Source: an uncultured Gammaproteobacteria bacterium
Lineage (GTDB): Bacteria > Pseudomonadota > Gammaproteobacteria > HK1
Direction: 5' to 3'
Assembly: GCA_958295465.1 (NCBI GenBank)
Contig: OY282353.1
Coordinates: 2,533,001-2,597,000, forward strand
DNA length: 64,000 nt
Under the pieces are notes generated by a model. It did not search any database and was not told the DNA's origin. It saw only the letters and a program-made list of their open reading frames with translations. The position numbers and the translations under genes are program-made. Below, one piece after another: positions 1 through 64,000 of this stretch (its first letter is position 1; the number at the start of each line of letters is the position of its first letter).

Positions 1-58
1 GCGCGTGTTGTTGAAAAGGCGACTTCACCACGATATGGGACATCGACGGGAGACCACC

Positions 59-1030
59 ATGAAGCGTAATCTCACCACCACTCTCGTTCTCGCCGGCGCG
101 TTCGCCGTCTTCGCGGCCCCGAGTCTGGCCGCCAGCGACAGGAATGCTTCGGACTGCATCAGCATCACTCCCGGAGCGCCGGATGGCGCAGCCTCGGTGG
201 ACGGAGGGGTCGAGCGGGCGGCCCCGGCTGCATCTCCTGGGAAGGCTGCCGGCTCTGCGCCGGTGTCTTCGTGGACCGCCGGTCACAAGTTCCGGGATTG
301 CCCGGAGTGTCCGGAGCTGGTGGTGATTCCGGCGGGGACATACAGGATGGGTTCGGAGCGGGGTGAGGGTGATGAGAAGCCGGTACATGACGTGAGGATT
401 GGCTATCCGTTGGCGGTGGGGGTGTTTGAGGTGACGTTTGGGGAGTGGGATGCGTGCGTATCGGGGGGCGGATGTGGTGGGCATCGTCCTGACAATGGTT
501 GGGGCCGAGGCCGTCGTCCGGTCATCAACGTGGGTTGGGGTGATGCGCAGGTGTATGTGAGGTGGTTGTCGGAGAGGACGGGACAGGCATATCGGTTGTT
601 GAGCGAATCGGAGTGGGAGTACGTGGCGCGTGCGGGGACGGTGACGGCGCGGTATTGGGGTGAGAGCGAAACGGGCCAGTGTCGTTATGCGAACGGGGCG
701 GATGCGAGCACGGACTTCGATTGGAGGACGGGGTGTAATGACGGTCATGCTCGGACGGCGCCGGTGGGCTCGTTCTCCCCGAACGGGTTCGGGCTGCATG
801 ACGTATTGGGGAACGTATGGGAGTGGGTGGAGGACTGCTGGAACGGGAGCTATGCGGGAGCGCCGACGGATGGGAGTGCGTGGCTGTCGGGGGAGTGTGA
901 ACACGTGGTGTTGCGTGGCGGCTCGTGGTACGACACTCCGCAGTACCTGCGTTCCGCGGACCGCAGCTGGGACACCACCTGGCTCCGGCTCTACCTCGTC
1001 GGTTTCCGAGTTGCCAGGACGCTGGATTGA
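59..1030 (+). CDS. Secreted FGE-sulfatase/CLec-fold protein, DGR target
   Basis: The protein has 323 residues. Residues 1-24 look like a signal peptide (basic MKRN, hydrophobic core, cleavage after PSLA). A low-complexity stretch follows, then a formylglycine-generating-enzyme-like domain from about residue 80 to the end (VIPAGTYRMGSERGEGDEKP, LLSESEWEYVARAGT, NVWEWVEDCW, LRGGSW, GFRVA). In this superfamily the fold is a C-type-lectin-like scaffold, often used by DGRs as a diversifiable ligand-binding surface. The last 35 codons match an A-rich repeat about 130 bp downstream, and differences fall almost only where the downstream copy has A, so I infer a displayed or secreted binding protein rather than a true sulfatase-maturing enzyme. 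The start was chosen at the ATG after GGGAG because it opens directly on the signal peptide. The ligand is unknown. Confidence 0.85.
   Translation: MKRNLTTTLVLAGAFAVFAAPSLAASDRNASDCISITPGAPDGAASVDGGVERAAPAASPGKAAGSAPVSSWTAGHKFRDCPECPELVVIPAGTYRMGSERGEGDEKPVHDVRIGYPLAVGVFEVTFGEWDACVSGGGCGGHRPDNGWGRGRRPVINVGWGDAQVYVRWLSERTGQAYRLLSESEWEYVARAGTVTARYWGESETGQCRYANGADASTDFDWRTGCNDGHARTAPVGSFSPNGFGLHDVLGNVWEWVEDCWNGSYAGAPTDGSAWLSGECEHVVLRGGSWYDTPQYLRSADRSWDTTWLRLYLVGFRVARTLD
908..1021 (+). repeat. DGR variable repeat (VR) at the 3' end of the target gene
   Basis: This segment aligns without gaps to the template repeat at 1143-1207 joined to 3745-3793. Between the shared GGCGGCTCGTGG and GTCGG blocks I count 17 differences, and 16 lie at adenines of the template (for example AAC to TAC, GAC, CTC; AAA to ACT; AGG to TGG). 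The one exception is a GGG-to-TGG change. Adenine-specific substitution is the signature of DGR mutagenic retrohoming. The encoded changes replace Asn-rich template codons by Tyr, Asp, Ser, Trp and Leu, while the CLec framework residues (RGGSW, LRSA, GFRVA) stay fixed. Confidence 0.88.
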
Positions 1031-1142
1031 GCCTTGCCTCCTGGCGTCTTTGCCTCTTGCCGCCACCCACTGCCGTTTACAGGACATGGGGCGGCGCTGC
1101 CGCCGGGCTGGTCCGGAAGCCTGGCCGGCCCCTGAACGCCAG

Positions 1143-1207
1143 GTGTCGCGGGGCGGCTCGTGGAACAACAAACCGCAGAACCTGCGTTCCGCGAACCGCA
1201 ACAGGAA
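1143..1207 (+). repeat. DGR template repeat, 5' part (split by IS66)
   Basis: Non-coding copy of the VR with AAC-rich codons at every variable position. It is interrupted after AACAGGAA by the IS66 element, and the rest resumes at 3745 after a second AACAGGAA. Orientation is the same as the target gene, and the repeat starts about 110 bp after the target stop codon, the usual DGR arrangement. Confidence 0.85.
1200..1207. repeat. IS66 target-site duplication, left copy (AACAGGAA)
   Basis: AACAGGAA directly precedes the left terminal inverted repeat of the IS66 element and is repeated exactly at 3737-3744. Eight bases is the usual target duplication for IS66. It lies inside the DGR template repeat. 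Confidence 0.93.
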
Positions 1208-1294
1208 GTAAGCGCCCGGAGAAGTACGTAATTCCATAGCTGTGTGGCTCGTGCCACGGTGCACCCTCCAATGTCCTGTGGGAGGGTGACAGTG

Positions 1295-1639
1295 ATGGCT
1301 CAGGCGAGAGCCCACTCAAGGGCGCGTCCCAAGGCGCGCGACCGATTCTGGCTCGACCATCTGCGCGCCTGTCGTGAACAACGACAGACGCTGAAAGCCT
1401 ATGCACAGGAGCACGGGCTGTCGGTCAGCGCACTGTACAACGCGCACTCGACGCTCAAGCGCCGTGGTGTGCTTACCGAGCCGGCCCCGGCGGCGCCCAC
1501 CTTCGTGCCGGTGCACCTGTCCACGGGCAGCGCCGCGTTTCGGGTGCATCTGCCCAACGGCGTCGTCGTCGAGGTCCCCGCCCACGCCGAGAACGCGGCC
1601 TGCGCCACGGTGCTCGATTGCGCGAGCCGGCTGTCATGA
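1295..1639 (+). CDS. tnpA: IS66 accessory protein TnpA
   Basis: A basic 114-residue protein matching the first small ORF of IS66 elements. Its helix-turn-helix region (KARDRFWLDHLRACREQRQT, then LKAYAQEHGLSVSALYN) is the conserved part. The start at 1295 follows GGGAGGGTGAC at good spacing; an upstream in-frame ATG at 1244 has no comparable ribosome-binding site. Its stop overlaps the tnpB start (ATGA), indicating translational coupling. TnpA is required with TnpB and TnpC for transposition in studied IS66 elements, but its biochemical role is unclear. Confidence 0.9.
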   Translation: MAQARAHSRARPKARDRFWLDHLRACREQRQTLKAYAQEHGLSVSALYNAHSTLKRRGVLTEPAPAAPTFVPVHLSTGSAAFRVHLPNGVVVEVPAHAENAACATVLDCASRLS

Positions 1640-1992
1640 TTCGTCCGCCGAACGAGGGCATCGACGTGTGGCTGTGCGTCGAGCCGGTCGACTTCAGGAA
1701 GCAGATGACAGGACTCGCCGCGCTGGTGCAGGACACCTTGGCGATGGACCCGTTCTCGACCCAGTTGTTCGTGTTCACCAATCGCCGGCGCACCCAGTGC
1801 CGGATTCTGTATTGGGAGCGGTGCGGATTCGTGCTGTGGCAAAAGCGCCTGGAACGTGCGCGCTTCGCCTGGCCGCGCCGCGCCGACGCGGTGGTCAGCC
1901 TCAGCGGGGCACAACTGAACTTCCTGCTCGACGGCTACGACCTGTGGCGCATGCGCCCGCATCAGCACTTGCACTACGCCTCAATGTACTGA
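1636..1992 (+). CDS. tnpB: IS66 accessory protein TnpB
   Basis: A 118-residue protein of the IS66 Orf2 family (unrelated to the RNA-guided TnpB of IS200/IS605). Diagnostic motifs are VWLCVEPVDFRKQMTGLAAL near the N terminus and FVFTNRRRTQCRILYWER in the middle. The ATG overlaps the tnpA stop as ATGA. It is needed for IS66 transposition; the molecular function is not established. It is full length and in the expected position before tnpC. Confidence 0.92.
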   Translation: MIRPPNEGIDVWLCVEPVDFRKQMTGLAALVQDTLAMDPFSTQLFVFTNRRRTQCRILYWERCGFVLWQKRLERARFAWPRRADAVVSLSGAQLNFLLDGYDLWRMRPHQHLHYASMY

Positions 1993-2068
1993 CGGTCATA
2001 AGGTGCACTGATCGCACCATAAGAACATCTGATCACGCGACGTGTCGCGATTCATTATTCTATGGTTC

Positions 2069-3715
2069 ATGAACACGCTCCCGGTCACCGCCCCGGTGTC
2101 GAACCTCGGGCAAGCGCTGCCCCACGACATCGGCTCGCTGCACACGCTGGTGCGTCGCTACGAATCCGCACTCACCGAGCGCGACGCGGCCATCGCACAG
2201 CGCGATGCGAGGATCGAGCACCTGGAAGCGCAGGTGCGCCTGCTGCTGGCCCGGCGCTTCGCACCGTCCTCGGAGAAGCTCCCCGACGGGCAGCTCGGGT
2301 TGTTCAACGAGGCCGAGGCCAGCGCGGCGCAGGAGCCCGAGAGCGCCCCGGGCACCGAGGTCGCCGCCCATCGGCGCGCCACACCGAAGCGCGCCCCGTT
2401 GCCTGACGCCCTACCGCGTATCGACATCGAGCATCCGTTGGCGCACGACGAGCGGACCTGCCCGCATCACGGGGTCGAGCTGGAACGCTTCGGCGAGGTG
2501 GTCAGCGAGCAGCTCGACATCATCCCCGCCCAGGTGCGGGTGCTGCGCCATGTCCGTGGCAAGTATCGCTGCCCGCACTGCGAGGGGCATCTGCGCACCG
2601 CCCCGATGCCCGCACAGCCGCTGCCCAGGAGCCTCGCCAGCCCCGGGTTGCTCGCCCACGTGGCCACCGCGAAGTACGCCGATGCGCTGCCGCTGTATCG
2701 CCAGCACCAGCAACTGAAGCGTCTCGGGGTCGACCTCTCGCGCACCACGCTGGCGACGTGGATGGTGCGCGCCGGCGCACTCGTGGTCCCTCTCATCAAC
2801 CTGCTGCGCGATGAATTGCTCGACCGCCCCTACCTGCTGATGGACGAGACCACCGTGCAGGTGCTCAAAGAACCCGGCAAGGGCGCGCAATCGAAGTCCC
2901 AACTCTGGGCGCAGATGAGCGCCGGCCCCGAACCGCCCATCGTGCTGTTCGACTACGACCCCACCCGCGCCGGCGACGTCCCCAAACGCTTGCTTGCAGG
3001 GTTCACCGGCGCGCTGCACACCGACGGCTACAGCGGCTATGCCCCGGCGGTGCGCGAGCAGGGGCTGGTGCACCTGGCGTGCTGGGCCCATGCCCGGCGC
3101 GGGTTCACCGACACCCTCAAAAGCCTCGGCCTGAATCCGAACAAGCTGCCTCCGGCCCCACCCGCGAAGGCGCGCCGTGCCCTGAGCGTGCTGCACCGCA
3201 TCCGCACCCTCTACGCCATCGAGCGCCGCATCCGCGACACCCCTCCCGACCAGCGCCACCGCGCCCGGCAGGCCGAGAGCGTCCCGGTGCTCAACGCCCT
3301 GCGCGCCTGGCTCGACGACACCCTGCCCAAGGTGCTGCCCTCCGGCCCCCTGGGCAAGGCCATGCGCTACCTCGACAACCAGTGGAACGCGCTGGTGCGC
3401 TTCTGTGACGACGGCCGCTACGGCATCGACACCAACCCCGTCGAGAACGCCATCCGCCCGTTCTGCCTCGGAAGACGCAACTGGCTCTTCGCCGATACCG
3501 TGCCCGGCGCCAACGCCAGCGCCCGGCTCTACTCGCTGATCGAAACCGCCAAGGCCAACGCACTCGAACCCTACGCCTACCTGCGCCACGTGTTCACCGA
3601 ACTGCCCAAGGCGCAATCACTCGCCGAGGTCGAAGCCCTGCTGCCCACCCGGCTCGACTCCGATACCCTCACTCGACACCCGCTCCAAGGCCCCCTTATC
3701 AATCCGCGTCAATAG
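2069..3715 (+). CDS. tnpC: IS66 family transposase TnpC
   Basis: The DDE transposase of the element, 548 residues. It has an N-terminal coiled coil (SALTERDAAIAQRDARIEHL and following), a zinc-ribbon-like segment with CPHHGVEL and CPHCEGHL, the catalytic core with LLMDETTVQVL (first Asp) and HTDGYSGYAP (second Asp), and the C-terminal IS66 block with DTNPVENAIRPFCLGRRNW carrying the catalytic Glu. The start at 2069 is the ATG opening the conserved N terminus; the reading frame extends to a GTG at 2042. No frameshift is seen, so the element may be autonomous. The C terminus is nearly identical to the remnant at 10127-10303. Confidence 0.95.
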   Translation: MNTLPVTAPVSNLGQALPHDIGSLHTLVRRYESALTERDAAIAQRDARIEHLEAQVRLLLARRFAPSSEKLPDGQLGLFNEAEASAAQEPESAPGTEVAAHRRATPKRAPLPDALPRIDIEHPLAHDERTCPHHGVELERFGEVVSEQLDIIPAQVRVLRHVRGKYRCPHCEGHLRTAPMPAQPLPRSLASPGLLAHVATAKYADALPLYRQHQQLKRLGVDLSRTTLATWMVRAGALVVPLINLLRDELLDRPYLLMDETTVQVLKEPGKGAQSKSQLWAQMSAGPEPPIVLFDYDPTRAGDVPKRLLAGFTGALHTDGYSGYAPAVREQGLVHLACWAHARRGFTDTLKSLGLNPNKLPPAPPAKARRALSVLHRIRTLYAIERRIRDTPPDQRHRARQAESVPVLNALRAWLDDTLPKVLPSGPLGKAMRYLDNQWNALVRFCDDGRYGIDTNPVENAIRPFCLGRRNWLFADTVPGANASARLYSLIETAKANALEPYAYLRHVFTELPKAQSLAEVEALLPTRLDSDTLTRHPLQGPLINPRQ

Positions 3716-3736
3716 CGCCGTTCCCGGGGCGCTTAC

Positions 3737-3793
3737 AACAGGAACACCACCGGGAACCGGAACAACAACGTCGGTTTCCGTGTTGCCAGCACG
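3737..3793 (+). repeat. DGR template repeat, 3' part, with right IS66 target duplication
   Basis: The first 8 bases (3737-3744) are the second AACAGGAA copy. From 3745 the sequence continues the template: ACCACCGGGAACCGG, three AAC codons, then GTCGGTTTCCGTGTTGCC. Against the VR, the last block differs at two non-A positions (CGT/CGA and AGC/AGG), as expected where a DGR's IMH and IMH* differ. Removing the IS and one duplication restores an uninterrupted template. Confidence 0.85.
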
Positions 3794-4032
3794 GCCCGCC
3801 CGCCGCTGTTTTTCAGCCACTGCTTTCAGAGCATCGTGGAGCGCGGCGGGCGGGAATCTCCGGTCCGGGCGCGTCTCGTCGACGGAGCCAACCCCCGGGA
3901 GCCGGTATGTCTCCTGGGCCCGCCCGTGGGGGAGGAAGGCCGGATGGGCCGCGGAGGCCCGCTGCATCGGGTGACGGATGGCCGCCCGTTCACCCGCGCC
4001 ACGGATGGCCTGTCAAATGGATTCCCGCTCCC

Positions 4033-4153
4033 CGGCGATTGTTGCCAGATCCGGAAACGTCCATAGGACCACCGCGGCCGGATACCCGGACAACAGGGAG
4101 CGCTGCGAAATGCGACGACACGACCGTGTCCGGAGCATCGGCGGGAACCGCTG
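4033..4153 (-). repeat. MITE-like 122-bp repeat, copy A (diverged)
   Basis: Same length and order of conserved blocks as the better preserved copy at 51346-51467 read on the opposite strand: GGAAACGTCCAT, GACACGACC, then GCGGGAACCGCTG. The termini have decayed. It sits between the DGR template remnant and the ATPase gene at 4244, so it probably carries or borders that gene's promoter. Confidence 0.65.
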
Positions 4154-4243
4154 CCGTCCCCCGCCCGGCCAGTGCGATTCCACGCTGCGGATCGGTGCCG
4201 TCCCGCGGGCGCACCGGTACGCGGCAAGTGCCATAATCGACCC

Positions 4244-5908
4244 ATGCGCTTCTTCAACACCGAAGGGCCGGTGCGCCCGGAGGACCACTACGCCATCCGG
4301 CCGCTGGATCGGATGGATGTCGATGAACTTCTGGCCCTGATTCGGGCCAAGCGCTACTTCGTGCTGCACGCGCCGCGCCAGACCGGCAAGACCTCCGCCC
4401 TCATCGCCCTGCGCGACCTCCTGAACAGCGGGGAGGTCGGCAACTTCCGCTGCGTGAACGTGAACGTCGAGGTCGCCCAGGTGGCGCGCGACGACGTAGC
4501 CGAGGGCATCCGCGCCATCCTGAGCATGATGGCGTCGCGGGCGCTGCTGTTGGGCGACGACTACCTTGACGACATTTGGCCGGACATGCTCGCCAAGGTG
4601 GGTCCCAACGACGCCTTGCGGCACGTGCTGATGCACTGGTGCGTGGCGAACCCTGTGCCGCTGGTGCTGCTGGTCGACGAGATCGATTCGCTGGTCGGCG
4701 ACACCCTGCTCTCGGTACTGCGCCAGCTCCGCGCCGGCTACGAGCAGCGCCCGGAAGGCTTCCCGCAGAGCGTGGTGTTGTGCGGGGTGCGCGACATCCG
4801 CGACTACCGCATCCGGTCGAGCGCCGGGGAGGTCATCGCCGGCGGCAGCCCCTTCAACGTGGCGGCGAAGTCGCTGCGCATGAGCGACTTCACGGAAGCC
4901 GAGACGCGCACGCTGATGGCGCAGCACACGGAAGAGACCGGCCAGCGCTTCTCGCCGTCGGCGCTGGATTCGGTGTGGACGCAGACCCGAGGCCAGCCGT
5001 GGCTGGTGAACGCGCTCTGCGCCGGGGCGTGCTTCGACAACAAGGCGGGGCGGGACCGCTCGCGGACCATCGAAGTGGACGACGTCTACGCCGCCCGTGA
5101 GGAGCTCATCCTGTCGCGGCGCACGCATCTCGACCAGTTGGCGCACAAGCTGGAGGAGGCGCGGGTGCGGCGGGTCGTCGAGCCCATCCTGGGCGGCGGG
5201 GAGGTCCGGCACGACGGCCGCGACCTGGAATACATCCGCGACCTGGGGTTGCTCGCGCCGGACTCGCCTCCGCGTATCGCGAACCCGATCTACGCAGAGG
5301 TGGTGCCGCGGGAGCTGGGCTACGTGTTGCAGGACAGCCTGGACGTGCAGACGATGTGGTACGTGGACGACGACGGCGGCTTGAACATGACGAAGCTGCT
5401 GACGGCATTCCGCACCTTCTTCGGCGAACATTCCGAGCACTGGCTGGGGCGCTTCTCCGACTACCCCGAGGCGGGTCCGCAGCTTATCTTGCAGTCGTAC
5501 CTGCAGCGGGTGGTGAACGGGGGCGGCCGCATCGAGCGGGAGTACGGGTTGGGGCGAGGCCGGACGGACCTGCTGGTGTTGTGGCCGCGCGAGGCGGGTC
5601 AGCCGTCGGACCTGTGGGAGCGGTTCGTGGTGGAGTGCAAGGTGTTGCGGGATTCGGCCCGCAAGAGCCTCGCGTGGACGGTCGAGGAAGGCGTGAAGCA
5701 GACGTTGGGGTACATGAAGCAGTGCGGGGCGGAAGAAGGGCATCTGGTGGTGATCGACCGCCGTAGCGAGGAGCGGCGGCGTAGCGAAGAACGTCGGCAT
5801 GGCGACGGGGAGGCGGGTGGAAGCGAGCGGCAGCGCGAAGGCGAAGAGGCTGGGGCTCGAAGCGAGCGCCGACACGATGGCCGCAAGGTGGCCGTGTGGA
5901 CGCTGTAG
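4244..5908 (+). CDS. AAA ATPase with C-terminal PD-(D/E)XK-like domain
   Basis: The protein has 554 residues. It begins MRFFNTEGPVRPEDHY, a conserved opening of a widespread uncharacterised bacterial ATPase family. Walker A is APRQTGKTS (about 43-51) and Walker B is VLLVDEIDSL (about 140-150). The C-terminal half has GRGRTDLLV (about 436-444) and VVECKV (about 462-467), matching the D...ExK core of PD-(D/E)XK nuclease-like folds, then EEGVKQTLGYM. Family members are often suspected of roles in defence or mobile DNA, but no function is proven. The tail (about 505-549) is an odd Arg/Glu/Ser/Gly-rich stretch with RRSEERRRSEERR, inserted between VIDRR and VAVWTL. The gene stands alone. Confidence 0.75.
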   Translation: MRFFNTEGPVRPEDHYAIRPLDRMDVDELLALIRAKRYFVLHAPRQTGKTSALIALRDLLNSGEVGNFRCVNVNVEVAQVARDDVAEGIRAILSMMASRALLLGDDYLDDIWPDMLAKVGPNDALRHVLMHWCVANPVPLVLLVDEIDSLVGDTLLSVLRQLRAGYEQRPEGFPQSVVLCGVRDIRDYRIRSSAGEVIAGGSPFNVAAKSLRMSDFTEAETRTLMAQHTEETGQRFSPSALDSVWTQTRGQPWLVNALCAGACFDNKAGRDRSRTIEVDDVYAAREELILSRRTHLDQLAHKLEEARVRRVVEPILGGGEVRHDGRDLEYIRDLGLLAPDSPPRIANPIYAEVVPRELGYVLQDSLDVQTMWYVDDDGGLNMTKLLTAFRTFFGEHSEHWLGRFSDYPEAGPQLILQSYLQRVVNGGGRIEREYGLGRGRTDLLVLWPREAGQPSDLWERFVVECKVLRDSARKSLAWTVEEGVKQTLGYMKQCGAEEGHLVVIDRRSEERRRSEERRHGDGEAGGSERQREGEEAGARSERRHDGRKVAVWTL

Positions 5909-5943
5909 CGCATTGGCCGACGAAAACGCCTCGCTGTCTACGG

Positions 5944-6276
5944 TCAGACCAGGATAAGGGCGCCCAGTTGCGGATCATCAAGATGGGACAAAATGGATGC
6001 CGACCTCTCCCTTGAAATCCGTTCGACTTCCTTCGCGGAGCAATTACCTCGACGTATCCAGATGACTTTTGGCGGAAACCCCGGCAATGCGTCCAAATCT
6101 CCAAAGTCGGAGTCCTTTGTGACGATGGTGAATCCGTGTCCGAGTGCGAATTCACGAATCTCCCGGTCAGAAGATCAATCAAGGTCCTGATTGAACACAT
6201 GTTCGGAGTCTGGATAGATATCCGCCAAGGACCTCACCAAACGAGGGGGCAAATTCTGGTCGAACAACAATTTCAT
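5944..6276 (-). pseudogene. DUF5615 PIN-like toxin with one in-frame TGA
   Basis: Translating the minus strand from the ATG at 6276 gives MKLLFDQNLPPRLVRSLADI, then FNQDLD, a TGA at 6175-6177, then SSDREIREFALGHGFTIVTK, DSDFGDLDALPGFPPKVIWI and RRGNC. This is a nearly complete DUF5615 (PIN/Mut7-C-like) toxin. The acidic D6, D34-area and DSDF residues of the fold are present. A single TGA after residue 33 breaks it, so it is either a very young pseudogene or read through. Its ATG overlaps the stop of an upstream DUF433-like remnant. Confidence 0.75.
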
Positions 6277-6335
6277 CCCATGACGGCCAATGTGGTGCGC
6301 TCCCGGTCAGCCGCGTAGCTCAGGCAGGCCAGGGT
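6273..6335 (-). pseudogene. Remnant of DUF433 antitoxin C terminus
   Basis: The frame ending at 6273 reads ACLSYAADRERTTLAVMG, resembling the C-terminal helix of DUF433 antitoxins that normally precede DUF5615 toxins. Its TGA overlaps the toxin ATG (ATGA), as expected for a coupled pair. The N-terminal part cannot be recognised upstream. Confidence 0.45.
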
Positions 6336-6795
6336 CTGCGCCGCAGAAGCCGATCGGCTCCGTCCCACGGCACGAAGTGAGCCTGCCCGGGCACGCCGGA
6401 TCGCCGTTACGCGCTCTGTCCAGCCCGCATTGCAGGTCGCACCGGAATGGCAAGGCCACCGCGGATGGAAGCGGTCGCCGGCAGGACGGGCGCGGGGTGG
6501 TGGTCCGGACGCTGCAGGCTCGCGCAGCATGACGGGTCCGGTTCGAGGCAGGTTGGGCCGTGTTCGGCGGCCGGCGGGTGGCGTTGCGGCGGCGGTCCGG
6601 GCGGGACGCCCGTGTCCCATCATGACACGTCGCTTCCGGGGAGCGACCCCTTCCGTGCCCGCAAACAGGTCTGTCCGCATCCAGGCCGCGAGCCGGTCAG
6701 GATGAAACCACCCTGGGCACCCGGCCGCCCGTGCATTGTGATACGGCCCCGCCTTGTTCAGAATCGGGCGCCCCGAACGATACGGAGCCGTTGCG
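6336..6795. other. Intergenic, no recognisable gene
   Basis: About 460 bases between the toxin-antitoxin remnant and trpB2. Long open frames exist on both strands but have no recognisable domain and look like GC-rich artefacts. The promoter of trpB2 presumably lies near its right end. Confidence 0.4.
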
Positions 6796-8157
6796 ATGGC
6801 CGAGACCGTGAAGTATCTCCTCGACGAGAACGCAATTCCCGCCGCCTGGTACAACCTCCAGGCGGATCTGCCGAGCCCCCCGCCGCCGGTGCTGCATCCC
6901 GGCACCCTCCAGCCGGTCGGCCCCGACGACCTCGCGCCGCTGTTCCCGATGGCGCTGATCGGACAGGAGGTCTCCACCGAGCGCGAGATCGAGATCCCGG
7001 CGCCGGTGCGCGATGCCTACCGCGCGTGGCGCCCCACCCCGCTCTACCGCGCCCGCCGGCTCGAACAGGCGCTCGATACGCCCGCGCGCATCTACTACAA
7101 GTACGAGGGAGTGAGCCCCACCGGCAGCCACAAGCCCAACACCGCGGTCGCCCAGGCGTTCTACAACAAGGAAGCGGGGGTCGCGCGTCTCGCGACGGAG
7201 ACCGGGGCCGGGCAGTGGGGCTCGTCGCTCGCCTATGCGGCTGCCCTCTTCGGGCTGGAGGTGAAGGTGTACATGGTGCGGGTGAGCTTCGACCAGAAGC
7301 CCTACCGCAAGGCGATGATGGAGACCTACGGCGCGACCTGCATCGCGAGCCCGAGCGAGGAGACCAACGCGGGGCGCGCGGTGCTCGCCGAGCATCCCGA
7401 CAGCACCGGGAGCCTGGGCATCGCCATCGGCGAGGCGGTGGAGGACGCGGCCACCCGCGAGGACACGAAGTACTCGCTGGGCAGCGTGCTCAACCACGTG
7501 CTGATGCACCAGAGCGTGATCGGGCGCGAGGCGCTGGCGCAGTTCGAGCTGGCGGACGACTACCCCGACGTCATCGTCGGCTGCACCGGCGGCGGCAGCA
7601 ACTTCTCCGGCATCGCGTTCCCCTTCATCGGCGAGAAGCTGCGCGGCGGACGCGACGTGCGGGTGGTGGCGGTGGAGCCGGCCGCGTGCCCGTCCCTCAC
7701 CCGCGGGCGGTACGCCTACGACTTCGGCGACACCGCGAATCTCACGCCGCTGGTGAAGATGCACACCCTCGGATCGGCCTTCGTGCCCTCGGGGTTCCAC
7801 GCCGGGGGGCTGCGCTACCACGGCATGGCGCCGCTGGTGAGCCACTGCGTCGAGCTCGATCTGGTCGAGCCGACCGCGTACACGCAGATCGAGTGCTTCG
7901 AGGCGGGCGTCCTGTTCTCCCGCGCCGAGAGCATCATCCCCGCCCCGGAGGCGAACCATGCGGTGAAAGGGGCGATCGTCGAGGCGCTGCGGTGCAAGGA
8001 GGAGGGCGCGAGTCGCGCCATCCTGTTCAACCTCTGCGGGCACGGCCATTTCGACATGCAGGCGTACACCGACTACTTCGCCGGCAATCTCGCGGTCGAG
8101 CACTACGACGAGAGCGAGGTGGCCATGGCCCTGGCGGGGCTGCCGGCGGTGGCGTGA
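6796..8157 (+). CDS. TrpB2-type tryptophan synthase beta chain-like PLP enzyme
   Basis: A 453-residue fold-type II PLP enzyme of the TrpB2 subgroup, longer than canonical TrpB. The PLP lysine is in TGSHKPNTA (K113), and the phosphate loop is GCTGGGSNF (about 263-271). TrpB2 typically has the insertions seen here ([43 protein letters not shown]). TrpB2 enzymes make tryptophan from serine and indole, often without a TrpA partner. No trpA is in the window, and the gene is far from trpEG at 42.5 kb. The start at 6796 follows a GGAG and opens at [11 protein letters not shown], the usual N terminus. Confidence 0.88.
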
Positions 8158-8469
8158 CCGTGCCTGGCGCGGCGATGGTGATCACGTTGTCCGACCCAGG
8201 GCCGGTGTTGCAGGAACTGGGCGTTCCGGAGTCCTGCCTCCCCACTGCCCTGTATGTTCGGGAGGACAGGCGTTTCGCGGACATGCCTTGCAAAGGCGGA
8301 CACTTCGCGTGAACGACGGGGACCGGCGCCGGACATGACGGGGAGCGAGGCATTGTGTGCCTTCCGTCCTTTCCGCTGCCTGCGGAATCCACAAGCCACG
8401 AACTGTTCCTTGTCTCGTCTCCCAGGACTTCACGGAGACGGGACCAGGACACGAAACGGAGACTGATCC
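8158..8469. other. Intergenic, no gene seen
   Basis: 312 bases between trpB2 and the alcohol dehydrogenase gene. No coding region is recognisable. It presumably holds the terminator of the first and the promoter of the second. Confidence 0.4.
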
Positions 8470-9567
8470 ATGGAAATGACGGCAGCGGTGCTCTACGAGC
8501 CCAACGAACCCCTCGTGATCGAGACCCTGGAACTCGACGATCCGAAGGACGGCGAAGTGCTGGTGCGCATCGTCGCGGCCGGCGTGTGCTACTCCGACTA
8601 CCACGTGATGAAGGGGGAGTGGACGATGCCCCTGCCGATGGTGCTCGGGCACGAAGGCGCCGGGGTGGTGGAGAAGGTCGGCGCCGGGGTCACGCGGGTG
8701 AAGCCCGGGGATCACGTGATCCTCAACTTCCGCCCCAACTGTGGCCACTGCCACTACTGCGTGGTGGGGCGTCCGGTGCTCTGCGACGGCATCGAGACCC
8801 CGCGCTTCTTCATGTACGACGGCACGGTGCGCCTGCATCGCAACGGCCAGGACGTCCACCACATGACCCGTACCGCGTGCTTCGCGGAGTACGCGGTGGT
8901 GCCGGAAGCAGGCGCGGTGCCGGTCCGGTCCGACATGCCGCTCGACCGGGCCTGCCTCGTCGGCTGCTCGGTGATGACCGGAGTCGGCGCGGTCACCAAC
9001 ACCGCGCGCGTGGCGCCCGGGAGCAACGTGGTGGTGATCGGTTGCGGCGGGGTCGGCTTGAACGCGGTGCAGGGGGCGGTGCTGGCGGGGGCCGACCGCA
9101 TCATCGCGGTGGATCTGCTCGACAACAAGCTCGAATACGCGCGCGAATTCGGCGCCACCGACGTGGTCAACGCCGGCAACGGCGACGCGGTGGCACGGGT
9201 GGTGGAGATGACCGGCGGGGGCGTGGACTACGCCTTCGAGGTGATCGGCAACCCGAGGACCATCGAGCAGGCATACGGGATGTGCCGGCCCGGCGGCACC
9301 GTGGTGGTGGTCGGCATGGCGCCGGAGACCGACACCTTCGAGGTCAACGCCCTGTCGCTGCCCCGGACCGAGCGCGCGCTCCTCGGCTCGTGGTACGGCT
9401 CGGCAAGGCCGTGGGTGGATCTGCCGAAGCTCGCGGATCTGTACATGAACGGGCGGCTGAAGATCGACGAGATGATCAGCCGCACCTACCGGCTCGAAGA
9501 GATCAACACCGCCTACGATGCGCTGGCCGCCGGCGAGGTCGCGCGCAGCGTCATCGTGTTCGACTGA
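8470..9567 (+). CDS. Zinc-dependent alcohol dehydrogenase (MDR family)
   Basis: 365 residues, a typical length for medium-chain dehydrogenases. The catalytic zinc site is C40 in AAGVCYSDYH and H61/E62 in LGHEGAG. The structural zinc site is C91, C94, C97 and C105 in NCGHCHYCVVGRPVLC. The Rossmann motif is VVVIGCGGVGLNAVQGAVLA. The closest groups are class III-like alcohol/formaldehyde dehydrogenases and mycothiol- or NDMA-dependent types, but substrate cannot be assigned. It oxidises an alcohol with NAD in the cytoplasm. A decayed TauD gene follows, so it may have belonged to a catabolic group that is now lost. Confidence 0.85.
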   Translation: MEMTAAVLYEPNEPLVIETLELDDPKDGEVLVRIVAAGVCYSDYHVMKGEWTMPLPMVLGHEGAGVVEKVGAGVTRVKPGDHVILNFRPNCGHCHYCVVGRPVLCDGIETPRFFMYDGTVRLHRNGQDVHHMTRTACFAEYAVVPEAGAVPVRSDMPLDRACLVGCSVMTGVGAVTNTARVAPGSNVVVIGCGGVGLNAVQGAVLAGADRIIAVDLLDNKLEYAREFGATDVVNAGNGDAVARVVEMTGGGVDYAFEVIGNPRTIEQAYGMCRPGGTVVVVGMAPETDTFEVNALSLPRTERALLGSWYGSARPWVDLPKLADLYMNGRLKIDEMISRTYRLEEINTAYDALAAGEVARSVIVFD

Positions 9568-9693
9568 CGCGCCGGAGGGATATGCGGGAGGGACGGCGGC
9601 GGCTCCCGGAGCGCTCGCCGTTGCGGGAAGGCCGGAATGGTCGCTGTTGCGGGACGCCAGAGCGCTTGCTGTTCCGGGGCACCGGAGGAGCGC

Positions 9694-10126
9694 TGTTCAC
9701 GAACGTGCATCTCGCCCTGGAGTCGCTCTCGCCGGGCATGCAGGCGATGTTTTCGCGGCTGCGCGCGGTCCACTGTGCGGCGCCGAGCTACGACCGCGCC
9801 AGCATGGACGCGGCGACCGCCGCGTCCGGGGGGATGAAGTACACCGATCACGGCCCTCGCGAAGAAGAAGCCCGTCATCCGGTGGCCCACACTCATCCCG
9901 AGACCCACTCATCCCGAGATCCACTGCAAGACGTTCTACGCCAGCCCCTCGTTCACGCACCGGTTCGAGGACATGAGTGAAGAAGAAAGCCGGCCGCAGT
10001 TCGACTTCCTGCTGAACCATCGCATACGGTCGGAGTTCACCTGCCGGTTCCCGCTGGACACCGGGCTCCCTCGCGTTCTGGGACAACCGCTGCGTGCAGC
10101 ACTATCCGCTCAACGACTACCGGGGC
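9694..10126 (+). pseudogene. TauD/TfdA-family dioxygenase remnant, frameshifted and truncated
   Basis: Pieces in three frames match the second half of TauD-like Fe(II)/2-oxoglutarate dioxygenases: TNVHLALESLSPGMQAM and RLRAVH, then HPVAHTHPETHS, then MSEEESRPQFDFLLNHRI and EFTCRF, then GSLAFWDNRCVQHYPLNDYR with the distal metal His and the Arg-side motif region. The frame changes near 9920 and 10060. The gene breaks at an IS66 right end at 10127, and its N-terminal half is absent. Confidence 0.8.
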
Positions 10127-10303
10127 GTAAGCGCTCCGGGAACGGCGCTATCGACGCGGATTGATGAGGGGGCCTTGGAGCGAGTGTCGAGTAAGGATAG
10201 CGGAGTCGAGCCGGGTGGGCAGCAGGGCTTCGACCTCGGCGAGTGATTGTGCCTTGGGCAGTTCGGGGAACACGTGGCGCAGGTAGGCGCAGGGTTCGAG
10301 CCG
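10127..10303 (-). mobile_element. IS66 right-end remnant (tnpC 3' end)
   Basis: Starts with GTAAGCGCTCCGGGAACGGC, the IS66 terminal repeat. On the minus strand it encodes AYLRHVFPELPKAQSLAEVE and TRLDSAILTRHSLQGPLINP, nearly identical to the tnpC C terminus at about 3570-3713. Homology stops near 10303, so only the last ~175 bp remain. It truncates the TauD remnant. Confidence 0.9.
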
Positions 10304-10593
10304 GGGGATAGGTGCGTTTCCCGGACCGGCGCCTATGGAGTCTGGCCAGAATTGTTTTCCCAAGCAAATGTATTTGCTTCTCGAGACATGCCTCGAACTC
10401 GGTCGTTGCTCCGTGCTCACGATTCGCTCGACCGATAACGCCTCGCGGGGGCAGCAAGTTGTTTCCCATCGTTGAGGCGAGTTTTTTCATGCGCTCAGTG
10501 CTCATGTGGAAAATAATTCACGACGGGTTCCTTAGTCTTGCGCGCCTGTCGGTTACGATGGGCATCTCCCGCGAATTCATGGAGAGTACCGGC
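10304..10593. other. Intergenic debris between IS66 and VOC remnants
   Basis: Less GC-rich than the surroundings. A minus-strand frame beginning MKKLASTMGNNLLPPRGVIG (from about 10490) runs into the IS66 remnant. I do not recognise it; it may be a chance or fused open frame. Confidence 0.35.
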
Positions 10594-10674
10594 ATGGCAG
10601 ACGAAATCCCGAGCATCCCGCACCGCGTTTCCATCAGCGTCGGCGACCTTGAGCGGGCACGTGGATTCTACGGT
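10594..10674 (+). pseudogene. N-terminal remnant of a VOC (glyoxalase-fold) protein
   Basis: MADEIPSIPHRVSISVGDLE followed by RARGFYGAV is the first beta-alpha unit of a vicinal-oxygen-chelate protein. After this the frame runs on for about 40 codons without similarity and stops at 10809. The metal-binding part is gone, so this is a fragment. Confidence 0.6.
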
Positions 10675-10786
10675 GCGGTGGATGAAACAGACGGTACTTC
10701 GAGGGCAGCCTCGCAACGCACGCGAAGCGTCGGCGCCCCGTGCCGGACGGTGGGCCTGGACCCGACGAAGAGTCCGGAGGCCGGTT

Positions 10787-11101
10787 TCAGCCCCCGAACA
10801 ATCTCTTGAGCCAACCGAAAAAACCACCGCCCTGATCAGTGGCGGGTTCCGGAGCCGGCGCCGGGTGGCTGACCGCGGGCTTCGGAGCCGGCACCGGATC
10901 ACTGGCGGGTGGCGGTCCACCGGGAGGAGAAGCGGGTTCCGCCGGCCCGGGGGTGCGCTCCGGGCCGCCGCTCGGATGGGCCGCTTGCCGTATCTGCTCG
11001 TGGTGACGGCGCAGGACGGAATCCGTCGGCGCCAGACGGGCTGCCCGGTGCATCTGCTCATGATGTCTGCGCAGAACGGAATCTGTCGGTGTTGTGCTCA
11101 T
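10787..11101 (-). CDS. Small protein: tandem TDSVLRRHHEQ repeats, Pro-rich linker, amphipathic tail
   Basis: 104 residues, family not recognised. Residues 5-16 and 24-35 are near-identical repeats (PTDSVLRRHHEQ followed by MHRAA or IRQAA). A Pro/Ala/Ser/Gly-rich linker follows (about 40-88) with PAPKPAVSHPAPAPEPA. The protein ends GGGFFGWLKRLFGG, which would form a short amphipathic, cationic helix suited to binding a membrane or partner. There is no signal peptide or transmembrane segment. The ATG at 11101 has AGGGG upstream at about 9 bases. It is flanked by gene debris on both sides, yet its design (repeat, linker, tail) looks selected. Function unknown. Confidence 0.6.
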   Translation of the reverse strand: MSTTPTDSVLRRHHEQMHRAARLAPTDSVLRRHHEQIRQAAHPSGGPERTPGPAEPASPPGGPPPASDPVPAPKPAVSHPAPAPEPATDQGGGFFGWLKRLFGG

Positions 11102-11264
11102 AACCGACCCCTTGGTGGAAGCGCGTCTGTCATTGTAACGAAAAAATCGCCGCCATCGTCCGATGACGCCGGATGGGCATGGAGGTCTCCGGTACGACAC
11201 CGGGAAGCGTCTCGAAACGGTCCGCTGCCGTGCCGTTCGGGCGCTTGACCGGCGGCGCCTCTGC

Positions 11265-11580
11265 TTTGAACGCACACCATCCTCTTGCCTCGCCGAGCCT
11301 TGACGGAGTCGTCCAGGACTAATGCCTTCACACGACCGGTGCTCAGCCCTTGCTGCTTGCAGACCTCTTTCGCCGTACCCATGTCGAGCTTGCGCCAATC
11401 GATATCTTCACGTTTCGGGAAATCATGCAGGACATCCTTCCTGGCCCGGCTGAACATGCCGAGAGCGTTGCGGCAAAATATCGCGACCGAGGAGACGTTC
11501 AGCCATCTCCACACCATGAGCACGAACACCGTCTCCGTGACTTCAATCCCATGATGCGGGTGCTGATCTGAGACTAACAT
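11265..11580 (-). pseudogene. N-terminal remnant of an IS4-type transposase
   Basis: The minus-strand frame has SVAIFCRNALGMFSRARKDV, DWRKLDMGTAKEVCKQQGLS and VKALVLDDSVKARRGKRM. These match the start of IS4-like transposases, with LDDS holding the first catalytic Asp. Homology is lost after about codon 105 and the remaining catalytic residues are missing. Confidence 0.6.
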
Positions 11581-12009
11581 TCAGAATCAATGAATTAGCG
11601 AAATTTCTGGCATCTGCATGACACTTTGTCAGCAGTGTGTCACCGAATGGCCCGACGTGTAGCCACACGACATGCTGCGCTCCTGCATACACAGAGCCGA
11701 GCGCACTTGGAGTGCTCAGTTTCAGACCTGCACCCCATGACGCTTGCTGAAGCCCGCGCACAGGAGCAGTTGGTTGAGACGGAGCGTCTTCCATGCCACG
11801 GCAAGCAGGTTGTCGATGGAGTGGCCTCCGCCGGTGATGACTGTCCCGACCAACGATGGCAGGCGGACCCGTCAGCACGGTGCGACAGCGGCGTGACGCA
11901 CCGCATGGCCCCCGCGCGGAGGCGGCGTCCGGGCGCATGGCAGGCGGGCATTGGGTAATATCCCGGCATATCAGCCGCCCCCGGCGGCCGCCGCGAGAGA
12001 GCCCCTGCC
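11581..12009. other. Intergenic, nothing recognised
   Basis: About 430 bases before the cystathionine beta-synthase gene. The left part is less GC-rich and may be further insertion-sequence debris. No gene is recognisable; the promoter of the next gene should be at the right end. Confidence 0.4.
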
Positions 12010-13401
12010 ATGAAGTATGCCGAGACGATCCTCGATCTCATTGGAGACACCCCCCTCGTCAAGCTGAACCGGATGACCGATTCCCGCGCCGCGACCGTGC
12101 TCGTCAAGCTCGAGAACTACAACCCCGCGGGCTCCGTCAAGGACCGGATGGCCTGGAACATGGTCCGCCGGGCGGAGGAGGCGGGCCTGCTCGGTCCCGG
12201 CGCCACGCTGGTCGAGAGCACGTCGGGCAACACCGGCCTCGGTCTCGCGATGGCCGCGGCGGTGCGCGGATACCGCTGCGTGTGCACGATGCCGGACAAG
12301 ATGAGCAAGGAGAAGATCGACATGCTCAAGGCGTACGGCGCGGAGGTCATCATCACCCGCACCGATCTGCCGCACGACCATCCCGAGAGCTACGTGGAGG
12401 TCGCCAAACGCATCGCGGCGGAGACCCGCGGCGGCTTCTACACCGATCAGTATTACAACATGCACAACCCCGAGGCCCACTACCTGACCACCGGCCCGGA
12501 GATCTGGGAGCAGACCGGCGGCCGGCTCGACGCCTTCGTGGGCGGGATCGGCACCGGCGGCACGATCTCGGGGGCGGCGAAATACCTGAAGGAGAAGGCG
12601 GCGGAGGCGGGCCGGGAACTGTTCGTGTCCTGCCCCGACCCCATCGGCAGCATGTACTACGACGCGTTCTACAAGCGCGAGATCCGCAAGCCCGGGATCT
12701 ACCGCGTGGAAGGGATCGGCCACGACTTCATGGTGGGGACCCTGGACTTCTCGGTCATCGACGAGGTGATGGAGGTCTCGGACAAGGACTCCTTCCTCAC
12801 CGCCCGCCGGCTCGCGCGGCGCGAAGGCATCTTCTCCGGCGGCTCCGCCGGCACCGCGGTCCATGGTGCGCTGGACGTCGCGCGCCGCCTCGGCCCCGGC
12901 AAGACTGTGGTGGTGATCATCCCGGATTCCGGCGACCGCTATCTCAGCAAGTGCTACGACGACGAGTGGATGCGCGACATGGGCTTTCTCGGCCCGGAGC
13001 AGCGCCTGGGCACGGTGCGCGAGCTGCTGGAGCTCAAGCCCGCCCGCGTCGAGTTCGCGCACAGGGACGAGACCATCGCGGACGTCACCAGGCGCATGGC
13101 GGACCTCGGTATCTCGCAGATGCCGATCCATGCGGGCGATGCGGGCGACGCCGGTAGTCCGATGATGATCATCCACGAGGTCGATCTGCTCCAGAGCATG
13201 GTCAGGGGCGAGTGCACCGCGGACTGCGACGTCATGCAGGCGGCGAAGCCGATGCACGGCATGGTGGGGCTCGACGACTCCCTCGCCAGGGTGCAGCAGA
13301 TCTTCGACGACGAGAACGTCGCGATGGTGGTGGAGAACGCGCACGTGGTCGGCGTCATCTCGAAGATCGACATGGTGGAGTTCCTGGCCGCGCGGAGCTG
13401 A
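12010..13401 (+). CDS. cbs: Cystathionine beta-synthase with C-terminal CBS pair
   Basis: 463 residues. The N-terminal fold-type II PLP domain has the Schiff-base lysine in NPAGSVKDR (K44), the substrate loop STSGNTGLGLA (about 75) and the phosphate loop GGIGTGGTISG. Residues about 340-463 form two CBS motifs (ETIADVTRRMADLGISQMPI and DSLARVQQIFDDENVAMVVE). Enzymes of this architecture condense homocysteine with serine to cystathionine, the first transsulfuration step. The CBS pair is the regulatory part that distinguishes it from cysteine synthase. The ATG follows a purine-rich GAGAGAG. No cystathionine lyase is adjacent. Confidence 0.88.
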   Translation: MKYAETILDLIGDTPLVKLNRMTDSRAATVLVKLENYNPAGSVKDRMAWNMVRRAEEAGLLGPGATLVESTSGNTGLGLAMAAAVRGYRCVCTMPDKMSKEKIDMLKAYGAEVIITRTDLPHDHPESYVEVAKRIAAETRGGFYTDQYYNMHNPEAHYLTTGPEIWEQTGGRLDAFVGGIGTGGTISGAAKYLKEKAAEAGRELFVSCPDPIGSMYYDAFYKREIRKPGIYRVEGIGHDFMVGTLDFSVIDEVMEVSDKDSFLTARRLARREGIFSGGSAGTAVHGALDVARRLGPGKTVVVIIPDSGDRYLSKCYDDEWMRDMGFLGPEQRLGTVRELLELKPARVEFAHRDETIADVTRRMADLGISQMPIHAGDAGDAGSPMMIIHEVDLLQSMVRGECTADCDVMQAAKPMHGMVGLDDSLARVQQIFDDENVAMVVENAHVVGVISKIDMVEFLAARS

Positions 13402-13407
13402 GTGGTT

Positions 13408-14514
13408 TCATCCGTTCGCCCAGGGATCCTGGTCGAGGAGAGGAAAGGCGCTATGCATTCCGCCGCCGCGTACCGGCTCGGCGTGGTGGAGGTAGCTCGC
13501 GTCGAGCTCCTCGATCCGGTTCACGCCCAGCAAGCCGAGACAGGTGCGGATCTCGCCTTCCAGCAGATCGAGCATGCGGGTGATGCCGGATGCGCCGCCG
13601 GCCGCGATCCCGAATCCGTTCAGCCGGCCCAGCCCGACCGCGGTGGCGCCGAGCGCGAGGGCCTTCACGACGTCGGTGCCGCGCAGGAATCCGCCGTCGA
13701 CAAGGACCTCGGCGCGGCCCGCCACCGCCTCGACCACCTCCGGCAACACGTCGATGCTCCCGCGGCCGTGGTCGAGCTGGCGTCCGCCGTGGTTGGAGAC
13801 GTAGACCACGTCGATGCCCATGTCGCCCGCGAGCGCCGCGTCCTCGCCGGTCGCGATGCCCTTGAGCACCAGCGGGATGTCGAAACGGTCCCGCACCCGC
13901 TTCACGCCGTCCCAGGTGAAGCGCTTCTGGTGGTCCTCGCCGCTCACGTTGCGCCGTCCGGTGGTGACGAAGCGCTTCGCGATGTCGCGTTCGCGGCGCG
14001 AGTAGTAGTCGAGATCCACGGTGAAGCAGAACGCGTCGTAGCCCGCGTCGATGGCGCGGCGGACGTGGTCGTCGACCCATTCGGCGTCGCCCCGGACGTA
14101 GAGCTGGAAGATCTTCAGCCCGTTGCCGCCGGCCTTGGCCGTCGCTTCGAGACCCGGCGCCGACGCCGAGCTCGACATCATCGCGACACCCGCGCCGGCC
14201 GCGGCCTCGGCGACCGCCGCGCCGCCGGCCGGGTGCAGGTCCTGCAACGAGCCGATGGGGGCGAGCAGCACCGGGGCGCGGAGCGTGCGCCCGAGCAGGG
14301 TGGTGGAGCAGTCCACACCGGAGACGTCGCGCAGCACCCGCGGCCGGAACGCGATCGCGTCGAGAGCCTGCCGGTTGCGCCGCATCGTGGTCTCCGACTC
14401 CGCGCCCCCGACGAGGTAGTTCCAGACCCCGTCGGAGAGCCGGCGCCGCGCCTGCTCGACGATCTCGTGAAGGGTGGCCGGATCACCGGACGGGCGATCG
14501 GTGTCGTCGTTCAT
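13408..14514 (-). CDS. FMN-dependent alpha-hydroxy acid oxidase/dehydrogenase
   Basis: 368 residues, full length for the family (lactate, glycolate and mandelate oxidases and dehydrogenases). Seen are the FMN-binding PVLLAPIGSLQ, MMSSSASAPG, FTVDLDYYSRRERD, the Lys in PLVLKGIATGEDA, the catalytic His and Arg in SNHGGRQLDHG (about 240-250), and the phosphate-binding LVDGGFLRGTDVVKALALGA. It oxidises a 2-hydroxy acid to a 2-oxo acid; substrate and electron acceptor are open. The ATG at 14514 has AGGAGG eight bases upstream. Its 3' end meets cbs convergently with only six bases between stops. Confidence 0.87.
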   Translation of the reverse strand: MNDDTDRPSGDPATLHEIVEQARRRLSDGVWNYLVGGAESETTMRRNRQALDAIAFRPRVLRDVSGVDCSTTLLGRTLRAPVLLAPIGSLQDLHPAGGAAVAEAAAGAGVAMMSSSASAPGLEATAKAGGNGLKIFQLYVRGDAEWVDDHVRRAIDAGYDAFCFTVDLDYYSRRERDIAKRFVTTGRRNVSGEDHQKRFTWDGVKRVRDRFDIPLVLKGIATGEDAALAGDMGIDVVYVSNHGGRQLDHGRGSIDVLPEVVEAVAGRAEVLVDGGFLRGTDVVKALALGATAVGLGRLNGFGIAAGGASGITRMLDLLEGEIRTCLGLLGVNRIEELDASYLHHAEPVRGGGMHSAFPLLDQDPWANG

Positions 14515-14683
14515 GCATCGGCCTCCTGGGTGCTTTTCGGGTGACGGGCCGTTCGAGAACCGTTGCGCATTGGGCCTCCATGCGGCTGGCGTGTCGTCGT
14601 CGGCGGGCGGGACGGGCACCCGCGCTCCCGGACGGTATCCCCCGCCGCGGGCAGGACCCGCCGATCTGCTACGCTCCGGGCGC

Positions 14684-15349
14684 ATGAAAGTCTATCTCGT
14701 GCGTCACGGCGAGACGCCGCTCAACGCCTCCCGTATCCTCCAGCACCCCGGCACGCCGCTCAGCGAGCGCGGCGCCGCGCAGGCCGAACGGGTCGCGAAG
14801 CGGCTCGCCGGCGCCGGGGTCGAAAGAGTCCTGACGAGCGACTATGCCCGCGCCCGCGCCACCGCGCGGGTGATCGCCGCCGCTACCGGCGCCCCGATCG
14901 AGATCGAGCCGCTGCTGCGCGAGCGCAATCTCGGCATCCACCGCGGCCGGGCCTGGGATGCGCTGGAGATCGACGTCTTCGCGCCGGACTACGTCCCGCC
15001 CGGGGGCGAGAGCGCCCCGGCGTTCGAGGCCCGTGTCGGCGATGCCTGGGTGGCGGTGCGGGCCGCCGCCGCCCGCGTGCGCGGGCCGATTGCCGTGGTG
15101 TCACACGGTCTCGTGTGCCGTACGCTGGCCCGCGACCATGTGACTGCGGTGGCCGGGATCGACGTGGCGGCGGCACGGTGGGTGAATGCCTGCGTGACCG
15201 AGATCGAGTCCGGGGCCGGATCCGATGCCGGGGCCGATGCCGAGTGGCGGATCACCCGGCTCGCATGCGCCGCCCACCTCGATGGCCTCGAATCCCTCGC
15301 ACCGTCGAGCATGAGATCCGCACCGGGGTTGGGCACGTCCGGCCAGTGA
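14684..15349 (+). CDS. Histidine phosphatase (phosphoglycerate mutase-like)
   Basis: 221 residues. It starts MKVYLVRHGETPLNASRILQ with the catalytic His8 in RHGE. The second site His is in VVSHGLVCR, and the conserved Arg/Glu pair is in TSDYARARATA and LLRERNLG. This is the cofactor-independent branch-1 phosphatase fold, covering cobalamin, sugar and phosphoprotein phosphatases; substrate unknown. It is divergent from the FMN oxidase. The last codons lie in the first unit of a 41-bp tandem repeat, so the C terminus (after about residue 205) may be recently altered. Confidence 0.8.
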   Translation: MKVYLVRHGETPLNASRILQHPGTPLSERGAAQAERVAKRLAGAGVERVLTSDYARARATARVIAAATGAPIEIEPLLRERNLGIHRGRAWDALEIDVFAPDYVPPGGESAPAFEARVGDAWVAVRAAAARVRGPIAVVSHGLVCRTLARDHVTAVAGIDVAAARWVNACVTEIESGAGSDAGADAEWRITRLACAAHLDGLESLAPSSMRSAPGLGTSGQ

Positions 15350-15467
15350 GGGGATCGACGTTCCCGGCGCGCCGAGACCTCGACCAGTGAGGGGATCGCT
15401 GTTCCCGGTGCGTCGAGACCTCGACCGGTGACGGCATCGCCGTTCCGGTGCGTCGAGACCTCGACCG
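15346..15467. repeat. Tandem repeat, three units of 41, 41 and 40 bp
   Basis: Units start at 15346, 15387 and 15428. Each reads GTGASGGSATCG, then GTTCCCGG, then CGAGACCTCGACC. The TGA of the phosphatase gene is in unit 1. Each unit holds a GAGACCTCGAC segment with internal symmetry. Function unknown; slippage or a transcribed 3' structure are possible. Confidence 0.85.
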
Positions 15468-15704
15468 GCACGCGGCCCGGTCGGCCCGGTTCGCGGGCTC
15501 CGCCCCGCGGGCTACGGATTCACCGGCGAACACGCCCGCCGTTTCAGCCATCCTCGAACCCCCGCCGGTGCATGGATTCCTTCATCCACGATACCGGCCG
15601 CGATCGAGACGGTGCGGATGCCCTGCCCGGTGATTTCGTCGATAATCCCCCATGCACCGGCACCGTGGCCCGGCTGTGCACAACGAGACAGGAGAGGGCT
15701 TGCG

Positions 15705-16085
15705 ATGAGTGACTTGTGGTTCACCGAAGATCACGAATGGGTCCGTATCGAGGATGGTGACGTCGCCGTTGTCGGCATCACCGACTACGCGCAGGAGCAG
15801 CTCGGCGAGCTCGTCTTCGTCGAGCTTCCGGAAGTCGGTGCGGAGCTCGATCAGGGCGAGGAAGGCGCGGTCATCGAGTCGGTGAAGGCGGCCGGCGAGC
15901 TCAAGCTTCCCGTCAGCGGCACGGTGACGGAGGTCAACGAATCGCTGGTGGACGAACCGGGACAGGTCAACGCCGATCCGGTCGGCGACGGATGGTTCTT
16001 CCGGCTCCGGATCAAGGACGCCTCGGAGCTCGACGGGCTGATGGACGAGCCGGCCTATGCGGCCTGGCTCGAATCGCTTGACTGA
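15705..16085 (+). CDS. gcvH: Glycine cleavage system H protein
   Basis: 126 residues, the normal size. It starts [20 protein letters not shown], and the lipoyl lysine is K61 in [11 protein letters not shown]. GcvH carries the aminomethyl intermediate on its lipoyl arm between GcvP, GcvT and lipoamide dehydrogenase. The ATG follows AGGAGAGGG. gcvP follows directly, so the two are co-transcribed. gcvT is not in the window, so the pathway is split. I see no glycine riboswitch in the 235 bases upstream. Confidence 0.95.
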
Positions 16086-16181
16086 GTGCGTGTACCGTTG
16101 ACGGCACCGCGACGCGGAATCTCCGGGGTCCCCGGCCAACGCGGCAACGGGCGAGGACCGGGTTTGCTCCATGCGATCGAG

Positions 16182-19094
16182 ATGCGGGATGACTTCGCAT
16201 CGCGCCACATCGGCCCCACCCCGCAAGACGTCGATGCGATGCTCGAAACCATCGGCGTCTCCACCCTCGACGACCTTCTCGACCGGACCATCCCGGCATC
16301 CATTCGAGACGACGAGCCGCTGGCCCTCGACCCGCCGCTGACCGAGCGCGAGGCAGTGGAGACGTTGCGCGCGATGGCGGACCGGAACCGCCCTCTCGTC
16401 TCCATGATCGGGATGGGCTACCACGGCACCGTCACCCCGCCGGTGGTGCTGCGCAACGTGCTGGAGAACCCGGCCTGGTACACCGCCTACACGCCGTACC
16501 AGGCCGAGGTAAGCCAGGGCCGGCTGGAAGCCCTGCTCGACTTCCAGCAGATGGTGATGGACCTCACCGGGATGGAGCTCGCGAACGCTTCGCTGCTCGA
16601 CGAGGCGACGGCGGCGGCGGAAGCGATGGCGATGGCGCGGCGCGTATCGAAGTCGAAGTCGTCGCGGTTCTTCGTCGACGCCGACTGCCATCCGCAGACC
16701 ATCGCAGTGGTCCGGACTCGGGCTGCCCCGCTGGGAATCGACGTGGTGGCCGGTGACCCGTACGAGGCGTTCGGCCGCGACGCCTTCGACGGCGACGTGT
16801 TCGGGGTGCTCGTCCAGTACCCCGGGTCGAGCGGAGCGTTGCGCGATCCGTCCGCGATCGTCGAACAGGTGCAGGCCGCGAAGGGCCTCGCGATCTTCGC
16901 CGCCGATCTCCTCGCGCTGTGCCTCGTCGAGCCGCCGGGGGCGTTCGGGGCGGACGTCGTGGTCGGCAGCGCCCAGCGCTTCGGGGTGCCGATGGGGTTC
17001 GGCGGTCCGCACGCCGCGTTCTTCGCCACCCGCGATGCGTACAAGCGCCAGACCCCTGGGCGGATCATCGGCGTCTCGGTGGATGCGCGGGGCCGGCCGG
17101 CGTTGCGCATGGCATTGCAGACCCGCGAGCAGCACATCCGGCGCGAGAAGGCGACCTCCAACATCTGCACCGCCCAGGTGCTGCTCGCGGTGATGGCGGG
17201 GATGTACGCCGTGTACCACGGGCCGGAGCGGCTGCGCGCCATCGCCGGGCGCGTGCACTGGTTGGCGAAGGCACTGGCGGCGGGGCTCGCGGCGGCGGGG
17301 CGCGAGGTCGTGACCGGGTCGTATTTCGACACCATCACCGTCCGCGTCCCCGGCGAGGCCGCGGCGCTGGCTGCGCGGGCGCGCGACGCGGGGTTCAACG
17401 TGCGGCTGGCCGACGGCGACCACATCGGCCTGTCGCTCGATGAGACGATTCGGGTCGAGGACGTCCGGGGGATCATCGCGGCCCTGGGCACCGGCGCCGG
17501 CGGAAGCAGCGTGGACGTCGAGGGGCTGGCCGTCGCGGCGCCCGACGTCATCGGCGCACTCGCGCGAAAGAGCCCGTACCTCACCCATCCGGTCTTCCAC
17601 GCGCATCACAGCGAGACGGAGATGCTGCGCTATCTCCGGCGGCTCGCGGCGAAGGACCTGGCCCTCGATCGTTCGATGATCCCCCTCGGCTCCTGCACCA
17701 TGAAGCTCAACGCCACCGCCGAGATGATCCCGGTGACCTTCCCCGGGTTCGCGGCGCTGCATCCCTTCGTGCCCGCCGATCAGGCGCTGGGATACCGCGA
17801 GCTGTGCGCGGGACTGGAACGGATGCTGTGCGCGATTACCGGCTTCGACGCGGTGTCGCTCCAGCCCAATGCGGGCTCGCAGGGGGAGTACACGGGGCTG
17901 CTCTGCATCCGCCGGTATCACCGGTCGAGAGGGGAGGGAGGGCGCGACGTCTGCCTGATCCCCGCGTCCGCGCACGGCACCAACCCCGCGAGCGCGATCA
18001 TGGCCGGGATGCGGGTGGTGGTGGTCGCCTGCGACGCGAGCGGCAACGTCGATCTCGCCGACCTGGAGCTGAAGGCGCGCGAGCACCGCGAGCGGCTCGG
18101 CGCGCTGATGATCACCTATCCCTCGACCCACGGCGTGTTCGAGGAGGGCATCATCGACGTCTGCAACGTCGTCCACGAGCACGGCGGGCAGGTGTACATG
18201 GACGGGGCGAACCTCAACGCGATGGTCGGGCTGTGCCGGCCCGCGCGCATCGGGGCCGACGTATCGCACATCAACCTGCACAAGACGTTCTGCATCCCGC
18301 ACGGCGGCGGCGGGCCGGGCATGGGTCCGATCGGGGTGCGCTCCCACCTCGCACCGTACCTGCCGGACCACCCCGTGGTCGGCGGGGTCAATCCCGCCGC
18401 CGATCCGTCCGGCACGGTGGGCACGGTGTCGGCGGCGCCGTGGGGGTCGGCGGGGATCCTGCCGATCTCGTGGGCGTACATCGCGATGATGGGGGCGCGG
18501 GGGCTGCGGCGCGCCACCGAGGTCGCGATCCTCGATGCGAACTACGTCGCGGCCCGCCTCGGCGGCGCGTTCCCGGTGCTCTACACCGGCGAGACCTTCC
18601 CCGTGTTGTACACCGGCGAGAACGGGTACGTGGCGCACGAGTGCATCATCGACCTGCGCCCGGTGAAGGAGTCGTGCGGGGTGACGGTCGAAGACGTCGC
18701 GAAGCGGCTCGTCGACTTCGGGTTCCATGCCCCGACGATGTCGTTCCCGGTGCCGGACACCCTGATGATCGAGCCGACGGAGAGCGAATCGAAGGCCGAG
18801 CTCGATCGCTTCTGCGACGCGATGCTGGCGATTCGCGCGGAGATCGCGGAGATCGAGGCGGGCACGATCGCGTACGAAGACAGCGCGCTGGCCCACGCCC
18901 CGCACACCTCGGACCTGCTCGTCGCGGAGCGCTGGGATCGCCCCTACTCGAAGGCGCGGGCGTTCTTCCCGCTGCCCGGCGTGCGGGAGGACAAGTACTG
19001 GCCGCCGGTGGCCCGCGTCGACAACGTCTACGGCGACCGCCACCTCGCCTGCGCCTGCCCGCCGCCCGAGGCGTATGATGATGCGGCGGATTGA
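16182..19094 (+). CDS. gcvP: Glycine dehydrogenase (decarboxylating), single-chain GcvP
   Basis: About 970 residues, the one-chain form with both PLP-fold halves. It opens [20 protein letters not shown]. Conserved blocks include [54 protein letters not shown] and the PLP lysine in [16 protein letters not shown] (about K701). It decarboxylates glycine and loads the aminomethyl group on GcvH. The start is uncertain: ATG 16182 opens conserved sequence; TTG 16164 follows GAGG; GTG 16086 directly abuts the gcvH stop. An in-frame 27-bp duplication (TFPVLYTGE twice, 18570-18623) adds nine residues in the C-terminal half. Confidence 0.93.
18570..18623 (+). repeat. In-frame 27-bp tandem duplication in gcvP
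   Basis: Two adjacent units encode FPVLYTGET and FPVLYTGEN. They differ at several third positions (CCCGGTGCTC versus CCCCGTGTTG), so the duplication is not brand new or was never exact. Family members normally have one copy before the [13 protein letters not shown] segment. Confidence 0.85.
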
Positions 19095-19154
19095 GACGGC
19101 GGTTTCCGCTTCGGTACCGGTTGCGAGCAACCCTTCATCATTTTGCCCGCCCCT

Positions 19155-19523
19155 TCACGCATGGCGACCGATCGGGGATCGCGACCCCGCAAAGCCCGAC
19201 CGGCGGGACCCGCTCTGGTAGCGGGCGCGCGGCTCGTGAAGCTGCCTGTACGTCTCCACGTAGATGGAATCGCGCGGGCCGAACGCGACCACCTCGATGT
19301 CTTCCCGGAGCCGATAGATGATCCGGAAACGCCCCACCCGATAGCTGCGAAGGCCCTGGAGCTCGTTGCGGAGCGCCTTGCCGCCATACGGGTCTCGAAT
19401 CAGCACTTCGAGCGCGGCTCGGACCTTGCGCTTGAGCATGGGATGGAGGCCGCGGACGAGTGCCGCGACCTCGTGCGGGACTCTCAATCGGCGGGGCGGC
19501 GACACCCGGCCGGATCCCGCCAC
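19155..19523 (-). CDS. RelE/ParE-family toxin
   Basis: 122 residues including an extended C terminus. The RelE core is residues about 14-95: VPHEVAALVRGLHPMLKRKV, LIRDPYGGKALRNELQGLRS, YRVGRFRIIYRLREDIEVVA and FGPRDSIYVETYRQL. Members are ribosome-dependent mRNA endonucleases or gyrase inhibitors. The start is GTG at 19523, seven bases after the antitoxin stop; a second GTG at 19502 is possible. The last 25 residues (Arg/Ser/Gly-rich) are not part of the family core. Confidence 0.85.
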   Translation of the reverse strand: MAGSGRVSPPRRLRVPHEVAALVRGLHPMLKRKVRAALEVLIRDPYGGKALRNELQGLRSYRVGRFRIIYRLREDIEVVAFGPRDSIYVETYRQLHEPRARYQSGSRRSGFAGSRSPIGRHA

Positions 19524-19529
19524 CGGCCG

Positions 19530-19790
19530 CTACTCGAACAGCTCTTCAAGCGTGTAGAGCCTGCTCCGTTTTTCTTTCAGCGCCTGCAGGCCCTCCAGGA
19601 TGTCCCGCATCAGGCCCGCGTCCGCGCGCACTGCCAGGGTCTCCTGCCAGCACCCGTACTCGTCGGCGCTGACGAGCACCGCGACCGGCGTGCCGTTGCG
19701 GGTGATGACCACCTCTTCGTCCCGGCTGTTCACGTCATCGATCAGGCGGCTGAGCTTCGCCTTGACTTCGGAGAGGGGCAGAGTCTTCAT
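19530..19790 (-). CDS. Phd/YefM-family antitoxin
   Basis: 86 residues. It starts MKTLPLSEVKAKLSRLIDDV, the N-terminal DNA-binding half of Phd/YefM proteins, then VITRNGTPVAVLVSADEYGC, the signature core, and a C-terminal helix DAGLMRDILEGLQALKEKR that would bind the toxin. It lies directly upstream of the RelE-like toxin in the same direction, so the pair should be one autoregulated operon with its promoter near 19800. Confidence 0.88.
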   Translation of the reverse strand: MKTLPLSEVKAKLSRLIDDVNSRDEEVVITRNGTPVAVLVSADEYGCWQETLAVRADAGLMRDILEGLQALKEKRSRLYTLEELFE

Positions 19791-19865
19791 GAGCGCAGAA
19801 ATGGACCAGAATTCGGGACAGACTAGACGCGACTCGTGACCTTGTCAAAAGCAAACACATCGGGA

Positions 19866-19987
19866 CAACAATTCCCGCTAAGCGCGAGAACGTCCGAAGA
19901 TCCGTCATGATCAGGCGCTCCGGCCATCGGAAATCGCTCGATATCGCATCGTGACATCGCGTATCGGGACGTTAGCGGGAACTGCTG
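19866..19987 (-). repeat. MITE-like 122-bp repeat, copy B
   Basis: Left end CAACAATTCCCGCTAA and right end TTAGCGGGAACTGCTG are near-perfect inverted repeats, and the interior matches other copies (GAGAACGTCC, then GGGACGTTAGCGGG). It lies just upstream of the Phd/RelE operon, so it may provide or border its promoter. Confidence 0.8.
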
Positions 19988-20118
19988 ACATCGGGATGCG
20001 CCTCCCGGTGGCCTGCAAGGCCGCGCGCGACAGCGTGCGTAGCGGCCAAGGCGACTCCGGGGCGGCGCCGTACTGGGTCGCATTCCACGCCTCTCGCTCT
20101 GCGGGGCTTCCACTACGT

Positions 20119-20203
20119 CGCCCGCTTCTCCAGGAACGCGCGCCTGCCTTTCAGCGGTGCTCCCACCGCGCCGCCCGCTTCTCCAGAAACGCGCGCATAC
20201 CTT
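20119..20203. repeat. Duplicated 3' end of the enoyl-CoA hydratase gene
   Basis: A 32-base segment (CGCCCGCTTCTCCAGGAACG onward) at 20119-20150 is repeated with a few changes at 20172-20203, the last codons of the hydratase. The outer copy lies just past the stop codon and is a relic of the previous or duplicated gene end. Confidence 0.7.
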
Positions 20204-20924
20204 CGTGCTTGTCAGCGGTCGAGAACGCCATGTTGAACAGCCCGCGCTCGGCGTCGAGCCCGGATTCGAGCGTCGTTTCGTACGCCCGGTCGATGGCCTC
20301 CTTGACCATCAGCACCGCGGGACGCGACATCGACGCGATGACCTGCGCGACCTCCATCGCCTCGTCGAGCAGGCGGTCGAGGGGCACGACGCGGCTCGCG
20401 AGCCCGCTGCGCTCGGCCTCGTCCGCGTCCATCATGCGCGCGGTGAGGCAGAGATCCATCGCCTTCGCCTTGCCGGCCACGCGCGGCAGGCGCTGGGTGC
20501 CGCCGAGCCCGGGCGGTACGCCGAGCTTGATCTCCGGCTGCCCGAAGCGGGCGTTGTCGGCGGCGATGACGATGTCGCAGGCCATCGCCAGCTCGCAGCC
20601 GCCCCCGAGCGCGTAGCCGGCGACGGCCGCGATGACCGGCTTGCGCACGCCCTCGATGCGCGCCCACCCCGCGAAATGGTGGGCGGTGAACATGTCCATC
20701 GAGTCCTTGTCCACCATCTCCGAGATGTCGGCGCCGGCCGCGAACGCCTTCTCGTTGCCGGTGACGACCATCGCGCCGATGGCGTCGTCGGCGTCGAAGC
20801 CGGCGAGTGCATCGCCCAGCTCCTCGATCAGCGCCTGGTTGAGCGCGTTCAGCACCTTGGGCCGGTCGAGCACCACCAGGCCGACCGCGCCCCTCGTTTC
20901 GGTACGAATACAGGTGTAGTCCAT
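20151..20924 (-). CDS. Enoyl-CoA hydratase
   Basis: 257 residues, the family length. Motifs: LDRPKVLNALNQALIEELGD at the N terminus, oxyanion-hole segments AFAAGADISEM and AVAGYALGGGCELAMACDI, and the two catalytic glutamates in the GGGCELAMACD and GQPEIKLGVPPGLGGTQRLP regions. It hydrates trans-2-enoyl-CoA to 3-hydroxyacyl-CoA in fatty-acid or phenylacetate-type breakdown. The ATG at 20924 has GAGGAA eight bases upstream. It stands alone, so the pathway cannot be named. Confidence 0.9.
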   Translation of the reverse strand: MDYTCIRTETRGAVGLVVLDRPKVLNALNQALIEELGDALAGFDADDAIGAMVVTGNEKAFAAGADISEMVDKDSMDMFTAHHFAGWARIEGVRKPVIAAVAGYALGGGCELAMACDIVIAADNARFGQPEIKLGVPPGLGGTQRLPRVAGKAKAMDLCLTARMMDADEAERSGLASRVVPLDRLLDEAMEVAQVIASMSRPAVLMVKEAIDRAYETTLESGLDAERGLFNMAFSTADKHEGMRAFLEKRAARWEHR

Positions 20925-21026
20925 CACTCGGCTTCCTCTTGCGTGTGGTTATGATTTGTCCGTTGACCGGTTTGGAGCCGGCAGAACGCGAAAGGACAGG
21001 AGAAACAACGTGCCGCTCTGCGGCAT

Positions 21027-21131
21027 CGGCAGGGTATCGAGGGTCGCAAAGGCATTCCCGCGCGATGGCCCTGCTCCCCGGGGGACGGGTCACGCGGCGC
21101 CGGCAGAGTATCGCAGGCCGCGAAGGCATTC
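21027..21131. repeat. Pair of diverged 31-bp direct repeats
   Basis: CGGCAGGGTATCGAGGGTCG plus CAAAGGCATTC at 21027-21057 recurs with five changes at 21101-21131. The pair lies between the hydratase promoter and the hicB stop. No function is apparent. Confidence 0.55.
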
Positions 21132-21477
21132 ATGCGGGCAGTGTCGCCGCGCCGGACGTCTCCCGGAGCGCCTGCACGATCCAGGCATTGATGCTCATCC
21201 CCCTTGCCGCCGCTGCCGCCGCGACGGCCGCATGAAGCTCGGAGCCGAGCCGCACGTTCAGCCTGCCGGAGAAGGGCTTCCTGGGTTCGACGCCGTCTTC
21301 CTCGCACCAGGCCAGATACTCGTCGATGGAGCGCTCGAACTCACGGCGAAGCTGCTTCGCGTCCGTCGCCTCGAACGTCGCGATTGGATACGGCCCGCTG
21401 TTCACGACCCGTCCGTGCAGGATGTCGGCGGAGTCGTCGAACTCCACCGCCGCGACGTATCCCTTGTACTCGATCAT
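21130..21477 (-). CDS. hicB: HicB-family antitoxin
   Basis: 115 residues. The N-terminal partial RNase H-like domain is MIEYKGYVAAVEFDDSADIL, HGRVVNSGPYPIATFEATDA and FERSIDEYLAWCEEDG, typical of HicB. The C-terminal ribbon-helix-helix (GRLNVRLGSELHAAVAAAAA, ARGMSINAWIVQALRE) would bind the operator. The ATG overlaps the hicA stop (ATGA), so toxin is upstream and coupled, the usual hicAB order. Confidence 0.88.
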   Translation of the reverse strand: MIEYKGYVAAVEFDDSADILHGRVVNSGPYPIATFEATDAKQLRREFERSIDEYLAWCEEDGVEPRKPFSGRLNVRLGSELHAAVAAAAAARGMSINAWIVQALRETSGAATLPA

Positions 21478-21728
21478 GGCTGGATCCCCACCGTTCTCAG
21501 GAACGCTGCAACGTCTCGGACGGTCGCCCGGCCCGTGGTCGGAGCCGGATGTGGCCGGTGGACAACGATCCTCTCGCCGCCCTTCATCAGTCCGACCCGC
21601 GACCCCGACCGTTCGACGACTTCGACCCCGCAGGCCCGCAGCATGGCTTCGACGTCCGCCCACCGGATGTCCGCCGGCGCCGGCTTTTCGCAGACACGCG
21701 CCAAGGTCTTGCGGTGCTTGCTCCGCAT
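21474..21728 (-). CDS. hicA: HicA-family mRNA interferase toxin
   Basis: 84 residues with a double-stranded-RNA-binding-like fold: IRWADVEAMLRACGVEVVER, GSRVGLMKGGERIVVHRPHP and RATVRDVAAFLRTVGIQP. The conserved HRPHP histidines fit the subgroup in which the catalytic His is not in a GSH motif. Start chosen at MRSKHRKTLARV, which is the ordinary N terminus; upstream codons read through a promoter-like region. It is coupled to hicB by a four-base overlap. Confidence 0.82.
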   Translation of the reverse strand: MRSKHRKTLARVCEKPAPADIRWADVEAMLRACGVEVVERSGSRVGLMKGGERIVVHRPHPAPTTGRATVRDVAAFLRTVGIQP

Positions 21729-21925
21729 GGCGCGAATGTAGCGCCCGTGTGGTACCGATCCAAGTACCGGCCGGGCGGCCACTGCCGTCGAGGATGACTT
21801 GCGGCTTGGTCATGGCGTTCCCACCGGCAGACGGGCTTGCGAACGATGGCCGCGAGACTTGTACATGCCATGTACATGTCATAGAGTCCGCCGAATCGAA
21901 ATCGGACCGATCGGAGTCATTGGCC

Positions 21926-22258
21926 ATGACCGATGCCTCGTTGCCGGATGAAGCCCGGCGGACGCCTCCTGCCCCTGTCACCATCAGCGAGTTTCGGGCG
22001 CGTCTCGCGGAAATGGTCGGTCGCGCCGAGCGGGGCGAGGAAGTCGTCATCGCCCGGGGGCGGGAACCGGTGGCGAAGCTCGTCCCGTTGCGGCACAGGC
22101 GCCGGCGCAGGCTGGGGGTCCTGAAGGACATGCTGAGCGCGCAGGAGCTCGCGGCGCTCACGGAGGCGGTGGAGAAGCCGCTGTCGCCACGCGATCAGGC
22201 GGCGCTCGAAGGCGAGGAGACCGACGCCCTCGGAATCAGCCGGCGCCAGGGTCGCTGA
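21926..22258 (+). CDS. Phd/YefM-like antitoxin (partner of PIN toxin)
   Basis: 110 residues. TISEFRARLAEMVGRAERGE then EVVIARGREPVAKLVPL is the Phd fold. The C-terminal half (DMLSAQELAALTEAVEKPLS) would contact the toxin. A PIN-domain gene starts 17 bases downstream in the same direction. The region just upstream is divergent to hicAB, so the two toxin-antitoxin operons share one intergenic promoter area. Confidence 0.83.
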   Translation: MTDASLPDEARRTPPAPVTISEFRARLAEMVGRAERGEEVVIARGREPVAKLVPLRHRRRRRLGVLKDMLSAQELAALTEAVEKPLSPRDQAALEGEETDALGISRRQGR

Positions 22259-22274
22259 GCGTCGTCTTCGTCCC

Positions 22275-22652
22275 GTGCGGTTGCTTCTCGACAGCCACGC
22301 TCTCCTGTGGGCGTGCACCGGCGATCCGAAGCTCTCCGGCAAGGCGCGGGCGCTCATCCTCGATGACGGGAACGACGTCTTCTACAGCCCGGCGAGCCTG
22401 TACGAGATAGCGTTCAAGGCCGGCTGCGGCCGGCTGCCGGCGGCGGCGATGCACTTGCCCGAAGCGGCCGGGACGTCGGGTTTCGAAGAACTCGGCCTCA
22501 CGTCCCTGCATCTCGTCCATGCGGCGCGCCTCGATTGGGACCACGGCGACCCGTGGGACAGGATTCTGCTGGCCCAGGCGAGCCTGGAGGACATGGCCCT
22601 GATCTCCATCGACGAGGCATTCGACGCGCGAACCGACAGGCGTCTGTGGTGA
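22275..22652 (+). CDS. PIN-domain toxin (VapC-like)
   Basis: 125 residues. PIN features: first Asp in LLLDSHALLW (D6), the Glu in SLYEIAFKA (E44), the paired acids in DPWDRILLAQA and in ISIDEAFD. PIN toxins are Mg-dependent ribonucleases, usually cutting tRNA or rRNA. It starts with GTG at 22275, the first codon that preserves the MRLLLDSHALLW opening. It pairs with the Phd-like antitoxin upstream. Confidence 0.88.
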   Translation: MRLLLDSHALLWACTGDPKLSGKARALILDDGNDVFYSPASLYEIAFKAGCGRLPAAAMHLPEAAGTSGFEELGLTSLHLVHAARLDWDHGDPWDRILLAQASLEDMALISIDEAFDARTDRRLW

Positions 22653-22772
22653 CGTCCCGCGCGCCAAACAGCCCGCACAGCATGAATGAATCCAGGGTCC
22701 GAATCGTCGTCGTTCACTGCCACCATGTATGAACTCATGAATTCAGGACCCGGGTGACCGCAGGTGCTCCAC

Positions 22773-24470
22773 ATGAACTTCAACACGACCAACAACACGT
22801 TCCGCCAGCTCATGAGCAACGGGCTGAGCTACCGGGTGCCGTCCTTCCAGCGCGACTATTCGTGGAGCGCCGACGAGTGGGACGATCTGTGGCAGGACGT
22901 CGTCGGGCTGTTCGGCGCGGATCCGGAACCGGCCCATTACATGGGCTACCTCGTGCTGCAGTCGGCGGACAACAGGGAGTTCGACGTCATCGACGGGCAG
23001 CAGCGCATGACGACGCTGAGCCTGTTGATGCTGGCGGCGATATCGCATTTGACGGATCTGGCGGCGCCGGAAGACCCCGAAGATCCGCAATTCCGCCGCG
23101 CCCGGCAGTTGCGCGGGAATTACATCGGCTACCTGGATCCGGTGAGCCTGGTGCCGCGCTCCAAGCTCACGTTGAATCGGCACGACGACGGCTTTTACCA
23201 GAATTACCTCGTGCCCCTGGAGCGGCTGCCGCGGCGGGGTTTGAGTCCGTCGGAACATCTGTTGCGCAGGGCCTTTGCCTGGTTCCGGGAACGGATCAGG
23301 GAATACTGCGGCGATGACGGCGAGGCGGTGGCGCGCTTCGTCGATACCGCGGTGGACAAGTTGTTCTTTACCGTGATCACGGTGACCGACGAACTGAATG
23401 CGTTCACGGTGTTCGAGACCCTGAATGCACGTGGCGTCCGCCTGTCCGCGACGGACTTGCTGAAGAATTACCTGTTTTCCCTCATCTCCAGGGAAAGCGC
23501 GCACGAATCGGAAATCAGGACCCTGGAAAACCGCTGGGAGGACATCGTCGGGTTTCTCGGGAGCGAGAGTTTCCCCGAATTCCTTCGCATATTCTGGAAT
23601 TCACGCAACAGGCTCGTGCGAAAGTTCGAGTTGTTCAAGACCATTCGCGGTCAAGTCAGGGACAAGGCCGGCGCGTTCGCATTGATCCGCGACATGGACC
23701 GGCACGCGCGGGTCTACGCGGCGTTGCGCAGCCCGGAGAATGATGCCTGGACGATGCAGGAACGCGACAGTCTGGCGCAGTTGCAGATGTTCAACGTGCG
23801 CCAGCCGCTGGCCGTGTTGCTGGCGGCGTTCGATCGTTTCGAGCAGGAGGACAGAACCGGATTCGAGCGCTTCCTTCGGGCGATAATCGTGGTGTCTTTT
23901 CGCTACAACGTGATATGCGGCCGTCAAAGCAACGAGCAGGAGATGTTGTACAACGACATCGCGCGCCGCCTCTCCGCGGGACGCATTGCCGGCGTGGCCG
24001 AAGCGATCGGGGCACTGCGTCCGGTTTACCCGTCGGACGGGGAGTTCAGGACGGCGTTTGCGGACAAGACGTTGCGAACGACCAGCAGCCGCAACAAGAA
24101 GATCGTGCGTTTCATCCTGTTCCGGATCGAGGAACACCTGTCCGGCGGCAGCCTGGATTTCGAGAGCGCGAGGTACGGCATCGAACACGTGTTGCCGGAG
24201 AATCCGGGGGCCGGTTGGGAACAGTTCGATGATCGGCAGCGGGACGCTTTCACGTACCGGTTGGGCAACCTCACGCTGTTGAGAACGACGGCGAATCGTG
24301 ACCTGGGCAACGCGGGATTCGACGAAAAGCGGCCCGTGTTTCAGGCGAGCGAATTCCTGGCCACCAGCAAGCTCGCACAAGACTATGACGTCTGGACCGT
24401 GGACACGGTTCGTGAGCGCCAGAACCGGATGGCCAGGCAGGCCACCGGTATCTGGCAGGTGCAGTTCTGA
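22773..24470 (+). CDS. DUF262-DUF1524 (GmrSD-like) putative restriction protein
   Basis: 565 residues. The N-terminal DUF262 (ParB-like) domain has YRVPSFQRDYSWS and the nucleotide-site motif DGQQR (about 74-78) followed by MTTLSLLMLA. The C-terminal DUF1524 HNH domain has YGIEHVLPENPG (His472) and RLGNLTLLRTTANRDLGN. This fusion is the architecture of GmrSD type IV enzymes, which use NTP to cleave glucosylated or otherwise modified phage DNA. The ATG at 22773 is preferred; a GTG three codons earlier is possible. It follows two toxin-antitoxin pairs, consistent with a small defence cluster. Modified-DNA specificity is unknown. Confidence 0.83.
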   Translation: MNFNTTNNTFRQLMSNGLSYRVPSFQRDYSWSADEWDDLWQDVVGLFGADPEPAHYMGYLVLQSADNREFDVIDGQQRMTTLSLLMLAAISHLTDLAAPEDPEDPQFRRARQLRGNYIGYLDPVSLVPRSKLTLNRHDDGFYQNYLVPLERLPRRGLSPSEHLLRRAFAWFRERIREYCGDDGEAVARFVDTAVDKLFFTVITVTDELNAFTVFETLNARGVRLSATDLLKNYLFSLISRESAHESEIRTLENRWEDIVGFLGSESFPEFLRIFWNSRNRLVRKFELFKTIRGQVRDKAGAFALIRDMDRHARVYAALRSPENDAWTMQERDSLAQLQMFNVRQPLAVLLAAFDRFEQEDRTGFERFLRAIIVVSFRYNVICGRQSNEQEMLYNDIARRLSAGRIAGVAEAIGALRPVYPSDGEFRTAFADKTLRTTSSRNKKIVRFILFRIEEHLSGGSLDFESARYGIEHVLPENPGAGWEQFDDRQRDAFTYRLGNLTLLRTTANRDLGNAGFDEKRPVFQASEFLATSKLAQDYDVWTVDTVRERQNRMARQATGIWQVQF

Positions 24471-24669
24471 GGATATCTCCGTCTTCGGGACAGGCTGGCG
24501 CCGACGATGCGCGCCGTCCGGCCCCCGATGGCTTCGTATCTCGTCCGGGCCGGGGAGCCGGCCTCTCCGCAACCTCCGCATGGCTCCCGGCGCGGGTGGC
24601 CTGTCGCACTGCGATGGTGCAGGCTAACATCGAGACGACGGCCGAAGAGCCGAGAAGGGGGATAGCCGA

Positions 24670-26751
24670 ATGCCAAGCCGATACGCCGAACTCCACGCGC
24701 GCTCGCTCTCGGACCCGGAATCGTTCTGGGCCGAGGCGGCGGAGGCCATCCACTGGACGAAGCGCTGGGAGCGCGTGCTGGACGACTCGAACCCCCCGAG
24801 CTACCGGTGGTTCACCGGCGGGGAGCTCAACACCTGCTACAACGCGCTCGACCTCCACGTCGAGAACGGCCGCGGCGATCAGGCGGCCCTCATCTACGAC
24901 AGCCCCGTCACCGATACCGGACGCCGGTACACCTATGCCGAGCTGCGCGACGAGGTCGCGTGCTTCGCCGGCGTGCTCGCCGGGCTGGGCGTGGGCAGGG
25001 GCGACCGGGTCATCGTCTACATGCCCATGGTCCCCGAGGCGATTATCGCGATGCTCGCCTGCGCGCGGCTCGGGGCGGTGCATTCGGTGGTGTTCGGCGG
25101 CTTCGCTTCGAGCGAGCTGGCGATGCGCATCGACGATGCGACGCCGGTGGCCATCGTCTCGGCGTCGTGCGGGGTCGAGCCGGGCCGAGTGGTCGAGTAC
25201 AAGCCGCTGCTCGACGGCGCGATCGAACTCGCCGCCCACAAGCCGCGCGCCTGCGTCATCCTCCAACGGGAAGGGCGACCGCTGGTGCGGTCGCTTGACG
25301 ATTCCGCTGCGCGGAATCGCGGGGAGGAAGGGCGACCGCCGGCGCGGTCGCTTGGCAATTCCGCTGCGCGGAATCGCGAGGGGGAAGGGCGACCGCCGGC
25401 GCGGTCGCTTGGCGATTCCACCGCGCGGAATCGCGGGCGGGAAGGGAACAGGTTGGTTCCCTGCGAGCTCGTCGAAGGGCGCGACGTCGACTGGGCCGAG
25501 GCCATGCGCGGCGCCGAGCCGCACCCCTGCGTACCGGTCGCCGCCACCGATCCCCTCTACATCCTCTACACCTCCGGCACCACCGGCCAGCCCAAGGGTG
25601 TGGTCCGCGACAACGGCGGGCACGCGGTCGCGCTCAAGTGGACGATGAAGCACATCTACGGCGTCGAGCCGGGGGAGGTGTACTGGGCGGCGTCCGACGT
25701 CGGCTGGGTCGTCGGACACTCCTATATCTGCTACGCGCCGCTGCTCAACGGCAACACCACCATCGTCTACGAGGGCAAGCCGGTCGGCACCCCGGACGCT
25801 GGCGCGTTCTGGCGGGTGCTTTCGGAGTACGGTGTCTCGGTGCTGTTCACCGCCCCCACCGCGTTCCGCGCGATCAAGCAGCAGGACCCGGAGGGGGCGC
25901 TGATCGGGCGCTATGACCTCAGCCGGTTCCGCACGCTGTTCCTCGCCGGGGAGCGGCTCGACCCCGACACCCTCCGGTGGGCACAGTCGAAGCTCGGGGT
26001 CCCGGTCATCGACCACTGGTGGCAGACGGAGACCGGCTGGTCGATCTGCGCGAACTGCATCGGCATCGAGGCGTTGCCGATCAAGGAGGGCTCGCCCTCG
26101 ATGCCCGCGCCGGGGATGGACGTGCAGGCCGTGGACGACCACTGCGCGCCGGTGCCGGCCGGCGAGATCGGCGCCCTGGTGGTGAAGCTGCCGCTGCCCC
26201 CGGGCACCCTGCCCACCCTGTGGAACGCCGAGCAGCGCTTCCGCGACGCCTACCTCGTGGAGTTCCCCGGCTACTACAAGACCGGCGACGCCGGCTTCAT
26301 CGACGAGGACGGCTACGTCTTCGTGATGACCCGCACCGACGACGTCATCAACGTGGCCGGACACCGGCTCTCGACCGGGGCGATGGAGGAGGTGCTCACC
26401 TCCCACCCCGACGTGGCGGAGTGCGCGGTGATCGGGGTCGCGGACGCCCTGAAGGGACAGCTCCCGCTCGGCTTCCTGGTCCTGAACGCGGGTTGCGGGC
26501 GTGCGCCGGACGAGATCTGCAACGAGGTCGTCAAGCTCGTGCGCGAGAAGATCGGCCCGGTCGCGGCGTTCAAGACCGCGGCGGTGGTGCCGCGGCTCCC
26601 CAAGACGCGCTCGGGCAAGATCCTGCGCGGGACGATGCAGAAGATCGCCGACGGCGACGAGTGGAAGATGCCGGCGACCATCGACGATCCCGAGATCCTC
26701 GGCGAGATCACCGGGGCGTTGCGGGGGGTCGGTTACGCGGGCGGGGGATAG
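24670..26751 (+). CDS. prpE: Propionyl-CoA synthetase with three palindromic in-frame inserts
   Basis: 693 residues versus about 630 for PrpE. Motifs: WTKRWERVLDDSNPPSYRWF at the start, YTSGTTGQPKGVVRDNGGHA (phosphate-binding loop, about 300-310), WWQTETGW, and the catalytic lysine in KTRSGKILRG (about K650). It activates propionate to propionyl-CoA. Residues about 201-257 are three 19-residue repeats (GRPLVRSLDDSAARNRGEE and variants) encoded by a 57-bp double-hairpin unit; the normal sequence resumes at LVPCELVEGRDVDWAEAM. The insert lies in what should be a surface loop of the N-terminal domain, so the enzyme may still fold. The start at 24670 follows AAGGGGGATAGCCGA. Confidence 0.92.
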   Translation: MPSRYAELHARSLSDPESFWAEAAEAIHWTKRWERVLDDSNPPSYRWFTGGELNTCYNALDLHVENGRGDQAALIYDSPVTDTGRRYTYAELRDEVACFAGVLAGLGVGRGDRVIVYMPMVPEAIIAMLACARLGAVHSVVFGGFASSELAMRIDDATPVAIVSASCGVEPGRVVEYKPLLDGAIELAAHKPRACVILQREGRPLVRSLDDSAARNRGEEGRPPARSLGNSAARNREGEGRPPARSLGDSTARNRGREGNRLVPCELVEGRDVDWAEAMRGAEPHPCVPVAATDPLYILYTSGTTGQPKGVVRDNGGHAVALKWTMKHIYGVEPGEVYWAASDVGWVVGHSYICYAPLLNGNTTIVYEGKPVGTPDAGAFWRVLSEYGVSVLFTAPTAFRAIKQQDPEGALIGRYDLSRFRTLFLAGERLDPDTLRWAQSKLGVPVIDHWWQTETGWSICANCIGIEALPIKEGSPSMPAPGMDVQAVDDHCAPVPAGEIGALVVKLPLPPGTLPTLWNAEQRFRDAYLVEFPGYYKTGDAGFIDEDGYVFVMTRTDDVINVAGHRLSTGAMEEVLTSHPDVAECAVIGVADALKGQLPLGFLVLNAGCGRAPDEICNEVVKLVREKIGPVAAFKTAAVVPRLPKTRSGKILRGTMQKIADGDEWKMPATIDDPEILGEITGALRGVGYAGGG
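25271..25441 (+). repeat. 57-bp double-hairpin element, three in-frame copies in prpE
   Basis: Units at 25271, 25328 and 25385, each exactly 57 bp. Each holds two hairpins: GCGACCGC, loop, GCGGTCGC and GCGATTCCGC, loop, GCGGAATCGC. Being a multiple of three, each adds 19 codons (a GRPxxRSLxxSxARNRxxE peptide). A lone copy in inverse orientation lies at 29334-29380. This behaves like a REP or Rickettsia-type palindromic element that has entered a gene. Confidence 0.9.
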
Positions 26752-27146
26752 AGGTGTCCTGAGACCGCGGGCTTCCCGTCCGTGTCTTCTCGGGACGTGC
26801 CACTCCCGGAGACGAATCGGTCGCCCCGGTGGTCTCCTGGCGCAAGGAGCTGCGGCCTCGAACATCCCCTCATTTTCGAGCTTGAAATACAGGGCTTTCT
26901 TCGCGACATCCCGTTCGAACCGGGCGATTTCATCTCTCCGTGGCATTCACTTGAGATCGATTATTTGCTTCAAGTGCAGATGAGTATCTATAAATCAATC
27001 AATCACGGACGATTTATAATGTAATAAATGAGGGAATCTCTAAGAGTTGCGGCCCGATTCCGTTCGAGGAATATGCGACCTGTACCGGGCGATGCGAAAG
27101 CAAGGAAACAGAACAGAGGTTCCCGCGTCCACTGTCCAGGGCGTGT
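26752..27146. other. Intergenic with AT-rich patch, no gene recognised
   Basis: From about 26930 to 27030 the sequence is markedly AT-rich (TATAAATCAATCAATCACGG, ATTTATAATGTAATAAATG) for this GC-rich chromosome. That could be foreign DNA, an insertion-sequence end or a promoter. A short minus-strand frame (DEIARFERDVAKKALYFKLE) is not recognised. Confidence 0.4.
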
Positions 27147-27434
27147 GTCGATCCGCTGCCCTCCGGCCTCGTCCCGGCGCGCCGGATGCTCGAAGGCCGC
27201 CACGTCCGGCTCGAACCGATGGCCCCCGCGGTGCACGCGGACGACCTCTACGAGGCGTCGCATACCACCGGGGCAGGGAGGGCGATCCGGACCTGGCTGC
27301 CGGAAGGTCCCTGGCCGGACCGTGCCGCGTATGCGAGCCACCTTCGCAAGAACGCCGGCGCTCTCGACCGGATTTACTACGTGCTGCGGCCGCTTCCGGG
27401 CGGCAAGGCGAGCTTCATGGACATCCACGCCTGA
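27147..27434 (+). pseudogene. GNAT N-acetyltransferase, truncated
   Basis: The frame reads PLPSGLVPARRMLEGRHVRL, HADDLYEASHTTGAGRAIRT and KASFMDIHA then stops. It matches the first ~95 residues of the GNAT subgroup that normally continues after SYMDIRP. The acetyl-CoA-binding part is absent and the next 130 bases show no continuation, so it is a broken gene. The best start in the remnant is uncertain. Confidence 0.65.
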
Positions 27435-27565
27435 CCGGGCGGCCGGGCCTGGCGACGCGGAGGTCGAAGGATGAACGTTTCGCGCAGGCGGTTTCTCGCC
27501 GGCGCTGATCGTTTCGTTCGAGCGCGAACGCACCATCGCCACGCTGGACGTAGCACGCCGTTTCT

Positions 27566-28183
27566 TCAAGGATTCCCGAAGTCTTCCACGATTCGGTCGC
27601 GGGCGAGCCGCTCGAGAAGCTGCGCGAGAGCCTGCCCGCGGTGGCTCACCGCGTTCTTCTCCGCGAACGAGAGCTCCGCCGCGGTCCGGCCGAGCGCCTC
27701 GACGAAGAACACGGGGTCGTAGCCGAAGCCGCCGTCGCCTTTCGGTGCATCGAGGACCCGCCCCTCCCAGACCCCTCCGCACACGATCGGGCACGGGTCA
27801 CGCGCATGGCGGAGGCAGACGATCACGCAGACGAACGCGGCGCCGCGTTCCGCGGGGGCGACACCCCGCAGCGCTTCGATCAGCCTGGCGACGTTGTCGA
27901 CGTCGCTCGCACCGGGGCCGGCGTAGCGCGCCGAACGCACTCCCGGAGCGCCTGCCAGCGCATCGACCACAATCCCCGAGTCGTCGGCAAGCGCCGGCAA
28001 CCCGGTCGCCACGCACGCGGCCCGCGCCTTGATCAGCGCATTCTCGACGAACGTGAGCCCGGTCTCCTCCGGCGGCTCGACCCCGAACGCATCCTGCGGG
28101 ACGACGTGCAGGCCGGCCGGTTCGAGCCGCGCCCTCAGCTCGGCGAGCTTGCCGGGATTCGAGCTTGCGAGGACGAGCTTCAC
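27566..28183 (-). CDS. rdgB: Non-canonical purine NTP pyrophosphatase (RdgB/HAM1)
   Basis: 205 residues, the family size. It starts MKLVLASSNPGKLAELRARL with the substrate loop SSNPGK, then PEETGLTFVENALIKARAA, the metal site GLPALADDSGIVVDAL, GGFGYDPVFF and SHRGQALAQL. It hydrolyses dITP, XTP and similar nucleotides to keep them out of DNA and RNA. It follows rph on the same strand, 124 bases apart, the common rph-rdgB order of gammaproteobacteria. Confidence 0.95.
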   Translation of the reverse strand: MKLVLASSNPGKLAELRARLEPAGLHVVPQDAFGVEPPEETGLTFVENALIKARAACVATGLPALADDSGIVVDALAGAPGVRSARYAGPGASDVDNVARLIEALRGVAPAERGAAFVCVIVCLRHARDPCPIVCGGVWEGRVLDAPKGDGGFGYDPVFFVEALGRTAAELSFAEKNAVSHRGQALAQLLERLARDRIVEDFGNP

Positions 28184-28307
28184 GATCAGTGGAGTGCCGT
28201 AGCGGGCTCACGAACCGGAGAGGGCGAGGGCCGCACGCTCGGCCTGGCGGGCTCGCCGGAGTCCGGGCCTGCGAAGACGGCTTTTAGTCCGGGATGCCGC
28301 ACGGGCT

Positions 28308-29027
28308 TCACGAGCCGGCGAGGGCAGCGCGTTGCGCCTCGATGAGGGAGGCGACGCCGTCGCGCGCGAGATCCAGCATGGTGTCGAGCTCCGCGCGCCT
28401 GAATGCGTGGCCCTCCGCCGTGCCCTGGATCTCGATGAATCCCCCGGCGTCGTTCATCACCACGTTCATGTCGGTCTCCGCCTCGGAGTCCTCGGCGTAG
28501 TCGAGGTCCAGCACCACCTCGCCGCGGTAGATGCCGACGGACACCGCCGCGACCGCCCCGTGGATCGGATCGCGCCCGGCCCGGCCGTGTCTGCGCACGC
28601 GCGAGGCGGCGTCGGCGAGGGCGACGTACCCGCCGGTGATCGCGGCGGTCCGGGTCCCGCCGTCCGCCTGGATGACGTCGCAATCGACGATGATCGTGCG
28701 TTCGCCGAGCGCCACCATGTCCACCACCGCCCGTAGCGAGCGGCCGATGAGGCGCTGGATCTCCAGGGTCCGGCCGCCCTGGCGCCCCCGCGCCGCCTCG
28801 CGCGGGGAGCGTTGGCCGGTCGAGCGCGGGAGCATGCCGTACTCGGCGGTCACCCAGCCCCGGCCCCGGCCCTTGATCCAGGGGGGCACCCGATCCTCGA
28901 TGGTCGCGTTGCACAGCACGCGCGTATCGCCGAACTCCACCAGCGCGGAGCCTTCGGCATGGCGGGTGTAATGGCGCGTGATGGTGATCTCGCGCAACTC
29001 GTCGGCAGTCCTGCCACTTGGGCGCAT
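28308..29027 (-). CDS. rph: Ribonuclease PH
   Basis: 239 residues, full length. It starts [20 protein letters not shown], then [60 protein letters not shown] and [20 protein letters not shown], all hallmark blocks. The enzyme trims tRNA 3' ends by phosphorolysis. It diverges from yicC with a palindromic repeat between them, and is upstream of rdgB. Confidence 0.96.
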
Positions 29028-29333
29028 CGGCGGGTCTCGGTGCTTCGGGGGCGCGAAGTATAGCGAAGGGTATATGCGGATTGACCGGACTTCCCGGTGT
29101 TGCCCCCCGCGCATGCAGTGCTCGTCTTGCGCGGCACAGAGGCATCCTGCCTCTCCGGCGATGCAACCGGATATTCCGTGTCGTCATCTCGAATTGCGCT
29201 CCATGCTGGAAATCGCATGTGTCGTGGATTGCGATTAACATCGACGCCCGCGTTTCCGGGGTGCCGTATCGCCCCGGTCCGCGCATTGAACAAGACTGTT
29301 CTTCGCCCGTCTGCGGCGCTGGACGGGGCGCCC

Positions 29334-29380
29334 GCGATTCCGCTACGCGGAATCGCCAAGCGACCGCACCAGCGGTCGCC
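29334..29380 (-). repeat. Solo copy of the double-hairpin element
   Basis: Reverse complement of the prpE unit: GCGATTCCGC, TACG, CGGAATCGC then GCGACCGC, ACCA, GCGGTCGC. It ends 17 bases before the yicC start codon, so it will be in the yicC-gmk leader RNA. Confidence 0.88.
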
Positions 29381-29397
29381 GCTCACCGGAGCCGAAC

Positions 29398-30264
29398 ATG
29401 CTGCGCAGCATGACCGCATTTGCCCACGTCGAATCACGCGGTGACCGGGGCGGCGTCGAGTGGGAGATCCGCTCCGTCAACAACCGCTACCTCGACGTGA
29501 ACGTGCGCCTGCCCGAGGACCTCCGGGGGCTCGACCCGAAGGTCCGTGAACGGGTCGGCGCGCGTCTCGGACGGGGGAAGGTCGATTGCACGCTGCGGGC
29601 ACTCCCCGGTCTCGACTCGTCCGGCGGGCTCCCGATCGACCACGACCTCGCAGCCCGCGTCGCGCACGCCGCGCGCGCGGTCGCCGAGCTGCTGCCCGCG
29701 CCGGCGCCGGTCAATCCCGTTGACGTCCTGCGCTGGCCCGGGGTGGTGCAGGCCCCGGCGCCGGACCCCGAGCGCGCCGGGCACGCCGCGCTGGAACTGC
29801 TCGACCGCGCCCTCGACGACCTCGTCGGGATGCGCGAGCGCGAGGGCGGGCGTATCGGAGCGGTGATCCGGGAACGGCTCGACGCGCTGGCGGCGGAGGT
29901 GCCCCGCCTGCGCGGGATGCTGCCCGCCATCGTGCAGTCGTTCGGCGAGCGCATGAGGGCGCGCCTCGCCGACCCCGGCCCGAGCCTCGACGAGGGCCGC
30001 GTCGAACAGGAGATCGCCCTCATCGCGCAACGCATGGACGTGGCGGAGGAGCTCGACCGGCTCGAAGCGCACGTCGAGGAGGTCCGGGCGACCCTCGATG
30101 AGCCCGGACCGGTGGGCCGGCGCCTCGACTTCCTGATGCAGGAGCTGAACCGGGAGGCGAATACGCTCGGGGCCAAGTCCGCGTCCATCGTGACCTCGCG
30201 TGCGTCGGTGGACTTGAAGGTCCTCATCGAGCAGATGCGCGAGCAGATCCAGAACGTCGAATGA
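29398..30264 (+). CDS. yicC: YicC family endoribonuclease-like protein
   Basis: 288 residues. It starts MLRSMTAFAHVESRGDRGGV, then WEIRSVNNRYLDVNVRLPED, and ends with EQEIALIAQRMDVAEELDRL, RRLDFLMQELNREANTLGAK and VDLKVLIEQMREQIQNVE, the signature of YicC (YloC-like). Members have endoribonuclease activity and affect small-RNA turnover. It overlaps gmk by ATGA, so they are co-translated. The double-hairpin repeat just upstream of its start may influence its translation. Confidence 0.94.
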   Translation: MLRSMTAFAHVESRGDRGGVEWEIRSVNNRYLDVNVRLPEDLRGLDPKVRERVGARLGRGKVDCTLRALPGLDSSGGLPIDHDLAARVAHAARAVAELLPAPAPVNPVDVLRWPGVVQAPAPDPERAGHAALELLDRALDDLVGMREREGGRIGAVIRERLDALAAEVPRLRGMLPAIVQSFGERMRARLADPGPSLDEGRVEQEIALIAQRMDVAEELDRLEAHVEEVRATLDEPGPVGRRLDFLMQELNREANTLGAKSASIVTSRASVDLKVLIEQMREQIQNVE

Positions 30265-30947
30265 CGCGGGGAGAGGGTCCGGCCGCACGGCATGGGCCGC
30301 GGGCGCCGTCGCGGGCAGAAGATCCGGCCGCACGGCGGGAATCGCGGGTACTGGTGCTGAGCGCGCCCTCGGGGGCCGGGAAGTCCAGCCTCGCGCGCGC
30401 GCTGGCCGAAGCCGACCCGCGCGTCGCGCTCTGCGTCTCGCATACCACGCGGAGCCCGCGCCCCGGCGAAGTGGACGGCGTCCACTACCACTTCGTCGGC
30501 CGGCGCGAGTTCGAGGCGATGGTGGCCGCCGGCGAATTCCTCGAACACGCCCGGGTCTTCGACCGGTACTACGGGACCTCGCGCGCCGCGCTCCGGGCGG
30601 GGCTCGCGCGGGGGCGGGACGTCGTCCTCGACATCGACTGGCAGGGCGCGCGCCTGGTGCGCGAGGCCTGCCCCGAGGCGGTGTCCGTCTTCATCCTCCC
30701 GCCGTCGATCGAGGCGCTGCGGTCCCGGCTCGTCGGGCGGGGGCAGGATTCCGCCCAGGCCATCGAGCGCCGGATGCGCGACGCCCGCGCGGACATCGGG
30801 CACTGTGACGAGTTCGACCACATCGTGGTCAACGACGACTTCGACCGTACCCTCGCCGATCTGCGCGCGATCCTCCGCGGCAGACGCGCCATGACCCCCG
30901 CCGGCGCACTCGTCGCCACGCTACAGTCTAATCCCATACGGAAATGA
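30261..30947 (+). CDS. gmk: Guanylate kinase
   Basis: 228 residues. P-loop SAPSGAGKSSLARAL (about 34-48), HTTRSPRPGEVDGVHYHFVG, the GMP-binding YYGTSRAALRAGLARGRDVV and LDIDWQGARLVR. It phosphorylates GMP to GDP. The first 28 residues (Arg/Ala/Pro/Gly-rich, containing GPAAR and DPAARR repeats) are an unusual extension compared with typical Gmk; the true start could be later, but the ATG overlaps the yicC stop. rpoZ, the usual next gene, is replaced by IS3 debris. Confidence 0.95.
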   Translation: MTRGEGPAARHGPRAPSRAEDPAARRESRVLVLSAPSGAGKSSLARALAEADPRVALCVSHTTRSPRPGEVDGVHYHFVGRREFEAMVAAGEFLEHARVFDRYYGTSRAALRAGLARGRDVVLDIDWQGARLVREACPEAVSVFILPPSIEALRSRLVGRGQDSAQAIERRMRDARADIGHCDEFDHIVVNDDFDRTLADLRAILRGRRAMTPAGALVATLQSNPIRK

Positions 30948-31212
30948 GCCTGAACGGGTGAGGGTGACCCAGCCCGTGGGCGATGTCGGGATCGATTCGA
31001 GTGGGACGCAGATGATTGAATTGGACGGTCGGTGGAGGCAGCTACGGCGAAGGGGTGTCCGGTGTTGAGAAGTGGACCCCGGTTGTTGGACAGTCCGACA
31101 AGTGTCCTCCGCCCCTGTTGGTTCGCCAGCTTCACGCTGCCTTGAGCCATGAGCCGCTGTCGGCATACACCGCGTCGGGTGTCCTGCGACCCAGGCCCCG
31201 AAGGCGGCGCTC

Positions 31213-31647
31213 GGCATTGGCTCCCGTAGAACGGGGGCTGAAGGTGCGCCTCGTCGAGCCGGCGCATGGCCTCCAGGTCCTGTTCCGAGACCGGCGCCGG
31301 CTGGTGGTATACGCTCGAACGCGACAGCGCCAGCAGCTCGCACTGGTGCGTCACCGCCAATGAGTGACCCCGCTCGATCATGGCCTTGCGCCGCGTGCGG
31401 CTCGATGGTCGAGCTTGCCGGACAAAAAATCCCGTTCCATCGTCAACTGTCCGATCTCGGCGTGCAGCTCCTTGACTTGGTGCTCGGTGTCGTTGTCTCG
31501 CCCGGCCCTGCGTTCGAACAGGCGCTCGGCGCTGCCCACCAAGCGGCCTCGCCAGTCCTGAATCCGGTTCGGGTGTACGTCATAGTGTTGAGCCAGTTCC
31601 GCGAGGGTCTTCTCACCGCGAACCGCGGCCACCTTATACTTCCCTTT
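31213..31647 (-). pseudogene. IS3-family transposase remnant (OrfA plus start of OrfB)
   Basis: OrfA part (31378-31647): KYKVAAVRGEKTLAELAQHY, DVHPNRIQDWRGRLVG and KELHAEIGQLTMERDFLSGK, the helix-turn-helix and leucine-zipper region. OrfB part (31213-31381): MIERGHSLAVTHQCELLALS, RSSVYHQPAPVSEQDLEAMR, then homology ends. The catalytic DDE domain is missing and the N terminus of OrfA is replaced by unrelated codons. Confidence 0.8.
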
Positions 31648-31735
31648 GAAGACGAACAGGCTCCCCGCACCAGCGCCAATTACACCGAATCGCTTCACAA
31701 GCGAGATGATGTCATCATGGCTACCCGCACCACCA

Positions 31736-32122
31736 AGGGCGGTAATCGGAAGAGCGATTGCCTTGGCGCTCGCCCTGGTGCGTTCCGTACCGAGAGCCCT
31801 TGCGCTTCTCGGATTGTCGATCATCGTCTGGGGGTGCGAAGGCACGGCGTTCGTCATCATGGCGGCGTCGATCGAAGCCGGTGTCGCGGTGTTCGGTCCG
31901 TGGCTGTCGCTCGCGGCCGGTTCGCTCGCGACGGCTATCCCGAATGCGCCCGGCTACATCGGTACAGTCGATTACTTTGCCGCCTTGGGCCTCACCGTGT
32001 ACGGTGCCGCCCCGGAAGTCGCAGCAGCCCTCGCGCTGAGCATCCACGCGCTGTGGGTGCCGCTGACGGTCATCGGGCTGCTTTGTCTGGTTTCTGTTCC
32101 CGGTCGGCAACCAAGCCGCTGA
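31736..32122 (+). pseudogene. C-terminal remnant of an LPG-synthase-TM/flippase-like protein
   Basis: The frame has ALALLGLSIIVWGCEGTAFV, AAGSLATAIPNAPGYIGTVD, YFAALGLTVYGAAPEVAAAL and LSIHALWVPLTVIGLLCL, matching the last membrane helices of the YbhN/lysylphosphatidylglycerol-synthase TM family. The upstream part of the gene is lost at the IS3 remnant. The surviving piece could still be read from a fused start but is not expected to be functional. Confidence 0.7.
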
Positions 32123-32169
32123 TCGAAGGGCTTTCCAATGTCCGAGCGACGAACACCCGGCCGATTCTC

Positions 32170-32350
32170 CCTGCCGGCTTTCGGCGCCGGCGCCAGATGT
32201 ACACCGGCCCGCCGCTGACCACGTGATAGTTCCCGGCGCACACCCTTCCGCCAGCATCCGCAGGACGACGTGCGCCACATCGGCGGTGGCGGTCGGGGAC
32301 ATGGTCCGGTCGTCGACGACCCGGAGTGCCCCTTCTCCCGTCCGGCGCGA
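32170..32350 (-). pseudogene. RmlD/epimerase-like remnant
   Basis: Minus-strand pieces in two frames read LRVVDDRTMSPTATADVAHV, VLRMLAEGC, then YHVVSGGPVYIW after a frameshift. This resembles the C-terminal substrate region of dTDP-4-dehydrorhamnose reductase-like SDRs. Only about 55 codons remain, adjacent to the aminotransferase stop. Confidence 0.5.
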
Positions 32351-32387
32351 AAGCGGGCGGATACGAGACCGAGCGGCACCAAGGCCC

Positions 32388-33788
32388 CTACATCCAGCCT
32401 TCGCCGCGCGCGTGCGTGAGCATGTCGTCGAGCGCCAGCTCCCAGCGGTCGAAGAGCATGTCGATCTCGTGCTCCTCGATGATCAGCGGCGGGCAGAACG
32501 CGATGCGGATCCCGCCCCCGGTGCAGGCTCGCAGGAGCACCCCGCGCCGGGTGCAGGCATCGGTCGTCCATGCGGCGAAGGACAGGTCGAAGCTCTCCTT
32601 CGTCTCCTTGTCCTTGACGAGCTCGACCGAGCCCACGAGCCCCACCCCGGACGCATCGCCGACGATCGGGTGATCCCCGAGCCCCGCGAGCCGCTCCTGT
32701 GCGTGCTTCGAGACCTTGCGCACATGGGCGCCGATGTCCATCTCGTCGTAGATCTTCAGCGTCTCCAGCGCCACCGCGGCGGGCACCGGATGTCCCGAGT
32801 AGGTGAAGCCGGTGCCGAGGATGCCGTTCTTGCCGGAGAGCTCCCGGATCGGCCCGTAGACCTTCTCGTTCAGGATGACCGCCGAGATCGGCAGATATGC
32901 GGACGAGAGCTGCTTGGCGACGACCAGGATGTCGGGCCGGATCCCGAACGTCTCGCACGCGAAGCGGCGGCCGGTGCGGAAGAAGCCGGTGATGACCTCG
33001 TCGGCGACCATCAGCACGTCGTACTTGGCAAGCACTGCCTGGATCTTCTCGAAGTAGGTCTTCGGCGGGATGACCGCGCCGCCCGCCCCCATGACCGGCT
33101 CGGCGACGAAGGCGGCCACGGTGTCCGGACCCTCGGCGAGGATGAGCTGCTCCAGCTCCTCCGCGCGCCGGCTCGCGAATGCTTCCTCGCTCTCGCCGGG
33201 ATGGGCGTCGCGGTAATAGTGCTGGCTGCCGGTATGGAGGATGTTCGGGATCGGCAGGTCGAAGCCCTTGTGCATCGCGGGCAGGCCGGTGAGCGACCCC
33301 GACGACACCGCGATGCCGTGGTAGCCGTGCTCGCGGGCGATGATCTTCTTCTTCTCCGGCCTGCCGCGGGCGTTGTTGTAGTACCAGACGAACTTGACCA
33401 TGTGGTCGTTCGCCTCGGAGCCCGAGTTCGCGAACCACACCCGCGCCATCGGTACCGGCGCCGTCGCGAGCAACCGCTCGGCGAGATCGATGGCGGGCAT
33501 GTTCGAGCGCTGGAAGAAGGTGTGGTAGGTCGGCAGTTTCCGCATCTGTGCGATCGCGGCCTGGATCAGGCGCTCGTTGTCGAACCCCAGCGCCGTACAC
33601 CACAGGCCCGCCATGCCCTCGATGTACTCGTTGCCCTCGAGGTCCTTGACGTACACCCCATGGCCCTCCTCGAGGATGAGCGGCCCTTCATTCTCGTGGC
33701 GGACGAGGTTGGTCATCCCGTGCATGAGCGATGCGACGTCGCGAGCATGGGGGGAGTTGGGCAGGGGGGAGTTGAGTACCGCGGACAT
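32388..33788 (-). CDS. Class III (omega) aminotransferase
   Basis: 466 residues. Fold-type I motifs: DLEGNEYIEGMAGLWCTALG, FANSGSEANDHMVKFVWYYN, HGYHGIAVSSGSLTG, AAFVAEPVMGAGGAVIPP, LMVADEVITGFFRTGRRFAC and the PLP lysine in VVAKQLSSAY (about 290). Close families transaminate beta-alanine, taurine, putrescine or other omega-amines with pyruvate. The likely substrate cannot be fixed. It precedes, on the same strand, a luciferase-like monooxygenase 200 bases upstream. The ATG at 33788 follows AAGGAGGT. Confidence 0.9.
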   Translation of the reverse strand: MSAVLNSPLPNSPHARDVASLMHGMTNLVRHENEGPLILEEGHGVYVKDLEGNEYIEGMAGLWCTALGFDNERLIQAAIAQMRKLPTYHTFFQRSNMPAIDLAERLLATAPVPMARVWFANSGSEANDHMVKFVWYYNNARGRPEKKKIIAREHGYHGIAVSSGSLTGLPAMHKGFDLPIPNILHTGSQHYYRDAHPGESEEAFASRRAEELEQLILAEGPDTVAAFVAEPVMGAGGAVIPPKTYFEKIQAVLAKYDVLMVADEVITGFFRTGRRFACETFGIRPDILVVAKQLSSAYLPISAVILNEKVYGPIRELSGKNGILGTGFTYSGHPVPAAVALETLKIYDEMDIGAHVRKVSKHAQERLAGLGDHPIVGDASGVGLVGSVELVKDKETKESFDLSFAAWTTDACTRRGVLLRACTGGGIRIAFCPPLIIEEHEIDMLFDRWELALDDMLTHARGEGWM

Positions 33789-33989
33789 GGGCGCGACCTC
33801 CTTTGAAGATCTTCACGCAGCGCAGGCAGGCTGCGGTTTGCAGATGGATTGGCTTGTGGGCCATACCCGGCGATCGGACCGGGCGGCAAAGTCTAAAGCC
33901 GTGCCGGAGGATGCGCCAGCCTGCTCGATGAGGCGCCCTGCGCCGAATCTCGCGGGCTTCCTTGTCCCCGCGCGTAGTCGCGGGTCGCC

Positions 33990-35168
33990 CTACGCCGCCG
34001 CGCTCTCGGCCGGCGCGGGCCGGAACGCCGGCATCACCTCCGCCGCGAACCGCTCCAGTTGCTCCAGCATCACCGATTCGGGTGTGCCCATGCTCGACTG
34101 CACGTTGACCGTTTCGAGCCCCGGGAACTGTTCCTGGAGTGCCTGGAGATAGGCGATCATCTCTTCGGCGGCGCCGCAGAACCACGAGCGGGACTGCATC
34201 TGCCGGTCGATGGTCGGGAAGCCGACGTCAGCCCAGCCGCCGCGTTGCGCGACCGCCGCGGCCTGCTCGTCGGTCAGCCCGCGGAAGAAACCCAGCGGCG
34301 CGAACATCTTCGCGTGCTCTTCGTAGTAGGGCGTCGCTTCGCGCACCGCCTGCTCCCTGCTGTCGGCGAGATGGAAGTTGACGCCCACGCAGATCCCCTC
34401 GCCGAGCTCCGCGTCGATGCCCGCGCGGGCCAGTGCATCGCGGTAGCCGACCACCGGCCCCTCGCCGAGCAACGCGGAGCCGCCCCCGACGATGCCCCTG
34501 ATCCCGTGCCTGACCATGAAATCGAGTCCGCGCGGATTCGCGCTGACGATGGGTTGCCAGCATTCCACCGGCAGGTGCTTCGGGCGCGGCACCAGCGTGA
34601 GCTCCTCCAGCTCGTAGCCGCGGTACGGGAGCTTCGGAGGAATGGTGTAGTGCCTGCCGCAGTGCGAGAAGCTCTCGTTGTTGAACGCCTTGAAGATGAC
34701 GTCGACCTGCTCCTCGAACATCTCGCGGTTGAGGTCCTGGTCCATCATGATGCCGCCGAGGGTCTCGACCTCCCGTGTGTGGTAGCCGCGCCCGACCCCG
34801 AAGATCACCCGGCCGTTGGTGAGGACGTCGGCGGTGGCGTAGTCCTCGGCCAGACGCAGCGGATGCCACATCGGGCAGATGTTGAAGCCGCAGCCGATTC
34901 GCAGCCGCTCGGTCACGTGCGCGAGATGCACCGCCACCATCAGGATGTTGGGGATGCACTCGTAGCCTTCGTGCTGGAAGTGGTGCTCGGCGAGCCAGAG
35001 CGTGTCGAAGCCGAGCCGGTCCATGGTCCTCGCGATCGCCTCGGTCTTCGAGAACACCGTCATGAGGTGCTCGTTCGGGTAACGGCGCTCGTTCGCCGGA
35101 GTCGCATCCTGGCCCATGTCGCCCAGATCGACGTGGCCCGCGTAGAGTGACGAGAACTTGGTGATCAT
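33990..35168 (-). CDS. LLM-class flavin-dependent oxidoreductase
   Basis: 392 residues. The luciferase-like barrel shows MDRLGFDTLWLAEHHFQHEG, LAHVTERLRIGCGFNICPMW, HPLRLAEDYATADVLTNGRV and FGVGRGYHTREVETLG. Family members are FMNH2- or F420-dependent monooxygenases acting on alkanesulfonates, long-chain alkanes, amines and others. It starts at the ATG with GGGAGGAT six bases upstream. Possibly co-transcribed with the aminotransferase. Confidence 0.88.
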   Translation of the reverse strand: MITKFSSLYAGHVDLGDMGQDATPANERRYPNEHLMTVFSKTEAIARTMDRLGFDTLWLAEHHFQHEGYECIPNILMVAVHLAHVTERLRIGCGFNICPMWHPLRLAEDYATADVLTNGRVIFGVGRGYHTREVETLGGIMMDQDLNREMFEEQVDVIFKAFNNESFSHCGRHYTIPPKLPYRGYELEELTLVPRPKHLPVECWQPIVSANPRGLDFMVRHGIRGIVGGGSALLGEGPVVGYRDALARAGIDAELGEGICVGVNFHLADSREQAVREATPYYEEHAKMFAPLGFFRGLTDEQAAAVAQRGGWADVGFPTIDRQMQSRSWFCGAAEEMIAYLQALQEQFPGLETVNVQSSMGTPESVMLEQLERFAAEVMPAFRPAPAESAAA

Positions 35169-35555
35169 CGGGATCCTCCCTGGAGCCCGTGCATCGCGGC
35201 GGCCGCCGGCGCGGCCCCTTTCTTCGTGCCGGAACCTACCACGAGAGCCCGGAGGCCGCGAACCCCGGTTCGGTCCGGCTCGGGAGCCTGCGGACGACCG
35301 CGCCCGTGGCGCGGAGTTGCCCGTTGCCGGGTCCGGGCGTTCGAACGCCCGGGGGCTCGCGTGGATGCATCCGCGCCGCCGCGACACCGGGCGCGGTCCC
35401 GGCGCCGCCGGAGACCCGGACGCGGATGCACACGTGGCGCTACGACCGCTGGTTGACCCTGAATCCGGAATCCGTACTTCGCGGATGCGCACCTGCGCCG
35501 CCACGACTATGCTACCCGCCCCGTCCCCGACGACCGTCCCGCTTCCCGGCCACCG
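35169..35555. other. Intergenic with 20-bp perfect palindrome
   Basis: Divergent promoter region between the monooxygenase and hisC. It contains CCGGGCGTTCGAACGCCCGG at 35333-35352, a perfect inverted repeat that could bind a dimeric regulator or form a cruciform. No gene is recognised. Confidence 0.55.
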
Positions 35556-36659
35556 ATGCGCCCGCCGCCGTACCGCGCGCTGCTCAACCCGCACTTGGCG
35601 GATCTGGAGGAGTACGCGCCGATCGAACCGTTCGAGGTGCTGAGCACCCGGCTCGGGATCCCCGTCGAGGGCATCGTCAAGCTCGATGCGAACGAGAACC
35701 CCTACGGCCCGCTCCCGGCGGCAGTCGAAGCCCTCGCGCGTTACCCGCACTTCCATATCTATCCGGACCCCCGGCAGTCCGTGCTGCGGGAGGCGCTGAG
35801 CACGTTCATCGGGGTTCCCGCCGCCCACATCCTCCCGGGGCAGGGCGCCGACGAGCTGCTCGACTATCTGTGCCGGCTGTTCCTCGCGCCCGGGGACGAG
35901 GTGATCGACACCCCGCCCACGTTCGGGATGTACAGCTTCGACGCGAAGCTCGCGGGCGCGGGGGTCGTCGAAGTTGCCCGAGGCGACGACTTCTCCGTGA
36001 ACGTCGAGGCGATCGCCGCCGCGGTCGAGGCCCATCGCCCGAAGCTCCTGTTCCTCACCTCACCCAACAATCCGTCCGGCAACTGGCTCGACGACCACGC
36101 GCTCGATCGGTTGCTCTCGCTGCCGGTGGTGGTGGTGCTGGACGAGGCATACGTCGAGTTCGCCGATCACCCGAGCCGGGCCTCCCGAGTGCTCGACCGC
36201 GACAACCTCGTGGTGCTGCGCACGTTCAGCAAGGCGGCGGGCATCGCGGGGCTCAGGCTCGGCTACGGGGTCTTCCCGCGATGGCTGATGCACGAGCTGT
36301 GGAAGTTCAAGCAACCCTACAACGTCAACGCCGCGGCGAGCGTGGCGGGCATCGCGAGCCTGCGCCACGCCGACCGGATCGAAGCGGTGATCGAAAAGCT
36401 CAAGGCGGAACGGTCGCGGCTGTATGCGCTGCTCGAACCATTCGAGGGGATCGAGACGGTCCCCGGCTCGCAGGCGAACTTCATCCTGTGCCGGATTCTC
36501 GGACGGGATGCCCGCGACCTCAAGCTCGCACTCGAACATCGCGGGATCCTCGTCCGGCATTACGACAAGCCCGGGCTTTCGAACTGCATTCGCGTTTCGG
36601 TCGGCCGCCCGGAGCATACCGGCGCGCTGCTCGACGCGCTGCGGATGGAGGCCGGATGA
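35556..36659 (+). CDS. hisC: Histidinol-phosphate aminotransferase
   Basis: 367 residues. [65 protein letters not shown], the PLP lysine in [17 protein letters not shown] (K226) and the C-terminal [19 protein letters not shown] all fit HisC. It forms histidinol phosphate in histidine synthesis, and some HisC also act on aromatic amino acids. No other his gene is near. The ATG 35556 is the first with the family N terminus; the ribosome-binding site is weak. Confidence 0.92.
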
Positions 36660-36878
36660 GGCAGGGGCTGGAGCTGGAATCACCGATGTCCCACGAATCA
36701 ACCGAATGACGTCGATCGCATTCAGCGCCTGGACAACGAGAGCCGGGAGGAACCCCGGAGAATTCCGTGATGCGGGGAGGAAGCCTGCGCGGGGACGATG
36801 GCGTTGCCCCCCCTTTTCAAGCCGGCTGATCCGTAACGACTTCACACCGCCGGTACATGGTCGAGCCGCTCCATTCGC

Positions 36879-37871
36879 TCAGTACCGAAGCTCCGGCCGC
36901 ACCCGGTTCCTGAGCGGCCTGCCGGCGAGGTAGCGCTCGACGTTCTCGAAGACCAGGTCCAGGGTTCGCGGCGTGTAGTAGCCGGAGTCGTCCGAGGAGC
37001 AGTGGGGGGTGATGATGACGTTGGGCGCCTCCCACAGCGGCGAGCGCGCCGGCAGCGGTTCCGGGTCGAACACGTCGAGCACCGCGCTCATCTCCCCGCG
37101 CTCCAGCCTGCCGATCAGCGCATCGTAGTCGACGCAGTTCGCGCGGCTGTAGTTCACCAGCCCTGCGCCCTTCTTCATGAGTGCAAGTTCCCTGGCGCCG
37201 ATCATGTGGTGGCTCTCGTCCGTATGCGGCGCGCTCATCAGGACGAAGTCCGCGCGCGGCAGGAGCTCCGCGAGCGCGCCCGGGGTATGCATCTCGTCGG
37301 CGTAGCGATGCCGCCTGCCGCTGCGGCGCACCCCGATGACGTGCATGTCCATTCCCTTCGCCCACTTCGCGACCGCGCCGCCGATGTGCCCGACGCCGAC
37401 GATCAGCAACGTCTTGCCGCCGACGTTGCTGTTGAAGCATTGCCGCCACCGGCCCCTGCGCTGGTTGGTGACCATCTCGGGCACACGGTTGTTGAGCATG
37501 AGGATCGCCATCGCCGCGTACTCCGTCGCGCGGCGGCCATGGATCCCCCGGCTGTTGGTGAGCGCTGCGCCGGGCGGCAGCCAATCGAGCGGCATCAGGT
37601 GGTTCACGCCGGCGCCGTGCGCGTGCATCCACTTGAGCCGCGGCGCCCGCCGCGCAAGATCGTGGCGCGGGATGTCCCACGCGAAGACCACGTCCGCGGT
37701 CTTCAGGCGTTTCTTGAGCACGTCGCCGTCGTAGCCGATCGAGGTTCGTACCTTGCCGCGGAGCGCCGGGCGTCGCGCCAGCGCCTCGCGCACGCGCCTG
37801 CGGCCGGCTTCGAACACCGGGCCGAGTGCGCTCAGATTCTCGACGTGGAGATGGATCCGGGATTGAGGCAT
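36879..37871 (-). CDS. D-2-hydroxyacid dehydrogenase family protein
   Basis: 330 residues. NAD-binding motif VGVGHIGGAVAKWAKGM, catalytic Arg in VNYSRANCVDYDALI, Glu in DVFDPEPLPA and His in ITPHCSSDDSGYY, the standard R-E-H set. It reduces a 2-oxo acid or oxidises a D-2-hydroxy acid; the substrate is unknown. The ATG 37871 follows CAGGAGGGAGT. It is convergent with hisC. Confidence 0.9.
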   Translation of the reverse strand: MPQSRIHLHVENLSALGPVFEAGRRRVREALARRPALRGKVRTSIGYDGDVLKKRLKTADVVFAWDIPRHDLARRAPRLKWMHAHGAGVNHLMPLDWLPPGAALTNSRGIHGRRATEYAAMAILMLNNRVPEMVTNQRRGRWRQCFNSNVGGKTLLIVGVGHIGGAVAKWAKGMDMHVIGVRRSGRRHRYADEMHTPGALAELLPRADFVLMSAPHTDESHHMIGARELALMKKGAGLVNYSRANCVDYDALIGRLERGEMSAVLDVFDPEPLPARSPLWEAPNVIITPHCSSDDSGYYTPRTLDLVFENVERYLAGRPLRNRVRPELRY

Positions 37872-38306
37872 GACTCCCTCCTGTCACTCCCCGTGCGCCG
37901 CACGGGCGTGGTTTCACCGGTCCGATCCGCAGCGCGGCCGGGAATGCGTCCCGGATCGGCCATGGCATTGTCGATCAACCGGGTTCGCGGGGTGAAGGTC
38001 AACGCGCGGAGTCGCGAGGTACGGGCTTGCTCCGTGCGAGAATCCCGGGGCAGCGCAGACAATCATCGGCCGCACGGCCCGCCCCCGAAGACCAGGGAAA
38101 CACAATCAGGATCCCGCTTGCCTTCAGCGTCGAGGATTGCCGGCTGATCGGCCGCATCATCGGTGATAGCCTGACCAGGCTCCGTGCCCGCGGGGAATCG
38201 GGTCGGGACGGTCACCGCCGCCGGGGCGGTCACCGCCAAGCTCCGTGCCCGCGGGGAATCGGGGCGAGCCGTTCAACGTCGAATGGAGACCGGGGACATC
38301 GGAGCC
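37872..38306. other. Intergenic with duplicated 24-bp segment
   Basis: About 430 bases of divergent promoter region. GCTCCGTGCCCGCGGGGAAT is repeated at about 38179 and 38240, flanking a GGTCACCGCC repeat. No gene seen. Confidence 0.45.
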
Positions 38307-39347
38307 ATGTCCGGTGAGCAACTGATCGGCGATGCGGAGCTCGGCTTGGGCGCGAGCGAGGGTCCCGGCGAGCGGCCGGCATCCGCCGCGGTCTCGCGGC
38401 GCCCGTCCGGGCTGCTCGACAGAGCCGTGCTGGAGCGACTGTCCCGCCGGACGAACATGCACGGGCTCGCATACTTTCTGGGCCACTACACCGCGATCGG
38501 CCTCGGCGGCTGGCTTTGCTGGACGACCTTTCCCGGACCGCTGTTCTGGCCTGTATTCGCGTTCCAGGCGGTGGTCACCGGCTTTCTGTTCTCGCCACTG
38601 CACGAGTGCGCGCACGGATCGGCGTTCAGGAGCCGCTGGCTGAACGAAACGGTGCTGTGGATCACGGCCCTGGTCTACGTCGTGCCGCCGTACTACTTCC
38701 GTTACTTCCATCTCGGCCACCATCGCTTTACCCAGGTGCCCGGCAAGGATCCCTCGCTGGTGTTGCCGGCACCGGCAACGTTCGGCCAGTACGTCTGGTA
38801 TTGCGCCGGGTTGTGGTTCTGGTGGCGCAACCTCACGTGGATGATCAGGCACGCCTGCGGTGTCGTGCATCCGGCCAGCGCGACCTGGGTGCCGGTCAGC
38901 CGGCACAGTCTGATGGTGCTCGAATCCCGGATCATGGTGCTGCTCTACGCGGCGCTCTTCGGGTCGGCGGTGTATTTCGGATTCCTGTGGGTACTGGTCG
39001 TGGCCTGGGTTGCGCCTCGCATCGCCGGTGAGCCCATCCAGAGGATCATTCGAGTCGCGGAGCACGTCGGATGCGACGAGAGCCCGGACCTCCTGCACAA
39101 CACCCGGACGACGCTGACCAACCGGCTCGTCAACGCCATCGCGTGGCAGATGCCGTACCACGCCGAGCATCACCTGTTTCCGAACGTGCCGTTTCACGCG
39201 CTCCCGACCGTGCACGCGCTCGTCGCCGATCGCGTGGTGGTGGAACCGCGCGGCTACCTGGCCGGTCAGCGGCAGATCATCCGGAGCCTGCTCGACGCGG
39301 ATGCCACCACTCGGCCCGGGGGCAAGGCGCGGTCGCCGATGCTCTAG
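38307..39347 (+). CDS. Membrane fatty acid desaturase-type protein
   Basis: 346 residues. Three histidine boxes: LHECAHGS (H99, H103), HLGHHRF (H135, H138, H139) and HAEHHLF (about 286-290). Hydrophobic stretches around residues 57-95, 115-132 and 215-245 place the di-iron site at the cytoplasmic face. It may desaturate or hydroxylate lipids or other hydrophobic substrates. The ATG at 38307 has GGAG just upstream; an earlier ATG at 38283 is possible. It lies upstream of the Rieske oxygenase gene and may be in the same operon. Confidence 0.85.
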   Translation: MSGEQLIGDAELGLGASEGPGERPASAAVSRRPSGLLDRAVLERLSRRTNMHGLAYFLGHYTAIGLGGWLCWTTFPGPLFWPVFAFQAVVTGFLFSPLHECAHGSAFRSRWLNETVLWITALVYVVPPYYFRYFHLGHHRFTQVPGKDPSLVLPAPATFGQYVWYCAGLWFWWRNLTWMIRHACGVVHPASATWVPVSRHSLMVLESRIMVLLYAALFGSAVYFGFLWVLVVAWVAPRIAGEPIQRIIRVAEHVGCDESPDLLHNTRTTLTNRLVNAIAWQMPYHAEHHLFPNVPFHALPTVHALVADRVVVEPRGYLAGQRQIIRSLLDADATTRPGGKARSPML

Positions 39348-39422
39348 CCGACCGGGCGAGAGGAGAGGTATTCATCCCTTTTGCACGATGCCTGCGCGTC
39401 CCCGAAGGAGGCTTCCGGACCG

Positions 39423-40622
39423 ATGACCGACATCTTCGACCCGACCCATTACGAAGACGTCCGGCGCCCGCTGCTCGACGCGGTGTCGCTGCCGCCGTGG
39501 TGCTACACCTCCGATGCGTTCTACCGGCGCGAGGTCGACGCAATCCTCACCAGGAGCTGGAACCTCGTCGGGCGGGTCGACGAGATCCCGAACCCGGGCG
39601 ACTATCGGGTGTTCGATCTCTGCGGCCGGTCCGCGATCGTGGTGCGCGGGGACGACGGCGAGGTCCGGGCCCTGGCCAACACCTGCCGCCACCGCGGCAC
39701 CCGGCTGCTCGACGATTCCGGGCATTGCCGCGCCATCATCTGCCCCTACCACGCCTGGACCTACCGGTTCGACGGGTCGTTGTCCGGCTGCCGCGGCATG
39801 GAGAAGACGCGCGGGTTCGAGAAGGCGGACCACGGCCTCGCCCCGATCCAGCTCGGCATCTGGGCCGGGTTCATCTTCGTGTGCTTCTCCGACGACTGCG
39901 CCGGCCTCGACATCTGGCTCGGTGACCTGCCGGAGCAGTTCGGCTCGTACCGGTTCGAGACCTTCGAGCTGGTGCGCCGCAAGCACTACGACCTCGACTG
40001 CAACTGGAAGCTCTACATCGAGAACGCGATGGAGGACTACCACACCCCGACCGTGCACAGGAGCTCGATCGGCCTGCAGGAGACGGACCTGATCGAGACC
40101 GTCGGCGAATGCCTATCTTTGCGCCCGGCATGGTACCGGGCGCATGTGCAGGAGACGGACCTGATCGAGACCGTCGGCGAATGGGACTCCATCCACATGG
40201 AGAGCGAGGACACCATGGCCGTCCTCCCCGGAGACACCACCCCGTTCCCGCACGTCGAAGGGCTGAAAGGCCGGCCCGCGTCGGGAGACTCGTTCACCGT
40301 CCTCTACCCGACGACGTTCTTCGGCACCACGAAAGACTGCATGTGGTGGCTACAGACGATCCCGGACGGCCCGCGCAGGTGCCGCGTGATCCAGGGCTCG
40401 TGCTTCCCGGCCTCGACGGTGGCCCGTTCCGATTTCGGCGAGCACGTCGGCAAGTACTACCGGCGCTGGGACAAGTCCATTCCCGAGGACAACGCGATCT
40501 CGGAGCGCCAGCAGGCCGGCCTGGAATCGCCGGCGGCGGCCTCCGGGCGGCTCTCGGTGCACGAGCCGGTGGTGCATTCGTTCGCGAACTGGGTGCTCGA
40601 CCGGACCATCGGCCGCTCGTGA
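39423..40622 (+). CDS. Rieske non-heme iron oxygenase, alpha subunit
   Basis: 399 residues. Rieske ligands are C88 and H90 in CRHRGTRLL, with C and H in AIICPYHAW. The mononuclear iron ligands are in DYHTPTVH (about 204-211). It hydroxylates or demethylates a small substrate using an electron from a reductase. No reductase gene is adjacent, though a ferredoxin-NADP reductase lies at 50 kb. It carries an in-frame 24-residue insertion: QETDLIETVGE occurs twice around CLSLRPAWYRAHV (about 219-242), just after the iron site. The TPP enzyme follows after about 70 bases. Confidence 0.88.
   Translation: MTDIFDPTHYEDVRRPLLDAVSLPPWCYTSDAFYRREVDAILTRSWNLVGRVDEIPNPGDYRVFDLCGRSAIVVRGDDGEVRALANTCRHRGTRLLDDSGHCRAIICPYHAWTYRFDGSLSGCRGMEKTRGFEKADHGLAPIQLGIWAGFIFVCFSDDCAGLDIWLGDLPEQFGSYRFETFELVRRKHYDLDCNWKLYIENAMEDYHTPTVHRSSIGLQETDLIETVGECLSLRPAWYRAHVQETDLIETVGEWDSIHMESEDTMAVLPGDTTPFPHVEGLKGRPASGDSFTVLYPTTFFGTTKDCMWWLQTIPDGPRRCRVIQGSCFPASTVARSDFGEHVGKYYRRWDKSIPEDNAISERQQAGLESPAAASGRLSVHEPVVHSFANWVLDRTIGRS
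40076..40184 (+). repeat. 72-bp in-frame duplication with hairpin core in Rieske gene
   Basis: A 37-base segment (TGCAGGAGACGGACCTGATC onward) occurs at 40076-40112 and 40148-40184. Between them are 35 bases containing the inverted repeat GCGCCCGG, CATGGTA, CCGGGCGC. The period is 72, so the frame is kept. It looks like a small palindromic insertion with a long target duplication, or slippage. Confidence 0.85.
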
Positions 40623-40691
40623 ATGCGCGCGGACCGCAACGCGCCCCGCCCACGGTTGCGGTGAGTCCTCCGGAACGGAGCATCACGCATC

Positions 40692-42377
40692 ATGCCTGAC
40701 GCCGTGAACACCATCTTCGGCCGCGAAGCGTTCCTCGCGCTGCTCGAAAGCGAGGGCGTGACGCATCTCTTCGGGAACCCCGGCACCACCGAGCTCCCGA
40801 TCATGGCCGCCCTGCCCGAGCGGCCGGCGATGACCTACGTCATGGCGTTGCAGGAGGCGCTGGTGGTGGCGATGGCGGACGGCTACTCGCGCGCCTCCGG
40901 CAGCCTCGGCGCGTGCAACGTCCACGTCGCGCCCGGCCTCGGAAATGCAATGGGCTCGCTCTACAACGCGAAGTGGATGGGCTCCCCGGTCATCGTGACC
41001 GCGGGGCAACAGGAGCAGGGGCATGGGCTCACCGAGCCGATGCTCTACGCCCCGCTGGTGCCGATCGCGCAGCCGCTCGTCAAGTGGGCGGTGGAGGTCA
41101 CCCGGCTTCAGGACCTGCCGCGCATCGTGCGTCGCGCGGCGAAGATCGCGACGACCCCGCCCACCGGGCCGGTGTTCATCTCCCTGCCCGGCGACGTCCT
41201 GAACGAGCAGGATGCGCTGGAGCTCGGCGCGCCCACGCGGGTCGACACCGCGGGCCGCCCGGGCGATGCGGCGCTCGATGGCCTCGCGGACCGGCTGCTT
41301 TCGGCGCAACGTCCGGTGATCGTGGCCGGCCACGAGATCGCGACCTCCGGCGCCCTCGGAGAAGCCGCGGCGATCGCCGAGCTGCTCGGTGCGCCGGTCT
41401 ACCAGCAGACGGTATGCGACGGCGCCCACTTCCTCTCCGAGCATCCGGCCTTCATGGGTGCCCTCACCCGCGACCAGCGGAAGGTCCGCGACACCCTCTC
41501 GCCATACGACCTGATGTTCTGCATCGGTTCCGATGTGCTGCGCATGTCCGTCTACGGCGAAACCGACCCGATGCCCGGCGGCATGGCGGTGGTCCAGATC
41601 GGGCTCCGTGACTGGGAGATGGGGAAGAACTACGCGGCGGAGATCGCGCTCCGCGCCGACGTGAAGGAAACCCTCGCCGCGCTCGCCCCCCGGATCGAGC
41701 GCAAGCGCGGGGCCAGGGGTGCGGAGAAGGCGGCGGCCGCGATCGCGGCGCTCGGCGCGTCGAACTGGTCGGCGAAGCGTGAAGCCGTCCGCGCCCGCGC
41801 CCTCGCGGGCTCCGGCGCCGCGCCGATGCCCCCGGATCTGGCGATGCTGCGCATCGTCGACGCCCTGCCGCAGGACGCGGTCATCGTCGAGGAAGGGATC
41901 CTGAGCGCCCGCGCCCTGCCGGGACTCTTCCCGTTCCGCGACACCAGGGCGTTCTTCGGCCTCGGCAGCGGCGGCATCGGCTTCGCGATGCCCGGGGCGG
42001 TAGGCGTGCAGCTCGCGCTACCGGACCGCCCGGTGGTCGCGGTGGTCGGTGACGGCAGCGCGATGTACAGCATCCAGGCGCTGTGGACCGCCGCGAACGC
42101 GAAGCTCCCCATTACCTACGTCATCGCCGACAACGGCGGCTACCGCATCATCAAGGAGCGGCTGAAGTCGTTCCACGGCGTCGAGCGCTACACCGGCATG
42201 GAGTTCAAGGACCCGCCGATCGACTTCACCGGCCTCGCCCGCGCGATGGGCGTCCCCGCGATGCGGATCACCGACCCCGACGACGTCGGACCCGCCATCG
42301 CCGAATCGACCCGCCGCGACGGGCCGACGCTGCTCGACGTGGTCGTCGATGACGGGTTCGGAAACGAGGGGCGGTGA
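40692..42377 (+). CDS. TPP-dependent decarboxylase (benzoylformate decarboxylase-like)
   Basis: 561 residues. TPP-enzyme layout: N-terminal pyrimidine-binding domain with the conserved Glu in TYVMALQEALVVAMADGYSR, a central Rossmann-like domain, and the diphosphate motif VVGDGSAMYSIQALWTAANA then LPITYVIADNGGYRI. The order and motifs are closest to benzoylformate decarboxylases and acetolactate-synthase-like proteins. It should decarboxylate a 2-oxo acid. Its closeness to the Rieske gene suggests joint use in breakdown of an aromatic or other ring acid (inference). Confidence 0.87.
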   Translation: MPDAVNTIFGREAFLALLESEGVTHLFGNPGTTELPIMAALPERPAMTYVMALQEALVVAMADGYSRASGSLGACNVHVAPGLGNAMGSLYNAKWMGSPVIVTAGQQEQGHGLTEPMLYAPLVPIAQPLVKWAVEVTRLQDLPRIVRRAAKIATTPPTGPVFISLPGDVLNEQDALELGAPTRVDTAGRPGDAALDGLADRLLSAQRPVIVAGHEIATSGALGEAAAIAELLGAPVYQQTVCDGAHFLSEHPAFMGALTRDQRKVRDTLSPYDLMFCIGSDVLRMSVYGETDPMPGGMAVVQIGLRDWEMGKNYAAEIALRADVKETLAALAPRIERKRGARGAEKAAAAIAALGASNWSAKREAVRARALAGSGAAPMPPDLAMLRIVDALPQDAVIVEEGILSARALPGLFPFRDTRAFFGLGSGGIGFAMPGAVGVQLALPDRPVVAVVGDGSAMYSIQALWTAANAKLPITYVIADNGGYRIIKERLKSFHGVERYTGMEFKDPPIDFTGLARAMGVPAMRITDPDDVGPAIAESTRRDGPTLLDVVVDDGFGNEGR

Positions 42378-42557
42378 GGCGGTGACCCGTCACCGGGTAG
42401 AGCTCATGCGAGGTGCCGAGGCAGTTCGCGGGCGGCCCCCGGACCCGGTGGCGGGAATCGTTCGTGACCCGTGGATTCCTGCCCTCGCGAAAACGGGGGC
42501 GGGAATCCGAAGAGCCCGGTCCCGGCCTCGGTCCGGGTGGTCGCCCGGCCCCCTGCC

Positions 42558-44840
42558 CTACCCCCCGAGACCCCGCATCACGTTCATGACCACCGCGAGG
42601 CCTGCATCGTCGCCGAGGGTCAGGATCGACTCCGGGTGGAACTGCACCGCCGCGACCGGAAGCTCCGGGTGCTCGACCGCCATCACCACGCCCTCGTCGC
42701 TCTCGGCGGTGATCTCCAGCGCATCCGGAAACGTGCTCCGGTCCGCGTAGAGCGAATGGTACCGCCCGCCCTCGAACCGTTCGGGCAGGCCGTCGAAGAG
42801 CCGGCCCCCGCGCACGTTGACCATCGACGGCTTGCCGTGCATCGGCGACGGCAGCACCGAGAGCCGGCCGCCGTGGTACTCGACGATCCCTTGCAGCCCG
42901 AGGCAGACCCCGAACAGCGCGATGCCGGCTGAAAGCGTCGCGCCGATGGTCTCGCCGACGTTGAAATCCTCCGGGCGGCCGGGGCCGGGCGAGAGCAGCA
43001 CCAGATCCGGCCTTTCTTCCGCGATCCGGCGGCGCGGGAAGCCCGCGCGGTAGGTGATCACCTCCGCACCGGTGCGGCGGAAGTAGCCGGCCAGGGTGTG
43101 CACGAAGGAGTCCTCGTGATCGACCATCATCACCCGCCGGCCCTCGCCCGGCCGATCCGCCCCCGCCTCGACCCGAGGCGCTGTCTCGACACGAGGCGCC
43201 ACCTCGACCCTCGGCCCCGGCGCGCGGTCGCTGCGCCGGATCGCGTCGAGCAACGCCGACGCCTTCAGCCGCGTCTCCGCCTCCTCGCCCTCCGGGTCGG
43301 ACCCGAACAGCAGCGTCGCCCCGGCCCGCACCTCGGCCACCCCGTCCTTCACCCGCACCGTGCGCAGGGTGAGTCCGGTGTTCATGTTGCCGTCGAACCC
43401 GAGGAAGCCGATCGCGCCGCCGTACCAGCGCCGCGGCGAGCGCTCGTGGTCTTCGATGAACTGGATGGCGTGCTGCTTCGGCGCCCCGGTGACGGTAACC
43501 GCCCACGTGTGGGCGAGGAAGCCGTCGAGCGCGTCATAGCCTTCGCGCAGCCGCCCCTCGACGTGATCCACGGTGTGGATGAGCCGTGAATACATTTCGA
43601 TCTGGCGGCGTCCGATCACCCGCACGCTCTCCGCCTCGCAGACCCGCGACTTGTCGTTGCGGTCCACGTCGGTGCACATCGTGAGCTCGGATTCCTCCTT
43701 CTCCGAGTTCAGCAGCGCGCGGATCTGGCGCGCGTCGCCGATCGCGTTGGCGCCACGCGCGATGGTGCCCGAGATCGGACAGGTCTCGATGCGCCGGCCC
43801 TCGACCCGCACGTACATCTCCGGCGAGGCAGCCACCAGGTACTCCCGCTCCCCGAGGTGCATCAGCGCGCCGTAGGGGGCAGGGTTCCGCTCCTTCAGCC
43901 GCTGGTAGAGAACCGACGGCGGCGCGGCGCAAGGCTCGAAGAAGGTCTGGCCGGGCACCACCTCGAAGAGGTCGCCGCGCCGGAACGCCTCGATCGCCGC
44001 CCGGACCGTCGCCGCGTACTCCCCCGGGGCGTGGTCGCATTCCCGCTCGACCGCGCCGGCGGGCGCGTAAGGCGTCCGGGAGCCGGTGCGGGGGAGACCG
44101 GCGGTGCGCCTGCCGCCCGTCTCGAACTCGTAGCGGTAGCGCATCGCGGTCTCGCGCCGGTGGTCCACGACGAGGACGTCGTCGGGCAGCAGGAGCACGA
44201 GGCTGCGCTCGCGCTCGTCGCGCGGCATCGCGAGCCGGATCGGGTCGAACTGGAACGCGAGCTCATAGCCGAACGCACCGTAGAGCCCGAGATGGGTGTC
44301 CTCGGGGCTGCGGAAGAGGTCGATGAGCGCGCGCACCACCGAGAACAGGGTCGGCTGCCTGCTGCGCAGCTCCTCGGGGAACCACTCCTCGGAGGCCCGC
44401 ACCGTCCCGGTGACCGCGCGCCCGCCCGCTTCCAGAGCCGCGACCGCATCGCAGTCTCGGAGCGCCGCCGCGACGGCGGGGAGGAGCACCTCACCGCGCT
44501 CGTTGCACGCCCGGACCTCGAAGCCGCGCCGCCGGCCCGTGAACGCGAGCGCGGGGTCGCAGAAGCCGATGTCCCAGCGGGTGTAGCGCCCCGGATACTC
44601 GAACGACGAGGTGAGCAGCACCCCGAGCCGCTCGTCGAGCGCCCCGGCGAGCGAGGCGATCGCGTCGTCGCGGGTTTCAATCCGGGCGGTGCGCGTGATC
44701 GCGATCCCCCCGGTGGTGAGGTAGGTCTTCGTTCGGCCGTCGCCGGCGCCATTGCCGATGTCGCCGGTATCCTTGTCGATAGTGCTGCCGGTGTTGCCGG
44801 CGCCGCTGCCGGGATGGCCGTTGCCGTGGCTGTCGTTCAT
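42558..44840 (-). CDS. trpEG: Anthranilate synthase, fused TrpE-TrpG
   Basis: 760 residues. The TrpE half (to about 540) has YGAFGYELAFQFDPIR, FEVVPGQTFFEPC, PYGALMHLGEREYLVAASPE, SGTIARGANAIGDARQI, LTMCTDVDRNDKSRVCEAES and AVTVTGAPKQHAIQFIEDHE. The TrpG half has MVDHEDSFVHTLAGYF, LFGVCLGLQGIVEYHGG with the catalytic Cys, and VAAVQFHPESILT with the catalytic His-Glu. It makes anthranilate from chorismate and glutamine. A repetitive linker (three PRVE-type units) joins the halves. It is preceded by a Trp-rich leader peptide and attenuator, so expression responds to Trp-tRNA. The first 40 residues are Gly/Asp/Asn-rich and not conserved. Confidence 0.96.
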   Translation of the reverse strand: MNDSHGNGHPGSGAGNTGSTIDKDTGDIGNGAGDGRTKTYLTTGGIAITRTARIETRDDAIASLAGALDERLGVLLTSSFEYPGRYTRWDIGFCDPALAFTGRRRGFEVRACNERGEVLLPAVAAALRDCDAVAALEAGGRAVTGTVRASEEWFPEELRSRQPTLFSVVRALIDLFRSPEDTHLGLYGAFGYELAFQFDPIRLAMPRDERERSLVLLLPDDVLVVDHRRETAMRYRYEFETGGRRTAGLPRTGSRTPYAPAGAVERECDHAPGEYAATVRAAIEAFRRGDLFEVVPGQTFFEPCAAPPSVLYQRLKERNPAPYGALMHLGEREYLVAASPEMYVRVEGRRIETCPISGTIARGANAIGDARQIRALLNSEKEESELTMCTDVDRNDKSRVCEAESVRVIGRRQIEMYSRLIHTVDHVEGRLREGYDALDGFLAHTWAVTVTGAPKQHAIQFIEDHERSPRRWYGGAIGFLGFDGNMNTGLTLRTVRVKDGVAEVRAGATLLFGSDPEGEEAETRLKASALLDAIRRSDRAPGPRVEVAPRVETAPRVEAGADRPGEGRRVMMVDHEDSFVHTLAGYFRRTGAEVITYRAGFPRRRIAEERPDLVLLSPGPGRPEDFNVGETIGATLSAGIALFGVCLGLQGIVEYHGGRLSVLPSPMHGKPSMVNVRGGRLFDGLPERFEGGRYHSLYADRSTFPDALEITAESDEGVVMAVEHPELPVAAVQFHPESILTLGDDAGLAVVMNVMRGLGG

Positions 44841-44909
44841 CGCTCTCACCCTGATGTGGATGCCTGGACGTTTCGATGCCGGGACCGGGGTGGAGCGGGA
44901 CACCGGATG

Positions 44910-44943
44910 AAAAAAAGGGCCGTCCACCTCCCGGTGGCGGCCC
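44910..44943 (-). terminator. trp attenuator terminator
   Basis: On the minus strand GGGCCGCCACC, GGGA, GGTGGACGGCCC then seven T: a strong hairpin with U-run, about 50 bases after the trpL stop and 70 before the trpEG start. This is the expected place for a transcription attenuator. Confidence 0.9.
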
Positions 44944-44994
44944 TCGATGCTGGAATGCGACTGGAAATGCGCGCGCGAATTCGGGGCCGCCCGA

Positions 44995-45039
44995 TCAGCC
45001 GGGCCACCACCAGCGATTCGAGACACGCCGTATGTCCAT
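44995..45039 (-). CDS. trpL: trp operon leader peptide with three consecutive Trp codons
   Basis: Fourteen codons: MDIRRVSNRWWWPG then TGA. The three adjacent TGG codons are diagnostic of trp leader peptides. When charged tRNA-Trp is scarce the ribosome stalls on them, which should allow an alternative RNA fold and prevent the terminator at 44910-44943. It lies upstream of trpEG on the same strand. The ribosome-binding site is weak. Confidence 0.9.
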   Translation of the reverse strand: MDIRRVSNRWWWPG

Positions 45040-45092
45040 GGAGTCGAGCTTGGCAGGGTGCAGGGGGCGAGTCAACGCGAAGTCTTGCCCAC

Positions 45093-45160
45093 CAGCAATT
45101 CCCGCTAACGTCCCGAGCATGATCGTGTCATCGGAATTTCGCGGCCTTTTCCGCCGGCGC
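45093..45160 (+). repeat. MITE-like repeat, partial copy C
   Basis: CAGCAATTCCCGCTAACGTC then GTGTCATCGG and TTTCGCGGCCTTTTCCGCC match the first half of the copy at 51346; the other end is missing. It lies between the transporter's last gene and trpL, close to where the trp promoter should be. Confidence 0.75.
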
Positions 45161-45247
45161 GCCCGATGACGCGCTCGTGAAAGGGGCCCATGTAGCGAAA
45201 GAGATGGCGGTCACGACGCATCGAGGCCCCTCCTCGCACCCGGACCG

Positions 45248-46147
45248 TCAGCGCTGCATCCCCCAGCGGTACACGGTGCGCAGCTCGACGTTCCTGAAGA
45301 TGACGTTCTCGACCGTGATCCCGATGAGGATCACGGTGAACAGGCCCGCGAAGACGTGCGCGGTCTCGAGGTTCTGGCTGTTCTCGTAGATGAACCAGCC
45401 GAGGCCGCCGCTGCCGGAGGAGGCGCCGAAGACCAGCTCGGCGCCGATCAGGGTGCGCCAGGAGAACGCCCAGCCGATCTTCATCCCCGACAGGATCGAC
45501 GGCAGTGCGGCCGGGATCAGGATCTTCATCACGTAGCGGATGTTCCGCAGCCCGTAGTTCTGCCCGATCATCCGCAACGTCTCGCTCACCGACTGGAAGC
45601 CGGTGTGGGTGCTCAGCGCCACCGCCCAGAGCACGGAATGGATGGTGACGAAGACGATGCTCGCGGTCCCGAGCCCGAACCACAGCATCGCGAGCGGCAG
45701 CAGCGCGATGGCCGGCAGGGGGTTGAACATCGCGGTGCAGGTGGAGAGGAAGTCCGCGCCGATGCGCTGCGCGCTGGCCCACAGCACCAGGGCGGCGGAG
45801 AGCGCGAGTCCGGTCGTGTAGCCGATGAGCAGGGTGCTCACCGAGAACCAGATCTTGCGGAGCAGATCGCTGTCGATCAGGGACAGCCACAGCGCCTCGG
45901 CCGAGGTGGAGAACCGCGGAAACATGAGCGGCTCGACGTCCAGGGCCACCGTGTAGACCTGCCAGGCGACCACCAGGCCGATGAGGATCGTGGCCTTGCG
46001 CACCCCGTTGACGTTCCAGGCGCGCTCGAGCCCGGACAGCTTGCGCTCGACGTCGCCGATCTCCGCTTCGCCGAGCGTCTCGACCACGAATTCCGGGCGG
46101 ACGTACACGTCCGGACCCTTCCCGCCGCTCGCCGCCGCTCCGCTCAT
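45248..46147 (-). CDS. NitT/TauT-type ABC transporter permease (second)
   Basis: 299 residues. Five to six membrane helices (ILIGLVVAWQVYTVALDV, IGYTTGLALSAALVLWASA, PLPAIALLPLAMLWFGLG) and the EAA-type loop SVSETLRMIGQNYGLRNIRY, MKIGWAFSWRTLIGAELVFG. It is a paralogue of the upstream permease, and its ATG overlaps that gene's stop (ATGA). The two probably form a heterodimeric channel. Substrates in this class include taurine, sulfonates, nitrate and thiamine precursors. Confidence 0.88.
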   Translation of the reverse strand: MSGAAASGGKGPDVYVRPEFVVETLGEAEIGDVERKLSGLERAWNVNGVRKATILIGLVVAWQVYTVALDVEPLMFPRFSTSAEALWLSLIDSDLLRKIWFSVSTLLIGYTTGLALSAALVLWASAQRIGADFLSTCTAMFNPLPAIALLPLAMLWFGLGTASIVFVTIHSVLWAVALSTHTGFQSVSETLRMIGQNYGLRNIRYVMKILIPAALPSILSGMKIGWAFSWRTLIGAELVFGASSGSGGLGWFIYENSQNLETAHVFAGLFTVILIGITVENVIFRNVELRTVYRWGMQR

Positions 46148-47046
46148 ATCGTCTGCATCCCCCAGCGGCCGACGGTGCGCAGCTCCAGGTTCCGGAACAC
46201 CACGTTCTCGACCGTGATCCCGACCAGGATCACGGTGAACAGGCCGGCGAACACGAACGGGATCTGGAGGTCCATCTGGTTGGCGAAGATGAACCAGCCG
46301 AGGCCGCCCTCCCCGGTGCCCTCGGTGTCCACCACCGCCCCGCCGAACACCAGCTCCGCCGCGATCAGGGTGCGCCACGCGTACGCCCAGCCGATCTTCA
46401 TGCCGGTCAGGATCGAGGGGAACGCGGCGGGGATCAGGAGCTTCACCACGTACCGGATGCCGCGCAGCCCGTAGTTGCGCCCGACCATGCGCTGGGTCTC
46501 GCTCACCCCCATGAACCCCGTGTGCATGTTGAGCGCGACCGGCCACACCACCGAGTGGAGCAGGGTGAACACGATGGCGTCGGCCCCGAGGCCGAACCAC
46601 AGCATCGCCATCGGGAGGAGCGCGATGGCCGGCAGCGGGTTGAGCATCGCGGTCAGGGTGCTCAGCAGGTCGCTGCCGAAGCGGGTGGCCACGGCCAGCG
46701 TCGTGAGCACGGTGGCGATTCCGATCCCGATGACGTAGCCGGCGAGCAGGATCTTCACGGAGTTCCAGATCATGTAGAGCAGGTGCTCGCCCCACAGCGC
46801 GGTGAACAGCGCCGCGCCGGTGTCGGAGAACGTCGGGAGCAGGTACTCGGAGATGCCGCCGAAGCGCGTGTACAGCTCCCAGACGACGACCAGGGATACC
46901 AGGATGGTGAGCTTGCGCACCGAGTTGAGGTTCGAGAAGCGCTCCCAGGGAGAGAGCCGGCGGGCGACGTCGCCGGTGTCGGCATCCCCGAGCCCGGTGG
47001 TCTCGTACTCGTCACGCAGGTGGACCGCGGGGGCGTGTTCAGGCAT
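46144..47046 (-). CDS. NitT/TauT-type ABC transporter permease (first)
   Basis: 300 residues. Membrane segments include LTILVSLVVVWELYTRFGGI, YVIGIGIATVLTTLAVA and PLPAIALLPMAMLWFGLGAD, with the coupling loop GVSETQRMVGRNYGLRGIRY and MKIGWAYAWRTLIAAELVFG. It is encoded between the ATPase and the second permease. The ATG 47046 was chosen by family N terminus. The 117 bases between it and the ATPase stop hold short repeats (GCTCAGGCATG) and look scrambled. Confidence 0.88.
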   Translation of the reverse strand: MPEHAPAVHLRDEYETTGLGDADTGDVARRLSPWERFSNLNSVRKLTILVSLVVVWELYTRFGGISEYLLPTFSDTGAALFTALWGEHLLYMIWNSVKILLAGYVIGIGIATVLTTLAVATRFGSDLLSTLTAMLNPLPAIALLPMAMLWFGLGADAIVFTLLHSVVWPVALNMHTGFMGVSETQRMVGRNYGLRGIRYVVKLLIPAAFPSILTGMKIGWAYAWRTLIAAELVFGGAVVDTEGTGEGGLGWFIFANQMDLQIPFVFAGLFTVILVGITVENVVFRNLELRTVGRWGMQTI

Positions 47047-47163
47047 GAGGGACCGCTCCCGTTTCGGCCGCGGCATCCCGGCCGGGAAGAAGACAGGCAC
47101 GCTCAGGCATGCGGGACGACTCCTGCTTCGGCAGCGCTTCGGCTTGGAAGGGCAGGCGTGCGC

Positions 47164-48003
47164 TCAGGCATGCGGCGCGGCCTCTTCCTCCAGGATGCGA
47201 TCCGCGAACAGCATGTCGTGGATGCGCTTCTGCAGCGCCGAGAACGGCTCGCCGCCGACGTCTTCGTGGCCGAGGTGGTGGGCGTTCAATTCCGCCTTCA
47301 CCTGGCCGGGGTGCGGCGAGAGCACGAGGATGCGGCTGCCGACGATGCACGCCTCCTCGATGGAATGGGTGACGAAGAGCACCGTGAAGTGGGTGTCCTC
47401 CCATAGCTGGAGCAACTCTTCCTGCATCTGGCGCCGGGTGAGGGCGTCGAGCGCCGCGAAGGGCTCGTCCATCAGCAGGACATCGGGCTCCATGGCCATC
47501 CCGCGGGCGATCGCCACCCGCTGTTTCATGCCCCCGGAGAGCATGTGGGGATAGGTGTCCTCGAAGCGGTCGAGCTTCACCTTGCGGATGTACTGCCGCG
47601 CGATGTCGTCGGCCTCCGCACCGGTGGCGCACCGCCCGCCGTTGATCAGCGCGAAGGTGATGTTCTGCCTGACGGTCTTCCAGGGCAGGAGCTGGTCGAA
47701 CTCCTGGAAGACCATGACCCGGTCGGGACCCGGCTCCGAGATCCCGCGGCCCTTGAGCCGCATCTCCCCCTCCACCGGTTTCATGTATCCCGCGACCCCC
47801 TTGAGCAGGGTGGACTTGCCGCACCCGGAGGGGCCGAGCAGGACGAAGCGATCGGAGGGGTAGACCTGGAACCCGACCCGGTACGTCGCGGTGATCAGGT
47901 GCTCCTTGGTCTTGTACTGCAGGGTGACCCCGTCGACGTCGAGGATCGGAGTGGGGGCCGCGGCGGGAGCGGGTCCCGCCGCGGCCCTGGTGGCTTCGGC
48001 CAT
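47164..48003 (-). CDS. ABC transporter ATP-binding protein, NitT/TauT type
   Basis: 279 residues. Walker A GPSGCGKST (57-65), Q-loop VFQEFDQLLPWKTVRQN, signature MLSGGMKQRVAIARGMAM, Walker B VLLMDEPFAALDALTRR and the switch His in VLFVTHSIEEA. It powers import with the two permeases and the periplasmic protein encoded just upstream. The gene for the binding protein ends 4 bases before this one. Confidence 0.93.
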   Translation of the reverse strand: MAEATRAAAGPAPAAAPTPILDVDGVTLQYKTKEHLITATYRVGFQVYPSDRFVLLGPSGCGKSTLLKGVAGYMKPVEGEMRLKGRGISEPGPDRVMVFQEFDQLLPWKTVRQNITFALINGGRCATGAEADDIARQYIRKVKLDRFEDTYPHMLSGGMKQRVAIARGMAMEPDVLLMDEPFAALDALTRRQMQEELLQLWEDTHFTVLFVTHSIEEACIVGSRILVLSPHPGQVKAELNAHHLGHEDVGGEPFSALQKRIHDMLFADRILEEEAAPHA

Positions 48004-48007
48004 GGAT

Positions 48008-49024
48008 TCAGCTACCGTCCTGGTCGTAGTTGTTCTCCCAGTAGTAGTCCTTCCAGCTCCCGGCCTTGTTCTTGACCGCCCCCACGCTGTGGAGGAACTC
48101 GGCGAACTGCATGGTGCGCTCTGGTTGCACCGAGTAGTCCATCTCGCCGGGGGTGGTGAGCATCCGGATCACGTCGTCCTTGTCGAGCTTGGACCTGGTG
48201 AACCGGTGGTAGAGCTCGGCCCCGCGCTTCTTGTCCTCGTTGATCCAGTCGATCGCGGTGCGGAACGACTTCCACACGCACTCGTAGAGCCCGGGGTTCT
48301 CGGTCTTCCACCTCTCGGTGTTGTACATCGCGACGGTGGAGTGGCGACCGCCGAGCACGTCGTAGGAGGTGATGACGTTGTGGGCCTTGCCGCTCTGGAG
48401 CTCCTGCCACGAGGTCGGAAGGGTCGCGAAGTGGCTCTTCACCGCCTGGCCGCCCGCGAGCAGGGCCGCGGCCGCCGAGGGATGCTTCATCGACACGGTC
48501 ATGTCGTCGAGCTTGTCGAAGCTGTCCTGCCCCCACTGCTTCGCCGCCGCCATCTGCAGCACCCGGGCCTGGATCGACACCTTCACCGAGGGCGTCGCGA
48601 TCTTGTGGTCCTCGGCGTCCAGGTAGTCGGGGAGCGTCTTCACGCCCGGGTCGTTGGTGTTGAGCTTGAGGGGCATCGCGGCGAGGTTGGTCATCGCCCG
48701 CACGTTCAGCTTGCCCTTCGTCTTGTCCCAGATGGTGAGCAGCGGGCCGATGCCGCCGGCCGCGAAGTCCACGTTGCCCGAGAGCAGCGCCTGGTTGACC
48801 GCGGCGCCGCCGCTGAAGCGGTGCATCGAGACCTTGACGTCCCCGAGCCCCGTGTCCTTCGCGCATGCCTCGACGAGCTTCTGGTCGACGACCACGTGCA
48901 TCGGCAGGTAGAGCAGGCCGAACTGCTGGGCGAAGCGGACCTGGTCCGCTTCCGCCGAAGCGCCGGCGCTCGCCCCGGCGAGCACGGCGGCGGCGACGGC
49001 GCCGGTGATGTTTCGTATTCTCAT
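48008..49024 (-). CDS. Periplasmic substrate-binding protein of NitT/TauT-type ABC transporter
   Basis: 338 residues. A signal peptide covers about residues 1-25 (MRIRNITGAVAAAVLAGASA, cut near GASA). The mature part reads VRFAQQFGLLYLPMHVVVDQ, GGAAVNQALLSGNVDFAAGG, IGPLLTIWDKTKGKLNVRAM. This is the SsuA/TauA/THI5-like fold. It delivers the substrate to the permeases; the ligand is unknown. The ATG has AGGAGGAACGTC upstream. It is the first gene of the four-gene operon. Confidence 0.92.
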   Translation of the reverse strand: MRIRNITGAVAAAVLAGASAGASAEADQVRFAQQFGLLYLPMHVVVDQKLVEACAKDTGLGDVKVSMHRFSGGAAVNQALLSGNVDFAAGGIGPLLTIWDKTKGKLNVRAMTNLAAMPLKLNTNDPGVKTLPDYLDAEDHKIATPSVKVSIQARVLQMAAAKQWGQDSFDKLDDMTVSMKHPSAAAALLAGGQAVKSHFATLPTSWQELQSGKAHNVITSYDVLGGRHSTVAMYNTERWKTENPGLYECVWKSFRTAIDWINEDKKRGAELYHRFTRSKLDKDDVIRMLTTPGEMDYSVQPERTMQFAEFLHSVGAVKNKAGSWKDYYWENNYDQDGS

Positions 49025-49218
49025 GACGTTCCTCCTGATGATTCCTTGACGGTGCCTGGCGGATCTCCGGGCGAAAGCGCCAGCGTTGCAGTGCTGGTGC
49101 CCGCGGGCGCAAGCGGCGATGCTAGTCGGAATCGGAGCGGTGCTCAATGCGCGGAAGTAGTGGAATCAGGGCCGTTTCACACTATGGCATGACGCGAGTT
49201 TCGGGATTCGTAACGCCT

Positions 49219-49312
49219 GGATTCCCGCTTGCGCGGGAATGACGGACGGCGCGGAGTGGATTCCCGCAACCCGCTTTCGCGGGCACATGCTCCGTGGGAA
49301 TGACGGCCTGAA
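49219..49312. repeat. REP-like repeats (GGATTCCCGC...GCGGGAATGACGG)
   Basis: Two or three adjacent palindromes: GGATTCCCGCTTGCGCGGGA then ATGACGG, followed by GGATTCCCGC and GGGAATGACGG. The same motif recurs at 59484-59584, and a diverged one near 42472. These short hairpins are typical intergenic repeats. Confidence 0.75.
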
Positions 49313-50047
49313 GAAGACCATTGGGGCGTGTGGCTCGACCTCACCGACGGTGAACTCGACCTGCACGCCGTTTTAGCCTGAAAGTCCTTTGCTTTCTGCA
49401 ACCAATACGTCTTCGGGTAGAAATGTCATGCGATTGCGCCGGGCGAAGCTTGGTGAAGGGGGAAGGCATGTAGAGGGGGAGACATGGCGGAAACCTTCTA
49501 TGCGACCCAGCAGGTGAGAGACCTGACCGGCCAAGGCTGGCCCCCAGCCGGAACCGGGTGTTGCGTGGTTCGGGGGTGACCCCGGCTGCGAAGCGTCCAC
49601 AGGGAGCGTGCAGGCCGCGTGATTGAGCCCCGAAAGAATCATCTCTGCGGAGTCGAGCCGTTTGCATGGCGGAAGACGCCATCCCCGGTCCCGAACGGGT
49701 CTGGGTCCGGTGCTCCGCCGGGGTCGAAGAGCGGGGCATGGACGCGAGGGTCGTCCAGGAACCTGGGAGGTCTCGTCTTCTCCACCGTGCAGAGGCGGCG
49801 CGGGCGCTGCGGTGAGAAATGGTCCGGGTCCACGGGGAGCGCGTCCCGCCCCGTGGGAGCGAGGGGGGCGCAAGCGGCTGGACCGGCGTTCGTGGCGCGG
49901 GCGGATGGGGTGGGAGCGATTCGGCCGGTTGCGCAAGACCTTTCCCCTCCCCCAAGAGTGCATGGTGCACAGTGCGTACCGTTGCGTAGCGAATCCATAG
50001 TCCGAGGAGCCGGGTGCTCGAATCGGGCACGCCCGGATCTGTGGGAG
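49313..50047. other. Long non-coding stretch, no gene recognised
   Basis: About 735 bases. Open frames on both strands have no recognisable protein similarity. The sequence from about 49500 to 49900 has several possible stems (GGCCAAGGCTGGCCCCCAGC near 49530) and could be the RNA part of a group II intron-like element, but no intron reverse transcriptase follows and I cannot confirm this. Confidence 0.3.
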
Positions 50048-50071
50048 CCGCGGGCGGGTAACCGCCCGCGG
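50048..50071 (-). terminator. Strong hairpin downstream of ferredoxin-NADP reductase gene
   Basis: CCGCGGGCGG, loop GTAA, CCGCCCGCGG: a perfect 10-bp stem 18 bases past the stop codon. There is no T-run, so it may stabilise mRNA or aid termination. Confidence 0.5.
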
Positions 50072-50089
50072 CCACCCGGCCTGGCAGGT

Positions 50090-51148
50090 CTATTGCACCG
50101 TCCGCTCGATCTCTCCGGAGACCCTGAGGCGCTGGTGCATGACGGGGCTGGTGGTGGTGTACTGGAGAAACTGCCTCGCTTGCGGGTCGAGGTGCTTCTG
50201 GACCGCGAACGCGACGAGCGCCGCCTCGTGAAAGCCGCTCAGGATGAGCTTCTTCTTGCCGGGGTAGGTGTTGATGTCGCCGATCGCGAAGATTCCCGGG
50301 ACGCTGGTCTGGAACTTCTCGGTATCCACCGGGATCTGGCGCTTCTCCACCCCGAGGCCCCACTCGGCGATCGGACCGAGGTTGGGCGAGAGCCCGTAGA
50401 AGACGAGCAGATCGTCGAAGTGCACCGCGTGCTTCCCGGCGCCCTTCTCGAACGGCTCGACCTCGATGCCTTTCAGGGTGCCGCCTTCCTCCACCAGGCC
50501 GCCGATCCGGCCGATGAGGATGTGGATGCGTTCGGGCTCCGCCGCGGCCATCGCCCGCAGACGCTCGACCGAGACGGGCTGGGCGCGAAAGCTCTCGCGC
50601 CGATGCACCAGGGTGAGGCTCTTCGCCAGCGGCGCCAGCTCCAGCGCCCAGTCGAGAGCCGAGTCGCCGCCGCCGAGAACCGCGACCGCCTTGTCGCGAT
50701 ACCGGGATTTGTCGAGCACCTTGTATTCAACGTTGACCCCCTCGTAGCCCTTCACGCCGGGAAGGCGAAGCGGCCGCGGCTGGAAGGAGCCGAGCCCTCC
50801 CGCGACCACCACCGTACGGGTACGGAACCGGGTCCCGGAGGACGTCTCCAGCGAGAAGGCGCCGTCGGGCTCGCATTCGAGCTTCACCACCATCTCGCCC
50901 AGATGGAAATCGGGCTTGAAGGGCCGGATTTGCTCCGCGAGACGATCGACGAGCTCGCGCGCACCCACCACCGGAAGAGCGGGTATGTCGTAGATCGGCT
51001 TCTCCGGATAGAGCGCGACGCATTGCCCGCCGATCTCCGGCAGGGCGTCCACCACGTGCGCATGGATGCCGAGCAACCCCAGCTCGAAAATCTGGAACAG
51101 GCCGCATGGGCCGGTGCCGATGATGACCACGTCGGTCTTGATGCTCAT
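50090..51148 (-). CDS. Ferredoxin-NADP reductase, thioredoxin-reductase-like type
   Basis: 352 residues. FAD-binding VVIIGTGPCGLFQIFELG, NADP-binding VAVLGGGDSALDWALELA, and VPGIFAIGDINTYPGKKKLI. It lacks the CxxC redox pair of thioredoxin reductase and has the C-terminal extension typical of this FNR class. It moves electrons between NADPH and ferredoxin or flavodoxin, and could serve the Rieske oxygenase (inference). The ATG 51148 follows GAGGAGATTG. Confidence 0.9.
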   Translation of the reverse strand: MSIKTDVVIIGTGPCGLFQIFELGLLGIHAHVVDALPEIGGQCVALYPEKPIYDIPALPVVGARELVDRLAEQIRPFKPDFHLGEMVVKLECEPDGAFSLETSSGTRFRTRTVVVAGGLGSFQPRPLRLPGVKGYEGVNVEYKVLDKSRYRDKAVAVLGGGDSALDWALELAPLAKSLTLVHRRESFRAQPVSVERLRAMAAAEPERIHILIGRIGGLVEEGGTLKGIEVEPFEKGAGKHAVHFDDLLVFYGLSPNLGPIAEWGLGVEKRQIPVDTEKFQTSVPGIFAIGDINTYPGKKKLILSGFHEAALVAFAVQKHLDPQARQFLQYTTTSPVMHQRLRVSGEIERTVQ

Positions 51149-51345
51149 CCCGATTCAATCTCCTCACAGGCCGGGACGTATCAAGGTGCACCGCGCGACC
51201 GTTGACATCCGGGCCGCGCGGAGCGAGTCGTCGAACATGAAGCCGTCACCGCGCCGGGCGCCCGGCCCGCTGGCGATGGCGTTTGGTGCGAAGATCGCGA
51301 TCGTACACCAGCAGGGGGCTGATCAAAATCTGGTGATTCCTCTTT

Positions 51346-51467
51346 CAGCAATTCCCGCTAACGTCTCGAACAGGGTCGTGTCATCGGGATTTCGCGGTCT
51401 TTTCTGCCGCCTGAACGTCTGGTCGTGGCGATTCGATGGACGTTTTCGGGCTTAGCGGGAATTGCTG
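51346..51467 (+). repeat. MITE-like 122-bp repeat, copy D (best preserved)
   Basis: Perfect 16-bp terminal inverted repeats: CAGCAATTCCCGCTAA at the left and TTAGCGGGAATTGCTG at the right. The interior holds GTCGTGTCATCGGGATTTCG and GATTCGATGGACGTTTTCGG, shared with the other copies. No coding capacity. Confidence 0.9.
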
Positions 51468-51560
51468 TTCCTCTTTACACACGCGAGCGGCGTCGTCCCG
51501 ATGCGTGCGGTGCCCGGGGTCGGCTGTCCCATACGGTGAAGGCGCGGCAGCGCCCGTGGG

Positions 51561-52075
51561 TCATGTGAGCGCCGGCGAGGGCGGATACCCGAGCCGCGTG
51601 AGCCAGTCGTGGACCCGCTGTCCGGTCACACACTCGTGGGCGCTGGTCCCCTTGTGCCGTCCCCGACGCCGGGTGCGCAGATTGAGCCAGGCGCGGAACA
51701 GTTCGAGCAAGCCCTGGGTGGCGCCTTGATGGACGTCGAGACAGGGGCGCAGCGGCGCATTGCACCCCTCGATGGCACTGGAGGCGCGATGGCGCTGGTG
51801 CAGCACCACTTCGATGGCATGGAGCAGCGAGGCGCTCGCCGCGCCAAGCTGTCCCGCAGGCGGCGAGGAGATGACGAGACAGGGCACGCTGGCGGGCGCG
51901 GTGAGGACGCTTGTTCAGCGCCCCGACCAAGGACCGGCACCGGCGCCCCAGGCTCACCGCCTGCGCTGGCCAATGCTTCGAGCCGGGGCAGCACGCGCTT
52001 GTGGGCCAGCACCAGACCCGGCACCCGGTGGCGCAGGGACTTCGACCGGCTCGTGTGGATGGCGGGTTCGAGCAC
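51561..52075 (-). pseudogene. Transposase remnant (C-terminal part, frameshifted)
   Basis: The clearest frame (51561-51887) reads LHAIEVVLHQRHRASSAIEG, CNAPLRPCLDVHQGATQGLL, RTRRRGRHKGTSAHECVTGQ and RVHDWLTRLGYPPS, a C-terminal block of a common insertion-sequence transposase with the catalytic Glu in AIEG. Upstream codons in a second frame (LVLAHKRVLPRLEAL) continue it, so at least one frameshift is present. Confidence 0.7.
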
Positions 52076-52408
52076 CTCGAATCATCTCACAGGCCCTGTC
52101 CGGCGGGTTCCCGCCTCACTCGCTCCAGCGCCCCTCCTGCTCGACGATTTGTAAAGCAGGGGGACCAGCCCCGTACCATGCGCAATTTCCACTGATTCGG
52201 CTGGCGAAGCTCGACGCCGGGACGCCACTGCCGGGCAGGCAGGACTCGCCCATTCCACAAGACGAGAACCACATGGGCGGTACAATCCTTGGCCAGGCAG
52301 GCTGATCAACCCGGATCCCGCCACACGCTCCCGGCATCGCCGTCGTCGCACGACTCCCGGTGAAGTGGGTAGGATGCCACCCCGCACTCCCGCACCCCGG
52401 AGGCCGAC
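52076..52408. other. Intergenic, nothing recognised
   Basis: About 330 bases between the transposase remnant and the methyltransferase-like gene. No gene is recognisable on either strand. Confidence 0.4.
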
Positions 52409-53536
52409 ATGACCGGCGGCGAACGACCCTTCCGCTTCTTCGACAACCGGGAGAAATACCTGCTGTTCGTCACCACGTGCAGCGAGAAATGGGCGATCGG
52501 CCAGCGCATCGGCGCCGATCTCGGAGCGCTGGACCCCAGGCCGCCCGCGCTGCGGGTGTTCGACGCCGGAACCGGCGACGGCACGGTGATGGCGAGCGTG
52601 CTGCGCCAGCTCCACGGCCACTACCCGACCGTGCCGTTCCTCGTCGTCGGCAAGGAGATCAGCCTCGAAGACGTGAGGCTCACCCTGGAGAAGCTCCCCG
52701 ACCGCTTCTCCGAGCACCCCCAGACCGTGGTGGTGCTCACCAACCTGCACTACCGCGAGGCGCCCGCACTGTGTCCGGCCGACGAAACGGCCCGGTCGCG
52801 GATCAACTGGCGCGAGGTCGCCCTCGATGGGCGCACCGCCCACGAGCTCGACCGCCGGATCAACGACCTCCGCCCGACCCTGGCCGACTGGTGGAAGGTG
52901 CGCATGAGCCCGAAGACCGGCAATCCGGTCTACGTCGATCCCTCGGTGATCGTGCTCTACCGCTCCGACCACCGGTTCGCGCTCGATGCGGTGATCCCCA
53001 GGCCCGGCGTGCCGGTCGGCGACTACGACCTCGTCATCGCGGCCCAGCCCTTTCGCGCGCGGCATCCGGCCGATCTGAAGGTGAAGCTCGTGCTCGAGCC
53101 TCTCGCCGGCGCGCTCGCGCCGGGCGGGCGCATGATCACCATCCAGGCCACCGGCCAGGACCCCGGCATGGAGATCATCCGCAAGGTCTGGCCGGGCGAG
53201 GAGCCGTTCCGGACCCCGGGGCCGGTGCTCATCCAGGAGTTGCGCACGCGGCTCGCGGCCCGCTTCCCGGAGCGCGAGTTCAGCATCGACGGCGACTCGC
53301 ACGCCTTCTTCCGCTACTCCCTGCACGTGATGCCGAACGAGGTCACCGAGAACATCGGCACCTCGACCCGGCTCGCGGCGTGGAACGCGGCGGTCTACGT
53401 CGCGCAGATCGACGACGAGCGCATCACCCGCGCGATGTCCGGCGGCGCCTACCTCGACGCGACGGCCGAGGTCGTCGCCCGCCACGGGGGGCTGTGGTTC
53501 GTCGACGAGTCCTTCGTGGTGGCGCGGCGCGAGTGA
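52409..53536 (+). CDS. SAM-dependent methyltransferase-like protein
   Basis: 375 residues. It begins with RFFDNREKYLLFVTTCSEKW, then the SAM-binding loop LRVFDAGTGDGTVMASVLRQ (about 49-68). Later, VGDYDLVIAAQPFRARHPAD and ALAPGGRMITIQATGQDPGM look like motifs IV and VI of a class I methyltransferase. It is a conserved protein of unknown substrate, roughly twice the size of the core domain. Start after CGGAGGCCGAC. Its neighbours are transposase fragments, so context gives no clue. Confidence 0.72.
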   Translation: MTGGERPFRFFDNREKYLLFVTTCSEKWAIGQRIGADLGALDPRPPALRVFDAGTGDGTVMASVLRQLHGHYPTVPFLVVGKEISLEDVRLTLEKLPDRFSEHPQTVVVLTNLHYREAPALCPADETARSRINWREVALDGRTAHELDRRINDLRPTLADWWKVRMSPKTGNPVYVDPSVIVLYRSDHRFALDAVIPRPGVPVGDYDLVIAAQPFRARHPADLKVKLVLEPLAGALAPGGRMITIQATGQDPGMEIIRKVWPGEEPFRTPGPVLIQELRTRLAARFPEREFSIDGDSHAFFRYSLHVMPNEVTENIGTSTRLAAWNAAVYVAQIDDERITRAMSGGAYLDATAEVVARHGGLWFVDESFVVARRE

Positions 53537-53639
53537 GGTGACTCGAAAAATCCCGCTGTCGAAAACGCGGGTCTGGATCGTCTTCGTCATGCTGACGACA
53601 GCGGCGGCGGGCACGGTGGCGTCCGGCGCGATTCAGGAT

Positions 53640-54140
53640 TGCGTCGTCGCCGATCCCTCGGGCAGTGGCGCAGACGGTACAAGTGGCTGTTCGACAGCCT
53701 CGCCAGATGCTCGAACCGCTCATCGCCAAAGACCTCGTATCGGCGCCACATCACCCGCCGGGTGGCCGGTCCGCACAAGCCCGCCCAGCGTCTCGTCCAC
53801 CTCGTCCACCTCGGCGATGTCCGCCGCGCGGTAGCGCCGCTCGAACGGGCGCGTCGCCCCGCGGCGACGGTCCTCGATGCGCCCGGTCTTGTGGGGCTGG
53901 GCGATCAGCCGCGTCGTCTGCGCCCTCGTCAATCCCGTGACCTTCGCCACAACGCGACGCACGCCCCCCCTTGTGCGCCTTGGTCAACCCGCCGCAGGCC
54001 GGCCGCACCAGGGTCCGTCTCACGAAATCGCAGGCCCCGCGCCGCTCGGTGAGGTGCACGTCGACCGGCTCGCTGCCGGCCATGAAGTCGCGCACCTCCT
54101 CGATGGTGCGCAGCCGTTCGACGTCGAGTCTCGAGACCAT
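53640..54140 (-). pseudogene. Integrase-type transposase remnant, frameshifted
   Basis: Minus-strand pieces: [20 protein letters not shown], then FVRRTLVRPACGGLTKAHKG; in another frame MRRVVAKVTGLTRAQTTRLI, RRRGATRPFERRYRAADIAE; in a third YEVFGDERFEHLARLSNSHL. Together they match the N-terminal helix-turn-helix part of an integrase-catalytic-domain transposase. Two frameshifts and no catalytic domain. Confidence 0.7.
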
Positions 54141-54325
54141 CCTCCGATGATCCCGAAACCCCTTCGTTCAGACTCACTTCTGGTGGGATTCGCGCCACCC
54201 CTTCAGGCTCATGTTTCATGGGACAAGACTGTCCGTTGTATCCCGCCACCGGGAAAACTTACAATCCGGCGCCTCGGGCGGGTACACGCCGCGCCCGGAA
54301 CAGAGCAACGCGACGGAGCAAGGCA

Positions 54326-54640
54326 ATGTATGCAGTGATAGCGACGGGCGGCAAGCAGTACCGCGTCAGGGAGGGGGACCGCCTGCGGGTGGAGCGGCTC
54401 GACGCGGAAGAGGGGGCCGAGATCGAGTTCGATCGGATCCTCCTCGTCGGCGACGGTGACCAGATCGCCATCGGCAGGCCGTTCGTCGAGAGTGGCAAGG
54501 TGGCGGCGACGGTCAAGGGCCACGGCCGGCACAAGAAGATCAAGGTGGTGAAGTTCAAGCGGCGGAAGAACTATCTTCGCCAGCACGGCCACCGGCAGAA
54601 CTTCACCGAGCTCGAAATCAAGTCAATCACGGCGGGCTGA
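54326..54640 (+). CDS. rplU: 50S ribosomal protein L21
   Basis: 104 residues. [20 protein letters not shown] at the start, [20 protein letters not shown] and [19 protein letters not shown] at the end. It binds 23S rRNA in the large subunit. The start was set by the universal MYAVI opening; GGAG lies about ten bases upstream. First gene of rplU-rpmA-obgE-proB. Confidence 0.98.
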
Positions 54641-54679
54641 CCGGGAGCGTTCACCGGCCAACGAAGCGGGGGTGCGACG

Positions 54680-54937
54680 ATGGCACACAAGAAGGCAGGC
54701 GGCAGCAGCAAGAACGGGCGCGATTCGCACTCGAAACGACTGGGCGTCAAGCTCTACGCGGGTCAGGCGGCGAAGGCCGGGAGCATCATCGTGCGCCAGC
54801 GCGGCACCAGGTTCCACCCGGGGACGAACGTCGGGTGCGGCCGGGACCATACCCTCTTCGCCACCGCCGACGGCGTGGTGGTGTTCGAACGCAAGGGCTC
54901 GCACGGCCGGAAGTACGTGAGCGTGCATACGAGCTGA
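54680..54937 (+). CDS. rpmA: 50S ribosomal protein L27
   Basis: 85 residues, full size: [60 protein letters not shown]. The N-terminal tail begins MAHKKAGG and reaches the peptidyl-transferase centre. Forty bases after rplU and with its own GGGGGTG ribosome site. Confidence 0.98.
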
Positions 54938-56016
<1,079 letters not shown>

Positions 56017-56017
<1 letters not shown>

Positions 56018-57135
56018 TGCGTCTCGGCGCCGGTACCCGGCGCTGGGTCGTCAAGGCCGGCAGCGCGCTCATCACCAACGACGGCCGGGGACTCGAATCG
56101 GAGGTCATCGGCGAGTGGGTCGCCCAGATGGTGGCGCTGCGGGCCCGGGGGATCGACGTCGTCCTCGTTTCGTCGGGGTCGGTGGCGGAGGGGATGAGCC
56201 GGCTCGGCCTCGCGCGGCGTCCCGAGGCACTCTACGAGCTGCAAGCGGTGGCCGCGGTCGGTCAGATGGGCCTTGTGCAGGCGTACGAGTCGTGCTTTCA
56301 GCGTCATGCGACCCACACCGCCCAGGTGCTGCTGACGCACGAAGACTTTTCCGACCGCGGGCGGTATCTCAACGCGCGCAGCACCCTTCGCCAGCTTCTG
56401 AGCTACCGCGTGGTGCCGGTGATCAACGAGAACGACGCGGTTGCCACCCCCGAGATGCGGCTCGGCGACAACGACAGTCTCGCGGGCCTGGTCGCGAACC
56501 TGGTGGAGGCGGAGCTGCTGGTGATCCTGACCGATCAGCCGGGCCTGTTCGACCGCGACCCGCGGACCGACTCCTCGGCCCGGCTCGTCGAGCGTGGCCG
56601 GGCCGGTGATCCGGCCCTCGAAGCGATGGCGGGGGCAGGCGGGACGCTGGGCCGCGGCGGAATGCGAACGAAGCTGCGGGCCGCCGCGCTTGCCGCCCGC
56701 TCGGGCACCCCGACACGCATCGCCTCCGGCCGGGAATCCGACGTGCTGGGCCGGCTTCTGCGCGGTGAGTCGATCGGAACGCTGCTCGAGCCGGGACAGG
56801 CGCCGCTGGGGGCGCGCAAGCAGTGGCTGGCCGGACAACTCAGCGTGCGAGGGCGCCTGCGAATCGACGAGGGCGCCGCGAAGGTGCTCATCGAGTCGGG
56901 CCGCAGCCTCCTCGCGGTCGGGGTTCGCGAGGTGGAGGGCGATTTCTCGCGTGGAGAGGTCGTTGCCTGTTTCGACCCGTCCGGCGCCGAGGTCGCGCGC
57001 GGACTGGTGAACTACGATACGGGCGAGACGCGCCGCATCATGGGGCAGCGCAGCGAATGCATCGCGGAGTTGCTCGGCTACGTCGACGAGCCGGAGCTCA
57101 TCCACCGGGACAACCTGGTGCTGATGCTCGACTGA
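56017..57135 (+). CDS. proB: Glutamate 5-kinase
   Basis: 372 residues: amino-acid-kinase domain ([78 protein letters not shown]) plus a C-terminal PUA domain (about 280-372). It phosphorylates glutamate, the first step of proline synthesis. It is translationally coupled to obgE. proA is not adjacent. Confidence 0.97.
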
Positions 57136-57187
57136 GTGGGCGCGAGTGCGTCGGCGGGAGTGGATCCGCCGGCCGCGGAGCGCCGGG

Positions 57188-57457
57188 TCAGCTTGCGCGC
57201 AGGGCCTTCAGCCGGGCGTTCAGCCGGCTCTTGTGTCGTGCCGCCTTGTTCTTGTGGATGAGGCCCTTGCCGGCCGCGCCGTCGAGGACGGGCTCCGCCC
57301 GCTTCAGCGCCGCGCCCGCCGTCTCCGCATCGCCGGCGTTCAGCGCACGCACCACGCGCTTGGCGCCGGTACGCATTCTGGAGCGCAAGCTGGCATTATG
57401 GGTACGCCTGCGTACCGCCTGCCGTGCGCGCTTTCGTGCCTGGGCAGAGTTCGCCAC
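57188..57457 (-). CDS. rpsT: 30S ribosomal protein S20
   Basis: 89 residues. The start is the GTG at 57457, which gives [20 protein letters not shown] after the initiator Met; a longer frame upstream is not conserved. Contains [20 protein letters not shown]. It is a primary 16S rRNA-binding protein, here opposite to the surrounding operon as in pseudomonads. A MITE-like repeat lies in its upstream region. Confidence 0.97.
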
Positions 57458-57540
57458 TGCTTCGACTCCCCTGATCGAGCCCCGGATGGAAGGGCGCGCA
57501 ATTATGCCGACCGTGCGAATGCCTGACAATACACCGGCGC

Positions 57541-57662
57541 CGGCGATTCCCGCCGACGCCCCGGATCCGGGCGCGCCATCGGGTTTTCGCAGCCTTCTCT
57601 ACCGTCCGGGCATCCGGTCGGGGTGATTCAATGGACGTTTCCGGGCTTGGCGGGAATTGCTG
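57541..57662 (+). repeat. MITE-like 122-bp repeat, copy E
   Basis: Left end CGGCGATTCCCGCCGACGCC is diverged; right end GGGCTTGGCGGGAATTGCTG is good. Interior GATTCAATGGACGTTTCCGG matches copy D. It sits between divergent rpsT and murJ, so it may hold their promoters. Confidence 0.8.
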
Positions 57663-57728
57663 CACCGGCGCCATGCCCTTCTTGTTTCTCCTGCGCATTC
57701 GGCGCCTTTTCGCCCTGACCCCGGATCG

Positions 57729-59279
57729 GTGAGCCGGTCGCTCCTCAAGTCGACAGGAGTTGTCGGCGTGAGCACGACGGCCTCGCGCGTGCTCGGGCTC
57801 GTACGCGACGTGGTCATCGCCCAGGCGTTTGGCGCGAGCGCCGGCGCCGACGCCTTCTTCGTCGCCTTCCGCATCCCGAACTTCCTGCGCCGGCTGTTCG
57901 CCGAGGGCGCCTTCGCCCAGGCGTTCGTCCCCATCCTGAGCGAATACCGGATCCGGCGCGAGATCGGCGAGGTGCGCGACCTGGCCTCTCACGTCTCGGG
58001 AGCGCTGCTCGGCGCGCTCGCCATCGTCACCGTCGTCGGCGTCGTCGCCGCACCGGTCCTCATCGCGATCTTCGCCCCCGGGTTCCTGTCCGATCCGGGG
58101 AAGTACGCGCTTGCCGTCGAGATGGTGCGGATCACGTTCCCGTACGTGCTCTTCATCTCCCTCGTCGCCTTCGCGGGAGGCATTCTCAACACCTACGGCC
58201 GGTTCGTGGTCCCTGCCTTCACGCCGGTGCTGCTCAACGCCTGCCTCATCGGCGCCGCGCTGTGGCTCGCGCCGGTGCTGGACGTCCCGGTCATCGCGCT
58301 CGCATGGGGGGTGCTCGCCGCGGGCATCGTCCAGCTCGCGTTCCAGTTCCCCTTCCTCGCCTCGCTGGGAATGCTGGTCCGTCCCCGCCTGCGCCGCGCC
58401 CACGAGGGCGTCGCCCGGGTGATCTCGTTGATCCTCCCGGCCGTGTTCGGAGTCTCCGTCTCCCAGATCAACCTGCTCGTCGACACGGTGATCGCGTCGT
58501 TTCTCGTCACCGGTAGCGTGTCGTGGCTGTATTTTTCGGATCGGATGGTCGAATTCCCCCTCGGCGTGTTCGGGATCGCGCTGGCCACCGTCATCCTGCC
58601 GCATCTGTCGCGCCAGCATGCGTCCGCGTCGCCGGCGTCGTTCTCGGACACCCTGGACTGGGCGCTCCGGCTCATGGTGCTGATCGCGACCCCCGCCGCG
58701 GTCGGGCTCGGGGTGCTCGCCGCGCCCATTCTCACCACGCTCTTCAACTACGGTGAATTCTCCGCGCACGACGTCGACATGGCGGCGCGGAGCCTGCTTG
58801 CATTCGCATTCGGGCTGATCGCCTTCGTCGCGGTCAAGGTGCTCGCGACCGGGTACTTCTCCCGCCAGGATACGCGTACCCCGGTCAGGGTCGGAGTGGT
58901 GGCGATGCTCTCGAACATCGTGCTCAACCTTGCCCTCGTCGGCCCCCTCGCCCATGCGGGGCTCGCGCTGGCGACCACCCTGTCCGCATGTCTCAACGCC
59001 GGGCTTCTGTTGCGCGGGCTCATCGCGTGCGGAGTGTTTCACCCGCGTCCGGGATGGGCAGGGTTCATCGCACGGATTGCCGCCGGCAACCTGGTTCTGG
59101 GCGCGAGCCTGTGGATGGCGCGAGGCGAGCCGGCGGCATGGTTCGAGGCGGAGGCCGCGGTTCGCGCCATGCGGCTCTGCGTGGTCATCGGAGCGGGGAC
59201 GATGCTCTACGCCGCGGTCATGCTGGTCCTTGGAATGCGGCCGCGCGACTTCGTGGCCCCTGTCGCCCTCCGTGAATGA
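57729..59279 (+). CDS. murJ: Lipid II flippase MurJ
   Basis: 516 residues with about 14 membrane helices. Motifs: STTASRVLGLVRDVVIAQAF, GASAGADAFFVAFRIPNFLR, RLFAEGAFAQAFVPILSEYR (charged cavity residues) and DTVIASFLVTGSVSWLYFSD. It moves lipid II across the inner membrane for peptidoglycan synthesis. The start is a GTG giving MSRSLLKSTGVV, after GGATCG; weaker starts lie upstream. Confidence 0.97.
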   Translation: MSRSLLKSTGVVGVSTTASRVLGLVRDVVIAQAFGASAGADAFFVAFRIPNFLRRLFAEGAFAQAFVPILSEYRIRREIGEVRDLASHVSGALLGALAIVTVVGVVAAPVLIAIFAPGFLSDPGKYALAVEMVRITFPYVLFISLVAFAGGILNTYGRFVVPAFTPVLLNACLIGAALWLAPVLDVPVIALAWGVLAAGIVQLAFQFPFLASLGMLVRPRLRRAHEGVARVISLILPAVFGVSVSQINLLVDTVIASFLVTGSVSWLYFSDRMVEFPLGVFGIALATVILPHLSRQHASASPASFSDTLDWALRLMVLIATPAAVGLGVLAAPILTTLFNYGEFSAHDVDMAARSLLAFAFGLIAFVAVKVLATGYFSRQDTRTPVRVGVVAMLSNIVLNLALVGPLAHAGLALATTLSACLNAGLLLRGLIACGVFHPRPGWAGFIARIAAGNLVLGASLWMARGEPAAWFEAEAAVRAMRLCVVIGAGTMLYAAVMLVLGMRPRDFVAPVALRE

Positions 59280-59483
59280 GCATCGGCGCGGTGCGGCAGG
59301 CGCCGTCCACGCATGGCCGGCGCTCCGACGATGGGGCCGTGCGCCGTTTTCCGTATCCGTCGCGGTGACCGCCCTGCGCCTGCGGCGAGACGTGGGGGGG
59401 TGTGACGACAATCGTTTCGAGACTGCCGGCCGCCCCTCGCCCACACCGCCTCATGCAGGATGACGAGGCCTGGCTCGTGGCCC

Positions 59484-59584
59484 GTGGATTCCCGCTCCGG
59501 CGGGAATGACGGACAATGCGCGAGGCGCCACCCTCCACGGTCATTCCCGCGAAAGCGCCGTCATTCCCGCACAACCAGGAATCC
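59484..59584. repeat. REP-like repeats upstream of ribF
   Basis: GTGGATTCCCGCTCCGGCGG then GAATGACGG, followed by GTCATTCCCGCGAAAGCGCC and GTCATTCCCGC in the opposite sense. Same family as 49219-49312. Confidence 0.75.
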
Positions 59585-59636
59585 GGACAACCTGGTTCCG
59601 GAGACGCCGGGCCGGAGTACGGCGAGGAGGTTCGAG

Positions 59637-60569
59637 TTGAAGGTGATTCGCGGCTGGCACAACGTCAGGCCAGAGCACCACGGCTGCGTCGCCACCATCG
59701 GGAACTTCGATGGGGTGCATCTCGGCCATCGGGCGCTGATCGGGCAGCTTGCGGCACTTGGCCGCGAGCGCGGCGTTCCTACCACCCTCGTCACCTTCGA
59801 GCCGCAGCCGCAGGAGTTCTTCGCGGGAGAGAACGCGCCCCCGCGCCTCACGCGGTTGCGGGAGAAGTTGGCCGCACTGCGCGCGCTGCCGCTCGACCGG
59901 GTCGCGTTGCTGCGCTTCGACGCAAGCCTCTGCGCCATGTCTCCGATCGAGTTCGTCGAGTCGTTCCTCGTCGCCGGGCTCGGGGTTCGGGTGGTGGTCG
60001 CGGGGGACGACTTCCGGTTCGGGTATCGAGGGGAGGGCAATTTCGATCTCCTGGTCTCGCTCGGCGGGCAGCATGGCTTCGAGGTCGTCAGGCGCGAGAC
60101 CTGCCGCGTGCGGGACGGGCGGGTCAGCAGCTCCTGGGTACGGGACGCGCTCGCCAACAACGAGCTCGAGATCGCCCGGGAGCTGCTCGGCCGTCCCTAC
60201 ACCGTCAGCGGCAGGGTCGCGCACGGTGACCGGCGCGGCCGGACCATCGGGTTCCCGACCCTGAACATCGCGTTTCGCCGTCGCCGTCCGGCACTGCGCG
60301 GGGTCTACGCGGTCCGGGTAGCGGGGCTGGAAGCCCGGATGCTGGATGCGGTCGCCAACCTCGGCACTCGTCCGACCGTCGATGGCCGCGGCGTGGTGCT
60401 CGAGGTGCACGTCTTCGACTGGAGCGGCGACGCCTACGGCCGATGCGTCGACGTGAGCTTCGTCGAGAAGATACGCGACGAACGCACGTTCGATTCGTTC
60501 GATGCGCTCAGGATCCGGATCGGTCGCGACAGTGCCCGTGCCCGCGAGATCCTCGGACGATCGGCGTGA
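59637..60569 (+). CDS. ribF: Bifunctional riboflavin kinase/FAD synthetase
   Basis: 310 residues. FAD synthetase domain: GCVATIGNFDGVHLGHRALI with the HxGH site, GDDFRFGYRGEGNF, SSSWVRDAL. Riboflavin kinase domain: LLGRPYTVSGRVAHGDRRGR, TIGFPTLNI, RGVYAVRV. It makes FMN and FAD. Initiation at TTG 59637 is preferred because GAGGAGG lies six bases upstream and no nearer ATG is in frame. It overlaps lspA by GTGA; the ileS gene usually between them is absent. Confidence 0.95.
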   Translation: MKVIRGWHNVRPEHHGCVATIGNFDGVHLGHRALIGQLAALGRERGVPTTLVTFEPQPQEFFAGENAPPRLTRLREKLAALRALPLDRVALLRFDASLCAMSPIEFVESFLVAGLGVRVVVAGDDFRFGYRGEGNFDLLVSLGGQHGFEVVRRETCRVRDGRVSSSWVRDALANNELEIARELLGRPYTVSGRVAHGDRRGRTIGFPTLNIAFRRRRPALRGVYAVRVAGLEARMLDAVANLGTRPTVDGRGVVLEVHVFDWSGDAYGRCVDVSFVEKIRDERTFDSFDALRIRIGRDSARAREILGRSA

Positions 60570-61093
60570 GCGGCCCGGAGCGAAACCCGCCTGCCACGGA
60601 CCCGGACGGCGGCCGGACGCGGCGGGACGGAGCGCTTCGATGGCTCTGGTGCTCGCTCTTCGTCGTCGTCGTCGATCAATCGGCGAAGCTCGCGGCCGTC
60701 GCATGGCTGGATCCGACGTCGTCCGTGGAGCTGATCCCGATGCTCGATCTCGTGCTCGCGTACAACACCGGCGCGGCGTTCAGCTTCCTGAGCACGGCGG
60801 GAGGATGGCAGCGCTGGCTGTTCATCGGGCTTGCCCTCGTCATCTGTGCGTTCATCGTCCACTGGCTGCGCGAACTCCCGCGTGATGCCCGATGGACCCC
60901 GCTCGCGCTGTCGCTGATCCTCGGCGGGGCGGCCGGCAACGTCATCGACCGCGTGCGCATCGGCGCGGTGGTGGACTTCATCGACTTCCACGTGGGCGGT
61001 TGGCACTGGCCGGCGTTCAACGTGGCGGATTCCGCCATCTGCGCCGGCGCCGCCCTGCTCGTTCTGGGTACGTTTCGACGCGACTCCGGCTGA
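60566..61093 (+). CDS. lspA: Lipoprotein signal peptidase (signal peptidase II)
   Basis: 175 residues, four membrane helices. Conserved blocks: VVVVDQSAKLAAV, AYNTGAAFSFL, and the two catalytic aspartates in GNVIDRVRIGAVVDFIDFH and FNVADSAIC. It cleaves prolipoproteins in the inner membrane. The start is GTG overlapping the ribF stop; the first 25 residues are polar and not conserved. Confidence 0.95.
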   Translation: MSGPERNPPATDPDGGRTRRDGALRWLWCSLFVVVVDQSAKLAAVAWLDPTSSVELIPMLDLVLAYNTGAAFSFLSTAGGWQRWLFIGLALVICAFIVHWLRELPRDARWTPLALSLILGGAAGNVIDRVRIGAVVDFIDFHVGGWHWPAFNVADSAICAGAALLVLGTFRRDSG

Positions 61094-61328
61094 CACCCGA
61101 CGACGGTCTTCACAGGCGTGCGTTGCCAGCTCCCAGGGGACCGGCGTTACGGGATCAAAAGCCGAACGGCGGACGATTCTTCGTCGCCTTGTCGAAGATT
61201 TCACGGATCAAGGTCCAAGGGGTGGAGGGGAAATGGCGATTCCGGATGACGCGGCCTATACTCGGGGATGATCGCATCCCGAGGCGGCACGAGGGCCGAA
61301 GGCGGTGGGCAAGGCGGCCGGGGCCAGA

Positions 61329-61733
61329 ATGCGCCGTGACGACGCGGCGGACCTTCTCCGCGAATACGGGATTACCCCGACGGCCCAGCGGGTCGACGTC
61401 GCGTCGGTGCTGCTCGCACGTCCGCAGCACGTATGCGCGGAGGAGCTCCGGCAGATGCTGGCCGGGCACGGCGCCCCGGTGTCCAAGGCGACGGTGTACA
61501 ACACCCTCGCCCTCTTCGCTCGCAAGGGACTCGTACGCGAGCTCTTCGTCGGCGCCGGCAAGGTGCTGTACGACTCGAACACCACGAACCACGACCACGT
61601 CTACGACGTCGACACCGGTGCCCTGACCGACATCGAGCCGGGCGCGATCGGGGTGGGCGTGCTGCCGGCCCTTCCGGCGGGAACGCTGGTGGAAAGCGTC
61701 GAGATCGTCATCAGGATCCGCCGGCCGCGCTGA
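61329..61733 (+). CDS. Irr-like Fur-family regulator
   Basis: 134 residues (an upstream GTG at 61305 would add 8). Winged-helix part: ITPTAQRVDVASVLLARPQH, SKATVYNTLALFARKGLV. C-terminal part: LYDSNTTNHDHVYDVDTGAL, GVLPALPAGTLVESVEIVIR. It lacks the cysteine pairs of classical Fur and has the NTxxHxH segment of Irr, the haem-responsive iron regulator of many alphaproteobacteria. It may control iron or haem genes elsewhere. It stands alone between lspA and the tRNA gene. Confidence 0.82.
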   Translation: MRRDDAADLLREYGITPTAQRVDVASVLLARPQHVCAEELRQMLAGHGAPVSKATVYNTLALFARKGLVRELFVGAGKVLYDSNTTNHDHVYDVDTGALTDIEPGAIGVGVLPALPAGTLVESVEIVIRIRRPR

Positions 61734-61806
61734 TCCGGGCCGACCCCGGCGCGCGGTTCGGGCGCCGGAAGATTCTGCAGATTCTGTATACTCCGCGTCC
61801 CCGCGC

Positions 61807-61882
61807 GCCGGTGTAGCTCAGTTGGCAGAGCAACTGATTCGTAATCAGTAGGTCCGCGGTTCGAGTCCGCGCACCGGCACCA
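61807..61882 (+). tRNA. tRNA-Thr (CGT anticodon)
   Basis: 76 bases with encoded CCA. Acceptor stem GCCGGTG/CACCGGC, D arm with AGCTCAGTTGGCAGAGC, anticodon loop TTCGTAA (anticodon CGT), T arm GGTTCGAGTCC. Followed by dnaX after 25 bases. Confidence 0.97.
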
Positions 61883-61907
61883 AATCCGCAACCGAGCAAA
61901 GATTCCC

Positions 61908-63506
61908 GTGAGCTACCAAGTGCTTGCCCGCAAGTGGCGTCCCCGCAACTTCGAGCAGCTCGTCGGGCAGACGCACGTCGCGCGAGCGCTGGTCAATGCG
62001 CTGGATGCGGACCGGCTCCACCATGCCTTTCTCTTCACCGGCACCCGCGGGGTCGGCAAGACGACGCTCGCGCGGATCCTCGCGAAATGCATCAACTGCG
62101 AATCCGGCGTCTCCTCGAAGCCGTGCGGCGAGTGTGGCGCGTGCGTCGAGATCGACGCGGGCCGGTTCGTCGACCTGCTCGAGGTGGATGCGGCGTCGCG
62201 ATCGAAGGTCGACGAGACGCGGGAGCTGATGGACAACGTCCAGTTCACACCGGCCCGCGGCCGCTACAAGGTGTATCTCATCGACGAGGTGCACATGTTC
62301 TCGGAGAAGAGCTTCAACGCATTGCTGAAGACGCTCGAGGAGCCGCCGCCCCACGTGAAGTTCCTGCTCGCGACGACCGATCCGCAGAAGCTCCCCATCA
62401 CGGTGCTGTCACGCTGCCTGAAGTTCAACCTCAAGCGGCTGCCGGCCGGTGACATCGGCGCCTACCTCGAAAGGATCCTCGCCGAGGAGGGGATCGAATT
62501 CGAGACGTCCGCGGTCGAGCTGGTGGCTCGGGCGGCCGAAGGGAGCATGCGCGATGCGTTGAGCCTCCTCGATCAGGCGATCGCCCATGGAGCGGGGACG
62601 GTGATGGAGGAGGAGGCGCGGTCGATGCTCGGCGCCGTGGATCGAAGCCGGGTGATCGAACTGCTCGACGCGGTCGCGGCGCACGATGCGGCCGGCGCTC
62701 TGGAGGTCGTCGCCGCGGTCGCGAGCGACGCCGCGGATTACGCGGACGTGCTCGGGGAGCTGGTGAACGTCCTGCACCGGATCGCGGTGCGGCAGGCGGT
62801 GCCCGGCGCGGCCGATCCCGATCCGGACCCCGCCGAAGCCTGCACGCGGCTCGCCGGGCGATTCTCTCCGGAGGACGTGCAGCTCCATTACGAGATCGCG
62901 CTGAGAGGGCGGCGGGATCTCGCACTCGTTCCGGACCCGAGGCTCGGCCTGGAGATGACGGTGCTGCGGATGCTTGCATTCACCCCTCATGCGGACGGCG
63001 CCGCACCACCGACCGAAACCGGCGCCGGCCGGGCTGGGGGCGCGGCCGTCCCGGCCACGACGTCCATCCGGGCTGCGGCGCCGGCGGCGGAGAGCGCGGA
63101 CGGCCGCCTCGACCCGGCATTGACGACCCCGCAAGGCTGGCGCGACCTGGTGGAGGGGCTGGGGCTGTCGGGGCTCGCGGGCGAGCTTGCGGCACACTCG
63201 GTCCTCGTCGAGTCCGGTGCGCGACGGCTGAAGATCGGGCTCGACCCCGGACACGCGGCACTCGACACCCCCGGTGCGCGCAAGGTGCTTCGTGAAGCGC
63301 TCGCGGCGCGGTTCGGAGGTCCCATCGAGCTCGACGTCGTGCTGGACGTACCGAGCCACGAGACACCGGCGGCGGAGCGCGCGCGAGACGAGGCGAGCCG
63401 GCGTCAGGCGGCGATACGTGCAATTGAAGAGGATCCCCGGGTCCGAACCCTGTGCGAGACGTTCGACACCCGCGTCGACCCCGCTCTCGTCCAGCCCGTC
63501 GATTGA
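61908..63506 (+). CDS. dnaX: DNA polymerase III subunit gamma/tau
   Basis: 532 residues. AAA+ clamp-loader ATPase: Walker [11 protein letters not shown], zinc cysteines in CINCESG and CGECGAC, Walker [12 protein letters not shown], sensor 1 [14 protein letters not shown] motif [13 protein letters not shown] Pro/Ala-rich linker (about 365-400) and a shorter tau C-terminal part follow. GTG start with the universal [13 protein letters not shown] see no obvious A-rich slippage site for gamma production. Confidence 0.96.
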
Positions 63507-63736
63507 TCCGTGGCTCCGGGCCGGCAATCCGTCGCGCAAGGCTCGCCACCGGGCCGAGGAGCACATTCGCGTCTCGCGCCTGCCGGATGCACCGCGCATG
63601 TCTCGCCATGCCGCGGGCGGCGCCCGCCGAGCCTTCGGGTTGCCTGGTCAATCGCTGCAACCCATCCTCTCCTTGCGCCGCGGCAGGGCCTGAGCCCCTC
63701 ATGCATTCATTGCGTCGAACCCGGAGGCGATTCCCG

Positions 63737-64000
63737 ATGAAAGGCGGACTCGGTCAATTGATGAAGCAGGCACAGAAGCTTCAGGAGGATCTCCAGCAGG
63801 CACAGAACGAGCTCGCATCGATGGAGGTGGTGGGGGAGTCGGGGGCCGGCATGGTCGCGGTCACCATGACGGGCCGGCACGACGTGCGCTCGGTGCGGAT
63901 CGATCCGGCGCTGATGGGAGAGGACAAGGAGATGCTGGAGGACCTGATCGCGGCGGCGATGAACGATGCGGTCCACAAGGTCGATGCCCGGACGCGGGAT
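63737..64000 (+). CDS. ybaB: YbaB/EbfC nucleoid-associated protein (cut by window end)
   Basis: Partial, 88 residues visible. [60 protein letters not shown] fit the family, which binds DNA and lies after dnaX and before recR in most bacteria. The C-terminal end is beyond the window. Confidence 0.95.

Follow-up and report, generated by a model that had tools for sequence, protein, structure and literature searches.

A 122-bp repeat dispersed through the genome of an uncultured gammaproteobacterium is, with a probability of about 0.93 on sequence evidence, a non-autonomous type II MITE moved by the transposase of a co-resident insertion sequence (IS). The window, that is, the whole 64-kb stretch analysed, comprises bases 2533001-2597000 of a single contig of 5,675,689 bp. 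The original prediction of a MITE-like family is sustained by inverted ends, 9-bp target duplications, subfamilies of different age, one site that is empty in a relative, and a candidate helper IS with the same ends. It had overlooked the duplicated targets, the existence of subfamilies, and how large the family is.

All five copies predicted in the window are present at the expected positions, and the copy at 45093 is indeed partial. The copies and their target-site duplications are as follows.

51346..51467, + strand: subfamily A element, 122 bp, perfect 16-bp terminal inverted repeats CAGCAATTCCCGCTAA (from sequence and the genome-wide family)
51337..51345, no strand: left target-site duplication TTCCTCTTT of the 51346 copy (from sequence)
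51468..51476, no strand: right target-site duplication TTCCTCTTT of the 51346 copy (from sequence)
57541..57662, + strand: older subfamily A element, 122 bp, between rpsT and murJ, with 9-bp duplication CACCGGCGC and no counterpart in the sister genome
57532..57540, no strand: left target-site duplication CACCGGCGC of the 57541 copy
57663..57671, no strand: right target-site duplication CACCGGCGC of the 57541 copy
19866..19987, - strand: subfamily B element, 122 bp, duplication ACATCGGGA
19857..19865, no strand: left target-site duplication ACATCGGGA of the 19866 copy
19988..19996, no strand: right target-site duplication ACATCGGGA of the 19866 copy
45093..45156, + strand: truncated subfamily A copy, left 64 bp only, upstream of a trpE/G fusion gene
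4033..4154, - strand: old, degraded subfamily A-like copy upstream of an AAA-ATPase gene

The 51346 element starts with CAGCAATTCCCGCTAA and its opposite end is an exact inverted copy, in agreement with the 16-bp terminal repeats originally described. The 19866 element shares only 69% identity with the 51346 copy and is, judging by its 99% identity with four other copies, a recently active member of subfamily B. The copy at 4033-4154 is about 73% alike and its duplication is no longer present. Its alignment score of 69 is nevertheless far above chance, the maximum among 4000 random window segments being 26. Matches to the terminal inverted repeat (TIR) number 6 in the window, compared with 0.15 expected.

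Two neighbouring features deserve mention. Genes for a ParE-like toxin and a Phd/YefM antitoxin (19155-19790, - strand) adjoin the 19866 element; the pair had been labelled Phd/RelE. A possible decayed element of roughly 700 bp occupies about 51470-52174, with the 51346 element at its left edge. The edges of this region match about 20 places in the sister genome G003, many of them located at the ends of contigs, and a 355-bp stretch in its middle is 99% identical to a sequence at G000:C1:2315423.

The genome-wide search proposed with the original prediction reveals a large family. When up to two mismatches are allowed, the end sequence occurs 128 times in the genome, compared with 2 matches for a reversed control pattern. 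The fetched loci of the chromosome yield 67 two-ended copies (58 plus 9 more), a number that represents a lower bound. Within the searched range of element lengths, from 105 or 110 up to 140 bp, 46 of 58 two-ended copies are exactly 122 bp long. One subfamily C copy, at G000:C1:1183250-1183385, measures 136 bp owing to the expansion of a C run close to its left end. The TIR is 16 bp, with 0-8 mismatches in total per copy. The element contains no gene-like open reading frame, its frames being open merely through brevity. The GC content is 60% in the element and about 67% in the flanks.

The target duplications, another proposed check, are 9 bp long. They are perfect in 33 of the 67 copies and match at 8 or more of the 9 positions in 50. 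Among the first 58 copies, 29 have identical 9-bp flanks and 45 reach at least 8/9, as do five of the nine further copies. Cross-paired flanks of different copies reach 8/9 in 0.06% of cases, corresponding to a chance of about 0.0006 per copy. Compared across copies, the duplications show no clear consensus.

Four main subfamilies with common ends can be distinguished: subfamily A has 26 copies with a mean identity of 82%, B has 17 copies with 90% (several of them identical), C has 4 copies, and D has 10 copies with 95%. Subfamilies A and B are 69-72% alike, suggesting that their interiors are probably related. The original observation that copies differ in age is borne out by the subfamilies, some of which are old and others of which contain copies 97-100% identical. 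In addition, a young copy interrupts the end of an old copy (1705525-1705763). A tandem pair of different subfamily B copies at G000:C1:475895-476148 has the 9-bp sequence GCAACGCTA at both outer sides and between the copies, which suggests a second insertion into the same target.

A search for a transposase gene with the same ends, also proposed at the outset, identified a sole intact candidate helper. This IS spans 1621 bp (G000:C1:55332-56952), carries one gene of 438 aa, and is flanked by the 9-bp duplication ACCGTCCAG. Its ends are CAGCAATTCCCGCTAA and CAGCAATTCCCGCTTA, with the shared pattern CAGCAATTCCCGCT(A/T)A. Relics of related ISs are found at five other places. The similarity of the 122-bp element to the IS extends over 16-21 bp at the ends, and the MITE interiors have nothing in common with the IS past 18-21 bp of the ends. 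The element thus need not descend from this very IS.

By its predicted structure (mean pLDDT 84), the 438-aa protein is a DDE transposase with a Tn5-type fold. The model matches Tn5 transposase along most of its length, with a Foldseek E-value of 5.7e-12 and a VIA-align Z score of 23.6 over 359 residues. Lower VIA-align Z scores were obtained for piggyBac, ISCth4, and many RNase-H folds, which were taken as background from a common fold. At the sequence level, the protein gives a weak match to Pfam DDE_Tnp_1, below the cut-off. The DDE triad is composed of D131, D220, and E337, with spacings of 88 and 116 residues. Relatives of the transposase occur in Gammaproteobacteria, Bacteroidetes, Desulfocapsa, and Cyanobacteria, and a 33%-identical cyanobacterial relative is labelled 'ISNCY family' by NCBI. 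Relatives from two MAGs, one of Gammaproteobacteria and one of Bacteroidetes, and from the sister genome possess CAGC-type (CAGCAATTCC-type) ends and exact 9-bp duplications. Subfamily D, with ends CAGCAATTTCCGC, resembles a sister-genome IS with ends CAGCGATTTCCGC. A 657-bp form of the 1621-bp IS, derived by internal deletion and flanked by an 8/9 duplication, is also present in the sister genome and illustrates how non-autonomous forms can arise.

Comparison with the sister genome G002 provides a record of mobility. Its orthologous rpsT-murJ region is without the 57541 element and contains the 9-bp target once, in slightly diverged form. Both genomes carry an element at the sites of three other insertions, 1117307, 5623403, and 2192088. 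Another copy in G002 shares 99% identity with the 51346 element and is flanked by an 8/9 duplication of its own. The empty site, the shared insertions, and the identical copies together show that the elements moved both before and after the split of the two species. The 51346 copy and a sister-genome copy at 1006199 lie upstream of the same gene; a shared insertion was rejected in this case because the flanks differ. Relatives are too divergent around the 19866 site for a precise empty site to be read. Among 369 genomes of the class, a sample drawn without G002 and G003, a stringent two-ended pattern matched only the window's own genome. Both sister genomes carry copies. The element has no match in the phage and plasmid collections or in the viral contigs searched.

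The original prediction also held that the copies may spread promoters or operators. The elements would then be promoters, operators, or RNA regulators kept by the host for their action on adjacent genes, which appears improbable. Their location is compatible with such a role: 56 of 58 copies are intergenic according to a home-made codon-usage gene caller, in surrounding sequence that is 78% genic, and most lie near a gene start. In the window, the claim that four of five copies are near gene starts is even exceeded, as all five have a start on at least one side. However, intergenic position alone predicts the same, and the proximity does not stand as a signal. A start lies within 150 bp of 34 of the 56 intergenic copies; for intergenic points drawn at random from these loci the share is 51%, and the difference is not significant (p = 0.18).

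The folding and conservation of the element lead to the same result. A full-length transcript forms a hairpin with z of -3.9 to -5.7, but the interior alone folds no better than shuffled sequences (z -1.0, +1.4, and -1.0), indicating that the hairpin consists of the inverted ends only. No sigma-70-like site is present in 51200-51600, nor were promoter-like sites found in the four subfamily consensuses at a looser cut-off; promoter and terminator scans likewise found none. An Rfam scan of the window detected no RNA family at the copies, Rfam being a collection that does not cover ERIC/REP repeats. Three orthologous copies are 92-98% identical and their flanks 84-98%. The elements are therefore not more conserved than their flanks and give no sign of constraint. 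Single insertions may affect neighbouring genes.

A palindromic repeat of the REP/BIME or ERIC kind, not moved by an IS-type transposase, is a still less probable identity. Such repeats would share the fixed length near 120 bp, the intergenic location, the palindromic ends, and the many copies, but this reading conflicts with the target duplications of most copies, the empty site at the 57541 position in the sister genome, and the presence of an IS that matches in both ends and duplication length. Chance matches of a short GC-rich sequence, the counter-case to the original prediction, have nothing but the GC-rich background in their favour and can be set aside in view of BLAST E-values down to 1.7e-51 between the element and other copies, the excess of end matches over the control, and the 9-bp duplications.

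The type II MITE is most likely mobilized in trans by the 438-aa transposase, given the identical ends and duplication length. The transposase of the intact IS, or of decayed sister copies, would bind the shared CAGCAATTCCCGC ends, cut the element out, and paste it at a 9-bp staggered cut in the fashion of Tn5-type transposases. The interior of about 90 bp would need no role except holding the ends apart. Selection against insertions in genes would account for the survival of copies in intergenic DNA. One point against this mechanism is that a single intact transposase gene is left for more than 60 copies. A more tentative possibility, which we consider rather unlikely, is that the helper belongs to a widespread, not formally defined branch of Tn5-fold ISs (CAGCAATTCCCRC-type ends, a 9-bp duplication, and no YREK motif) supporting several co-existing 122-bp MITE subfamilies. 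If true, a branch with several subfamilies at exactly 122 bp would imply a length constraint on transposition.

The window contains several other features. A match to the Rfam group II intron model (D1D4-6, 113.7 bits) is located at 49517-49733 on the + strand and may be an ORF-less or decayed intron, as no same-strand gene was called beside it. A 40-nt repeat around GGATTCCCGC...GCGGGAATGAC is present in three copies, at 42462, 49208, and 59475, and is reminiscent of the Neisseria dRS3 repeat. Three tandem 57-bp units with internal palindromes lie at 25268-25446, with an inverted copy 4 kb away at 29331-29387.

A literature search with the end sequence returned a single, unrelated paper, and no earlier description of the family was found in the literature searched. 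As far as this search extends, the family is new, although its kind is already known. On the side of the helper, the closest known system is the IS4 family with Tn5/IS50, which is defined by the YREK motif, Y(2)R(3)E(6)K (PMC2266710). The helper resembles these ISs in its Tn5-type fold, its CA ends, and its DDE spacing, which falls within D(60-110)D(100-150)E. The duplication, which measures 9 bp in the IS and in three relatives, likewise lies within the 7-13 bp (about one helix turn) of the family. However, the YREK motif is incomplete: R333 and E337 fit, but position 330 is G rather than Y and the K is at 345 instead of 344.

On the side of the element, MITEAba12 of Acinetobacter, associated with ISAba12, is a close parallel, 113 bp long with 16-bp inverted ends, 9-bp duplications, and near-constant length (PMC6382973). 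The sequences are unrelated, including the ends (the ISs tabulated there start with GGCTTTGTTGC). In addition, MITEAba12 is 78% AT and has predicted outward-facing sigma-70 promoters, in contrast to the GC-richer, apparently promoterless 122-bp element. In both cases, similarity to candidate parent ISs does not go beyond the ends, and MITEAba12 is described as trans-mobilized. Type II MITEs in general are shorter than 500 bp, have TIRs of 4-30 bp and duplications on younger copies, reside in intergenic DNA, and resemble ISs only in the TIRs (PMC10969869). MITEs are usually AT-rich (PMC10969869), unlike the present element. The 122-bp element agrees with the type II description in size, lack of coding capacity, TIR length, and constant 9-bp duplication, and its assignment to type II follows from the confinement of IS similarity to the ends. 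It adds a well-documented MITE family and a probable helper in an uncultured gammaproteobacterial genus, and its constant length across subfamilies only about 70% alike offers a handle on whether transposition needs a set spacing of the ends.
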